The notes under the pieces were generated by a model that was not told the DNA's origin, searched no databases, and was given only the letters and a program-made list of their open reading frames with translations. This document shows, piece by piece, positions 1-35,762 of a stretch of 35,762 nt of DNA. The DNA comes from Acholeplasma sp. Lineage in GTDB: Bacteria > Bacillota_I > Bacilli_A > Acholeplasmatales > Acholeplasmataceae. How positions within the stretch are numbered: position 1 is the first letter of the stretch; every line of letters begins with the position of its first letter. The stretch is taken from NCBI GenBank assembly GCA_012838065.1, contig DUPY01000057.1, positions 1-35,762 of the forward strand, written 5' to 3'. Position numbers and translations under genes: made by a program.

Positions 1-33
1 AAAGATTAGAAAACCAAACAACCTATGACGTAG

Positions 34-387
34 AAAAAATTAACAAGGATCTTCCAATTTAATTACACAGTATCTAAAGTTGAATCTCATGAATTAATTC
101 ATGAAGAAGAACAAGTTAGTGCTGGTGACTTTGTACTAGGTATACGTCCTGAATTCGTTGAAATTACACCAGATGGTAAGTTTGAAGGCGAAGTATATAG
201 TTCAATGCCTACCGGTATGGAAACAACCGTTAAAATTAAGATTGATAATTTCTTAGTTACTGGTGTAGTCTTTGGTAATATTAACTACCAAATTGACCAA
301 AAAGTTCGCTTAAACCTTACAACTGACCGAATTAACTTATTCTCTAAAGTAAATCAAAAACGAATTGTTAATGGTAAAATTGAATAA
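34..387 (+). pseudogene. C-terminal remnant of a sugar-type ABC transporter ATPase (TOBE region)
   Basis: The frame is open from just after a TAG at 31-33 to TAA at 385-387. It reads as the C-terminal regulatory/TOBE domain of MalK/UgpC/MsmK-type ATPases, with a 'GIRPE' motif followed by a short beta-rich tail ending in a NLFSK-like strand. No Walker motifs or other nucleotide-binding part lies in this frame. Just upstream a different frame (3-62) is open and ends at TAA, so the ATPase body may continue in another frame, which would mean a frameshift. The window edge prevents a decision. It could be a decayed gene or the end of an intact gene with one sequencing error. A terminator follows directly. 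Confidence 0.5.
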
Positions 388-396
388 ATTTCCAAG

Positions 397-427
397 AAAA
401 TCACTCATCAATTGAGTGATTTTTTTA
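397..427 (+). terminator. Rho-independent terminator after the ABC ATPase remnant
   Basis: The stem AATCACTCA (399-407) pairs with TGAGTGATT (413-421) around a five-base loop and runs into six T residues. Confidence 0.85.
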
Positions 428-454
428 ATGGATATTCCCATCATTTGCGACAAG

Positions 455-483
455 TTGCATAAAAATATTGATAGTGCTACAAT
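455..483 (+). promoter_or_regulatory. Promoter for the 542 gene
   Basis: TTGCAT (455-460) and TACAAT (478-483) are separated by exactly 17 bases, a good housekeeping-sigma match. The gene start lies about 60 bases downstream. Confidence 0.55.
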
Positions 484-541
484 TCAAGTGTAAAAAACTT
501 TTCATTATTCTCGAAATTCAAACAAGATAGGAGGAGAAAAA

Positions 542-1078
542 GTGGAAATTAAGTACATTGGCACTCGATATTGGTATTTCGTCCTAATACCATCGGTAAT
601 CATGACAATTTTTGGTAGTATTACACTCTTTTTTTGTCATGGTGAGTGCGGGGCAGGTAATCACGGCGGCATGCTTATGTACATGCATAATGCTTTATAT
701 ATACATATTGGATTTACAATTTCATTCTTAATTTTCGGAACTTTAGGTTCAATGATAGGTACAGTCATGTTGTTTTATTGGTATACCGTTATTTATGAAG
801 CCTACTTTGATCCAAATGGTATTTCATATGTAAAACAACGGAAGAAAACAAACTTTATACCATATTCTCAAATAGACTTAATTGAATATCACAAGCCAAC
901 ACTTTTTAATTACATATTCAAAACTGGTATAGGTAGTTATAACAGCATCCCTGGGCGACTTTACATACATTTAAAAGAGGATTCAAATCTTTCACTATTT
1001 CAAATTATAAGAATAAAAAAGAAGCATTTTTCAATGCTTCCAGAAAACTATAAACGGTTAATCGAATCAACGTTTTAA
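542..1078 (+). CDS. Membrane protein with a PH-like cytoplasmic tail, function unknown
   Basis: This 178-residue protein starts at GTG, with a strong AGGAGGAG site at 531-538 just upstream. It has two hydrophobic segments, at about residues 14-32 and 52-78. The loop between them is rich in His, Cys and Gly (HGECGAG, then several Met/His). The soluble C-terminal half (about 85-178) has the beta-rich pattern of bacterial PH-like (bPH) membrane proteins, 'YxxxDxxGISYVK...IPYSQID'. I do not recognise a specific family. It stands alone between its own promoter and a convergent decayed gene that overlaps its stop codon by four bases. The His/Cys/Met loop could bind metal, but that is only a guess. 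Confidence 0.7.
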   Translation: MEIKYIGTRYWYFVLIPSVIMTIFGSITLFFCHGECGAGNHGGMLMYMHNALYIHIGFTISFLIFGTLGSMIGTVMLFYWYTVIYEAYFDPNGISYVKQRKKTNFIPYSQIDLIEYHKPTLFNYIFKTGIGSYNSIPGRLYIHLKEDSNLSLFQIIRIKKKHFSMLPENYKRLIESTF

Positions 1079-1566
1079 TTATTGATTAATTGATTAAAAA
1101 TAGATATCATACGCTTTAATTCATTAACATATGTAAAATCTTTATGGAAATACAAATTAATTTGTCGTTCCATCGTCATGTTTTCGATGTTAATCATTTT
1201 AAAGCGATTTTTCTTTAATTCACGTATACATGATTTACGTGCGAGTATCGAAATACCAAAGTTATCACGGACAAGATCTTTAATAACTTCGACATTGTCA
1301 AGCTCTAAAATAACGTTAAAATCTGAAATATCATAAAATTTCGTTTTTAAGTGTGATTCAAATAAAAGTCGTGTATCTGAATTTTTTGAACGTAAAATCA
1401 GTTTTTCTTCTTTTAGTTTTTGTAAACTAATGCTTTCAAAGTTGGAAATTGGATTATCATTTGATGCGGCGACCGCAAGTGAATCATTATCTAATGGAAT
1501 ATATGAGAAATTAGAATCGCTAATTGTTCCAGATATAATGCATACATCGACTTCATAAACTTTCAT
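1075..1566 (-). pseudogene. Truncated LysR-family regulator (effector domain only)
   Basis: The 163-residue frame matches the second half of a LysR-type substrate-binding domain: a 'VDVCIISG' strand, then 'PLDNDSLAVAAS', then a 'LRSKNSDTR' segment that corresponds to the usual 'I.RE.GS.TR' ligand-pocket motif. The N-terminal winged helix-turn-helix and the first part of the effector domain (roughly the first 130 residues of a 290-residue family) are missing. A different gene fragment abuts the apparent start and no ribosome binding site stands out. It cannot bind DNA as it is. I treat it as a deletion remnant whose 5' part was replaced. Confidence 0.7.
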
Positions 1567-1648
1567 TTTTTGATATAAGTTTTACCATAGGTTAACTGAC
1601 CGATGTATTTTTCGTTAGTTAAGATGCATCTAATGTATATGTTAATCT
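1563..1648 (-). pseudogene. Fragment of a large serine recombinase
   Basis: About 26 codons are open in this minus-strand frame between an in-frame TAG and a TGA at 1563-1565. They read IR-x-ILTNEKYIG followed by YGKTYIKK. The string 'ILTNEKYIG...KTY' is a hallmark of the Recombinase domain (pfam07508) of large serine integrases and transposon resolvases. Everything else of the protein is gone. It abuts the truncated LysR gene, so a mobile element probably inserted or excised here and decayed. Confidence rests on one short motif. Confidence 0.5.
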
Positions 1649-1885
1649 ATTATTGACCTACTTATATACTATCAAATACAACAATCGTTTGATCAAGACG
1701 TTATCTTTGAAGCGACCAAGTATCTATGTAATTATGCATCAAGAAAAACCAAACCAATATTTGACAAGTTTCACTTCTTTGATAAATCAATAAGAGAGAA
1801 CCTAACCTTTCTAACTAAGAAACGTGATCTAGGTGATCAGACATTTGAAGAGTTCCTTGACGGGTTCATGAAAGACACTTACTAA
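1646..1885 (+). pseudogene. Unrecognised gene fragment, about 79 open codons without a start
   Basis: The frame is open from an upstream TAA (1643-1645) to TAA (1883-1885). It gives a charged protein tail with a helix-rich look (EATKYLCNYAS, later TFEEFLDGFMKD). The only ATG is a few codons from the end and no ribosome binding site exists at the left end, so this looks like the 3' end of a lost gene. A clean terminator follows directly, as expected for a real former gene end. I do not recognise the family. The 1567-2055 interval contains this fragment, the recombinase fragment, a terminator and a promoter, and nothing else I can identify. Confidence 0.35.
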
Positions 1886-1892
1886 TTAATGA

Positions 1893-1918
1893 AGCGCAAC
1901 CGATAAAGTTGCGTTTTT
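1893..1918 (+). terminator. Rho-independent terminator
   Basis: CGCAAC (1895-1900) pairs with GTTGCG (1908-1913) and is followed by five T residues. It terminates the decayed plus-strand fragment. Confidence 0.7.
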
Positions 1919-1991
1919 GTTATTTCATGGTTCAATATCAGCTATTAAACCGAAAAAATAAAGATAAATATTAACAAAATGTAAATAATTA

Positions 1992-2019
1992 TTGATTTCT
2001 TTACCTAAAGTGGTATAAT
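1992..2019 (+). promoter_or_regulatory. Promoter for the AAA-ATPase/TOPRIM-like pair
   Basis: TTGATT (1992-1997) and TATAAT (2014-2019) are 16 bases apart. The -10 is preceded by TGG, giving an extended -10. The start codon at 2056 lies about 30 bases after the expected transcription start. Confidence 0.65.
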
Positions 2020-2055
2020 AATATACGTATCAATCGATATATTGGAGGGATTAAT

Positions 2056-3393
2056 ATGTCAGTATTTTTAAGAAACATATCAATAAAGGGTATAAAAAAT
2101 TTATGTGAACCAGTAGAATTAACATTTTGCAAAAAAGAAATTAAAAATTTTGATGAGGTTCAAGACTATAATATAAAAGCGATTTACGGACCTAATGGTT
2201 CTGGGAAGACAGCAATAGTGCATGCATTCCAGATCTTAAAAGGATTTATCACAGAAACTGGATATCTTTTTAATAAAGAAAAAATTAAATATTTGTCTGA
2301 GTTGATGAATAAGGCATGTAGTCATGTTGAAATTAAAGCTGATTTCTTTTTTAACAACGACAACAAAGATGTTGTAATATATACTTATCAAGTTGGAATA
2401 GTTAAAAAAAATGAAGGTTTTGAAATCGCAAATGAAAAATTATCCTTGAAAACCGCTGAATACAACAAAGAGAAAGTTATTATCGAAACAAAACAAGGAG
2501 AATTCGTGACATATGCCTTATCTGAATCAATCAAATCAAGTTTCACCAATCTTTTAATCAAGAGATCATTTGTAGAAATTCTATTGGATTTAGTTAGAAA
2601 AAATGATGATGAACTTAATGATGAGATAACAAGAGGCTTAAATGAGACTTTTATTGTTGTAAAGCCAATACTTCAATTGGTATACAATATGAAAGTTATT
2701 CTAGACGTTAAAGATGAACACGTAAAACTATTTCCAACATCAGATGAAAAACTAGAAGAAATGATTAAATGGCGAAAAGAAAATCAAGAGCTGATTTCTA
2801 TGATTGAAACCTTAGGATATAATACTCGATTAATGAGTCAAAAAGAACTTGATAAGTATCAAAAAGAAGTACAAAGAAAAGTTGAGTTTATTAAAATTTT
2901 CAAACCAAATATTAAGAATATAGAATTGGTATATAAAACCGTAGTGTCTTCAGATAATAATAAAGTATATTCCGTAAATGAGTTCATTGATTATGGTGAT
3001 TACAGCATTGACTTAGAGCTTGAAAGTGTTGGGATTAAAAAGCTGATGAATTTATATAATTCAATCAAGTTCTTATCTGATGGTGGTATTCTGATTATTG
3101 ATGAACTAGATTCACATATAAATGATATTTACTTAGTTAAATTAGTTGAATATGTATCTAAATATGCAAAGGGACAATTAATTTTTACGACACATAATGT
3201 TTCACCAATGGAAACACTGAAATCAAAAAAATATAGCATTGATTTTATGTCAATGTCAGGAAAAGTTATATCTTGGACCCAAATAGGGAATTATTCTCCA
3301 TCGAAGCTTTATAGAAAAGGGATGATTAATGGGTTGCCATTTAATCTTGATTCTGAAGATTTATTAGGAGTATTCACAGATGATGAGTCCTAA
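2056..3393 (+). CDS. AAA family ATPase (AAA_15/RloA/AriA-like), probable defence ATPase
   Basis: This 445-residue protein starts at ATG behind TTGGAGGGATT. It has an SMC/OLD-like ABC-ATPase layout. The Walker A motif GPNGSGKT is at 45-52, and a long, charged insertion of about 280 residues follows. A signature-like helix (LESVGIKKLMNL, near 320) precedes Walker B ILIIDE at 345-350, with catalytic Glu350. The switch motif TTHN has His380. This arrangement is that of the ATPase halves of two-gene abortive systems such as AbiL, RloA/RloB and PARIS (AriA). The stop overlaps the next gene by 14 bases, so the two are translationally coupled. It probably senses infection or binds DNA and holds its partner in check, which is inference from those families. 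It sits beside decayed mobile DNA. Confidence 0.8.
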   Translation: MSVFLRNISIKGIKNLCEPVELTFCKKEIKNFDEVQDYNIKAIYGPNGSGKTAIVHAFQILKGFITETGYLFNKEKIKYLSELMNKACSHVEIKADFFFNNDNKDVVIYTYQVGIVKKNEGFEIANEKLSLKTAEYNKEKVIIETKQGEFVTYALSESIKSSFTNLLIKRSFVEILLDLVRKNDDELNDEITRGLNETFIVVKPILQLVYNMKVILDVKDEHVKLFPTSDEKLEEMIKWRKENQELISMIETLGYNTRLMSQKELDKYQKEVQRKVEFIKIFKPNIKNIELVYKTVVSSDNNKVYSVNEFIDYGDYSIDLELESVGIKKLMNLYNSIKFLSDGGILIIDELDSHINDIYLVKLVEYVSKYAKGQLIFTTHNVSPMETLKSKKYSIDFMSMSGKVISWTQIGNYSPSKLYRKGMINGLPFNLDSEDLLGVFTDDES

Positions 3394-3922
3394 TGTTCAG
3401 TTCATTGTGTGTGTCGAAACAGATAAAAAGGCTGCAACAGACTCTAAATATATTTCTGGGATATTAAAAGAATATTTTGATTTGGGAGAAAATAAACTTA
3501 CCTATGTATTTCTTGGCGGTAAATTTAAGTATAACCATCCTACTATTGTTAAAGAAATAAATACTAATATTAAAGAGTACCAAGTAACCAACAAAGGGCA
3601 GTCATTTATTATTTTCATTTCAGATAAAGATATAAACACTGCCGATCCAAGAGATAATCAATATGTTGATGATATTACAAACTACTGTAAAGATAATGGT
3701 TATGAAATTGTATGGTTTGTCAAAACAATTGAAGATGTCATATGGGGAACTACAATAAGCAATTCGGATAAGGTTAAAAAGTCGGTTCAATTTATTAGAA
3801 ATAAACAAATAAAACATGTATCAAAGAAAAATCTATCAGCTGGAAATAATGTTAATTCTAGACCCAAAAGCAACATTTTAACAGTTTTTAATAAATATCC
3901 TCAGATAAAAAAACAAAAGTGA
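3380..3922 (+). CDS. Small TOPRIM/RloB-like partner of the AAA ATPase, putative nuclease effector
   Basis: This 180-residue protein starts at one of two adjacent ATGs, with AGGAG about ten bases upstream inside the ATPase gene. The N-terminal strand ends in Glu13 (FIVCVETD). A later strand carries a DxD-type motif, ISDKD (Asp82, Asp84), and a third region reads VKTIEDVIWG (Glu118). Conserved Glu, then DxD, then an acidic 'E-x-W' helix is the order seen in TOPRIM-fold RloB/AriB-type proteins paired with AAA_15 ATPases. The match is by motif order only and overall similarity is weak. It is shorter than AriB and about the size of RloB. It ends in TGA. In this context the likely role is the toxic effector of an abortive-infection pair. 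It could instead be an unrelated small Rossmann-like protein. Confidence 0.55.
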   Translation: MMSPNVQFIVCVETDKKAATDSKYISGILKEYFDLGENKLTYVFLGGKFKYNHPTIVKEINTNIKEYQVTNKGQSFIIFISDKDINTADPRDNQYVDDITNYCKDNGYEIVWFVKTIEDVIWGTTISNSDKVKKSVQFIRNKQIKHVSKKNLSAGNNVNSRPKSNILTVFNKYPQIKKQK

Positions 3923-3936
3923 ATATAAAATAAACC

Positions 3937-3969
3937 AAATACGTTGGATAGACTCCAGCGTATTTTTTT
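3937..3969 (+). terminator. Terminator of the ATPase/TOPRIM-like pair
   Basis: A 12-base stem (3937-3948 with 3954-3965, one G-T pair) around a five-base loop ends in seven T residues. Confidence 0.9.
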
Positions 3970-4071
3970 GAAATATAAAGATTAAAAAAAGAAAAATCGA
4001 TGATTATTCGTACTATATAAGTGAGAAGGATAGTTGAAAAGGTATGCATTTTTAAGAAGGGAGAAAGATCA

Positions 4072-4179
4072 TTGCTTAAACATCTCGATATTGAAGAAGT
4101 GATTACTGGATTGTCAACACTTTCTTGTAACGTTTTTATAAGGACATCTGTTTTATATAAAACATCATTTGAAGACTAA
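4072..4179 (+). CDS. Possible 35-residue small protein
   Basis: A TTG start sits seven bases after a convincing GAAGGGAG site (4057-4064). The frame runs 35 codons to TAA. The peptide begins with a charged helix (KHLDIEEVITG) and then a Cys/Ser-rich stretch. No family is recognised. It is the only thing I can point to in the 3970-4250 gap, besides a weak -10 for the next gene (TATAAT at 4218-4223). It could equally be the leftover 5' end of a deleted gene. Confidence 0.25.
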   Translation: MLKHLDIEEVITGLSTLSCNVFIRTSVLYKTSFED

Positions 4180-4250
4180 GAGCAATCTTAGTATTTTATA
4201 TTTTTGCAAAATTAATCTATAATAGATATAAGAGAGAAAAGGTGATCATA

Positions 4251-4814
4251 ATGCATGTAAAAATAATTGAAAACTATAAACCGATAAATGAACAGGAAGC
4301 AATCGATAAAAAAGCTATGTTAAACTTTATTAAACATAACAATGACGCATTATATCGAACGAACTTAATCGCGCATTTTACAAGTTCAGCGATTGTTGTT
4401 AATAAAACGAAAGATAAAGTTTTATTTATCTACCATTTGATTTACAAATCATGGAGCTGGGTTGGTGGTCATAACGATGGCGAACCAAACTTTTTAAAAG
4501 TAGCTCTAACTGAAGCTATTGAAGAAACGGGTGTCAAAAGTATTAGACCACTACTTAATGAGCCAGTAGCTCTAGATAATATTAACGTAGAAAACCATAT
4601 TAAAAACGGTCACTATGTAGGCGATCACATACATATGAACATAACATACTTACTTGAAGCTGATGAAGAAGAAGAAACACATATAAAAGCGGATGAAAAT
4701 AGTGGGGTTAAATGGTTTTTAATAAAAGATGTCTTAAAACATGTGGATGAAAAACGTATGCTTAATATTTATAGAAAAGTCTTTGATAAACTCGATAAAC
4801 TTAAGGAATTATAG
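4251..4814 (+). CDS. Nudix hydrolase
   Basis: This protein of 187 residues hydrolyses a nucleoside diphosphate linked to another moiety, substrate unknown. I take ATG at 4251 rather than the upstream in-frame GTG (4242), because that GTG is part of the AAAAGGTGATC ribosome binding site. The Nudix box is at roughly residues 77-101: GGHNDGE, then TEAIEETGV. The essential REUxEExGU core reads TEAIEETGV, so the two metal-binding Glu residues are present while the usual Arg is Thr. An internal strand 'GDHIHMNITYLL' precedes a glutamate-rich turn, common in this fold. It is followed after ten bases by a small membrane-protein gene, probably in one transcript. Confidence 0.85.
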   Translation: MHVKIIENYKPINEQEAIDKKAMLNFIKHNNDALYRTNLIAHFTSSAIVVNKTKDKVLFIYHLIYKSWSWVGGHNDGEPNFLKVALTEAIEETGVKSIRPLLNEPVALDNINVENHIKNGHYVGDHIHMNITYLLEADEEEETHIKADENSGVKWFLIKDVLKHVDEKRMLNIYRKVFDKLDKLKEL

Positions 4815-4824
4815 GGGTGATAAA

Positions 4825-5343
4825 ATGACGAAACAGCAATTAAAAGATACAGAAAAACGATTAAAACTAAAATTTGTAAACCTCAAACACAATGAAATTG
4901 TTTTAAGAGAAGAAGACTTTGAAGATGGCAAATTAACAAAATCAGGTTATCTTAGTTTGAAACAGCAATCAGACTATATTCCAACAACTGAAACGATTGA
5001 AATTCGTATGCCAAAGGCGTATATCAAGGATTTTAAAGAAACCCTTGAATATGTCGGCACAAAGGAGCTTACACGTATTAAAACCGATATTAGAGATGCC
5101 AATATATTCGCGCTCATTTTCTTTTCTGTAGGACTTTTATTAATTTCATTACCAGCATTTATTGAGTTTTTTAACACGAAAATTATTAATGATATTTTAA
5201 TTATTGTAAGTTGGGTATTTATGTGGGCAGCAGTTGAGAAAAGATTTTTTGGTATTCCGGTTTTAAAAAATCGCAGAATCAATATTTTGCATATTTTATC
5301 TAGCAATTATTTGCCTTATAAAAAAGAACAATTAATGGAATAA
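4825..5343 (+). CDS. Membrane protein of unknown function
   Basis: This 172-residue protein starts at ATG 4825 behind AGGGGTGAT. An upstream in-frame extension would overlap the Nudix gene and lacks a ribosome binding site. The N-terminal half is a charged soluble domain, about residues 1-85. Two transmembrane segments follow at roughly 93-113 and 120-140, then a short basic cytoplasmic tail. The 'IEIRMPKAYIKDFKETLEYVGTKEL' region, split into short motifs, predicts alternating helix and strand. I do not recognise a family. It is co-transcribed with the Nudix gene and ends at a strong terminator. Confidence 0.7.
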   Translation: MTKQQLKDTEKRLKLKFVNLKHNEIVLREEDFEDGKLTKSGYLSLKQQSDYIPTTETIEIRMPKAYIKDFKETLEYVGTKELTRIKTDIRDANIFALIFFSVGLLLISLPAFIEFFNTKIINDILIIVSWVFMWAAVEKRFFGIPVLKNRRINILHILSSNYLPYKKEQLME

Positions 5344-5351
5344 CTCATTAG

Positions 5352-5381
5352 AAAAAACCGAGTCAGTAGACTCGGTTCTTT
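5352..5381. terminator. Bidirectional terminator between convergent genes
   Basis: AACCGAGTC (5356-5364) pairs with GACTCGGTT (5369-5377). Six A residues on the left make the U-run for the minus-strand gene and TTCTTT serves the plus strand. Confidence 0.85.
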
Positions 5382-5392
5382 ATTTGTAACAA

Positions 5393-6244
5393 TTAAACTA
5401 TACGATACATTTCATATTGAGATAAACCGAATTGTTCAAAACCACATTTTTGTAAAAAGTTTAATAACTTATCGTTATTGATAAATGAGATAACAAATGC
5501 TCGTAATTTTAAATAGTCTTTGGCATAACAAAGCAATTGTCTACCAATACCATTAAGTCTATGAGTATTTAAAACATGTAAATAAAATATCTTTCCACTT
5601 TCAGCAACTGCAATCACGCCAACCAAATCGTTATTGATGTATGCTCCAAAATAATTAATATGTAAAAGTTCTTTTTGGTAGTCAAAATCATTTTGCCAGT
5701 TTATATGGTGTTTATCATATGCATCATAATAAGCTTTAGCTTCTTTGATAGAAATTTCTTTAACTACTAAATGTTGTAATGAAGGATTAGTTAGTCGATT
5801 TAAATCGATGTTTTTATAGTATACAATATCATAAGCAATTTTATAGTCGTGCTTCAAATAAAAGTTAAGTGCTCGATCATTACTCTTAATAACTTCTAGA
5901 AACAAGACTTTACAATCGTTTTTAATAGCTAACTCTTTATGTAACATAAATAATTGGCTTGCTACACCGACTTTACGATAATCTGGATCTATAGCGAGTG
6001 TTCCGCAACGAAGTGTTTTAACGCCATCATAAGTCTTTATACCACCAAGCATAAGACCGATAGGTTTTTCATTGTCTAAAGCTAATAAAGAAGAGTCTAA
6101 GGAATTTCCTTCAATTCTTAAAAAGAGGTCTATAAAGCGTTCTAAGGTTATATCAAACTTAACCATATAATCACTAAAACCTATTGAAAAAGCCTCATAC
6201 ATGTTTTCAATATCATCGTTTGTACATATTTTATAAGTAATCAT
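5393..6244 (-). CDS. Tandem-domain GNAT N-acetyltransferase
   Basis: This 283-residue protein has two GNAT folds. The first (about 1-145) carries the acetyl-CoA loop 'IDPDYRKVGVASQLF', which fits the R/Q-x-x-G-x-G/A motif, and a C-terminal 'SNDRALNFYLKHDYK' motif. The second (about 155-283) has 'LNTHRLNGIGRQLL', also a good acetyl-CoA loop, and 'NDKLLNFLQKCGFEQFG'. Both sites look usable, which is less common than one active and one degenerate copy. The substrate is unknown. I chose the ATG at 6244, with AGAGGTG six bases upstream, over the in-frame GTG that overlaps that site. It stands alone. Confidence 0.85.
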   Translation of the reverse strand: MITYKICTNDDIENMYEAFSIGFSDYMVKFDITLERFIDLFLRIEGNSLDSSLLALDNEKPIGLMLGGIKTYDGVKTLRCGTLAIDPDYRKVGVASQLFMLHKELAIKNDCKVLFLEVIKSNDRALNFYLKHDYKIAYDIVYYKNIDLNRLTNPSLQHLVVKEISIKEAKAYYDAYDKHHINWQNDFDYQKELLHINYFGAYINNDLVGVIAVAESGKIFYLHVLNTHRLNGIGRQLLCYAKDYLKLRAFVISFINNDKLLNFLQKCGFEQFGLSQYEMYRIV

Positions 6245-6372
6245 GTAAAACACCTCTAGTTTTCTTAAATTAAAAACATTTTACACTATTTTATTTACAA
6301 ATAAAATTCTTTTTTGAATATTTATAAAGAAAACTTAAAATTACATGTATTATCATGTATTATTTTTAATTT

Positions 6373-6381
6373 TGGTATAAT
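6373..6381 (+). promoter_or_regulatory. Extended -10 promoter for ktrB-ktrA
   Basis: TGG-TATAAT (TATAAT at 6376-6381) lies 48 bases before the start codon. No convincing -35 is seen. An inverted repeat ACATG-6-CATGT at 6343-6358 lies just upstream and could be a binding site. Confidence 0.5.
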
Positions 6382-6428
6382 ATATATGTGTTTCAAATTA
6401 TTAATTTATGAAATGATGTGATTTGTCT

Positions 6429-7736
6429 ATGAAGAAAGTATCACCTTATGTTGTTATAGCATTATCATTTTTATCAATCATCGTTATCGGAACGATTTTA
6501 TTATGGCTTCCGATTTCACAACAAGAAGAAGGTTCATTGAGTTTTGTCAATGCACTATTCATCTCGACTTCAGCAGTCACGATTACTGGATTAAGCCCGG
6601 TAACAAGTTTAGCTGCAACACTGTCAATCTTTGGGAAAATTGTTTTAGCGATTTTAATTCAAATTGGTGGACTCAGTGTTGTAACACTTTCTGTGTTTAT
6701 TATGTACTTAATTGGCGCTAAAATAGGTATTACTAACCGCATTTTAATTAAGGAAAGTTTTAATCAGAATAGCTTATCTGGAATGGTTAAGTTAGTTATT
6801 CGAATCGTTGTCTTTACGCTCATTATCGAATCCATCGGCTTTATTTTCAATCTATTTGTATTCTTACAAGACTATGAAGTTATGGATGCTATTGGTATTA
6901 GTGCATTTCACGCAATAGCTGCATTTAATAACTCTGGTTTTGATATCATCGGTTCATCAAATTTAATTGGTTATAACAGCAATGTTATGTTGAATATGAA
7001 TACAACAGTACTTATTATGATTGGTGGTATTGGGTTTGTTGTAATTAATGATATTATTGAGAAAAAATCATATAAAAAGTTGATGATCCATTCAAAGATA
7101 GTTCTTATAATGAATGCTGTCCTTTGGGTTTCAGGAACGCTCATGTTTAAAGTTTCTCAAATACATAGCATGCAAAAATATACTTGGTTAGAAGCGTTTT
7201 TCCTAAGTGTAACGGCAAGAACCGCAGGTTTTACAACGATTAATTTAAGTACTCTTTCGGCATTATCAACACTTATTTTACTTATTTTAATGTTTATTGG
7301 GGCATCACCAGCTTCAACAGGTGGTGGTGTAAAGACAACAACGATTTATACACTATTTAAAGGCGCATCAAGTTATGCACGTGGTACACAACCGCTCACA
7401 CACGAACGATTAATAAGCGATGAAACACGTCATAAGGCAAGTGTATTACTTACAACAGCTTTAGGCATTATTGCTCTATCAACGATTAGTTTACTTGCCC
7501 TTGAAAATATCCGTTTAGATGTTGCTTTATTTGAAACTGTTTCAGCGTTTTCTAATACAGGACTATCCATGAGTTTGACACCTACATTAAGAAGTGGCTC
7601 AAAATTGTTATTATGTTTAGTTATGTTTATGGGCAGAGTTGGACCATTAACGATTATAAGTTTATTAAATCAAAAATGGCATAAAAAAGATTTAAATCAT
7701 ATCGAGTATATTGAAGAAAAAATGATGATAGGTTAG
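6429..7736 (+). CDS. ktrB: Potassium uptake protein KtrB (TrkH/Ktr family channel subunit)
   Basis: This 435-residue membrane protein is the ion-conducting subunit of a Ktr potassium transporter. Four repeated M1-P-M2 units are visible through their selectivity-filter segments: VTITGLS, FNNSGFD, ARTAGFT and FSNTGLS. Each carries the conserved filter Gly. The sequence 'ASPASTGGGVKTTT' matches the gate region in the third repeat. I use ATG 6429. An upstream in-frame TTG has no better ribosome site, and the site here (GTGATT) is weak. The regulatory KtrA gene follows eight bases downstream, giving a complete two-subunit system. Ktr systems are often sodium-coupled. No c-di-AMP riboswitch fits in the short leader. 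Confidence 0.93.
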   Translation: MKKVSPYVVIALSFLSIIVIGTILLWLPISQQEEGSLSFVNALFISTSAVTITGLSPVTSLAATLSIFGKIVLAILIQIGGLSVVTLSVFIMYLIGAKIGITNRILIKESFNQNSLSGMVKLVIRIVVFTLIIESIGFIFNLFVFLQDYEVMDAIGISAFHAIAAFNNSGFDIIGSSNLIGYNSNVMLNMNTTVLIMIGGIGFVVINDIIEKKSYKKLMIHSKIVLIMNAVLWVSGTLMFKVSQIHSMQKYTWLEAFFLSVTARTAGFTTINLSTLSALSTLILLILMFIGASPASTGGGVKTTTIYTLFKGASSYARGTQPLTHERLISDETRHKASVLLTTALGIIALSTISLLALENIRLDVALFETVSAFSNTGLSMSLTPTLRSGSKLLLCLVMFMGRVGPLTIISLLNQKWHKKDLNHIEYIEEKMMIG

Positions 7737-7744
7737 GTGATTTT

Positions 7745-8422
7745 ATGAAAAAAAGTATCGCGGTTATTGGTTTAGGACGGTTTGGATTAAGTTTAGTTGA
7801 AAGTTTTAGTCGCCTAAATGTAGACATCATCGCTATTGACCAAAATAAAGAATCTGTAAAGAAAGCAAGCGAGTTTGTACACAATGTATATGTTGTTGAT
7901 TCAACAGATGAAGAAGCTTTAAAAAGTGCAGGTATTTCAAATGTTGACCATGCAATTGTTGCCTTAGGTCAAAATGATCGTAGCAATTTAACATCAAGTA
8001 TTATTACAATTATTAAATTAAAACAACTAGGTGTTAAACAAATTACAGCTAGAGCAGATGAAGATGATTATGAAGAAATTTTAAAACTGGTTGGAGCAAC
8101 AGACATCGTATCGCCACTTTATATAGCAAGTGAACGTGTCGCAAATAAGATTGCATCAGGTAATGTTATTGACTACTTTAACATTAAAAACGATTTTGAT
8201 GTCTTTGAAATTAAACTTCATGATGAGTTTGAGTCATTACCAATTACACAATTAGACAGTCGTTCAATTTATGGTGTCAATATATTACTTATTGAACGAG
8301 GTAATCAAATTTTAGTACCAAGCAAAGATACCGTACTAATGGCAAAAGATGAAATCTTTATTTTCGGTAAGAAAAAAGATATTCCTAAGATTGTAAACAA
8401 TTTTAATAAGAAAGAACACTAA
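7745..8422 (+). CDS. ktrA: KtrA, RCK-domain regulatory subunit of the potassium transporter
   Basis: This 225-residue cytoplasmic protein forms the gating ring on KtrB. The N-terminal RCK_N/TrkA-N domain (about 1-120) opens with the nucleotide-binding fold VIGLGRFG (GxGxxG), with an acidic residue ending the second strand (IAIDQNK). A 'VVDSTDEEAL' segment follows, as in other KtrA/TrkA proteins. The C-terminal RCK_C domain (about 140-220) has the ligand-binding pattern 'RGNQILVPSKDTVLMAKDEIFIFG'. In Bacillus and Staphylococcus this domain binds c-di-AMP and the N domain binds ATP/ADP. It is in one operon with ktrB, and a small membrane protein follows. Confidence 0.93.
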   Translation: MKKSIAVIGLGRFGLSLVESFSRLNVDIIAIDQNKESVKKASEFVHNVYVVDSTDEEALKSAGISNVDHAIVALGQNDRSNLTSSIITIIKLKQLGVKQITARADEDDYEEILKLVGATDIVSPLYIASERVANKIASGNVIDYFNIKNDFDVFEIKLHDEFESLPITQLDSRSIYGVNILLIERGNQILVPSKDTVLMAKDEIFIFGKKKDIPKIVNNFNKKEH

Positions 8423-8439
8423 TAAGGAGCTATCAGATA

Positions 8440-8925
8440 GTGACTTCAATTGAATTAGTTAAACGTGCGAAAAAACTTACAGCAACATCAATTTTGATGC
8501 TAGGATTAATTGCAGCAATTGTGTTTTTTGTTGCTCCTGTCTTGAAAACGACTTTTTTTGGAACAACTGTTCAACAAAGTATATTAGCTGATATTGAAAA
8601 CATAGACATTGATGAGTTAATCACCAATCCGTTTATCATTTTGACTGCAGCCATAATTGTCAACAGTTTTTTTGCTTATTTATTTTCTTTAACTAAAAGA
8701 TTGATGGTAATAACTTATTTAACTGGAATTATTTCGTATGTTCTTGCATTATCTATTTTTCTTTTAGTCCAATTACTTCAACTCATTGATTCAAGTACTT
8801 ATAATTCACAACTCTTGCAATTAGGGTATGGTGGATCAATCGCTGGATTTATGATATTACTACAAGCGGTTTTGTTAACCATTGTTAATCCAATGCTAAA
8901 TACTAGACTTCTAATAGACAAGTAG
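8440..8925 (+). CDS. Four-helix membrane protein downstream of ktrA
   Basis: This 161-residue protein starts at GTG behind AAGGAGCT (from about 8423), 17 bases after ktrA. Hydrophobic helices lie at about residues 17-38, 65-85, 90-115 and 130-155, with short loops. There is a small acidic segment after the first helix (ENIDIDELI). No family is recognised. The position at the end of the ktrBA operon could mean a membrane-potential or ion-related role, but the sequence itself shows nothing of that kind. The terminator begins inside the last codons. Confidence 0.65.
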   Translation: MTSIELVKRAKKLTATSILMLGLIAAIVFFVAPVLKTTFFGTTVQQSILADIENIDIDELITNPFIILTAAIIVNSFFAYLFSLTKRLMVITYLTGIISYVLALSIFLLVQLLQLIDSSTYNSQLLQLGYGGSIAGFMILLQAVLLTIVNPMLNTRLLIDK

Positions 8926-8942
8926 AAGTCTATTTTTCTTTT
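8904..8942 (+). terminator. Terminator of the ktrBA operon
   Basis: TAGACTTCT (8904-8912) pairs with AGAAGTCTA (8924-8932) and runs into TTTTTCTTTT. The stem overlaps the stop codon of the preceding gene. A separate TATAAT (8951-8956) for the next gene follows. Confidence 0.8.
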
Positions 8943-9046
8943 GTGCGTGTTATAATAAAACATATCATAATGTTTTGTCTTTAAGTATTTATATAGATTA
9001 AGTTTCTTTCCTTGAAACATAATTAAGATATATAGGGGTTGATTGT

Positions 9047-9604
9047 ATGAAAAAATTAGAAGATATGACACTTGAAGAGCTTTGGAAACTCTTTCCAATT
9101 TCTTTAACGCCGCATAAACCCGAATGGAAAACATATTTTAAAGAAGAAAAAGAATTTATTAGAAGCATACTTTTTGATAAAACAATACGTATTGAACATA
9201 TTGGTAGTACTGCAATTTTAAACATATACGCTAAAAATATCGTTGATATTTTAATTGAAGTAAAAAAAGAGCATTATACAGAGACTTTTAAAACATTAAA
9301 ATCATACTACACACTTATGAATAAACAACGTCTACGATCAACCTTTAACAAAGGCTATACAGTTCATGGCTATGCCGAAAAAGTTTATCACATTCATCTT
9401 AGAACAAAAGAACATATAGATGAACTATATTTTAGAGATTTCTTAATCGAACATCCTGCGGTTGCCGCAGCATATGAAAAATTGAAACTAGAACTTGCAA
9501 AAACCTATGAGTTTAATCGTGATGGTTATACGAACGCCAAAACCTATTTTATTAAAAAATATACCGAATTTGCCAAAGAACTATATAAAGGTCGATATAC
9601 GTAG
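9047..9604 (+). CDS. GrpB family protein (UPF0157, nucleotidyltransferase-like fold)
   Basis: This 185-residue protein starts behind AGGGGTTG. The family signature IEHIGSTAI is at about residues 49-57, followed by YAKNIVDILIEV (Asp67) where the family usually has 'AKPIIDI'. The C-terminal half carries 'HLRTKEHIDELYFRDFL' and 'YEKLKLELAKTY', both typical of GrpB/YqkA-like proteins. Family members have a nucleotidyltransferase fold and some are fused to CoaE or acetyltransferases, but the biological substrate is unknown. The expected Pro after AK is Asn here. The next membrane-protein gene follows after about 33 bases and is probably co-transcribed. Confidence 0.85.
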   Translation: MKKLEDMTLEELWKLFPISLTPHKPEWKTYFKEEKEFIRSILFDKTIRIEHIGSTAILNIYAKNIVDILIEVKKEHYTETFKTLKSYYTLMNKQRLRSTFNKGYTVHGYAEKVYHIHLRTKEHIDELYFRDFLIEHPAVAAAYEKLKLELAKTYEFNRDGYTNAKTYFIKKYTEFAKELYKGRYT

Positions 9605-9637
9605 CAACAAAGCATTTTACTAGAAAAGAGGATAATC

Positions 9638-10099
9638 ATGAAGGTTCATAAATCTAAAAAAACATCAAAATCGGTACTCATATACACATCTATTTTAATG
9701 CCGTTATCGATTGTGATACTTTTACTTACAACAATCTTATTACTTACAACAGAAAATATGACATTTTACTACGTAGGTCTTGTTATTGTATTAATATTTA
9801 TCATCGTGCTTTTTAAAAGTGCAATTCATTTTATTAAAGCGACAAAATCACCAGAAGATCTTATACGAGTTGAAGGAAACATTGTTATATTCTTTACAGG
9901 ATTCGGTGTAAAAAAGTTTTTAATATCTAAAATTCAACATTTTTATTTTAAACATTATCGAGGTATCTATACGCTAATGATAAAAACCGATGATGCTACA
10001 TGGTATAAAATCAAGCATTATTATGAACATAATGATTTAGTAGAATTTGAAAGATATTTGCTAAACAATATTAAAAATAATGAAAAGGGAAACGAATAA
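9638..10099 (+). CDS. Small membrane protein with a PH-like domain
   Basis: This 153-residue protein starts behind AGAAAAGAGGATAATC. Two adjacent transmembrane helices (about 13-38 and 42-65) are followed by a cytoplasmic beta-rich region (about 72-130) ending in a short helix. The layout of helical hairpin then beta domain is the same as that of the protein at 542-1078, though sequence identity looks low. No known family is recognised. The end of the gene overlaps a terminator. Confidence 0.6.
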   Translation: MKVHKSKKTSKSVLIYTSILMPLSIVILLLTTILLLTTENMTFYYVGLVIVLIFIIVLFKSAIHFIKATKSPEDLIRVEGNIVIFFTGFGVKKFLISKIQHFYFKHYRGIYTLMIKTDDATWYKIKHYYEHNDLVEFERYLLNNIKNNEKGNE

Positions 10100-10120
10100 A
10101 ACAAGTTTCCCTTTTTCTTT
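10083..10120 (+). terminator. Terminator overlapping the end of the 9638 gene
   Basis: The stem AAAAGGGAAAC (10083-10093) pairs with GTTTCCCTTTT (10105-10115) and is followed by a T-rich tail. Confidence 0.85.
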
Positions 10121-10184
10121 AAGTAACCTTATAATTTAAATGATATAATTAAAGGTGAAGTAAACGATAAAATTGAGGTGCACT

Positions 10185-10949
10185 ATGTCCATCATCCATT
10201 CTTATAAAAACTCAGAAGAAATACTAAAAGTAAGTGATATTTACAACAAGTATCGTGAAAGTTTTGATACACTCATTACAACATTTCAAAGTAAAGTATT
10301 ACCTGGGTTGTTAGAAAATCAATATATTGAAGAAATTATAGATATTAAGTTTTCAACAAGTCATGGGAAATATCCCATATATCGCGTAAAGGATTTACCA
10401 CGAACATTGTTTTTCCTAATGCCTATCGGTGCACCCACAACTGTAGGTATACTTGAAGAAATTGTTTATGCGATGGATGTAAAAAATATCATTATGTATG
10501 GTAGTGCGGGGGTACTTGATAGAAATATAGCCGCAAAGAAAATTATTGTGCCAACGAAAGCATATCGCGATGAAGGTACAAGTTATCACTATATGCCTGC
10601 AAGTGATTTTATTGATATAAAAAATTATCAAAAAGTCTCTAAGGTGTTAAATGAACTAAATATTGACTATGTAGAAGGTTATACATGGACAACGGACGCA
10701 TTTTATCGTGAGACAAAAGAAATCTATGAGGAACGTAAAAATCAAGGCTGTATATGTGTTGAGATGGAAGTAAGCGCTGTTCAAGCTTTCGCAAACCTTC
10801 GTAAAGTAAAACTCTATAATTTTCTTTACAGTGCGGATAACTTAGATCATTCTTCTTGGGATAAACGTATTTTAGGTAATTTATCTATTGACGAAAGATT
10901 GGATTACTTCATTCTTGCTAGATTTATCGCAAAAGCAATCGGAGAGTAA
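10185..10949 (+). CDS. Nucleoside phosphorylase (uridine phosphorylase-like)
   Basis: This 254-residue PNP_UDP_1-family enzyme splits a nucleoside with phosphate to give a free base and (deoxy)ribose 1-phosphate. I take ATG 10185 with GAGGTG four bases upstream; an upstream TTG overlaps that site. The central strand 'FFLMPIGAPTTVGILEE' forms the phosphate/base pocket, then 'IIMYGSAGVL' and 'KIIVPTKAYRDEGTSYHY' match the family order. The ribose-binding motif is 'CVEMEVSAVQAF' (Glu-Met-Glu). The 'EGTSYHY' segment and length are closer to uridine phosphorylase-like proteins than to trimeric PNP, but base specificity cannot be read safely. The next gene begins one base after the stop. Confidence 0.82.
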   Translation: MSIIHSYKNSEEILKVSDIYNKYRESFDTLITTFQSKVLPGLLENQYIEEIIDIKFSTSHGKYPIYRVKDLPRTLFFLMPIGAPTTVGILEEIVYAMDVKNIIMYGSAGVLDRNIAAKKIIVPTKAYRDEGTSYHYMPASDFIDIKNYQKVSKVLNELNIDYVEGYTWTTDAFYRETKEIYEERKNQGCICVEMEVSAVQAFANLRKVKLYNFLYSADNLDHSSWDKRILGNLSIDERLDYFILARFIAKAIGE

Positions 10950-10950
10950 C

Positions 10951-11619
10951 ATGAAACATGTTGTAGATAAGGCTTTAATTAAACTTCAAAATGTATCGTT
11001 AACATCTAAAACAATGCACACAAAAACAGGTGATATTCGTAAAATATCACAGGAGTTATTTAAAGAACTTGAAGATAAATCGATTCATAATGTTTTAAAC
11101 ATTTGTAAAGAATTATTAGATACGAGAAACTGGAAACTAAGTGTCATTGCTTTTGATTTTGCATATCGAATAAGAAAACAATACACGGATAATATGTTTG
11201 ATGTTTTTGAATCTTGGCTTTATACGTATGTTAGAAACTGATGCGATTGTGATGACTTTTGTACACATGCCTTTGGCTACTTGCTTCAAGCAAGACCGTA
11301 TCTTTATGAAAAAATTATACCATGGACAAAAAGTAATGATTTTTGGGTTAGAAGAGCAAGTGCAGTTATCTTAATTTTATCAATAAAAAATGAAGTAATC
11401 GAAACATCAAAAGTCTTTAAAATATCAGATCTTTTAATGAATGATGATCACGATTTAGTGAGAAAAGGTTATGGCTGGATGTTAAAAGTTTTATCAACGA
11501 AAAATCAACAAATCGTTTTTGATTATTTAATGAAACACAAAACGGATATGCCAAGAGTATCCTTTCGTTATGCTCTTGAAAAAATGGATAAAGAATTAAA
11601 AAAAGTTTTGATGTCATAA
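10951..11619 (+). pseudogene. AlkD-like DNA alkylation repair gene with an in-frame TGA
   Basis: Two same-frame halves (10951-11238 and 11242-11619) join into about 222 codons, the usual length of the AlkD family of HEAT-repeat DNA glycosylases for alkylated bases. The first half ends ESWLYTYVRN, then TGA (11239-11241), then CDCDDFCTHAFGYLLQ. In AlkD the corresponding segment is a conserved Trp, three residues, then the catalytic Asp (W109/D113 in Bacillus cereus AlkD). Here the TGA sits at the Trp place and the Asp four codons later is intact. The later 'DFWVRRASAVILIL' matches the W-x-RR segment with the catalytic-site Arg. The reading frame is otherwise undamaged, so the loss is recent, or TGA is read through. 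The gene starts one base after the phosphorylase stop. Confidence 0.8.
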
Positions 11620-11643
11620 TCAAAGGAAAGGGAGTTTCGTATT

Positions 11644-11832
11644 ATGAAAAAATATACAAAAGAAGACATTTTGGAATCAATTAAACAAGTGACTTCAATG
11701 ATTCAAAAGATTCATGCAATCGATACTAAAAAGTTACAAAAAGCTCAACAAACATTACTGAAAAATCGATTGCTTGCACTACAAATTTCACTTGAACTAT
11801 TAAAAGAAAAATCAAAGGAATTGAATAAGTAA
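11644..11832 (+). CDS. Small helical protein, 62 residues
   Basis: ATG follows AAAGGAAAGGGAGT. The protein is almost entirely helical and lysine-rich, with heptad-like spacing of Ile/Leu (ILESIKQVTSMIQKI, later LLALQISLELLKEK). No family is recognised. It is placed one base before the start of the kinase-like gene, so the two are probably translated together, and it might be a regulator or partner of that protein. That is only context. Confidence 0.55.
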   Translation: MKKYTKEDILESIKQVTSMIQKIHAIDTKKLQKAQQTLLKNRLLALQISLELLKEKSKELNK

Positions 11833-11833
11833 G

Positions 11834-12370
11834 ATGCAATATTTGAATATTAATAACTGTGAGTATAAAGTTATAAAATTGCTTGGTAAAGGTAAAAGTG
11901 GATATTCATATCTTGTTGAAAGAGAAAACAAGCAATACGTTATTAAACAAATTCATCATGAGCCATGTGATTATTATCAATTTGGAAATAAGTTAGATTC
12001 GGAATTGCATGCATATGAAAAACTCAATCATTTAAATATTCCACTTCCTAAATTATTAGAAGTTGATAGAGCGAATGAACGTATACTTAAAACATATATC
12101 GAAGGCAATACGGTTTATGATTTGGTATTAAATGATATACCTGTTGAAAATTGTTTAATAAAGTTAAAAGAAATACTTCCTATTTTATATTCAAATAACA
12201 TAAATATTGATTATTTTCCAACAAACTTTATTTTATATAATGAAGTCCTTTTTTACGTTGACTATGAATACAACAACTACATGGATGAATGGAACTTTGA
12301 AAATTGGGGTATTAAGTATTGGTCAAAAACAAAAGAATTTATGGATTATCATGAAAAAAATAAGCACTAA
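11834..12370 (+). CDS. Minimal protein-kinase-like protein
   Basis: This 178-residue protein keeps the order of kinase motifs in a very short frame: glycine-rich loop LLGKGKSGYSYLVE (17-29), Lys38 in VIK, Glu57 as the helix-C partner, a catalytic-loop equivalent IDYFPTNF with Asp126 and Asn131, and the metal-binding Asp143 in YVDYEYN. The five-residue spacing from Asp to Asn matches protein and aminoglycoside kinases. It stops soon after, without the usual C-lobe helices (kinase domains are about 250 residues). It resembles small Rio/APH-like 'serine/threonine protein kinase' proteins of Firmicutes. The substrate is unknown. It starts one base after the 62-residue gene. Confidence 0.72.
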   Translation: MQYLNINNCEYKVIKLLGKGKSGYSYLVERENKQYVIKQIHHEPCDYYQFGNKLDSELHAYEKLNHLNIPLPKLLEVDRANERILKTYIEGNTVYDLVLNDIPVENCLIKLKEILPILYSNNINIDYFPTNFILYNEVLFYVDYEYNNYMDEWNFENWGIKYWSKTKEFMDYHEKNKH

Positions 12371-12371
12371 A

Positions 12372-12425
12372 AAGATAAGCGAATAATCTTTTCTGTCTTT
12401 TCATGGACTATCATTTGCTTATCTT
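12372..12425 (+). other. Long-loop inverted repeat between the kinase-like and MATE genes
   Basis: AAGATAAGC-GAA (12372-12383) can pair with TTTGCTTATCTT (12414-12425), with a loop of about 30 bases. No T-run follows, so it is not a standard terminator. Its right arm overlaps the -35 region of the MATE promoter. Confidence 0.45.
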
Positions 12426-12443
12426 GTCATATTCATTTATAAT
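12415..12443 (+). promoter_or_regulatory. Promoter for the MATE gene
   Basis: TTGCTT (12415-12420), a 17-base spacer and TATAAT (12438-12443). The expected start of transcription lies only about 14 bases before the ATG at 12464. Confidence 0.5.
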
Positions 12444-12463
12444 AGACCTCGGAGTTGAACAAC

Positions 12464-13801
12464 ATGAAAGAAATTAATATGACAACTGGAAGTGCTACAA
12501 AGAAAATATTACTCTATACATTACCTATATTAATTGGTAATGTATTTCAGCAAATTTACAGTCTGTCCGACACATTAGTTGTCGGACGTTTTTTAGGTAG
12601 TGAAGCATTAGCAGCCGTTGGAGCTTCATCTGCACTCATGGTGTTTATTACATCGATAATTATTGGATTAACTCTTGGAAGCAGTGTCTTATTTGCAAAC
12701 CTATATGCTGAGAAAAATGATTATAAATTATCCCGAGCCATGTCGACATCAATGATCTTTATTATTGCAATTGCTTTATTCATGTCAATTGTTTTAATTG
12801 TATTTTTAAATCCGTTATTAAGGCTATTTCAAGTGCCATCTGAATCGTTTTTATATGCGAAACAATATTTGTATATTGTCTTATCTGGACTTGTATTTTT
12901 AACGTTATTTAATATAGGATCAAGCATGCTAAGAGCGATAGGGAATTCAAGAACACCTTTAATATTCTTAATTATTTCATCAAGTGTTAACGTTCTATTC
13001 GATTTTGTGTTTGTCTTGTGGATTCCCCTTGGAGTTAAGGGGCCAGCATTATCGACATTGCTCGCTCAAATTGCTTCGGGCATCCCTATTTTTATCATCG
13101 CATTAAAACGATTTAAATATTTAGATATAAGACTAATATTCGATATTAAACTATTCAGAGAAGTTGGAAGTTATGCAATCTTAACATCACTTCAGCAATC
13201 AATCATGAACTTTGGTATATTACTTATCCAAGGCTTAGTAAATACATTTAGTGTAGCAGTTGTTGCAGCGTTTGCTATTGGCGTAAGAATTGATGCATTT
13301 GCATACATGCCTGCACAAGATTTTGGCAATGCTTTTTCAATTTATACCTCACAAAACAAAGGTGCTAAATTGCCAGGTCGCATTCGTGGAGGGTTTAAGT
13401 CTGCAATTGTAATGAGTTCTATTTTTTGTGGCGTTATTAGTATCTTGATTTTTATGTTTGCACCGAACTTAATTATGTTGTTTTCACCAAAAAACACCGA
13501 AGTTATCGTTGAAGGTGCAAAATACTTAAGAATTGAAGGCGCATTTTATATCTTCATTGGTTATTTATTCATCCATTATGGATTTAACAGAGGATTAGGT
13601 AATTTTAAATATTCTATTATATTGACCATCATTTCACTAGGTACACGTGTCTTTTTATCATACCTATTCGTAGGTATCGGTTATGGTGTCGAAAGCATAT
13701 GGTTTAGTATTGTTATCGGCTGGATAATAGCCGATATAACAGGGTTTTACATGTATCATAAACAAAAGAAAAACGACTTTTTAAATACGAAAGCATTATA
13801 A
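12464..13801 (+). CDS. MATE family multidrug/metabolite efflux transporter
   Basis: This 445-residue protein has twelve predicted transmembrane helices in two related halves. I take ATG 12464, with GGAG nine bases upstream, in place of a TTG nine bases earlier. Family motifs are clear: 'LPILIGNVFQQIYSLSDTLVVGRFLGSEALAAVGAS' in the first helix pair (read in short parts) and the matching 'GVRIDAFAYMPAQDFGNAFSIYTSQNKGA' in the second half. These match the DinF-like/Firmicutes MATE subgroup that exports cationic drugs or metabolites with Na+ or H+. It is a single-gene unit. There is no nearby regulator to suggest the substrate. Confidence 0.9.
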   Translation: MKEINMTTGSATKKILLYTLPILIGNVFQQIYSLSDTLVVGRFLGSEALAAVGASSALMVFITSIIIGLTLGSSVLFANLYAEKNDYKLSRAMSTSMIFIIAIALFMSIVLIVFLNPLLRLFQVPSESFLYAKQYLYIVLSGLVFLTLFNIGSSMLRAIGNSRTPLIFLIISSSVNVLFDFVFVLWIPLGVKGPALSTLLAQIASGIPIFIIALKRFKYLDIRLIFDIKLFREVGSYAILTSLQQSIMNFGILLIQGLVNTFSVAVVAAFAIGVRIDAFAYMPAQDFGNAFSIYTSQNKGAKLPGRIRGGFKSAIVMSSIFCGVISILIFMFAPNLIMLFSPKNTEVIVEGAKYLRIEGAFYIFIGYLFIHYGFNRGLGNFKYSIILTIISLGTRVFLSYLFVGIGYGVESIWFSIVIGWIIADITGFYMYHKQKKNDFLNTKAL

Positions 13802-13882
13802 GATTAAAAATAGTGAAAAAAGACAAAGAAAGTTGTTTTTTGTAATGGCAATTTCAAAAAAATAAGTATATACTTAATACAA

Positions 13883-14211
13883 TCGCTGAAGGTTGATGGT
13901 ATTGTATCAGTAAGCCCAAGGTTATTGAGGTTTGTAAAAAGCGTGGGGTTACAGCAATCTTCCGTTTCTTCTTAAAAGATGCAATGTCGCTTGAGCAAAG
14001 CATTGGCTTGGCTCGAAAAACAAACCCCGATTATTTGGAGATTTTACCAGGCACAGCACTTGATGTTATTGATTTAATTCGTCCACTTGTACAACAACCA
14101 TTAATCTTTGGTGGACTTATTACAAAAGAAAGTCAAATTCGAGCTTGTATTGAGCGTGGCGCAGTCGCAATTACAACAAGTGATGATTCACTTTGGGAGA
14201 TATCAATTTAA
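13883..14211 (+). pseudogene. Frameshifted remnant of glpP (glycerol-3-phosphate-responsive antiterminator)
   Basis: The C-terminal part of GlpP is clear: 'KPKVIEVCKKRG', 'NPDYLEILPG', 'QPLIFGGLITKESQI' and 'AVAITTSDDSLWEI', as in the family's TIM-barrel-like fold. The preceding 'VDGIVS' lies in the neighbouring frame (13892-13909), so one base has been lost or gained around 13909-13912. The N-terminal third of the family (about 70-80 residues) is missing upstream. No ribosome binding site or start codon fits. No glp genes flank it. The region 13802-13882 before it holds only AT-rich sequence. Confidence 0.85.
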
Positions 14212-14269
14212 ATATAATTTAAATTAAAAACGCATAAAACGTTTTCAGAAAATAATAAAGCAAAACATA

Positions 14270-14297
14270 TTGAAAAAAAATATAAAAGGTCTATAAT
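14270..14297 (+). promoter_or_regulatory. Promoter of the T-box controlled transporter operon
   Basis: TTGAAA (14270-14275), a 16-base spacer and TATAAT (14292-14297). The T-box leader begins within a few bases after it. Confidence 0.75.
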
Positions 14298-14303
14298 ACT
14301 GAT

Positions 14304-14529
14304 ATGGCGTTGAATAAGAGTAGTAGACAGATGTACTAAACATAGAGAACTAGTGGTTGGTGTAAACTAGTAAAAGGCATCTATCGAACGTGCTTAGGAG
14401 CTTATAAGTCGAAGGATCTTGAGGCTTATACGTATGTCGGCGAAAACGACTAGGAGTGCTAGACATTGTCTAGAATTAAGGTGGTACCGCGTTTATTACG
14501 TCCTTAGCTTACGAGCTAAGGATTTTTTT
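14304..14529 (+). promoter_or_regulatory. T-box riboswitch, specifier read as CGU (Arg)
   Basis: Stem I elements are in order: an AGTAGTA start (about 14329), AGAGA (14344-14348), and ACTAGT (14349-14354) closing on ACTAGT (14366-14371) around the GGTTGGTG distal loop. Then comes GAA-CGT-G at 14386-14392, the usual 'GAA, specifier, purine' layout. Stem III is CTAGAC-ATT-GTCTAG (14459-14473). The T-box motif TGGTACCGCG is at 14482-14491. CCTTAGCT-TACG-AGCTAAGG (14502-14521) plus seven T residues forms the terminator. AAGG before the T-box can pair with CCTT to form the antiterminator. Uncharged tRNA would therefore switch on the transporter genes downstream. AAC (Asn), one base earlier, is the main alternative specifier. 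Confidence 0.93.
14502..14529 (+). terminator. Conditional terminator of the T-box leader
   Basis: An eight-base stem with a TACG loop and seven T residues. The left arm competes with the antiterminator helix. Confidence 0.92.
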
Positions 14530-14560
14530 ATTTTTGGACAGAAAAAGGAGAAAAAAGAAA

Positions 14561-15361
14561 ATGTTTAAAAAAGGCTTATTATTTATAATGGTACTTGTTA
14601 CTACATTTGTGTTAGTATCATGTGGCTCATCAAATGTTTATGAATACATTCTTGATGATTCTTACGAAGGATTTATTACTTTAGGTACATCAGCAGACTA
14701 TGCACCATACGAATGGCCTATGAGCGTTGATGGCAAACAAACAATTGTCGGTATTGATATCGAAATTGCAAAAGAAGTAGCTAAAGCATTAAAGAAAAAT
14801 TTAAAAGTTATTAATAAAGGTTTCGACTTCTTATTGGATGACTTACAAAACGGTAAAGTTGATTTCGTACTTGCAGGCATGACACCAAATGAAGACCGTG
14901 CAAAAGTAGTTGACTTTTCTAAAGTATACTATGAAGCAATTCAAGTTATCTTAATTAAAGAATCAAACTTAGATAAATTTACTTCAATTGAATCATTAGA
15001 TGTTGCTACTGTGAAAATTGGTGCACAACTAGGTTCAATTCAACAAGAATTAGCAGAAGAATTTACAAAATCTCAAAAACAATTTATTCAAGCAGTACCA
15101 GATTTAGTATTAAGACTCAATGACGGACAAATAGACGCAGTTATCTTAGAAAAACCAGTTGCTGATGGATATTTAGCAAATACTAAAGGATTAGCTATCG
15201 CCAATATTGCTATTGGGGACCCAGATGGTGGTTCAGCAGTAGCTGTTCAAAAAGGAAATGCTGAATTATTAGCTGTTGTTAATCGTGTAATCGATGAATT
15301 AATCGAAAGTGGCAAAATGGATCAAATCGTTAACGAAATGATTCTGAAAAATGAAAACTAA
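14561..15361 (+). CDS. Polar amino-acid ABC transporter substrate-binding lipoprotein
   Basis: This 266-residue protein is an SBP_bac_3 (type II) binding protein held on the outer face of the membrane by a lipid on Cys21 (lipobox LVSC after a hydrophobic signal). I take ATG 14561, because AAAAGGAG lies just upstream; the preceding TTG frame starts inside the leader. Family motifs: 'TLGTSADYAPYEW' at the start of the mature domain, 'GIDIEIAKEVAKAL', 'VDFVLAGMTPNEDRAKVVDFS' and 'DAVILEKPVADGYL'. It is first in a three-gene operon with its permease and ATPase. T-box control points to Arg (or another tRNA-sensed polar amino acid) as cargo. Confidence 0.9.
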   Translation: MFKKGLLFIMVLVTTFVLVSCGSSNVYEYILDDSYEGFITLGTSADYAPYEWPMSVDGKQTIVGIDIEIAKEVAKALKKNLKVINKGFDFLLDDLQNGKVDFVLAGMTPNEDRAKVVDFSKVYYEAIQVILIKESNLDKFTSIESLDVATVKIGAQLGSIQQELAEEFTKSQKQFIQAVPDLVLRLNDGQIDAVILEKPVADGYLANTKGLAIANIAIGDPDGGSAVAVQKGNAELLAVVNRVIDELIESGKMDQIVNEMILKNEN

Positions 15362-15363
15362 CA

Positions 15364-16041
15364 ATGAATTTTAAGTTTATCTTAGATCCATATTATATTG
15401 GTATTTTCCTACAAGGGTTAGGAATGACAATATTATTGGCGGTATTGTCAGTGATTCTAGGCTCGTTACTAGGACTCATACCAGCATTTATGCGTTTATC
15501 TAAAAATAAAGTGTTAAAGTATTCAGCAACTGCATATGTGGAAATTATTAGAGGAACCCCTTTATTAGTTCAAGTTTTACTTATTTACTCATTTGTACAA
15601 ATGCCAGTTACTTTATTTATAGGCATTGATTTATCTTCATTTATTCCAGGTATGCTTGCATTACTTATTAATTCAAGTGCTTACGTATCTGAAGTTATTC
15701 GTGGAGGTATCTTATCTGTTGACCGTGGTCAGAAGGAAGCGGCACTAAGTTTAGGGTTAAGTGATGCGCAAACAATGAAACGCATCGTCTTGCCGCAGGC
15801 AATTAAAAATATTATTCCTGCACTTGGTAACGAATTTGTAACAATGATTAAAGAAACATCTATCTTTATGTATTTAGGTATTGCAGAACTTATGTATAGT
15901 GCTGTTATAGTTAGAAGTCAAACATATTTAGTAAAAGAAGCCTATATTATTGTTGCCATCTTATATTTCGCACTAACCTTTCCAACATCTAAATTGATGG
16001 CGTATATTGAAAGGAGATTAAAAGTTAGCGATGCAAAATAA
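15364..16041 (+). CDS. Amino-acid ABC transporter permease (HisM/GlnP family)
   Basis: This 225-residue membrane protein starts two bases after the binding-protein stop. It has about five transmembrane helices. The N-terminal family motif '[19 protein letters not shown]' and '[18 protein letters not shown]' are present. The coupling-loop EAA motif reads '[34 protein letters not shown]', split here for length, and contacts the ATPase. The C-terminus overlaps the ATPase gene by 11 bases. It probably works as a homodimer. Confidence 0.92.
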
Positions 16042-16774
16042 AATAATACAAGTTATTGATCTTAAAAAAGAATTCAAAGATGGAACTAAAGCATTAAATG
16101 GTTGCACTGTTAGTTTTGAAGAAGGCAAGGTAACTGTAATTATTGGGCCAAGTGGTTCAGGAAAATCAACGTTACTACGTATGCTCAATTTAATGGAAGA
16201 GCCAACATCTGGCGATATCTTAATGCAAGGCCAATCGATTTTAACAAAAGATTTCAATATCCAACAACATCGTGAACATGTTGGTATGGTTTTTCAAAAC
16301 TTCAATTTATTTCCTCATTTAAGTATTATAGATAATTTAAACTTAGCTCAAATACTTGTTAAGAAAAAAACAGTGGAAGAAGCGACAGCAACTTCGCTTA
16401 AACTTCTAGAAAAAGTTGGGCTAATTGAAAAGAAAAACAATTATCCAAATCAATTATCAGGCGGGCAAAAACAACGTATAGCTATCGCTCGTGCGCTTGC
16501 TATGGAGCCAAAAGTTATGTTGTTTGATGAGCCGACAAGCGCGCTTGACCCAGAAATGATCGGTGAAGTTTTAAATGTTATGAAAGACTTAGCAAATTCG
16601 GGTATGACAATGATTGTTGTTACACACGAAATGGGCTTTGCAAAGGCGTTTGCAGACAAGGTTATTGTTATGGATGCTGGATTAATTATTGAAGAAAATG
16701 ATCCTTCAGTTCTATTTAAAAATCCTTCGAGTGAGCGTACAAAAAACTTCTTAAACAAAGTTTTATCAATTTAA
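16031..16774 (+). CDS. Amino-acid ABC transporter ATP-binding protein (HisP/GlnQ family)
   Basis: This 247-residue ATPase drives the transporter above. Walker A is GPSGSGKST at 39-47, the Q-loop is in '[12 protein letters not shown]', the signature is LSGGQKQR, Walker B is VMLFDEP and the H-loop is VVTHE. An AGGAG site (16012-16016) lies inside the permease gene and sets the start at 16031. The residues after Walker B (TSALDPEM) are typical of polar amino-acid importers. It is the last gene of the operon and is followed by a shared terminator. Confidence 0.95.
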
Positions 16775-16780
16775 TATATT

Positions 16781-16813
16781 AAAAAAATCACTTCGTAAAT
16801 GAAGTGATTTTTT
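16781..16813. terminator. Bidirectional terminator between the amino-acid and zinc operons
   Basis: AAAATCACTTC and GAAGTGATTTT arms (16784-16794 and 16801-16811) enclose a six-base loop, with an A-run on the left and a T-run on the right, so it serves both converging operons. Confidence 0.9.
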
Positions 16814-16814
16814 A

Positions 16815-17183
16815 TTATTGTTTACAAGATTCACAGTATCCATAAAACGTTAAGTCGTGTTCGATAATTTGAAAGTTTAATTTTGACTCAAAGTTTTTTA
16901 TTTGATCTTCTAAATGACAGTCAAATTCAAGAATTTTTTTGCACTTAAGACACATCACATAATGGTGATGCTCATGGTTTTTTATGATTTGATAATACAT
17001 GGTACCTTGAATATTACTTTTTGAAACAAGACCGTTATCAAATAAAACATCGAGTGTTCGATAAATAGTTGATAAGTCCATTGCATTTTTTGGTAATTCT
17101 TGATTGATGATTTCGGCACTCATCGGTTTTTTATATTGTTCAAGGAGTGAAAAAATGGCTTTACGATGTTTTGTCATTCTCAT
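16815..17183 (-). CDS. zur: Fur-family metalloregulator, probably Zur
   Basis: This 122-residue protein has a winged helix at about 1-75, with recognition helix LSTIYRTLDVL (37-47). A His cluster HEHHH (70-74) leads into the first structural-zinc pair CLKC (78/81), and the second pair CESC is at 117/120. Length and Cys pattern fit Zur/PerR/Fur; no residue decides between them. Linkage to znuABC makes Zur the likely choice. The ATG overlaps the znuB TGA stop as ATGA, so it is translated with the transporter. It probably represses the operon through the palindrome at 19620-19636, forming an autoregulatory loop. Confidence 0.85.
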   Translation of the reverse strand: MRMTKHRKAIFSLLEQYKKPMSAEIINQELPKNAMDLSTIYRTLDVLFDNGLVSKSNIQGTMYYQIIKNHEHHHYVMCLKCKKILEFDCHLEDQIKNFESKLNFQIIEHDLTFYGYCESCKQ

Positions 17184-17995
17184 ATTGATTCCCCCTTAAA
17201 TACTTTTCGAATGAGTATTGATATTAGTAAAACAAACGTGTATACAACGACAATTGTTGAACCCGTTGGAATATCAATAACATACGATAACCATATCGCT
17301 ATAAACACTAAACCAATAACACTTAAAGCGCTAATAATTAATGTGCTTTTAAAACTTTTTGCATATTGTGAAGCAATTAATGCAGGGAAGATTAAATAGG
17401 CAGATATCAATAACATACCAACTGTTCTCACACCGATTACAATAAATACAGCACTTAAACTTGATAAAGCATATTTTAAAAGTTTATGTTTTACACCAGT
17501 AACTTTGGCGTGTGTTAAATCATAGGCTGATGAAAGTAGCGGGCGATAAAACAATAAAACAAAGATTAAAACAGCGACAAGTAAAACAAGTGCTGTATAC
17601 ACATCATATCTTGTGGATGCTGTAATCATACCAACTAATAAGCTTTCTATTGAGCGATTAAAGCCATCTGACAAACTTACGACAATTAAGCCGACAGCCA
17701 ATGAAAATGCGGATACAACGCCAATAGCAGCATCATGATGCATCATTTTTTGTTCACCTAAAAAAGTTATCGCAAACGATGCGAGTACTGCAAATGGAAT
17801 GGCAAAGTATAACGGTTGACTAAAGAGTAATACACCAAAGATAATACCTGTGAATGCAACATGACTAAGTCCATCAGCAATCATGGATTGTTGATTTAAA
17901 ACTAAAAACGGACTCAATAGTGCAGCACTTACTGCCAGTAGTATTCCTAACAAAAGGACGTTTTGAATAAGTGGCGAGGCTAAAAAATCAAACAT
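17180..17995 (-). CDS. znuB: Zinc-type ABC transporter permease ZnuB
   Basis: This 271-residue ABC-3 family membrane protein has seven to nine helices and carries Zn2+ (or Mn2+) inward. Two ATGs lie close together. I use 17995 because AGGAGG is eight bases before it but only two before the upstream ATG. Family features: 'FLVLNQQSMIADGLSHVAFTGI' near the N-terminus (the ADxLSHV motif) and 'DAAIGVVSAFSLAVGLI'. The gene overlaps znuC upstream and zur downstream. It stops at TGA. Zinc versus manganese cannot be told from the permease; the regulator and His-rich binding protein favour zinc. Confidence 0.9.
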   Translation of the reverse strand: MFDFLASPLIQNVLLLGILLAVSAALLSPFLVLNQQSMIADGLSHVAFTGIIFGVLLFSQPLYFAIPFAVLASFAITFLGEQKMMHHDAAIGVVSAFSLAVGLIVVSLSDGFNRSIESLLVGMITASTRYDVYTALVLLVAVLIFVLLFYRPLLSSAYDLTHAKVTGVKHKLLKYALSSLSAVFIVIGVRTVGMLLISAYLIFPALIASQYAKSFKSTLIISALSVIGLVFIAIWLSYVIDIPTGSTIVVVYTFVLLISILIRKVFKGESI

Positions 17996-18701
17996 GGTCA
18001 TGGCCTCCTTTGTTATGTGATTTAAAATCTTTTAAGGAACCAAAATATTTAACTTCTTGGTCAACGTACATTAAAATATGGTTATCGCAATCTAAGTTAT
18101 TAACATCATGAGTAACAAAAATAATGGTCATACCCTCATCGTTTAATTTATGAATAAGTTTATAAAACTTAGTCCTAAAATCAGGATCAAGTGCACTTGT
18201 TGGTTCATCTAAGATAAGAATTTCTGGGTTAGAAATAATCGAGCGGATGAAAAATACACGTTGTTGTTGACCTCCAGATAATGTAGCCATCATTTCGTTT
18301 TTATAATCCAATAAATCCATTTCAATGAGCCACTTATCAATAAGTTCATGATCTTTTTTAGATACAAATAATCTTTGGTTATTAAAACCTGAATAAATAA
18401 CTTCAGATACGGTAATCGGAAAGTTTGATTTTGAATTTAACGTTTGAGGTAAATAACCAATTTTTTTAGTTGTAATATCAATCGTACCAGCTGAAGGTTT
18501 TACCAAGTTTAATATTGATTTTACAAGTGTTGATTTCCCACCGCCATTTGGGCCGATGATGTATAAAAAATCCTGTTTATATAATTTGAAATCAATATTG
18601 TTAAGTGCAGATAAATTACCATATTTAACACTTACATGATTGAAATCAATCATTAAGGGCAAGTTTGATATATTCGTAGTTTTGTTTGAATAAGTCGACA
18701 T
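17988..18701 (-). CDS. znuC: Zinc-type ABC transporter ATPase ZnuC
   Basis: This 237-residue ATPase has Walker A GPNGGGKST (50-58), signature LSGGQQQR, Walker B ILILDEP and H-loop VTHD. Start choice: ATG 18701 has GAAGGAG six bases upstream, better than the longer frame at 18725 or the internal ATG at 18653 that lacks a site. With this start the gene overlaps the 3' end of znuA by 56 bases, an unusually long overlap, and adds about 16 residues before the normal N-terminus of the fold. The C-terminus 'GGHDHV' is His-rich, as in several zinc ATPases. It ends in TGA. Confidence 0.9.
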   Translation of the reverse strand: MSTYSNKTTNISNLPLMIDFNHVSVKYGNLSALNNIDFKLYKQDFLYIIGPNGGGKSTLVKSILNLVKPSAGTIDITTKKIGYLPQTLNSKSNFPITVSEVIYSGFNNQRLFVSKKDHELIDKWLIEMDLLDYKNEMMATLSGGQQQRVFFIRSIISNPEILILDEPTSALDPDFRTKFYKLIHKLNDEGMTIIFVTHDVNNLDCDNHILMYVDQEVKYFGSLKDFKSHNKGGHDHV

Positions 18702-19566
18702 AACGGACTCCTTCTTTAAATTCATTTTTACTTATATTATGGTAACCATGTAGCGTATATATTGTGAGTTCATACCCTTCGTTTCTTAAATTGTCTTTCA
18801 AACTTTGAGCACCTTTCGGGTCAACAAGTTCTTCAATAAATAAATAATGTGCATTGGCTAGAACAAGTTTGGACTTAAGTGCTTCAATTTGTTTAAGTGT
18901 AACATCAGCATCTGGTTGATAACTTTCGCTTAAGGATACAATATTTATTTGATAACGTGCTCCAAATGCACTCATAGCATTATGACCATAAAAGAAAATT
19001 GTTGGATTATTTTTTGTTTCAAGTAAAGTTTCAAATAGAGTGTGAACGTTAAGAATTTCTTCTTGATATGAATTTGCATTAGTTAAATAGTAATCTCTTG
19101 ACTCTGGATCAATTGCGATAACTTCATTTAGAATCACATTCATTAGATTTATAAATACAATAGGGTCTGTCCAATAATGATTATCATGGGTATGATCATC
19201 ATGTTCATGATGAGAGGTTTCGTGGTCAAACTCCATTTCAATGTATTCATGAAGATTTAAGACGTTTAGATTATTGCTTGAGACTTTACTTACCCAAGGC
19301 TCGAAAGTATCGCTTGTATATATGAAGAGTTTTGAATTTTTGATACTTTCGATTTCCTTAGGAGAAGGTTCATAATCATGAATTTCAGATCCAAGTGGTG
19401 TTAGAAGAGAAACACTCATTTTATCACCAACGATGTTAGTGACAATGTCGTATTGAAAATAAAGGGAAGTTACGATTTCTGCATTTTTGGTCTTTGAGCA
19501 TGAAATTAAAAAAAGTGGTGAAAGTGCAAACGTAAAAACGATCATTATTTTTCTTAATATTTTCAT
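18646..19566 (-). CDS. znuA: Zinc-binding lipoprotein ZnuA
   Basis: This 306-residue cluster A-I (ZnuA/TroA) binding protein has its lipid anchor at Cys23 (lipobox LISC). Metal ligands expected for the family are visible: His63 in 'EIHDYEPSP', His130 in 'HYWTDP' and His195 in 'YGHNAMSAF'. Before the second ligand is a loop rich in His and Asp (about 115-130), which is a feature of zinc rather than manganese binders. It is the first gene of the znuA-znuC-znuB-zur operon. It ends in TGA within znuC. Its promoter carries a perfect 17-base palindrome. Confidence 0.92.
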   Translation of the reverse strand: MKILRKIMIVFTFALSPLFLISCSKTKNAEIVTSLYFQYDIVTNIVGDKMSVSLLTPLGSEIHDYEPSPKEIESIKNSKLFIYTSDTFEPWVSKVSSNNLNVLNLHEYIEMEFDHETSHHEHDDHTHDNHYWTDPIVFINLMNVILNEVIAIDPESRDYYLTNANSYQEEILNVHTLFETLLETKNNPTIFFYGHNAMSAFGARYQINIVSLSESYQPDADVTLKQIEALKSKLVLANAHYLFIEELVDPKGAQSLKDNLRNEGYELTIYTLHGYHNISKNEFKEGVRYVDLFKQNYEYIKLALND

Positions 19567-19597
19567 AACATAACCTCGCGTTTCTTAGTCTATGAAT

Positions 19598-19625
19598 ATT
19601 ATATCACGCTTTTGTTGTATTGCAA
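19598..19625 (-). promoter_or_regulatory. Promoter of the znu operon
   Basis: Read on the minus strand, TTGCAA (19625-19620), a 16-base spacer and TATAAT (19603-19598). The -35 hexamer is one arm of the palindrome described next. Confidence 0.75.
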
Positions 19626-19636
19626 ATCGTTTGCAA
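19620..19636. promoter_or_regulatory. Perfect palindrome over the znu -35, candidate Zur operator
   Basis: TTGCAAA-TCG-TTTGCAA, a 7-3-7 inverted repeat. A Fur-family repressor bound here would block the -35. The half-site differs from the Bacillus Zur box (TCGTAAT-type), so assignment to Zur is inferred from position. Confidence 0.6.
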
Positions 19637-19639
19637 AAT

Positions 19640-19665
19640 AAAAAAAGCATCTTTATATAAGATGC
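19640..19665 (-). terminator. Second terminator behind rpsT
   Basis: GCATCTT (19647-19653) pairs with AAGATGC (19659-19665); on the minus strand it is followed by a run of seven T residues. It insulates the znu promoter. Confidence 0.75.
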
Positions 19666-19715
19666 ATAAGTTAAATCTTGCTTATTAAGATTAAATATTA
19701 ATTGTTGTTACTAAA

Positions 19716-19741
19716 TAAAAAAGATGCAACTATTATGCATC
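19716..19741 (-). terminator. First terminator of rpsT
   Basis: GATGCA (19723-19728) pairs with TGCATC (19736-19741), with six T residues on the minus-strand side. The stem overlaps the rpsT stop codon. A third weak stem-loop lies between the two terminators (about 19670-19695). Confidence 0.75.
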
Positions 19742-20002
19742 CTCTAATCCATTAACTAATACGGCAAGGCTACTTTTATGTCTTGCTACAAAGTTCGCAT
19801 GATAAATACCTTTCGCAAGTCCTTTATCAAGTTTCTTGTGGGCATAAGATAATGTAGTTTGTGCTAGTTCTTTATCATTAGCCGCTACTGCACTATGAAC
19901 GGCTTTAATAGCAGTTTTTACAGATGATTTAAAAGAAGCGTTGGTCAAACGACGTTTTTCATTAGTTTTATTGCGTTTGATTTGTTGTTTAATATTAGCC
20001 AC
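19733..20002 (-). CDS. rpsT: Small ribosomal subunit protein bS20
   Basis: This 89-residue basic helical protein of the 30S subunit binds 16S rRNA. The start is GTG 20002, giving M-ANIKQQIKRN, which matches the family N-terminus (MANIKSxxKR). AGGAGGTG lies six bases upstream, and the longer frame would begin inside that site. 'KTAIKAVHSAVAANDKELAQ' and 'KGIYHANFVARHKSSLA', read in parts, are typical S20 segments. It is a single-gene unit with two terminators downstream, transcribed away from pgsA. Confidence 0.95.
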   Translation of the reverse strand: MANIKQQIKRNKTNEKRRLTNASFKSSVKTAIKAVHSAVAANDKELAQTTLSYAHKKLDKGLAKGIYHANFVARHKSSLAVLVNGLEDA

Positions 20003-20125
20003 AACATTCACCTCCTAGTTTATACGCAAACTAATTGTATCAAAAGAAGCCTAAAAAAGCAACAATAAACTACAGTAAATTTCAAAAATATGTTAAAATA
20101 TTTAATAATAAGAGAGGATAAGAGT

Positions 20126-20719
20126 ATGACAACAGCAAATAAGATAACAATTTTACGCGTTTTTTTAATTCCGATCATGATTTTATTCATTTATTTGAAT
20201 AATCTAGGAACAATAAATATGTTTGGATTGTATGTAATGAATGTAAATCAGTTCATTTTTACAATATTATTTATTGTAGCATCATTAACAGATTTCTTGG
20301 ACGGGTATATAGCAAGAAAGTACAACCAAGTAACAACCTTTGGAAAATTTGTTGATCCAATTGCAGATAAAGTATTAGTAATTACTGTGATGCTTTACTT
20401 AATGCAATTAGACCCAACGCGTGTTGCTCTATGGGGAATCATGATTGTTATTGTTCGTGAGTTTATGGTTACAGGTATACGACTCTTGGCTGTAGACAAA
20501 GGTTCAGTAATTGCTGCATCACCATTTGGCAAAATCAAAACAGCAACAACAATGGTTGCCTTAGTGTTTTTATTATTTACTTACTCAATTAACATAAATG
20601 AATCAGCATTTGTTTTCTATTTAGGCAATATTTTATGGTACTTAACAGTATTGTTCACGCTACTTAGTGGGCTTGATTACTTATTTAAAAACCGTCAAAT
20701 TGTCTTTGAAAGCATTTAA
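20126..20719 (+). CDS. pgsA: CDP-diacylglycerol-glycerol-3-phosphate 3-phosphatidyltransferase
   Basis: This 197-residue integral membrane enzyme makes phosphatidylglycerol phosphate from CDP-diacylglycerol and glycerol 3-phosphate, the first step to PG. The CDP-alcohol phosphotransferase signature is complete: Asp56, Asp59-Gly60, Ala63-Arg64, Gly73, Asp77 and Asp81. I use ATG 20126 with AGAGGATAAG upstream; the longer frame starting at 20090 has no ribosome site. The N-terminal 'MTTANKITILRVFLIP' is typical of PgsA. recA follows 62 bases later, an order also found in other Firmicutes. Confidence 0.95.
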   Translation: MTTANKITILRVFLIPIMILFIYLNNLGTINMFGLYVMNVNQFIFTILFIVASLTDFLDGYIARKYNQVTTFGKFVDPIADKVLVITVMLYLMQLDPTRVALWGIMIVIVREFMVTGIRLLAVDKGSVIAASPFGKIKTATTMVALVFLLFTYSININESAFVFYLGNILWYLTVLFTLLSGLDYLFKNRQIVFESI

Positions 20720-20781
20720 AAAAGTAATTTTTAACAAAATGTCGTATGATAATATAGAAAGATGAATTTAAGGTGGATTAG

Positions 20782-21774
20782 ATGGAAAAAGACAAAAGAG
20801 CTCAAGCGCTAGAAATAGCGATGAAACAAATTGAAAAACAATACGGTAAAGGGGCGATCATGAAACTTGGTGATGAAGCCGACCGTAAAATATCGACCAT
20901 TTCTACAGGTTCACTCACTTTAGATATTGTATTAGGTGTAGGTGGTTATCCTAAAGGACGTATTATTGAAATATACGGTCCTGAAAGTTCAGGTAAAACA
21001 ACACTAGCTCTTCACGCAATTGCGGAAGCACAAAAAAATGGTGGATATGTTGCGTTTATCGATGCTGAACATGCATTAGATCCTGTTTATGCAAGAAATT
21101 TAGGCGTTGATGTTGATAATCTTATATTGTCGCAACCAGATACAGGTGAACAAGCACTTGAAATTGCAGAAGCATTAATTCGTAGTGGTGCGGTAGATAC
21201 AATTGTTATTGACTCAGTAGCTGCTTTAGTACCTGAAGCAGAAATTAATGGCGAAATGGGTGACTCACACGTTGGTCTACAAGCTCGACTTATGAGTCAA
21301 GCGATGCGTAAACTTTCGGGTGCAATCTCAAAAGCCAATACAACTGCAATTTTTATTAACCAAATTCGTGAAAAAGTTGGTGTTATGTTTGGTAACCCAG
21401 AAACTACACCAGGAGGACGTGCTCTTAAGTTTTATGCATCGGTTCGTTTAGAAATTAGACGCAGCGAGCAAATTAAAAATGGTGCAGACATTGTCGGTAA
21501 TAAAGCAAACATAAAAGTTGTTAAAAACAAAGTGGCACCTCCATTCAAAGTAGCAACTGTCGATATTATCTATGGTAAAGGTGTTTCAAAAACAGGCGAG
21601 CTTGTCGATTTAGCAAGCGCGTTAGATATTGTACAAAAAGCTGGAGCTTGGTTTTCATATGAAGGCGAAAAAATTGGCCAAGGTCGTGAAAATGCGAAAA
21701 CGTATTTAGATGAACATCCAGAAATTTACAATAAAATTCATAAGGCTGTACTAGAGCATTATAATATGAATTAA
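20782..21774 (+). CDS. recA: Recombinase RecA
   Basis: This 330-residue RecA is the strand-exchange and SOS co-protease ATPase. Walker A is GPESSGKTT at 66-74, then '[11 protein letters not shown]' with the catalytic Glu, Walker B '[12 protein letters not shown]', and loop motifs '[14 protein letters not shown]' and '[14 protein letters not shown]'. It lacks the long acidic C-terminal tail of E. coli RecA, as in many small genomes. The start is ATG behind AAGGTGGATTAG. I see no clear LexA/SOS box in the short upstream gap. A strong terminator follows. Confidence 0.97.
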
Positions 21775-21802
21775 GTGAACAAAATAAACTATTAAATAGT
21801 TT

Positions 21803-21834
21803 AAGTCTAGGAAGTAAACCCTAGACTTTTTTTA
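21803..21834 (+). terminator. Terminator of recA
   Basis: AAGTCTAGG (21803-21811) pairs with CCTAGACTT (21820-21828) and runs into a T-run. A smaller AAACTATT/AATAGTTT stem (21787-21802) precedes it. Confidence 0.9.
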
Positions 21835-21930
21835 TTTATATATGATCATATGAAAATACGTCATAAATACATTCAGATTTCTTAATACATGATACGATTG
21901 CGGATAAATATGTGTCATCAATTGTCTTAT

Positions 21931-21940
21931 TTGGTATAAT
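21931..21940 (+). promoter_or_regulatory. Extended -10 promoter of the NRPS gene
   Basis: TTGG-TATAAT (TATAAT at 21935-21940) with a TGn extension and a poor -35 (GTGTCA at 21912-21917). The start codon is 23 bases downstream. Confidence 0.55.
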
Positions 21941-21962
21941 AAGATAAAGGTTCGGTGAGGAC

Positions 21963-24900
21963 ATGTTCTCTACAGTTCAAAAAAATATGTTAAATGCTTT
22001 CCATTATTATGGAGAAAAATATCCCATTCATATTGGAGGGATTTTATACTTGCCAAAAGCATATAAAGATAGACTCATAGAAGCTATTTATCATGTAACT
22101 AGCGATATTGAATTACTAGAGTATACACTTTTAAACAATACTTTTGTTAAGACGAAACAAACGTTAGTCATTGATGAATTATTCGACATCTCAGCAATCC
22201 AATCATATTTCGATAAACCATTTATAGAGGAAACATTACTTTATCGAATAGGCATACTTATTCAAAAAGATAATCTTTTACTTATATCTGTATTCAATCA
22301 TTTAATTAGTGATAGCTACAGCATGAATCTGTTCTTACATGCTGTTTTATCGTATATAAGTCAAAAGGAAGTATTTGAATTTAATAATAACTATGACGAT
22401 TTTGTTAAGAGTGAACATGAAGGGAAAAACACACGAGATTTTTGGAAAAACTATTTAGAAAACTATAGCCTAACATCTATATCCAGTTTTCCATATACAA
22501 AAAAATTATTTAAAACAACTCGTAAAGCACTCACCTTTTCAAATTCTGAATCGAAACTTATTGATGAATTTTGCATCAAACATAATGTTTCACCAGCAAT
22601 TGTATTTGAATCAGCATTAAGCTATATCTTAAGTCATATTCACGGTGAAAACAATGTTACATATGGCATTACATCACTTAATCGAAAATCAGCATTTAAA
22701 CAAACCTTTGGACCGTTTATTCAAACCCTTCCAATAAAAGTTGAATTAAAAAATTCAATAAGTGAGACACTAAAAAGCATTCAAAGACGACATATGGAAG
22801 TTTTTCGCCATCAAAGTGTTGATTACAAAGACTTGTTGTATCTAAATAAAAATGAAGGTGTGTTATTTGATGCGTTAATTACTTACCATAAGCCATTAGA
22901 TGAAACTTATAATATACCATATAAGTATGAAGTCTTAAATAGTTCCTATAACGATTTACCTCTAGTAATAAACATTGAGCGAAGAAACTTAAATCATCCC
23001 TATATAGTTTATTTTGACTTAAGTAGTGAAATATTCAATGATGAGGAAGAAAGGTTTTTAAAACGATTTAAACACGTTTTACTTGACATCATACATGAAC
23101 ACAAAATAACTTACCTACTTGAAGATGAAGCGTGTTACTATAACAATCAATATGTGTCTTGTTATCGTAAAAAACAGTCATTGATTGATACGATTGAAAC
23201 AACTTTAAATATGTATAACTATTTAAAAATTTATGATTTAAATAATGAAATGACGTTTGAAAAATTAAATAGACTTCGTAAAAAGTTCGCATATAAGCTA
23301 AATATGTTTTATGAACATGAAGAAATTATTGAATTAAATCTTGATAAATCGATTGAATTAGTAATTGCTATATTAGGTGTATTAACAGCGGGGAAGATAT
23401 TTACAATAAAACAGCAAAACAAGTCCATTTATCCATCAATTTCAATGGATTTCTTTAAGGATATTGAATCCTATGGTTTTTTAGATAATAAGCCTAATGA
23501 AAGAATTGCAGTTTATTACACATCAGGTACAGAAGGACCAAGTAAAAAAGTTTTACTCACGGAGGATGCACTATTAAACTATATAGAAAATGTACCTTTT
23601 AGTTGTAACATTACAACAAAAGATACCATATTAAGTATATCTAACCCAACATTTGATATTTTTTTAGAAGATATAATGCTCGCTTTTATCAAAGGAACAT
23701 CGATTGTGTTATGCGATCTTGAGCACACATCACAAATCGATAAAGAATTGACATACATATCAACAACACCAAGTGTTATTTATCACCTTTTGGAATATCA
23801 TACATCAATTTTTAATTCAGTAAAACACATTGTATTAGGTGGTGAGACCCTCACACAAAATATAGTAAATAAACTAAAAAGTGTGTCTCAGGCAACAATC
23901 TACAATACCTATGGTCCAACAGAGACTACGATTGCCGTAACAGCAACAAAAGTTGATAAAGAGTTAAGTATTGGTAAACCTATAAAAAACGTAATCGTTG
24001 AAGTGCGTTCAAAGAATAAAAAACGATTACCATTTTATACATTAGGTGAAATAACTGTAGGTGGCATCGCATTAGCAGACCATATTGACCTAACAGGAAC
24101 AGAAGAAGGCTTGCGATATTTTACAGGCGACTATGGCTATATAGATAGTAAAGGTTTTATACATTTTTTAGGCCGCCGTGACCGTGAAATTAAAAGGCGT
24201 GGTGTCAGAATCAATTTAGAAGGTTTAGACAATATCTTAAATGGTCATCCATTAGTAAAACAGGCCGTATCTAAATATCATGATGGAAAAATAATTAGTT
24301 ATATCGATGGTTTAAACCTTTCAAAAGAGACAATCTATAATTACTTAAAAGAGAATTTACCACAAACATGGTTACCCGATGGAATCGAAAACTTAAATGC
24401 AAGTTTATCCAACCACGGGAAACTTAAAGTCAATCGTAAATCGATATTTAAACCAAAGACAAAAAAAGAAAAAACCTTTTTAAAGGTAGTAAAAAAGGTC
24501 TTTGAAATTGATAAACTTTATGTAGAAGATACATTTAATGATATTCATGGCACATCAATTAAAGCATTAATTTTAATTATTGAGCTGGAAAAATATGGTA
24601 TACACATATCGATGTCAAACATTTATAATACACGCTATGTTGTTGATTTATTAAATCATAAACAAAATGAAGGCTTAGAGATAGATTTCAACAACTTTAA
24701 ATTAGAAGCTAATGAAATTATTTACAAGGAAAAAAAACCAAAAGAAGTTTTAGTCCTTGGTGCAAGCGGCTATTTAGGCAGTCATCTCACATTTGAACTT
24801 ATGAAACAAAACATTCGAGTTATTGCATATGTGAGAGATCAACATAGATTTTATACACACTATAATAAGTATTTCAATGAATCTTTTAACGGCATTATGA

Positions 24901-25628
24901 TTGAAGGACATACAAGAGAACTTAAAAACAAACTTAAATCATTTGACATTGATTGTGTAATTAACTGTATTGCTAAAGTTGATTACGTAGGTGAAGCGCG
25001 ATTGTATGAAGAAGCAAATGTTCAAAGTGTTGTTGATATCTTAGCGTATGTAAATGAAATAAATATCCCTTTATATCACATATCCACATTAGGTCTTGGC
25101 ATAAACCAAGAAGATTTTAACGAAACAAGTAAAATTAAAAATCCAATGTATGATAATTTATACTTAAAATCAAAATTCATGGCCGAATATCTTGTTTTAA
25201 AAGAAAATATCGATAAAGTTAAACACCACATTATCCGAGTTGGTAATTTAATGCCTAGATTTAAGGATTATAAGTTTCAAATTAACAAAGAGGAAAACTT
25301 ATTTATGTTGCTACTCCAAAATGCTAAAAAGACAAAAGTATTACCACAGAGTTATCAAAATACTTTGTTTGACGTATCACCAGTTGATTTCGTATCAAAG
25401 AAAATAGTTCATCTTATTAAATATGAAACAAATATGCCTGTATATCATGTTTTTGAAGAACCAAAAGTAACACTTGAAGAAATAATCGGTAATATTCATT
25501 ACGATAAAGGTACACATCTATCGATACCAATCATCAGTGCCTCGTCGAAATATACAAATATGCTTTTAGATGAAACAAAGTACCCTAAATTATATATTGA
25601 TCAAACCTATTTGAAACATATGTTATAA
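21963..25628 (+). CDS. Single-module nonribosomal peptide synthetase, C-A-PCP-reductase
   Basis: This 1221-residue enzyme starts at ATG behind GGTGAGG. The condensation domain (about 1-385) has NHLISDS, where His113 and Asp117 keep the HxxxD core. The adenylation domain (about 400-830) has A3 YYTSGTEGPSKK (518-529), A5 NTYGPTETT (648-656), A7 YFTGDYG (719-725), A8 GRRDREIKRRGVRI (737-750) and A10 HGKLKVNRK, with Lys820 or Lys822. The carrier domain (about 835-900) carries the phosphopantetheine Ser865 in IHGTSI. The terminal reductase (about 925-1221) has the NAD(P) motif GASGYLG (933-939) and the Tyr1067/Lys1071 pair. It should load one amino acid, join it to an acyl or aminoacyl donor, and release it as an aldehyde or alcohol. 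By hand alignment to GrsA, the pocket is D-I-E-S-I-L-T-I-A-K. No phosphopantetheinyl transferase, thioesterase or tailoring gene is nearby. Lys2-like aminoadipate reductase is the main alternative family, but the condensation core argues against it. Confidence 0.92.
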   Translation: MFSTVQKNMLNAFHYYGEKYPIHIGGILYLPKAYKDRLIEAIYHVTSDIELLEYTLLNNTFVKTKQTLVIDELFDISAIQSYFDKPFIEETLLYRIGILIQKDNLLLISVFNHLISDSYSMNLFLHAVLSYISQKEVFEFNNNYDDFVKSEHEGKNTRDFWKNYLENYSLTSISSFPYTKKLFKTTRKALTFSNSESKLIDEFCIKHNVSPAIVFESALSYILSHIHGENNVTYGITSLNRKSAFKQTFGPFIQTLPIKVELKNSISETLKSIQRRHMEVFRHQSVDYKDLLYLNKNEGVLFDALITYHKPLDETYNIPYKYEVLNSSYNDLPLVINIERRNLNHPYIVYFDLSSEIFNDEEERFLKRFKHVLLDIIHEHKITYLLEDEACYYNNQYVSCYRKKQSLIDTIETTLNMYNYLKIYDLNNEMTFEKLNRLRKKFAYKLNMFYEHEEIIELNLDKSIELVIAILGVLTAGKIFTIKQQNKSIYPSISMDFFKDIESYGFLDNKPNERIAVYYTSGTEGPSKKVLLTEDALLNYIENVPFSCNITTKDTILSISNPTFDIFLEDIMLAFIKGTSIVLCDLEHTSQIDKELTYISTTPSVIYHLLEYHTSIFNSVKHIVLGGETLTQNIVNKLKSVSQATIYNTYGPTETTIAVTATKVDKELSIGKPIKNVIVEVRSKNKKRLPFYTLGEITVGGIALADHIDLTGTEEGLRYFTGDYGYIDSKGFIHFLGRRDREIKRRGVRINLEGLDNILNGHPLVKQAVSKYHDGKIISYIDGLNLSKETIYNYLKENLPQTWLPDGIENLNASLSNHGKLKVNRKSIFKPKTKKEKTFLKVVKKVFEIDKLYVEDTFNDIHGTSIKALILIIELEKYGIHISMSNIYNTRYVVDLLNHKQNEGLEIDFNNFKLEANEIIYKEKKPKEVLVLGASGYLGSHLTFELMKQNIRVIAYVRDQHRFYTHYNKYFNESFNGIMIEGHTRELKNKLKSFDIDCVINCIAKVDYVGEARLYEEANVQSVVDILAYVNEINIPLYHISTLGLGINQEDFNETSKIKNPMYDNLYLKSKFMAEYLVLKENIDKVKHHIIRVGNLMPRFKDYKFQINKEENLFMLLLQNAKKTKVLPQSYQNTLFDVSPVDFVSKKIVHLIKYETNMPVYHVFEEPKVTLEEIIGNIHYDKGTHLSIPIISASSKYTNMLLDETKYPKLYIDQTYLKHML

Positions 25629-25664
25629 AAAAGTGGTAGGCGAGTTTAATGCCTACCACTTTTA
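25629..25664. terminator. Bidirectional terminator between the NRPS gene and dps
   Basis: AAGTGGTAGGC (25631-25641) pairs with GCCTACCACTT (25651-25661), with A-rich and T-rich flanks that serve both converging genes. Confidence 0.9.
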
Positions 25665-25672
25665 ATATTCAA

Positions 25673-26110
25673 TTATTTATTTAAGTAAAACTTTAACATC
25701 CACGCATGTTTTTCAAATGCAGCAATTGTTGAAATACATAAATCTGCAGTTACTTCATCGCCTAAACCTTGTGCAACATCAATGATTGCTTTTAAGTTTT
25801 CAGCAATATGTAAAAAATCATGTAAGATGGCTTCAACCATTTCTGCTGAATCTTTTTCCTCGGTTTCTTCTTTTAATGTTGTAAGTGTTAAGTATTCTTT
25901 TAAAGTTGAAGCAGGTTTTCCACCAATTGTTAATAATCTTTCTGCAAACTCATCATACAGTTCATTAACTTCATTGTAATACTCTTCAAACTTTTCATGT
26001 AGCGCGAAGAAGTTAGAACCCTTTACATACCAATGATAGTGATGCAATTTAACGAAAAACACTTGTAAATCACTAACTACCACATTCAAACTCTTTTGTA
26101 ATTTTTCCAT
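25673..26110 (-). CDS. dps: Dps-family ferritin-like protein (DNA protection/iron storage)
   Basis: This 145-residue protein assembles as a 12-mer, oxidises Fe(II) with peroxide and stores iron, protecting DNA. Ferroxidase residues match the E. coli Dps spacing: His26, His38, Glu42 (in the Asp67 place), Asp53 and Glu57. 'HHYHWYVKG' and 'ERLLTIGGKP' are family motifs. AAGGAGG precedes the ATG. The N-terminus is short and lacks the Lys-rich DNA-binding tail, so direct DNA binding is uncertain. It stands alone with its own promoter. Confidence 0.94.
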   Translation of the reverse strand: MEKLQKSLNVVVSDLQVFFVKLHHYHWYVKGSNFFALHEKFEEYYNEVNELYDEFAERLLTIGGKPASTLKEYLTLTTLKEETEEKDSAEMVEAILHDFLHIAENLKAIIDVAQGLGDEVTADLCISTIAAFEKHAWMLKFYLNK

Positions 26111-26137
26111 ATATAAATCCTCCTTTTTTCAATTTTT

Positions 26138-26166
26138 ATTATAGCACTATTTTGTATTCAAAACAA
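26138..26166 (-). promoter_or_regulatory. Promoter of dps
   Basis: On the minus strand, TTGTTT (26166-26161), a 17-base spacer and TATAAT (26143-26138). I see no clear PerR box. Confidence 0.6.
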
Positions 26167-26218
26167 ACCATAAGTCTTATTTAGAATAAATATAAGCCTT
26201 GTTTATAAAAAATACGAT

Positions 26219-26626
26219 TTAATCAATTTTTGTAATAAAATCCAAGTCTAAAATATCACGGATAGCTTTAGTGACTAATTTTTCCAAAACATCCATATTT
26301 ATTTCACTTAGTTTTTTAACATATAAACAACTTTTCCCAAAAGTAAACTTACCAAGATTTTTAAGTTCGTCATAGGACTCAAGGTTATAAGAAAAATATA
26401 GGGTTATTGCATTTTTACGGTTTGCAATACCAAACATCGGCATGTGACCACTAGCACCTGTTTTATATACATACTTTAAATCTCCAAAACCGATTATAGA
26501 ACCCCATAGTTTTGGTTCATACCCTGTTATTTTTTTGCCAAGATTAATCAATGAAACAATATCGGGGTAGCGATTTTTCTCAATTGATTGTATAAACGGT
26601 GTTATATCGTGGCTCGTTATTTCCAT
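26219..26626 (-). CDS. DUF1801 domain protein
   Basis: This 135-residue protein starts at ATG behind AAAAGGAGTTA. The domain is recognised from 'PKLWGSIIGFG', 'YKTGASGHMPMFGIANRKNAITLYF' (in parts) and a C-terminal 'LEKLVTKAIRDI' helix. DUF1801 (YdhG-like) proteins have an iron-chaperone-like fold and no settled biochemical role. It lies between dps and prfA and is divergent from prfA. A short palindrome is in the shared upstream region. Confidence 0.82.
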   Translation of the reverse strand: MEITSHDITPFIQSIEKNRYPDIVSLINLGKKITGYEPKLWGSIIGFGDLKYVYKTGASGHMPMFGIANRKNAITLYFSYNLESYDELKNLGKFTFGKSCLYVKKLSEINMDVLEKLVTKAIRDILDLDFITKID

Positions 26627-26717
26627 AAATAACTCCTTTTATTACAGACTTAAGACTATCTACCTGCATTATAACATTAAAAGATATATAATTTAGTAGT
26701 AAAAAAATAATAGTAAA

Positions 26718-26734
26718 ATCACAGATTTTGTGAT
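26718..26734. repeat. Perfect 17-base inverted repeat between DUF1801 and prfA
   Basis: ATCACA-GATTT-TGTGAT lies between the divergent starts at 26626 and 26759. It could be a repressor site; no T-run follows. No matching regulator is visible in the window. Confidence 0.5.
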
Positions 26735-26758
26735 ATGATATTTTAGCGGGTGATAAAA

Positions 26759-27823
26759 ATGTTTGATAGATTAAAATTAATGGAAGAAACCTATGTGAAT
26801 ATTCAAAATAAATTGGCTTCTGGAACAGTTGATGTAAAAGAAATGACCAGTTTATTAAAAGAAATGAGTTCACTAGAAGACGCGGTAGAAGTATACCGTG
26901 AATATAAACAAAAAGAAGAAGAGTTACATAATATTGAAGATATTATTAAAAACGAAAAAGATCCAGAAATGTTAGAAATGGCTGAGTTTGAAAAGGATAC
27001 ATTAAAAGAGGCTATTGAAGAACTTGAAGATCGTCTTCGTATTTTATTGTTACCTAAAGATCCTAACGATGATAAAAATGTTATCATCGAAATTAAGGGT
27101 GCTGCTGGTGGCGATGAAGGAAATATTTTTGCTGGCGACTTGTTTAGAATGTATTCTAAATATGCTGAAGCTAAAGGCTTTAAGATTGAGATATTAAATG
27201 CCATGGAAGGCTCTATGGGAGGATTTACCTCAATTGAGTTCATGGTATCTGGAAAAATGGTTTATTCGTTATTTAAATACGAATCAGGGGTACACCGTGT
27301 ACAAAGAGTTCCTGAAACAGAGTCACAAGGACGTATACATACTTCAACATCGACTGTGTTGGTAATGCCTGAAGCTGAAGAAGTAGAAATTGATATTAAA
27401 TGGGATGATATTCGTGTGGACACTTACAACTCTAGTGGTCCAGGTGGTCAATCTGTAAATACAACAAAATCAGCAGTACGGTTAACGCATATTCCAACAG
27501 GTATGATGGTTGCTTGTCAAGAAGGTAAGAGTCAACACGAAAATAAAGATAAAGCCTTTAGATTATTAAAAGCACGAATTTATGACCAAATCATTAATGA
27601 ACAACTTGAAAAAGAAGGTGCTGAAAGAAAAGCCCTTGTTGGTCGTGGAAATCGCAGTGAAAAAATTAGAACATATAACTATCCTCAAAATCGTGTAACT
27701 GATCATAGAATTGGTTTAACACTTCAAAGATTAGATGCAATAATTGAAGGAAACTTAGATTTAATTTTAGAACCACTTATTAACGAATTTCAAAAACGTC
27801 AATTAGTTGGAGAATCACTATGA
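26759..27823 (+). CDS. prfA: Peptide chain release factor 1
   Basis: This 354-residue protein reads UAA and UAG in the ribosomal A site and triggers peptide release. The catalytic GGQ is at 229-231 (SSGPGGQSVN). The codon-recognition tripeptide of RF1, P-x-T, reads PET at 185-187 in RVPETESQGRIHTS. I take ATG 26759, with GGGTGAT upstream, in place of the in-frame GTG inside that site. Its TGA stop overlaps the prmC ATG by four bases, so the factor and the methyltransferase that modifies its GGQ glutamine are translationally coupled. TGA here needs RF2, presumably encoded elsewhere. Confidence 0.97.
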   Translation: MFDRLKLMEETYVNIQNKLASGTVDVKEMTSLLKEMSSLEDAVEVYREYKQKEEELHNIEDIIKNEKDPEMLEMAEFEKDTLKEAIEELEDRLRILLLPKDPNDDKNVIIEIKGAAGGDEGNIFAGDLFRMYSKYAEAKGFKIEILNAMEGSMGGFTSIEFMVSGKMVYSLFKYESGVHRVQRVPETESQGRIHTSTSTVLVMPEAEEVEIDIKWDDIRVDTYNSSGPGGQSVNTTKSAVRLTHIPTGMMVACQEGKSQHENKDKAFRLLKARIYDQIINEQLEKEGAERKALVGRGNRSEKIRTYNYPQNRVTDHRIGLTLQRLDAIIEGNLDLILEPLINEFQKRQLVGESL

Positions 27824-28665
27824 CATATGAACAGCTGTTGAAAGTTTCTTCAACGAAAGCTTTTGAACACGATATGGAAGCAGAAGCAGTAAAACTTTTA
27901 CTCTTAGAGTTATCAGGATTTACACCAACAGAGTTTTATTTAAATGTAAAAAAAGACGTTCCAAAAGATTTCATTGAATTTTTCAATGAAAAACTTGCAT
28001 TATATTTAATAGACAAAGTGCCTGTACAGCACATCTTAGGATTTAGCTATTTTTTTGGAAGAAAGTTTAAAGTTAACAATAACACACTTATTCCAAGAGC
28101 AGAAACTGAACAACTTGTTGAACATGTATTAATGGCATACGATGATTTGTTTGAAAACAAAAGCGTCGATGTTGTCGATTTAGGAACAGGTTCAGGATGT
28201 ATCGCGATTACTTTAAAACTTGAAGAAGATTTAATGAATATGTGTGCATACGATATAAGTATAGATGCGCTAGAAGTAGCAAAAGAAAATAGTGAAATAC
28301 TAGGAGCAAACGTACGTTTTGGTGTTAGCAACTGGTTTAGCGCTATTGACTCTAAATTTGATATTATTGTTGCAAATCCACCATATATTCCGAAAACAGA
28401 AGTTGTCGAAAATATTGTACAAAAAGAGCCGAGCGTTGCCTTATATGGTGGCGAAGAAGGTTTAGATTATTACGTTGAAATTTTAAAAAATGCACCGAAA
28501 TTCTTAAAAGAAAAAGCATTTATCGCATTTGAACATGGTTATCAACAAAGACAAGCAATCTACAACATTGCAAAACGTTATTTTCCGGATGCTAAAATTG
28601 TTCAACTTGAAGATTTAGCAGGCAAAGATCGCTTTACATTTGTATATATTGGACGTGAAAAATAA
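27820..28665 (+). CDS. prmC: Release factor glutamine N5-methyltransferase PrmC
   Basis: This 281-residue HemK-family enzyme methylates the GGQ glutamine of release factors with SAM. The N-terminal helical recognition domain is about 1-85. The SAM-binding motif is DLGTGSG at 120-126, and the catalytic NPPY at 186-189 follows VANPPYIP. 'HILGFSYFFGRKFKV' and 'LIPRAETE' are the family's hinge motifs. It overlaps prfA by ATGA and tsaC by one base (TAATG), giving a tightly coupled three-gene operon. Confidence 0.96.
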   Translation: MTYEQLLKVSSTKAFEHDMEAEAVKLLLLELSGFTPTEFYLNVKKDVPKDFIEFFNEKLALYLIDKVPVQHILGFSYFFGRKFKVNNNTLIPRAETEQLVEHVLMAYDDLFENKSVDVVDLGTGSGCIAITLKLEEDLMNMCAYDISIDALEVAKENSEILGANVRFGVSNWFSAIDSKFDIIVANPPYIPKTEVVENIVQKEPSVALYGGEEGLDYYVEILKNAPKFLKEKAFIAFEHGYQQRQAIYNIAKRYFPDAKIVQLEDLAGKDRFTFVYIGREK

Positions 28666-29213
28666 TGAAATATGAAGTTGTTGTATTTCCTACAGATACC
28701 GTTTATGGTATAGGAACTTCAATTTATAATCAAAAAGGGATCGATCGCATTTATGAAATTAAAGCACGATCTATAGATAAAAAAATTCCAGTATTATGCA
28801 GTAGTCTCAATGATTTAAAAGATATCATTGAAATTGACGAACGACTCATAAAAATAACGGATAATTTTTGGCCTGGCGCATTAACTATTATTGTAAAAAC
28901 AACAGAAAAACACGAAAAAATTACAGGTGAAAAAACATTAGCCGTTCGTTCACCGAACCACAACGAACTTCTAGATTTATTAAAAAAAGAAGGACCGATG
29001 CGCGTAACAAGTTTAAACATTAGTGGTGAACCACCACTTGTTAATAAGCAATTAGTATATGAAAAATACAGTCATGTGGTAGACTATATATATAACTTTG
29101 AGTTAAATTTCAGTGCCGTATCTTCAACGATTATTGATGCTACTGGCACGGATTTAAAGGTTTTAAGACAGGGAGAATTGTTGTTAGAAGATATTTTAAA
29201 AACAATCTCATAA
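28665..29213 (+). CDS. tsaC: Threonylcarbamoyl-AMP synthase (TsaC/Sua5/YrdC family)
   Basis: This 182-residue enzyme makes threonylcarbamoyl-AMP from Thr, bicarbonate and ATP for the t6A modification of tRNAs reading ANN codons. The start of the fold is clear: 'FPTDTVYGIGTSIYN', 'IYEIKARSIDKKIPVLC', then 'WPGALTIIVKT' and 'LAVRSPNH'. 'SLNISGEPPL' is the substrate loop. It is the short TsaC form without the Sua5 C-terminal domain. It is the third gene of the prfA-prmC-tsaC operon, an order common in Firmicutes. Confidence 0.94.
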   Translation: MKYEVVVFPTDTVYGIGTSIYNQKGIDRIYEIKARSIDKKIPVLCSSLNDLKDIIEIDERLIKITDNFWPGALTIIVKTTEKHEKITGEKTLAVRSPNHNELLDLLKKEGPMRVTSLNISGEPPLVNKQLVYEKYSHVVDYIYNFELNFSAVSSTIIDATGTDLKVLRQGELLLEDILKTIS

Positions 29214-29231
29214 AACAAAGGAGGAATGTCT

Positions 29232-29417
29232 ATGACAGTCCGAGAGTATCTTGACTTACATAAGCCAGACCAATATGTTTTAACCGACCGCATGCGCGTT
29301 TTGATTAGCGAAGATTCGCTTCGTTATTTGAATTTGGATGAAGTTAATGTCATCAAAGCAGAAGAAACAACTACGGGATTAAAACTACATACGGACTACA
29401 TTGCTGATCAATGTTAG
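29232..29417 (+). CDS. Small conserved-looking protein between tsaC and typA
   Basis: This 61-residue protein starts at the second of two ATGs, because AAGGAGG (29218-29224) is seven bases away, whereas the first ATG at 29226 is only one base from it. It is acidic, with a beginning 'TVREYLDLHKPD' and a 'ISEDSLRYLNLDEV' middle, and has no membrane segment. No family is recognised. It ends at a strong terminator and probably shares the prfA operon transcript. Confidence 0.6.
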   Translation: MTVREYLDLHKPDQYVLTDRMRVLISEDSLRYLNLDEVNVIKAEETTTGLKLHTDYIADQC

Positions 29418-29426
29418 TTTAAAATG

Positions 29427-29455
29427 AAAAAAACAATTGCAAAATTGTTTTTTTT
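29427..29455 (+). terminator. Terminator of the prfA operon
   Basis: AAAAACAATT pairs with AATTGTTTTT around a GCAA loop (29439-29442) and ends in a long T-run. Confidence 0.9.
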
Positions 29456-29484
29456 GTATACAATTTCAAAAATTAGTATATAAT
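29454..29484 (+). promoter_or_regulatory. Promoter of typA
   Basis: TATAAT at 29479-29484, 26 bases before the start. The best -35, TTGTAT (29454-29459), has a long 19-base spacer and lies next to the terminator T-run. Confidence 0.45.
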
Positions 29485-29509
29485 TAAAAAGTTGGAAAGA
29501 AGGAATTTT

Positions 29510-31327
29510 ATGGAAATAAGAAATATTGCAATTATTGCCCATGTTGACCATGGTAAAACAACCCTCGTAAATAAGTTACTTGAACAAAGCGAAGATTATG
29601 ATGCACATTCAATGTTGGATGAACGTGTCATGGATAACAACGCGATTGAAAGAGAACGCGGAATTACGATTTTAGCAAAAAACACGGCAATCTTATATAA
29701 AGATACACGCATTAACATTTTAGACACTCCAGGACACGCGGACTTTGGTGGTGAAGTTGAGCGAATTGTTCACATGGTTGATGGCGTGTTACTGTTAGTA
29801 GATGCGTATGAAGGGGTTATGCCTCAAACACGCTTCGTATTGAAAAAAGCATTAGAAGCTAATTTAGTACCTATCGTATTTATTAATAAAATTGATCGAC
29901 CATTCGCTAATGTTCAAAAAGCATTAAATGAAGTTTACGATTTATTTATTGATTTAGGGGCTAATGATGAACAACTTGATTTTAAAGTTTTATATGGCTC
30001 AGGGTTACAAGGTATTGCAAGCACAGAACCAATCTTAGATCCGCAAAATAGAATGTATCCAATTTTAGATACAATTTTGGAAGTTGTTCCAAAACCTGCA
30101 ACAGAAATTGATAAACCACTCAAGTTTCAACCAGCTTTAATTGATTATAATGATTATGTTGGCCGTATGGGTATTGGTAAAATATATCAAGGAACGATGC
30201 GAGTAAACGAAACGGTATTAGCGTTACGCATTGATGGTAGTGAAGTATCTTTTAGAATTCAAAAAATTATTCAAAGTACAGGTATTAGTAAAAAAGAAGT
30301 TGAAGTTGCCTATGCAGGAGATATTGTATCGATTGCAGGGTTATCAGATATCCATGTTGGTGAAACGATTACGACACCAGTAGATAAAGAAAGACTTCCG
30401 ATTTTACATATTGATGAACCAACTGTTGAAATGACATTCTTAACAAATAACAGTCCACTTGCAGGAAAAGAAGGACGTTTTGTTACAGCATCTAAATTAG
30501 AAGATAGACTTTATCGTGAAATACAAAAAGACGTAAGTTTACGAGTAAATCGTCTTCAAGGAAGTGAATCGTGGCTTGTTAAAGGTCGTGGTGAACTTCA
30601 TTTAAGTATTTTAATTGAAAATATGCGCCGTGAAGGTTTTGAATTCCAAGTATCAAGACCAACAGTAATTTTAAAAGACATTGATGGCGTAAAATGTGAA
30701 CCATACGAAGACGTTTTAATTGACTGTCCAAATGAATACACAGGAACAGTCATTGAAATGCTAGGTGAACGACGCGGTGAACTTATTAAAATGGAACAAT
30801 CGCATACATTTACTCGTATGAACTATGTTGTACCTTCTAGAGGACTAATCGGATTTATGACTAACTTCTTAACAGCAACAAAAGGTTATGGTATTTTAAA
30901 TCACTCATTTTTAGAATATCGTCCATACGTTGGCGATACTGTAGGAAACCGTAAACTTGGCGTATTAGTTTCGTTAAACCAAGGTATGACAACAGCATAC
31001 GCAATTGGTCGACTTGAAGACCGCGGTATTATGTTTGTTGAACCACGTGTTCAAGTTTATGAAGGCATGATTGTTGGTGAAGCAAATAAAGAAACGGATT
31101 TAGTTGTAAACGTGACACAGGAAAAACAATTAACAAACATGCGTTCATCAAGTAAAGATGCTACTGTCGTACTTAAAAAACCTAGAAGAATGTATTTGGA
31201 ACAATGTTTATCATTTATAGATGATGATGAACTCATTGAAATTACTCCGCTAAGCATTCGCTTAAGAAAAAAATATTTAAAAGCAAACGAACGTAAAAAG
31301 GCAAATTATACCCAAAACAATGATTAA
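29510..31327 (+). CDS. typA: Ribosome-associated GTPase TypA/BipA
   Basis: This 605-residue translational GTPase helps 50S assembly and growth at low temperature or under stress. The G1 motif AHVDHGKTT is at about 11-19, G2 is in RERGITI, G3 DTPGHADFGG, and G4 INKIDRP. Domain II and the elongation-factor G-like domains follow, and the TypA-specific C-terminus includes 'SRGLIGFMTNFLTATKG'. ATG 29510 is used, with AAAGAAGGA upstream; the longer TTG start lies within it. The end overlaps the terminator. Confidence 0.96.
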   Translation: MEIRNIAIIAHVDHGKTTLVNKLLEQSEDYDAHSMLDERVMDNNAIERERGITILAKNTAILYKDTRINILDTPGHADFGGEVERIVHMVDGVLLLVDAYEGVMPQTRFVLKKALEANLVPIVFINKIDRPFANVQKALNEVYDLFIDLGANDEQLDFKVLYGSGLQGIASTEPILDPQNRMYPILDTILEVVPKPATEIDKPLKFQPALIDYNDYVGRMGIGKIYQGTMRVNETVLALRIDGSEVSFRIQKIIQSTGISKKEVEVAYAGDIVSIAGLSDIHVGETITTPVDKERLPILHIDEPTVEMTFLTNNSPLAGKEGRFVTASKLEDRLYREIQKDVSLRVNRLQGSESWLVKGRGELHLSILIENMRREGFEFQVSRPTVILKDIDGVKCEPYEDVLIDCPNEYTGTVIEMLGERRGELIKMEQSHTFTRMNYVVPSRGLIGFMTNFLTATKGYGILNHSFLEYRPYVGDTVGNRKLGVLVSLNQGMTTAYAIGRLEDRGIMFVEPRVQVYEGMIVGEANKETDLVVNVTQEKQLTNMRSSSKDATVVLKKPRRMYLEQCLSFIDDDELIEITPLSIRLRKKYLKANERKKANYTQNND

Positions 31328-31344
31328 GGTATTTTTGCCTTTTT
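31295..31344 (+). terminator. Terminator of typA, overlapping its stop
   Basis: AAAAAGGCAAA (31295-31305) pairs with TTTGCCTTTTT (31334-31344), extended inside by ATACC/GGTAT. A T-rich tail follows. Confidence 0.8.
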
Positions 31345-31369
31345 CATTAGCCTATGAACGTGATATAAT
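31341..31369 (+). promoter_or_regulatory. Promoter of rpiB-upp
   Basis: TTTTCA (31341-31346), a 17-base spacer and TATAAT (31364-31369). The start of rpiB is at 31404. Confidence 0.5.
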
Positions 31370-31403
31370 AATTAAGAAATGAATAATAGAAGGAAGTGAC
31401 ACT

Positions 31404-31829
31404 ATGAAAGTAGTTATCGGTAGTGATCATGCTGGATTTGAATTAAAAGAGCATGTCAAAGACTATTTAAAGCAAAAGCAAATTGATGTTGTCGATGTTG
31501 GAACGAACAGTTTAGAAAGTGTTGATTATCCAATTTATGGCAAAAAAGTTGGCGAAGCAGTCGTTAACGACAATTATGATTTTGGCATTGTTGTATGTGG
31601 TACAGGTATTGGTATTTCAATTGCAGCAAACAAAGTAAAAGGTGTTCGTGCAGCACTTGTATACAACGAAGATACAGGCAGACTTGCTAAGGAACACAAT
31701 AACGCGAACGTTATCGCGCTTGGTGGTAGAACGACAAAACCTGAAGAAGCTGATGCTATTATTGATTCGTATTTAAATGCACAGTTTGAACAACGCCATC
31801 AAAAGAGAATAGACTTACTTAACAAATAA
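31404..31829 (+). CDS. rpiB: Ribose-5-phosphate isomerase B
   Basis: This 141-residue RpiB/LacAB-family enzyme interconverts ribose 5-phosphate and ribulose 5-phosphate. It has 'VVIGSDHAGFELKEHV' at the N-terminus and the active-site Cys in 'VVCGTGIGISIAANK'. 'AALVYNEDTGRLAKEHNNANV' is the family's substrate loop, given here in the single-letter reading. It is followed 19 bases later by upp, which consumes PRPP, made from ribose 5-phosphate, so the pair is metabolically linked. Confidence 0.95.
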   Translation: MKVVIGSDHAGFELKEHVKDYLKQKQIDVVDVGTNSLESVDYPIYGKKVGEAVVNDNYDFGIVVCGTGIGISIAANKVKGVRAALVYNEDTGRLAKEHNNANVIALGGRTTKPEEADAIIDSYLNAQFEQRHQKRIDLLNK

Positions 31830-31848
31830 AAAATAAGGGGGATTTTTT

Positions 31849-32475
31849 ATGCATAAAGTCGTCATTCTTGACCATCCATTAATTCAACATAAGATGGCCA
31901 AAATAAGGGATAAGAACACAGGAACAAAAGATTTTAGAGAAAGTGTTTCTGAAATAAGTGGTTTAATTACTTATGAAATTACACGTGATTTAGAAACTGT
32001 TCCAAAGGAAATTGAAACACCGATAACACCGATGATCGCAAATGTCTTAAAACGACAAGTAGTTATCGTACCAATTTTAAGAGCTGGATTAGGAATGGTT
32101 GAAGGCATTCAAACAATTATACCAACAGCAAAAATTGGTCATATTGGTTTATATCGTGATGAAGAGACTTTAGAACCTAAAGTTTATTATGCAAAATTTC
32201 CTGAAGGTGTTGAAAATAGCGTTGTTATTTTAGTGGATCCAATGCTTGCAACAGCAGGCTCTGCATCTAAAGCGATTGACATTTTAAAGGAAAGTAAAGT
32301 AAAAGATATTCGCTATGTTGGCTTAGTTGGATGTCCTGAAGGTGTCGCAAGACTAAAAAAAGACCATCCAGACGTGCCAATTTACTTGGCTGCATTAGAT
32401 AGTCATTTAAATGAACAAGGTTATATTGTACCTGGTTTAGGGGATTGTGGCGATCGTTTGTTTGGAACAAAATAA
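31849..32475 (+). CDS. upp: Uracil phosphoribosyltransferase
   Basis: This 208-residue salvage enzyme converts uracil and PRPP to UMP. It opens with 'VVILDHPLIQHKMAKIRD' and 'FRESVSEISGLITYEITRDL', the family's tetramer region. The PRPP loop is 'VILVDPMLATAGSASKAID', and 'RAGLGMVEGI' matches the oligomer and base-binding part. A clear AAGGGGGA site precedes the ATG. It is second in the operon after rpiB and ends at a strong terminator shared with the converging gene. Confidence 0.97.
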   Translation: MHKVVILDHPLIQHKMAKIRDKNTGTKDFRESVSEISGLITYEITRDLETVPKEIETPITPMIANVLKRQVVIVPILRAGLGMVEGIQTIIPTAKIGHIGLYRDEETLEPKVYYAKFPEGVENSVVILVDPMLATAGSASKAIDILKESKVKDIRYVGLVGCPEGVARLKKDHPDVPIYLAALDSHLNEQGYIVPGLGDCGDRLFGTK

Positions 32476-32485
32476 AACTTGTAAT

Positions 32486-32518
32486 AAAGCCTTGGTAATT
32501 TAGTTACCAAGGCTTTTA
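32486..32518. terminator. Bidirectional terminator between upp and the yigZ-type gene
   Basis: AAGCCTTGGTAA (32487-32498) pairs with TTACCAAGGCTT (32504-32515) around a five-base loop. Confidence 0.9.
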
Positions 32519-33124
32519 TTTTACCAAAACGAAAGTTTCAATTTTTTCTAATTCAACAAATTCTTTAAATTCATGTTTCATATCAGTCAATAAGGAATCA
32601 ATGGGTTCAAGCGATGTAAACTCATAAGACACAATATCAGTATAATCCTTTTGAATCATAGTTACATGGTCTTTTATCGCATATTCAAATCGATCAATTA
32701 ATGAATATGGCATTTTCACTAAATAATGACTTGCAAGTATGCGCTTATAAATATCTGCTATTTTTACAACTTCCTTAGCAGCATTGCTGTATGCCCGAAT
32801 TAAGCCACCACTGCCCAACTTAATTCCACCAAAGTAACGTACAACAACACATAAACAATCGGTTAAGTTGTGTGCTTTTAAAATTTCTAATATCGGAACT
32901 CCAGCAGTCCTTGATGGTTCTCCGTCATCATTTGCACTTGCATACTCGGCGTTTTTTCCGCGAATATATGCACTACAATAGTGGGTAGCCTTAGGATATC
33001 TTTTTTTTGCGTCATTGATAAGTGTTGATATATCGGTATCCATCGTTATTGGATAGAGTATTCCGATAAATTCAGATTTTTGAATGACGATTTTGTTTTC
33101 ATAAATGTCTTTAATGTAATACAT
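32516..33124 (-). CDS. YigZ/IMPACT family protein (UPF0029)
   Basis: This 202-residue protein has the IMPACT fold: 'SEFIGILYPI', 'ATHYCSAYIRG', 'NDDGEPSRTAGVPILEIL' and 'VVVRYFGGIKLGSGGLIRAYS', with a C-terminal ferredoxin-like domain (about 135-202). Members bind nucleic acid and some associate with translation, but the bacterial role is not settled. It is a single gene, divergent from cca and convergent with upp. Confidence 0.92.
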   Translation of the reverse strand: MYYIKDIYENKIVIQKSEFIGILYPITMDTDISTLINDAKKRYPKATHYCSAYIRGKNAEYASANDDGEPSRTAGVPILEILKAHNLTDCLCVVVRYFGGIKLGSGGLIRAYSNAAKEVVKIADIYKRILASHYLVKMPYSLIDRFEYAIKDHVTMIQKDYTDIVSYEFTSLEPIDSLLTDMKHEFKEFVELEKIETFVLVK

Positions 33125-33229
33125 AAAATCACCATAATAAGTATAACATACTTATAAAATAATTATGAAAACGACATCGATAATTAGGAAAATAAGCAAA
33201 TTATTGATATAATAATGAATGGTGATTAT

Positions 33230-34372
33230 ATGGAACACGTAGAAAATGCAAAAAAAGTAATACGTATATTAAAAAAGAACGGCTATGAAGCTTACATGGT
33301 TGGTGGCTGTGTGCGCGATAAGTTATTGAAAATGCCAATAAGTGATATTGACATTACAACAAACGCGAAACCAACCGATGTTATGAAAATCTTTAAAACG
33401 ATACCGACAGGTTTAAAATACGGTACAGTAACTGTACAACATAATGAATCTAAATTTGAAGTAACGACTTATCGTATGGATGAAAACTATACAGATTTTA
33501 GACATCCAGATAAAGTGATTTATTCTACAAATGTCTTAGACGATGTTCATCGTAGAGACTTTACAATGAACGCTTTATTACTTGATGAACATGGCAATAT
33601 TACAGACCATGTAAATGGTATTAAAGATATCAAAAGTGGCATCATTCGTGCAATTGGTGACCCAAAAGAACGTTTTAAAGAAGATGCTCTTAGAATGCTT
33701 CGCGCCTTTTATTTTCAATCAAAATTAGGATTTGACATCGATTCAATGACAATGGATGCAATCAAAGAAGTTGGACAAAACATTGAACATGTTTCAAAAG
33801 AACGCGTATTAGATGAAATTATGAAAATGTTAAAAGGTAAACATCTTAAAAAAGCCTTAAATTCTATGGTAGAATCAAATATTATTCAATATTTAGATGG
33901 TCTAGAAAAAGGTATAAAGTTTATTGCAACACTTGATGAAATGCCATTTACGGACGCATTCTTTGGTACTTGTTTTGTCTTAAATAAGGAAGTACCACAA
34001 ACTTTACCATTTTCAAATAAACATCGCCATAAATACCAACAAGTCATTGAACTTGTTGATAAATATCAAATTTTTGATAATGTTGCATTATATACATATG
34101 GTTTAGAATTATGTTTACTTGCAAATAAAGTAAGTTTTATTTTAGGTAAAGCAAAATATGCTAAAAAACAAATCGCTGATGCCTATGAGGCATTACCAAT
34201 AAAAAGCGATTTAGATTTAAAACTTCGCGCAAGTGACATTATGAAATTACTTGATCGTAAAGCTGGTGCTTGGTTAGGTGAACTTCAACGTGAAATGGTA
34301 TTAGCTATTTTAAACGGTAAAGTTCAAAATACTAAGGAAGCACTTGAAGCATATGTATTAAGTCATCAATAG
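33230..34372 (+). CDS. cca: CCA tRNA nucleotidyltransferase
   Basis: This 380-residue class II enzyme adds or repairs the 3' CCA of tRNAs. Its catalytic head has YMVGGCVRDKLL, with the metal-binding DID in 'ISDIDITTNAKP', then 'RRDFTMNALLLDEHG' and 'DALRMLRAFYFQSKLGF', which form the nucleotide-selecting motifs. I start at ATG 33230, with GGTGAT upstream. The earlier ATG (33215) would lie at or before the transcription start if TATAAT at 33208-33213 is the -10. No HD domain is fused. The YhaM-type nuclease gene follows 15 bases later. Confidence 0.94.
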   Translation: MEHVENAKKVIRILKKNGYEAYMVGGCVRDKLLKMPISDIDITTNAKPTDVMKIFKTIPTGLKYGTVTVQHNESKFEVTTYRMDENYTDFRHPDKVIYSTNVLDDVHRRDFTMNALLLDEHGNITDHVNGIKDIKSGIIRAIGDPKERFKEDALRMLRAFYFQSKLGFDIDSMTMDAIKEVGQNIEHVSKERVLDEIMKMLKGKHLKKALNSMVESNIIQYLDGLEKGIKFIATLDEMPFTDAFFGTCFVLNKEVPQTLPFSNKHRHKYQQVIELVDKYQIFDNVALYTYGLELCLLANKVSFILGKAKYAKKQIADAYEALPIKSDLDLKLRASDIMKLLDRKAGAWLGELQREMVLAILNGKVQNTKEALEAYVLSHQ

Positions 34373-34387
34373 AACTGAGGTATTCAC

Positions 34388-35305
34388 ATGAATTTTATAG
34401 CAAACGAAAAATACGATATTTTAGGAAAAATTGAAAATATCAATCAAGGTCAACATTTCTTAAATATGACCATTTTAACTTTAGAAAAGAAATTAATAAA
34501 TATCAAGTTTGATACATTCACACATAATTTAGAACTAGGGAAAATGTATATTTTTGAATGTCTGGGGTATGAAAAAGAAGATGAAGTCTTACTAAAGTTT
34601 GTTAAGACACGTGATCCATTCACTGAACTAAATGATGAACAAATGGAAGAAGCTTTAAATGTATTATATAAATATGCACCGGTTTCAATGCGTACAATTA
34701 AAACACAAATTGAAAAATATTTAAACAAAATCGATAGTAAAATTTTAAAAGATATTACCGCAGATATTTACGAAGAAAACAAAGAAAAGTTTTATGTTCA
34801 CCCAGCTGCAACAAAATTTCATCATGCCTATATTGGTGGATTGAGTTATCATACATTAACGATGTTAAAAATTGCAGAGTCTTTCTTAAACATTTATCCA
34901 TATTTAAATAAAGATTTACTTTTTGCAGGAACTATACTACACGATATGTCAAAAATTAATGAAATAAGTGGTGTAGACGGTGATTATACGACAGAAGGTT
35001 TACTGCTTGGCCATTTAGTTATGCAAACGGTCGATATTGACCGTGTCGCGCGAAAATTCGGCTATGAAGATACAGAAGAAGTCTTATTGTTAAAACATAT
35101 GGTTATTTCACACCATGGTTTATTGAACTTTGGTTCACCTAAGAAACCGCAAATTGGTGAAGCATTACTGCTATGGTTCATCGATACAATGGATAGTAAG
35201 TTTACAGTGTTAGGTGAAGTTTTAGAACAAACACCTGAAGGTGAATTTACAACAAGTATTAGTGTCCTAGATAAGATGAGATTTTACAAACCTAAAACAA
35301 AATAA
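34388..35305 (+). CDS. YhaM-type 3'-5' exoribonuclease (OB fold plus HD domain)
   Basis: This 305-residue protein has an N-terminal OB-like region (about 1-95), then a helical linker and an HD hydrolase domain. The metal motifs are 'FHHAYIGGLSYHTLTM' (His), 'GTILHDMSK' (His-Asp) and 'HMVISHHG' with a later 'WFIDTMDSK'. YhaM-family enzymes degrade RNA and some DNA from the 3' end. It is co-transcribed with cca, which also acts on RNA 3' ends. A UUCG-type terminator follows. Confidence 0.9.
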   Translation: MNFIANEKYDILGKIENINQGQHFLNMTILTLEKKLINIKFDTFTHNLELGKMYIFECLGYEKEDEVLLKFVKTRDPFTELNDEQMEEALNVLYKYAPVSMRTIKTQIEKYLNKIDSKILKDITADIYEENKEKFYVHPAATKFHHAYIGGLSYHTLTMLKIAESFLNIYPYLNKDLLFAGTILHDMSKINEISGVDGDYTTEGLLLGHLVMQTVDIDRVARKFGYEDTEEVLLLKHMVISHHGLLNFGSPKKPQIGEALLLWFIDTMDSKFTVLGEVLEQTPEGEFTTSISVLDKMRFYKPKTK

Positions 35306-35314
35306 TAAATCGAT

Positions 35315-35339
35315 AGATGGCTTCGGCCATCTTTTTTTA
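35315..35339 (+). terminator. Terminator of cca-yhaM
   Basis: AGATGGC-TTCG-GCCATCT with a run of eight T residues; the UUCG tetraloop makes a very stable hairpin. Confidence 0.93.
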
Positions 35340-35350
35340 TTTAGCACATA

Positions 35351-35382
35351 AAAAAAACTCGCTTAGCAAGTAAGCGAGTTTA
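35351..35382 (-). terminator. Terminator of the right-edge gene
   Basis: AAACTCGCTTA (35355-35365) pairs with TAAGCGAGTTT (35371-35381); on the minus strand it is followed by a T-run. Confidence 0.85.
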
Positions 35383-35392
35383 TTGGATTTAA

Positions 35393-35762
35393 TTAAGCTT
35401 CTAATACATCAAACCAAGTAGCATATAATGCATCAAAGTTTGCATCATGTCCTAAATAGTAACCAGTGAATTGATTTTTATTGATGTCTCTAATTGCATT
35501 GAAGCGAGCTTCTTTACCATGTAAGTTCATATTTTCGCCAGCAACTAACTTGAAGAATAATTCTCTTTGCATGAAGCTGTCTTTATATTTGTTTAATACT
35601 GGAGTAAAGAATGTTGTAAATGCACTTGTAATATCTGATGGTAATTCAGCACCTGATCCTTTTAGTGAGTCTTGAGCTGACATGTAGTATTCAATTTGGC
35701 TTGCAGTAATTTTTTCACTATCGTTATATGCAGTTAAGCGTTTGTCGTTGTAAATCACTGTG
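35393..35762 (-). CDS. C-terminal part of an unrecognised protein, cut by the window edge
   Basis: At least 122 codons are open on the minus strand to the window edge, so the N-terminus is missing. A GTG at 35758 is internal or accidental, with no ribosome site visible. The visible part is helical and rich in Phe, Tyr, Asn and Asp ('FFTPVLNKYKDSFMQRELFFK', 'GHDANFDALYATWFDVLEA'). It has no membrane segment. I do not recognise a family. A strong terminator follows it. Confidence 0.6.
   Translation of the reverse strand, partial: TVIYNDKRLTAYNDSEKITASQIEYYMSAQDSLKGSGAELPSDITSAFTTFFTPVLNKYKDSFMQRELFFKLVAGENMNLHGKEARFNAIRDINKNQFTGYYLGHDANFDALYATWFDVLEA

Follow-up and report, generated by a model that had tools for sequence, protein, structure and literature searches.

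A gene of the AlkD family in a draft Acholeplasma sp. genome (1.18 Mb in 67 contigs, 98.4% complete) carries an in-frame TGA at a codon where its relatives have tryptophan, and we asked whether this stop reflects loss of the gene, reading of UGA as tryptophan or an error in the sequence. The gene lies at positions 10951-11619 on the plus strand of the 35,762-nucleotide stretch of DNA that was analysed (hereafter, the window). Its 5' half (10951-11238) runs from the ATG through the last codon before the stop, 96 codons in all, and is followed by the TGA (11239-11241) and by a 3' half (11242-11619) of 125 codons and a TAA. Both halves are read in frame 1, and the initial annotation of this DNA had likewise placed them in the same frame. 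Directly upstream, on the same strand, is a PNP/UDP phosphorylase-family gene (PF01048; 10173-10949), and because its TAA ends one base ahead of the ATG of the AlkD-like gene, the two are probably co-transcribed. When neighbouring genes were read by eye, no phosphorylase gene was seen directly upstream of two AlkD homologues (L066 and L079), and the gene pair of the window is therefore not conserved at these two loci.

Each half of the gene matches the DNA_alkylation profile PF08713, the 5' half at 6.1e-07 over profile positions 30-95 and the 3' half at 2e-30 over positions 103-213. As these parts of the profile adjoin, the halves represent neighbouring parts of one domain. Read through the stop, the gene matches the same profile at 3.7e-44 (151.4 bits; cut-off, 21) and provides the one PF08713 match in the whole genome. 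The existence of the interrupted AlkD-like gene as a gene is thus well beyond chance. A structural model of the read-through protein has a mean pLDDT of 95.2, and a fold search with this model ranked HEAT-like glycosylases first (AlkD, Z 21.6; AlkD2, 16.5; AlkC, 16.0). Bacillus cereus AlkD aligned over 206-208 residues with an rmsd of 2.3-2.5 (3bvs: Z 21.6, 208 residues, 2.3), and the modelled read-through protein has the AlkD fold.

To relate individual residues to AlkD, a profile of 32 homologues was used, which finds AlkD at E 2.4e-15. In this alignment, residue 97, the position of the stop, corresponds to the second Trp of AlkD's SWWDSVD, and Asp101 corresponds to AlkD Asp113; in a preceding alignment based on a 5-sequence profile, the Trp had fallen one position earlier and a gap was present. 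The 3' half carries this Asp101, Arg134-Arg135 and Trp176, the last of which lies within a GW motif that aligns with the GW of AlkD. The catalytic residues of AlkD are given as Trp109, Asp113 and Trp187 in the available text of PMC8626424. The initial annotation had described family residues in both halves, among them the Asp four codons past the stop, and this description is borne out by the profile matches and by the alignment of Asp101. Judged by its sequence and model, the gene before the lesion would have encoded an ordinary AlkD-type alkylpurine DNA glycosylase, whose activity is predicted. Literature searches found no paper on this AlkD-like gene.

The stop itself occupies a position at which 92 of 92 homologues have Trp, and this position aligns with the catalytic Trp109 of Bacillus cereus AlkD, in agreement with the earlier placement of the TGA at the AlkD active-site Trp. 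This Trp was part of the search patterns that yielded 80 of the 92 homologues, so that these are partly selected on it, while the remaining 12 are same-family loci from whole-length searches, unselected on Trp. Of the catalytic Trp/Asp pair, then, the Asp is present in the window copy, and the Trp equivalent is kept in the family and is the lesion codon here. The location of the change is not improbable in itself. A gene with Trp at residue 97 is open to 19 nonsense transitions, 12 of them in Trp codons; six of these 12 give TGA, and four of the six fall at the conserved Trp residues 89, 97, 125 and 176. Given a nonsense change, a TGA in a Trp codon is among the outcomes to be expected.

Apart from the stop, the gene is intact, as had been proposed from the sequence letters. 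The window protein departs from the family at 0 of the 40 strongly conserved positions, taken as alignment columns with conservation of 90% or more among the other 92 rows, and 33 of the 40 lie downstream of the stop; leave-one-out departures over all 93 rows have a median of 1 and a range of 0-13. Neither a frameshift nor any lesion other than the single in-frame TGA was found in the gene. With 0/40 conserved positions altered, the gene has therefore decayed little or not at all after the lesion. For a neutrally evolving tail, 0 changes in 33 codons would put an upper bound of about 0.09 per codon (95% level, ln20/33) on the amino-acid divergence accumulated from then on. The reading frame is disabled by the TGA under this genome's code, and relaxed constraint after the lesion is not seen at the downstream conserved positions (0/33 changed), because of which we regard the gene as a putative very recent pseudogene and not as an established one. 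That the gene is otherwise wholly undamaged is also compatible with continued selection on a full-length protein, or with a base error. According to the available text of PMC7918605, in-frame stops in bacterial genes mostly last on the time scale of population polymorphism; genes that contain them show dN/dS < 1, and frequent read-through is argued there.

Interpretation of the lesion depends on how this genome reads TGA, which is a working stop codon. In a sample of 364,387 bases (31% of the genome; ORFs of at least 100 codons), TGA ends 49/309 ORFs (15.9%) and is the rarest stop. Its share in three relatives, sampled at 400 kb each, is 58/351, 51/340 and 48/337 (16.5, 15.0 and 14.2%). The use of TGA as a stop elsewhere in the genome is as the initial annotation had described it from other genes, and the search for prfB that it had proposed revealed an intact gene with GGQ and SPF. 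The available text of PMC12421855 states that prfB-bearing Mycoplasmatota are mostly Acholeplasmataceae. The tRNA-Trp with a UCA anticodon that had been suggested as a second check did not turn up among 19 tRNA genes, an incomplete set with no Met or Ile, so that such a tRNA might lie in missing sequence; the only tRNA-Trp found has the anticodon CCA.

Other interrupted genes were sought in the same sample. A homology scan flagged three stops, AlkD among them; the stop of ORF 17180-18001 is a natural ORF end, and the stop at L176:4452 lies in a shadow frame, the ORF around it being intact and UvrA-like (named by eye); an Rfam check of this stretch found nothing. Once these two artefacts are set aside, no internal stop except that of the AlkD-like gene is left in the 167,663 sampled bases that have homology to three relatives. 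A TAA in L170:17452-18201 was rejected as a lesion, as the frame before it holds a full Fic domain and the TAA may be a natural end. A geometric scan of the 364,387 bases returned seven candidate TGA-split genes, again with AlkD among them. In two of the others, intact UvrB and IF-2 genes follow the stop (a separate L7Ae-family gene precedes IF-2, and the stretch ahead of UvrB is without a family); in another two, neither side has a family, and the last two (L161:2725; window position 13854, minus strand) were judged by eye only. A coding-score scan missed the AlkD stop itself and was dropped.

From these observations, the likely explanation of the locus is a nonsense mutation, either very recent or still segregating, in a dispensable AlkD-type gene. 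With a single-base change at the catalytic Trp codon, translation would yield 96 residues and stop short of the catalytic Asp and of the second half of the HEAT-like solenoid. Loss of the catalytic Trp, the catalytic Asp and half of the fold would leave no working enzyme, and the gene would now be either a pseudogene of very recent origin or a null allele for which the population is still polymorphic. Translation restart after the stop was considered and rejected: there is no in-frame ATG for 65 codons, and the first candidate start, a TTG 13 codons on, would give a product without the catalytic Asp. A recent nonsense mutation was also the simplest view in the initial annotation, and it fits best with the catalytic Trp in relatives, the absence of change at 40 conserved positions and the working TGA stop. 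We infer a real and recent change, as opposed to a base error, and with it the loss of the enzyme. The stop is ordinary unless read-through is demonstrated, and the locus would provide, in a small genome, a clean example of an accessory repair gene lost very recently.

The distribution of the gene bears on its dispensability. Among 88 family genomes, own genome included, the AlkD gene was found in 18 at E <= 0.001 and in 13 strongly (E <= 4.4e-49), so that 12 of the 87 others have a strong match. In a tree, the window protein is placed near Clostridium cadaveris and other Clostridia, apart from its own family, with a moderate support of 90/97 that is not starred and a bootstrap that is not settled. 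Because the protein groups with Clostridia and not with its own family, the gene may have been acquired from elsewhere, as far as the tree of sequences indicates. Damaged copies also occur in other genomes. The AlkD homologue of family relative G015 (L002:1440-2100) has probably lost one base from an A-run close to codon 12, and the homologue in a Ruminococcus MAG (L121:5001-5668) is interrupted in frame by a TGA at a different Trp codon (residue 61 of the query), the sole stop in the match; a third homologue, L131, has one internal TAG. The genome of the Ruminococcus MAG yielded no match to a 13-base tRNA-Trp motif. The AlkD-like gene looks dispensable, because it is patchy, possibly exchanged and repeatedly broken.

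The window holds several further features. Two remnants show older decay within it: a glpP remnant (glycerol-3-phosphate antiterminator, PF04309) at 13846-14211 retains only the C-terminal 71 profile positions and no intact start, and a LysR remnant at 1075-1566 on the minus strand consists of the substrate-binding domain, with no intact DNA-binding half in the three upstream frames. A T-box leader at 14301-14508 (RF00230, 130.3 bits) precedes genes that appear, by eye, to encode an amino-acid ABC transporter. The region 21963-25628 encodes a 1221-aa NRPS-like protein with Condensation, AMP-binding and reductase-type NAD_binding_4 domains, which is unusual in so small a genome. At 2056-3922, an AAA_21 ATPase (AbiEii-like) gene overlaps that of a 180-aa partner without a Pfam match, and this pair looks like a two-gene defence unit.

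One alternative to a nonsense mutation is an error of base calling, assembly or binning, with the gene intact in the organism. We consider this unlikely, although the gene is perfect apart from a single substitution and the assembly is a 67-contig draft. A consensus base in a unique place is seldom wrong, and the site is unique, the genome holding a single PF08713 match. In addition, the rest of the sampled conserved sequence is free of interruptions, which argues against a generally poor consensus.

The next alternative is leaky read-through, in which near-cognate tRNA-Trp(CCA) would sometimes read UGA as Trp. A little full-length enzyme with its native active-site Trp would then be made, and the gene would be a low-expression allele and no null. 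Its attraction lies in the only tRNA-Trp found, which has A24 (with U11) and an unpaired C27-U43 that leaves a 4-bp anticodon stem. In E. coli, G24A, C27A and G43U forms of tRNA-Trp(CCA) mediate UGA read-through (PMC13092985). The available text of the same paper reports that many bacterial tRNA-Trp genes with 4-bp stems occur and that such stems are linked to lower UGA use in 13/19 orders; the 4-bp class with A24 is set aside there. The unaltered state of 33/33 downstream conserved positions would also fit a protein that is still made.

Against this, the tRNA-Trp is ordinary for the order, and sampled relatives use TGA as a stop. In a survey of tRNA-Trp genes, 56/61 genomes had a match, and among the best-matching 30 loci that were read, own one included, A24 is present in 30/30 and the 27-43 mismatch in 14/30; because of these counts, the unusual tRNA is no private trait of the window genome, and that idea was rejected. 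Of the relatives, G024 has a C-U mismatch at 27-43, G003 an A-U pair and G013 a G-U pair, and TGA use in this genome differs little from that in the relatives, whether or not they have the mismatch. As an observation on the order in its own right, A24 and a frequent 27-43 mismatch (for example in L030, L031 and L032) coexist with TGA ending 14-17% of sampled ORFs in four genomes.

Tests for general leakiness were likewise negative. The share of TGA among stops in this genome is similar to that in the three relatives. Back-up stops within five codons are in no excess after TGA (3/13 vs 31/100, p 0.75, a low-power comparison from which near-neighbour genes were left out). In-frame extensions of at least 30 codons follow 1/40 TGA-ended ORFs vs 39/237 TAA- or TAG-ended ORFs (all ORFs, uncorrected), and we put the fewer long extensions after TGA down to neighbouring genes. 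No other interrupted conserved gene was found in the sampled homologous sequence. The base directly after the TGA is T, and a T in this place favours termination in E. coli. The suggestion of read-through in the initial annotation thus gains from tRNA-Trp features linked to UGA reading in E. coli and loses at the level of the genome, where read-through is possible but unsupported, and for the AlkD-like gene we rate it improbable, a little behind a base error. Broader still is the idea that the order's native tRNA-Trp(CCA) reads UGA as Trp well enough for nonsense changes at Trp codons to be only partly disabling, with the AlkD gene kept as a low-expression allele. We hold this to be more doubtful again; if true, it might mark an initial stage of UGA capture in a lineage other than that of Mycoplasma. 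Were read-through shown, early steps of UGA-to-Trp reassignment would be testable in a lineage that retains RF2.

A code in which UGA is a Trp codon in this lineage, now or until recently, whether of the Mycoplasma type or as the relic of UGA/Trp ambiguity raised in the initial annotation, would suit a small AT-rich genome with TGA as its rarest stop and a TGA at a Trp codon, but is extremely improbable against an intact prfB, a tRNA-Trp with CCA, TGA at the end of 49/309 ORFs and only one TGA at a Trp codon, with no second, in the 167,663 homology-covered bases; a Mycoplasma-type code in this genome is rejected. Selenocysteine insertion was also rejected, as no SelB exceeded the TIGR00475 cut-off (the best frame, of 398 aa, reached 194.8 bits vs 242.25).

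A recent nonsense mutation thus remains the preferred reading, and the locus can be compared with three known systems. Like the genes with in-frame stops treated in the available text of PMC7918605, it has a single stop in an otherwise intact, apparently young gene; unlike them, the stop is known here from a single genome. The tRNA-Trp resembles the 4-bp-stem tRNA-Trp(CCA) of PMC13092985, so far as its available text describes them, in its CCA anticodon, in its unpaired C-U at 27-43 and in being the only tRNA-Trp found, and differs from them in also having A24 and in serving a genome where UGA ends the usual proportion of genes. Finally, in comparison with Bacillus cereus AlkD (PDB 3bvs, 3jx7; PF08713), the window gene has 18-19% identity over the structural alignment and a stop in place of the catalytic Trp codon, while its sequence, its predicted fold and the W-x-x-x-D spacing of the catalytic Trp and Asp are those of an AlkD-like protein.

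Follow-up and report, generated by a model that had tools for sequence, protein, structure and literature searches.

The gene at positions 21,963–25,628 of the forward strand encodes a reductive-release non-ribosomal peptide synthetase (NRPS), a general kind of enzyme that is already known. Mollicutes have the reputation of pared-down commensals or parasites that synthesise little, and the stand-alone clade of such proteins in Acholeplasmatales is a new form of this known kind. Judged from its domains and from the gene content of its genome, the protein probably acylates a basic amino acid, which is then released as an aldehyde. More specifically, we favour, at somewhat better than even likelihood, a cluster-free single-module NRPS that would turn an acyl group from primary metabolism and a basic amino acid into an N-acyl amino aldehyde or alcohol. 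The window, meaning the whole stretch of 35,762 nucleotides that was analysed, is an entire contig of a 1.18-Mb draft genome of Acholeplasma sp. (98.4% complete, 67 contigs).

Domain architecture and catalytic residues

The reading frame runs from an ATG start through 1221 residues to a TAA stop with no internal stops, and domain scans and homologues identify its product as a single-module NRPS. It consists of a condensation (C) domain (residues 2–390, positions 21,966–23,132), an adenylation (A) domain (residues 401–830, positions 23,163–24,452), a peptidyl carrier protein (PCP) domain (residues 832–904, positions 24,456–24,674) and a terminal NAD(P)-dependent reductase (R) domain (residues 922–1206, positions 24,726–25,580), all on the forward strand. 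In the Pfam search that the initial annotation had proposed as a check, Condensation (82.0 bits, cut-off 30.6), AMP-binding (110.3 bits, cut-off 29.9) and NAD_binding_4 (56.3 bits, cut-off 20.1) all score above threshold; the PP-binding match to the whole protein is weak (16.4 against a cut-off of 20.8), and the same PCP reaches 21.6 bits, above the Pfam cut-off, in a genome-wide carrier scan. The reading frame, these scores and the homologues bear out the earlier description of an intact 1221-residue C-A-PCP-R enzyme that is both single-module and isolated.

A reductive-release NRPS carries its C, A, carrier and thioester-reductase domains on a single polypeptide, as is the case here, and the catalytic residues of every domain are present. 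In the homologue alignment, H113, D117, K528, D723, the A10 lysine K820, Ser865 (the phosphopantetheine site, invariant across six aligned homologues), T1042, Y1067 and K1071 are family-invariant, as is the GxxGxLG loop of the R domain (GASGYLG in this protein); Ser865, this loop, T1042, Y1067 and K1071 also align with a solved reductase domain. The key residues had been described as largely kept, and this holds for His113/Asp117, Ser865, GASGYLG and Tyr1067/Lys1071; the C motif, however, is changed at two positions and that of the PCP is HGTSI. The C motif here is NHLISDS (N-H-x-x-x-D-S), in which N stands for the first His of HHxxxDG and S for its Gly, the second His and the Asp being kept, and these two substitutions count against the N-acyl aldehyde model.

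Predicted amino acid specificity

The A-domain code reads DIESVGTIAK, with D[IM]E[ST]VGSIAK in the relatives and D[IM]E[ST]VG[ST]IAK across the clade; EntF, included in the same alignment as a control, gave DVWHFSLVDK, which we take to be its serine code. The nearest codes in the literature are the Lys code of BacB (DAESIGSV; PMC3207962), that of the anabaenopeptin A1 domain, which takes Arg together with Tyr (DVESIG[AVG]IAK; PMC5311044), and an Arg/homoarginine code (DVESIGGVTK; PMC12283262). Because these accept Lys, Arg/Tyr and Arg/homoarginine, the A domain likely takes a basic amino acid (Lys, Arg or Orn), with Lys the most likely and then Arg or Orn, three residues that the code alone does not separate. 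Codes of the DIESVGTIAK type are known with Lys, with Arg, and with Arg plus Tyr, and the acceptance of Tyr alongside Arg by this type counts against the basic-residue reading.

Carrier priming and candidate acyl donors

Statements about the protein's own genome rest on family searches, which found one AMP-binding domain and one condensation domain, each that of the NRPS, and two carrier domains, namely the NRPS PCP and the fatty-acid AcpP. No second A domain, AMP-ligase, NRPS carrier or aryl carrier was found in family searches of this 98.4%-complete draft genome; a partner gene may be missing from a draft in 67 contigs, which counts against the N-acyl aldehyde model. FabF was found by HMM, in a FASII operon that reads fabK-fabD-fabG-fabF-fabZ (the names other than FabF were assigned by motif).

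The proposed search for an Sfp- or AcpS-type phosphopantetheinyl transferase (PPTase) recovered both: an Sfp-type protein of 211 aa (TIGR00556, 50.2 bits, cut-off 45.35), which also matches AusB (51.5 bits), and AcpS, at C31. The PPTase that a reductive-release NRPS needs for carrier priming thus appears to be present. In G003 the PPTase gene lies in the same surroundings, with DegV, EngB, Lon and trigger factor on one side and GNAT, ValS and FolC on the other, as read from the sequence. Across the order, Sfp-type PPTases and NRPSs co-occur (14/18 against 32/142, Fisher p 6e-6, among related genomes), a pattern that we treat as supporting evidence only. Paracholeplasma is an exception: no Sfp-type PPTase was found in its genomes, where the AcpS type alone turned up, and the lack of a universal Sfp-type partner counts against the N-acyl aldehyde model.

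Starter C domains accept acyl-ACP or acyl-CoA (PMC7804268), and because the genome searches found no AMP-forming ligase of the AMP-binding family that could provide a fatty acyl or an aryl group, acyl-ACP or acetyl-CoA remain as candidate donors. Since the genome searches recovered neither a further A domain nor another AMP-ligase or NRPS carrier, the original suggestion that the C domain takes an acyl-CoA or acyl-ACP partner from elsewhere is strengthened. The N-acyl aldehyde model draws its sequence-based parts from the domain order, the catalytic residues, the code, the single set of carrier, A and C domains, the fatty-acid synthesis genes and the PPTase. The Sfp-type transferase would prime the PCP, and the A domain would activate a basic amino acid, most probably Lys and otherwise Arg or Orn, and load it onto the PCP. 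The starter-like C domain would acylate the amino group with a primary-metabolism thioester, either a FASII fatty acyl-ACP or acetyl-CoA, and the R domain, with NAD(P)H, would free the N-acyl aminoacyl thioester as an N-acyl amino aldehyde, which may be reduced on to the alcohol. We infer from these parts the amino acid, the donor, the redox level, the product and the role; the initial interpretation is right in outline, and its product chemistry keeps the standing of a prediction.

Class and activity of the condensation domain

The seven homologues form one clade in each of the C-domain (SH-aLRT 99–100), A-domain (SH-aLRT 100) and R-domain (SH-aLRT 94) trees. Under a mixture model, the C clade joins a set of N-terminal starter C domains that includes E. 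coli EntF (SH-aLRT 99), although its identity to solved starter domains, a class with CDA, RzmA and EntF as examples, is 13–14%. AU tests do not reject trees that place the C domain among gut-type reductive ones (p 0.11) or among LCL domains (p 0.063), and for this reason a starter-type C domain is favoured, not proven; the phylogeny suggested for telling starter from LCL classes favours the starter grouping and leaves the LCL placement unrejected. Both p values also count against the N-acyl aldehyde model. A fold search with the C domain confirmed the fold and left the class unseparated, with LgrA and SrfA-C ranking higher.

These placements bear on the strongest of the alternatives, which we nevertheless consider unlikely: self-condensation between protomers, in which the PCP of one would feed the C domain of the other to yield a dipeptide aldehyde such as Lys-Lys-al, whose cyclisation would give a pyrazinone in the manner of AusA. 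The genome searches found no other carrier-bound aminoacyl donor, the best NCBIfam family is AusA/PznA (NF047350, 243.7 bits over the A-PCP-R part), and AusA-type reductive NRPSs yield dipeptide aldehydes and pyrazinones (PMC8210680), all of which fit such a reaction. It would require a dimer, however, with one domain giving both donor and acceptor carriers, and the C domain sits in the tree with starter rather than elongation domains, and AusA, the enzyme for which pyrazinone production is characterised, is dimodular. That the protein descends from an AusA-like dimodular ancestor whose first module was lost is disfavoured, with C, A and R each in a clade of their own outside the gut dimodular proteins; the C-domain AU test does not exclude it.

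It is less likely again that the C domain is a relic and that the remaining A-PCP-R part acts as an amino-acid reductase whose product is a cyclic imine or a free amino aldehyde or alcohol. Enzymes with A-PCP-R and no C domain do exist, as in the livipeptin pathway (PMC10548850), the C motif is eroded here and in the G158 homologue (SHVLVDG; other relatives have HHLVCDG or HHILLDG), and the Paracholeplasma C domains have low Pfam scores (45.5 and 70.2 bits). Against this, an alignment of 20 C domains shows no variation at H113 or D117, every complete homologue has the C segment, and dN/dS over that segment is about 0.22 in the G158–G043 pair. Its fold is also predicted to be intact, in an AlphaFold model with pLDDT 87.5 whose PDB matches are C domains; the corresponding A-PCP-R model was moderate (pLDDT 78, pTM 0.50) and was left unused.

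Comparison with known systems

AusA had been cited as an example of such enzymes elsewhere, but MxcG (NF038078), whose domain order we take to be C-A-PCP-R, is nearer in layout, and judged by score the protein is in neither family. MxcG is likewise a single module, and its lysine substrate, the acylation of an amino group by its C domain and its reductive release with NADPH parallel what is predicted for the present protein; it places an aryl donor on lysine and reduces the aldehyde further (PMC8400222). The present protein differs in scoring 112.2 bits with the MxcG model against a cut-off of 2300, and its gene stands alone rather than in a siderophore cluster. An improbable reading that follows the MxcG parallel is a myxochelin-like siderophore as product, with the C domain receiving an aryl or non-fatty acyl group that the cell synthesises or takes up by an unspecified route. 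The domain order that MxcG shares and its use of lysine (PMC8400222) would suit it, as would a Fur-family regulator and a zinc-uptake gene that also lie in the window. Besides the MxcG score, it is opposed by the genome searches, which found no dihydroxybenzoate pathway, aryl carrier or second AMP-ligase, so that a 2,3-dihydroxybenzoate route like that of MxcE/MxcF is missing, and no siderophore transport genes adjoin the NRPS gene.

The solved AusA reductase (4F6L/4F6C) matches the R domain here, and an Sfp-type partner (AusB) is a further likeness; AusA is dimodular, with a 2500-bit cut-off for its family, whereas this protein has a single A domain, with the C domain at its N terminus. Among gut bacteria and Methanobrevibacter, reductive NRPSs make dipeptide aldehydes (Guo et al. 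2017, as cited in PMC8210680). They share the terminal thioester reductase, which also ends larger proteins with two C domains in the order (f3 genomes) and in Clostridia, but they differ in having more than one module and in the clades to which their C and R domains belong. Prevotella MAGs from rumen and gut (L050, L067, L074, L083, L089, L091, L104) encode stand-alone C-A-T-R modules of the same order and size, with E at the third code position. Their C and R domains, however, belong to a different clade and their code is D[AG]ECCGTVDK, and the C-A-T-R layout therefore seems to have arisen more than once. The livipeptin enzyme of Streptomyces lividans recalls the present protein, with an A-PCP-R part, arginine as predicted substrate and a peptide aldehyde as product, but has no C domain, the amide being formed by an L/F-transferase-like, tRNA-dependent enzyme (PMC10548850).

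Distribution and constraint in Acholeplasmatales

A search for relatives with the single protein returned 0 matches, and one with the family alignment returned 80. Homologues of the same layout, at 27–33% identity, occur in G052 (Acholeplasmataceae bacterium UBA5409), G060 (isolate STCSWMC_141), G003, G158, G048 (the cultured Paracholeplasma vituli 92-19) and G043, where the gene is divided by a contig end; the premature stops that were to be looked for in related strains are absent from all six. The initial annotation had called a secondary-metabolite assembly line unexpected in a reduced genome, and a reductive-release NRPS in Acholeplasmatales is upheld, but not as something peculiar to this genome, since NRPSs of this type occur in 7/160 genomes of the order. 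Condensation domains of any kind are found in 21/160; the other NRPSs of the order are larger, with two C domains and frames of ~2400–2950 codons (f3 genomes), and G012 has one C-A-T-thioesterase protein. Among 392 genomes drawn from the phylum there were no further proteins of this type, and literature searches of mostly open-access papers turned up nothing relevant on NRPSs in Acholeplasma, Mollicutes or Tenericutes.

In Paracholeplasma the gene keeps its place, flanked by trpS and by a diacylglycerol-kinase-like gene, and its neighbour in G052 and G060 is a DEAD-box helicase gene (all read from sequence); the contexts otherwise differ, and no tailoring or transport partner genes recur in the neighbourhoods of the homologue loci. 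Close pairs within the family have dN/dS of ~0.15–0.22, which points to constraint, and by this measure the clade is under purifying selection. The family is more divergent than housekeeping genes, which, together with its patchy occurrence and few conserved neighbours, would fit a decaying recent acquisition without function. We regard this as very improbable, given a frame open through 1221 codons with its catalytic residues kept, the dN/dS values, the conserved Paracholeplasma position, and a base composition that fits the contig (G+C 29% in the gene against 31% for the remaining contig, and 22% against ~20% in the neighbours at third positions). Because of this fit and of the housekeeping genes on the same contig (recA, typA, prfA and others, named from sequence), contamination is unlikely. 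A Lys2-type aminoadipate reductase, suggested by the A-PCP-R order and distant similarity to TIGR03443, is refuted by the presence of a condensation domain and a score of 61.8 bits, far under the cut-off of 1030, so that placement with fungal Lys2-like proteins lacking condensation does not apply; we also take the code DIESVGTIAK not to be of the aminoadipate type.

Returning to the N-acyl aldehyde model, a more tentative extension is that this clade, so far encountered in Acholeplasmatales only, might comprise cluster-free, one-enzyme pathways that draw on the cell's own FASII to make N-acyl lysinal or argininal lipid aldehydes, acting as leupeptin-like inhibitors or as signals. Leupeptin inhibits trypsin-like or cysteine proteases, and N-acyl basic aldehydes would be expected to block the same enzymes, with a possible part in interactions with hosts or neighbours. 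If this is true, the compounds would be the first nonribosomal products to be described from wall-less bacteria and would be made without a dedicated ligase, carrier or transporter, and a single gene under purifying selection with the fatty-acid ACP as the only other carrier would amount to a very small natural-product pathway. Since cultured P. vituli carries a homologue, the product can be sought directly.

Flanking signals

An intrinsic terminator after recA (21,803–21,828, forward strand) sets the NRPS gene apart from recA. Upstream of the NRPS gene lie a TG-extended promoter-like sequence, GTGTCA-17-TATAAT (21,912–21,940, forward strand, with TATAAT at 21,935–21,940), 22 bases 5′ of the ATG, and an RBS-like GGTGAG (21,954–21,959, forward strand) read from the sequence. 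The gene had been credited with its own promoter and terminator; the promoter is a consensus match only, in an upstream region with 22 promoter-type matches and thus no excess over shuffled sequence (mean 29), whereas the terminators stand. The second of these, a 13-pair hairpin (25,630–25,662, −18.8 kcal/mol) between the NRPS gene and a convergent gene for a dps-like ferritin (25,673–26,110), is likely a two-way terminator.

Related NRPSs and their genomic settings

Single C-A-T-R proteins were also found in rumen and gut Prevotella MAGs (loci L050, L067, L074, L083, L089, L091 and L104), where they carry the adenylation-domain code D[AG]ECCGTVDK. Since their C and R domains are distinct from those of the window NRPS and its Acholeplasmatales homologues, the sequences suggest that this layout originated independently in the two groups. 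The family of genomes that yielded the window NRPS also contains a stand-alone small NRPS of 1162 aa with a C-A-PCP-thioesterase arrangement (L030:5256-8744, contig C29 of genome G012), in which the A-domain code is DGIIMAGVLK and the thioesterase match falls slightly below its cut-off; the genes beside it encode a radical SAM protein together with a family III CoA-transferase.

In the Paracholeplasma genomes possessing the C-A-T-R gene (G043, G048 and G158), the phosphopantetheinyl transferases detected were of AcpS type only. In G052 and G060, and only there, two further proteins are encoded ahead of the NRPS gene: a small membrane protein and a conserved 313-aa regulator-like protein (L023:4771-5712 and L024:5751-6692), the latter with a sequence that reads as a helix-turn-helix plus repeats.

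Other features of the window

A T-box riboswitch (14301-14508, + strand; RF00230, 130 bits) precedes an amino-acid ABC transporter (14534-16774). Its specifier appears to be CGU (arginine), and the transporter would thus be an arginine importer. Finally, a DNA alkylation repair gene (10888-11619, + strand; PF08713) is interrupted at 11239-11241 by an in-frame TGA that leaves it in two halves. As TGA serves as an ordinary stop codon for other genes in the window, the interruption looks like a nonsense mutation.
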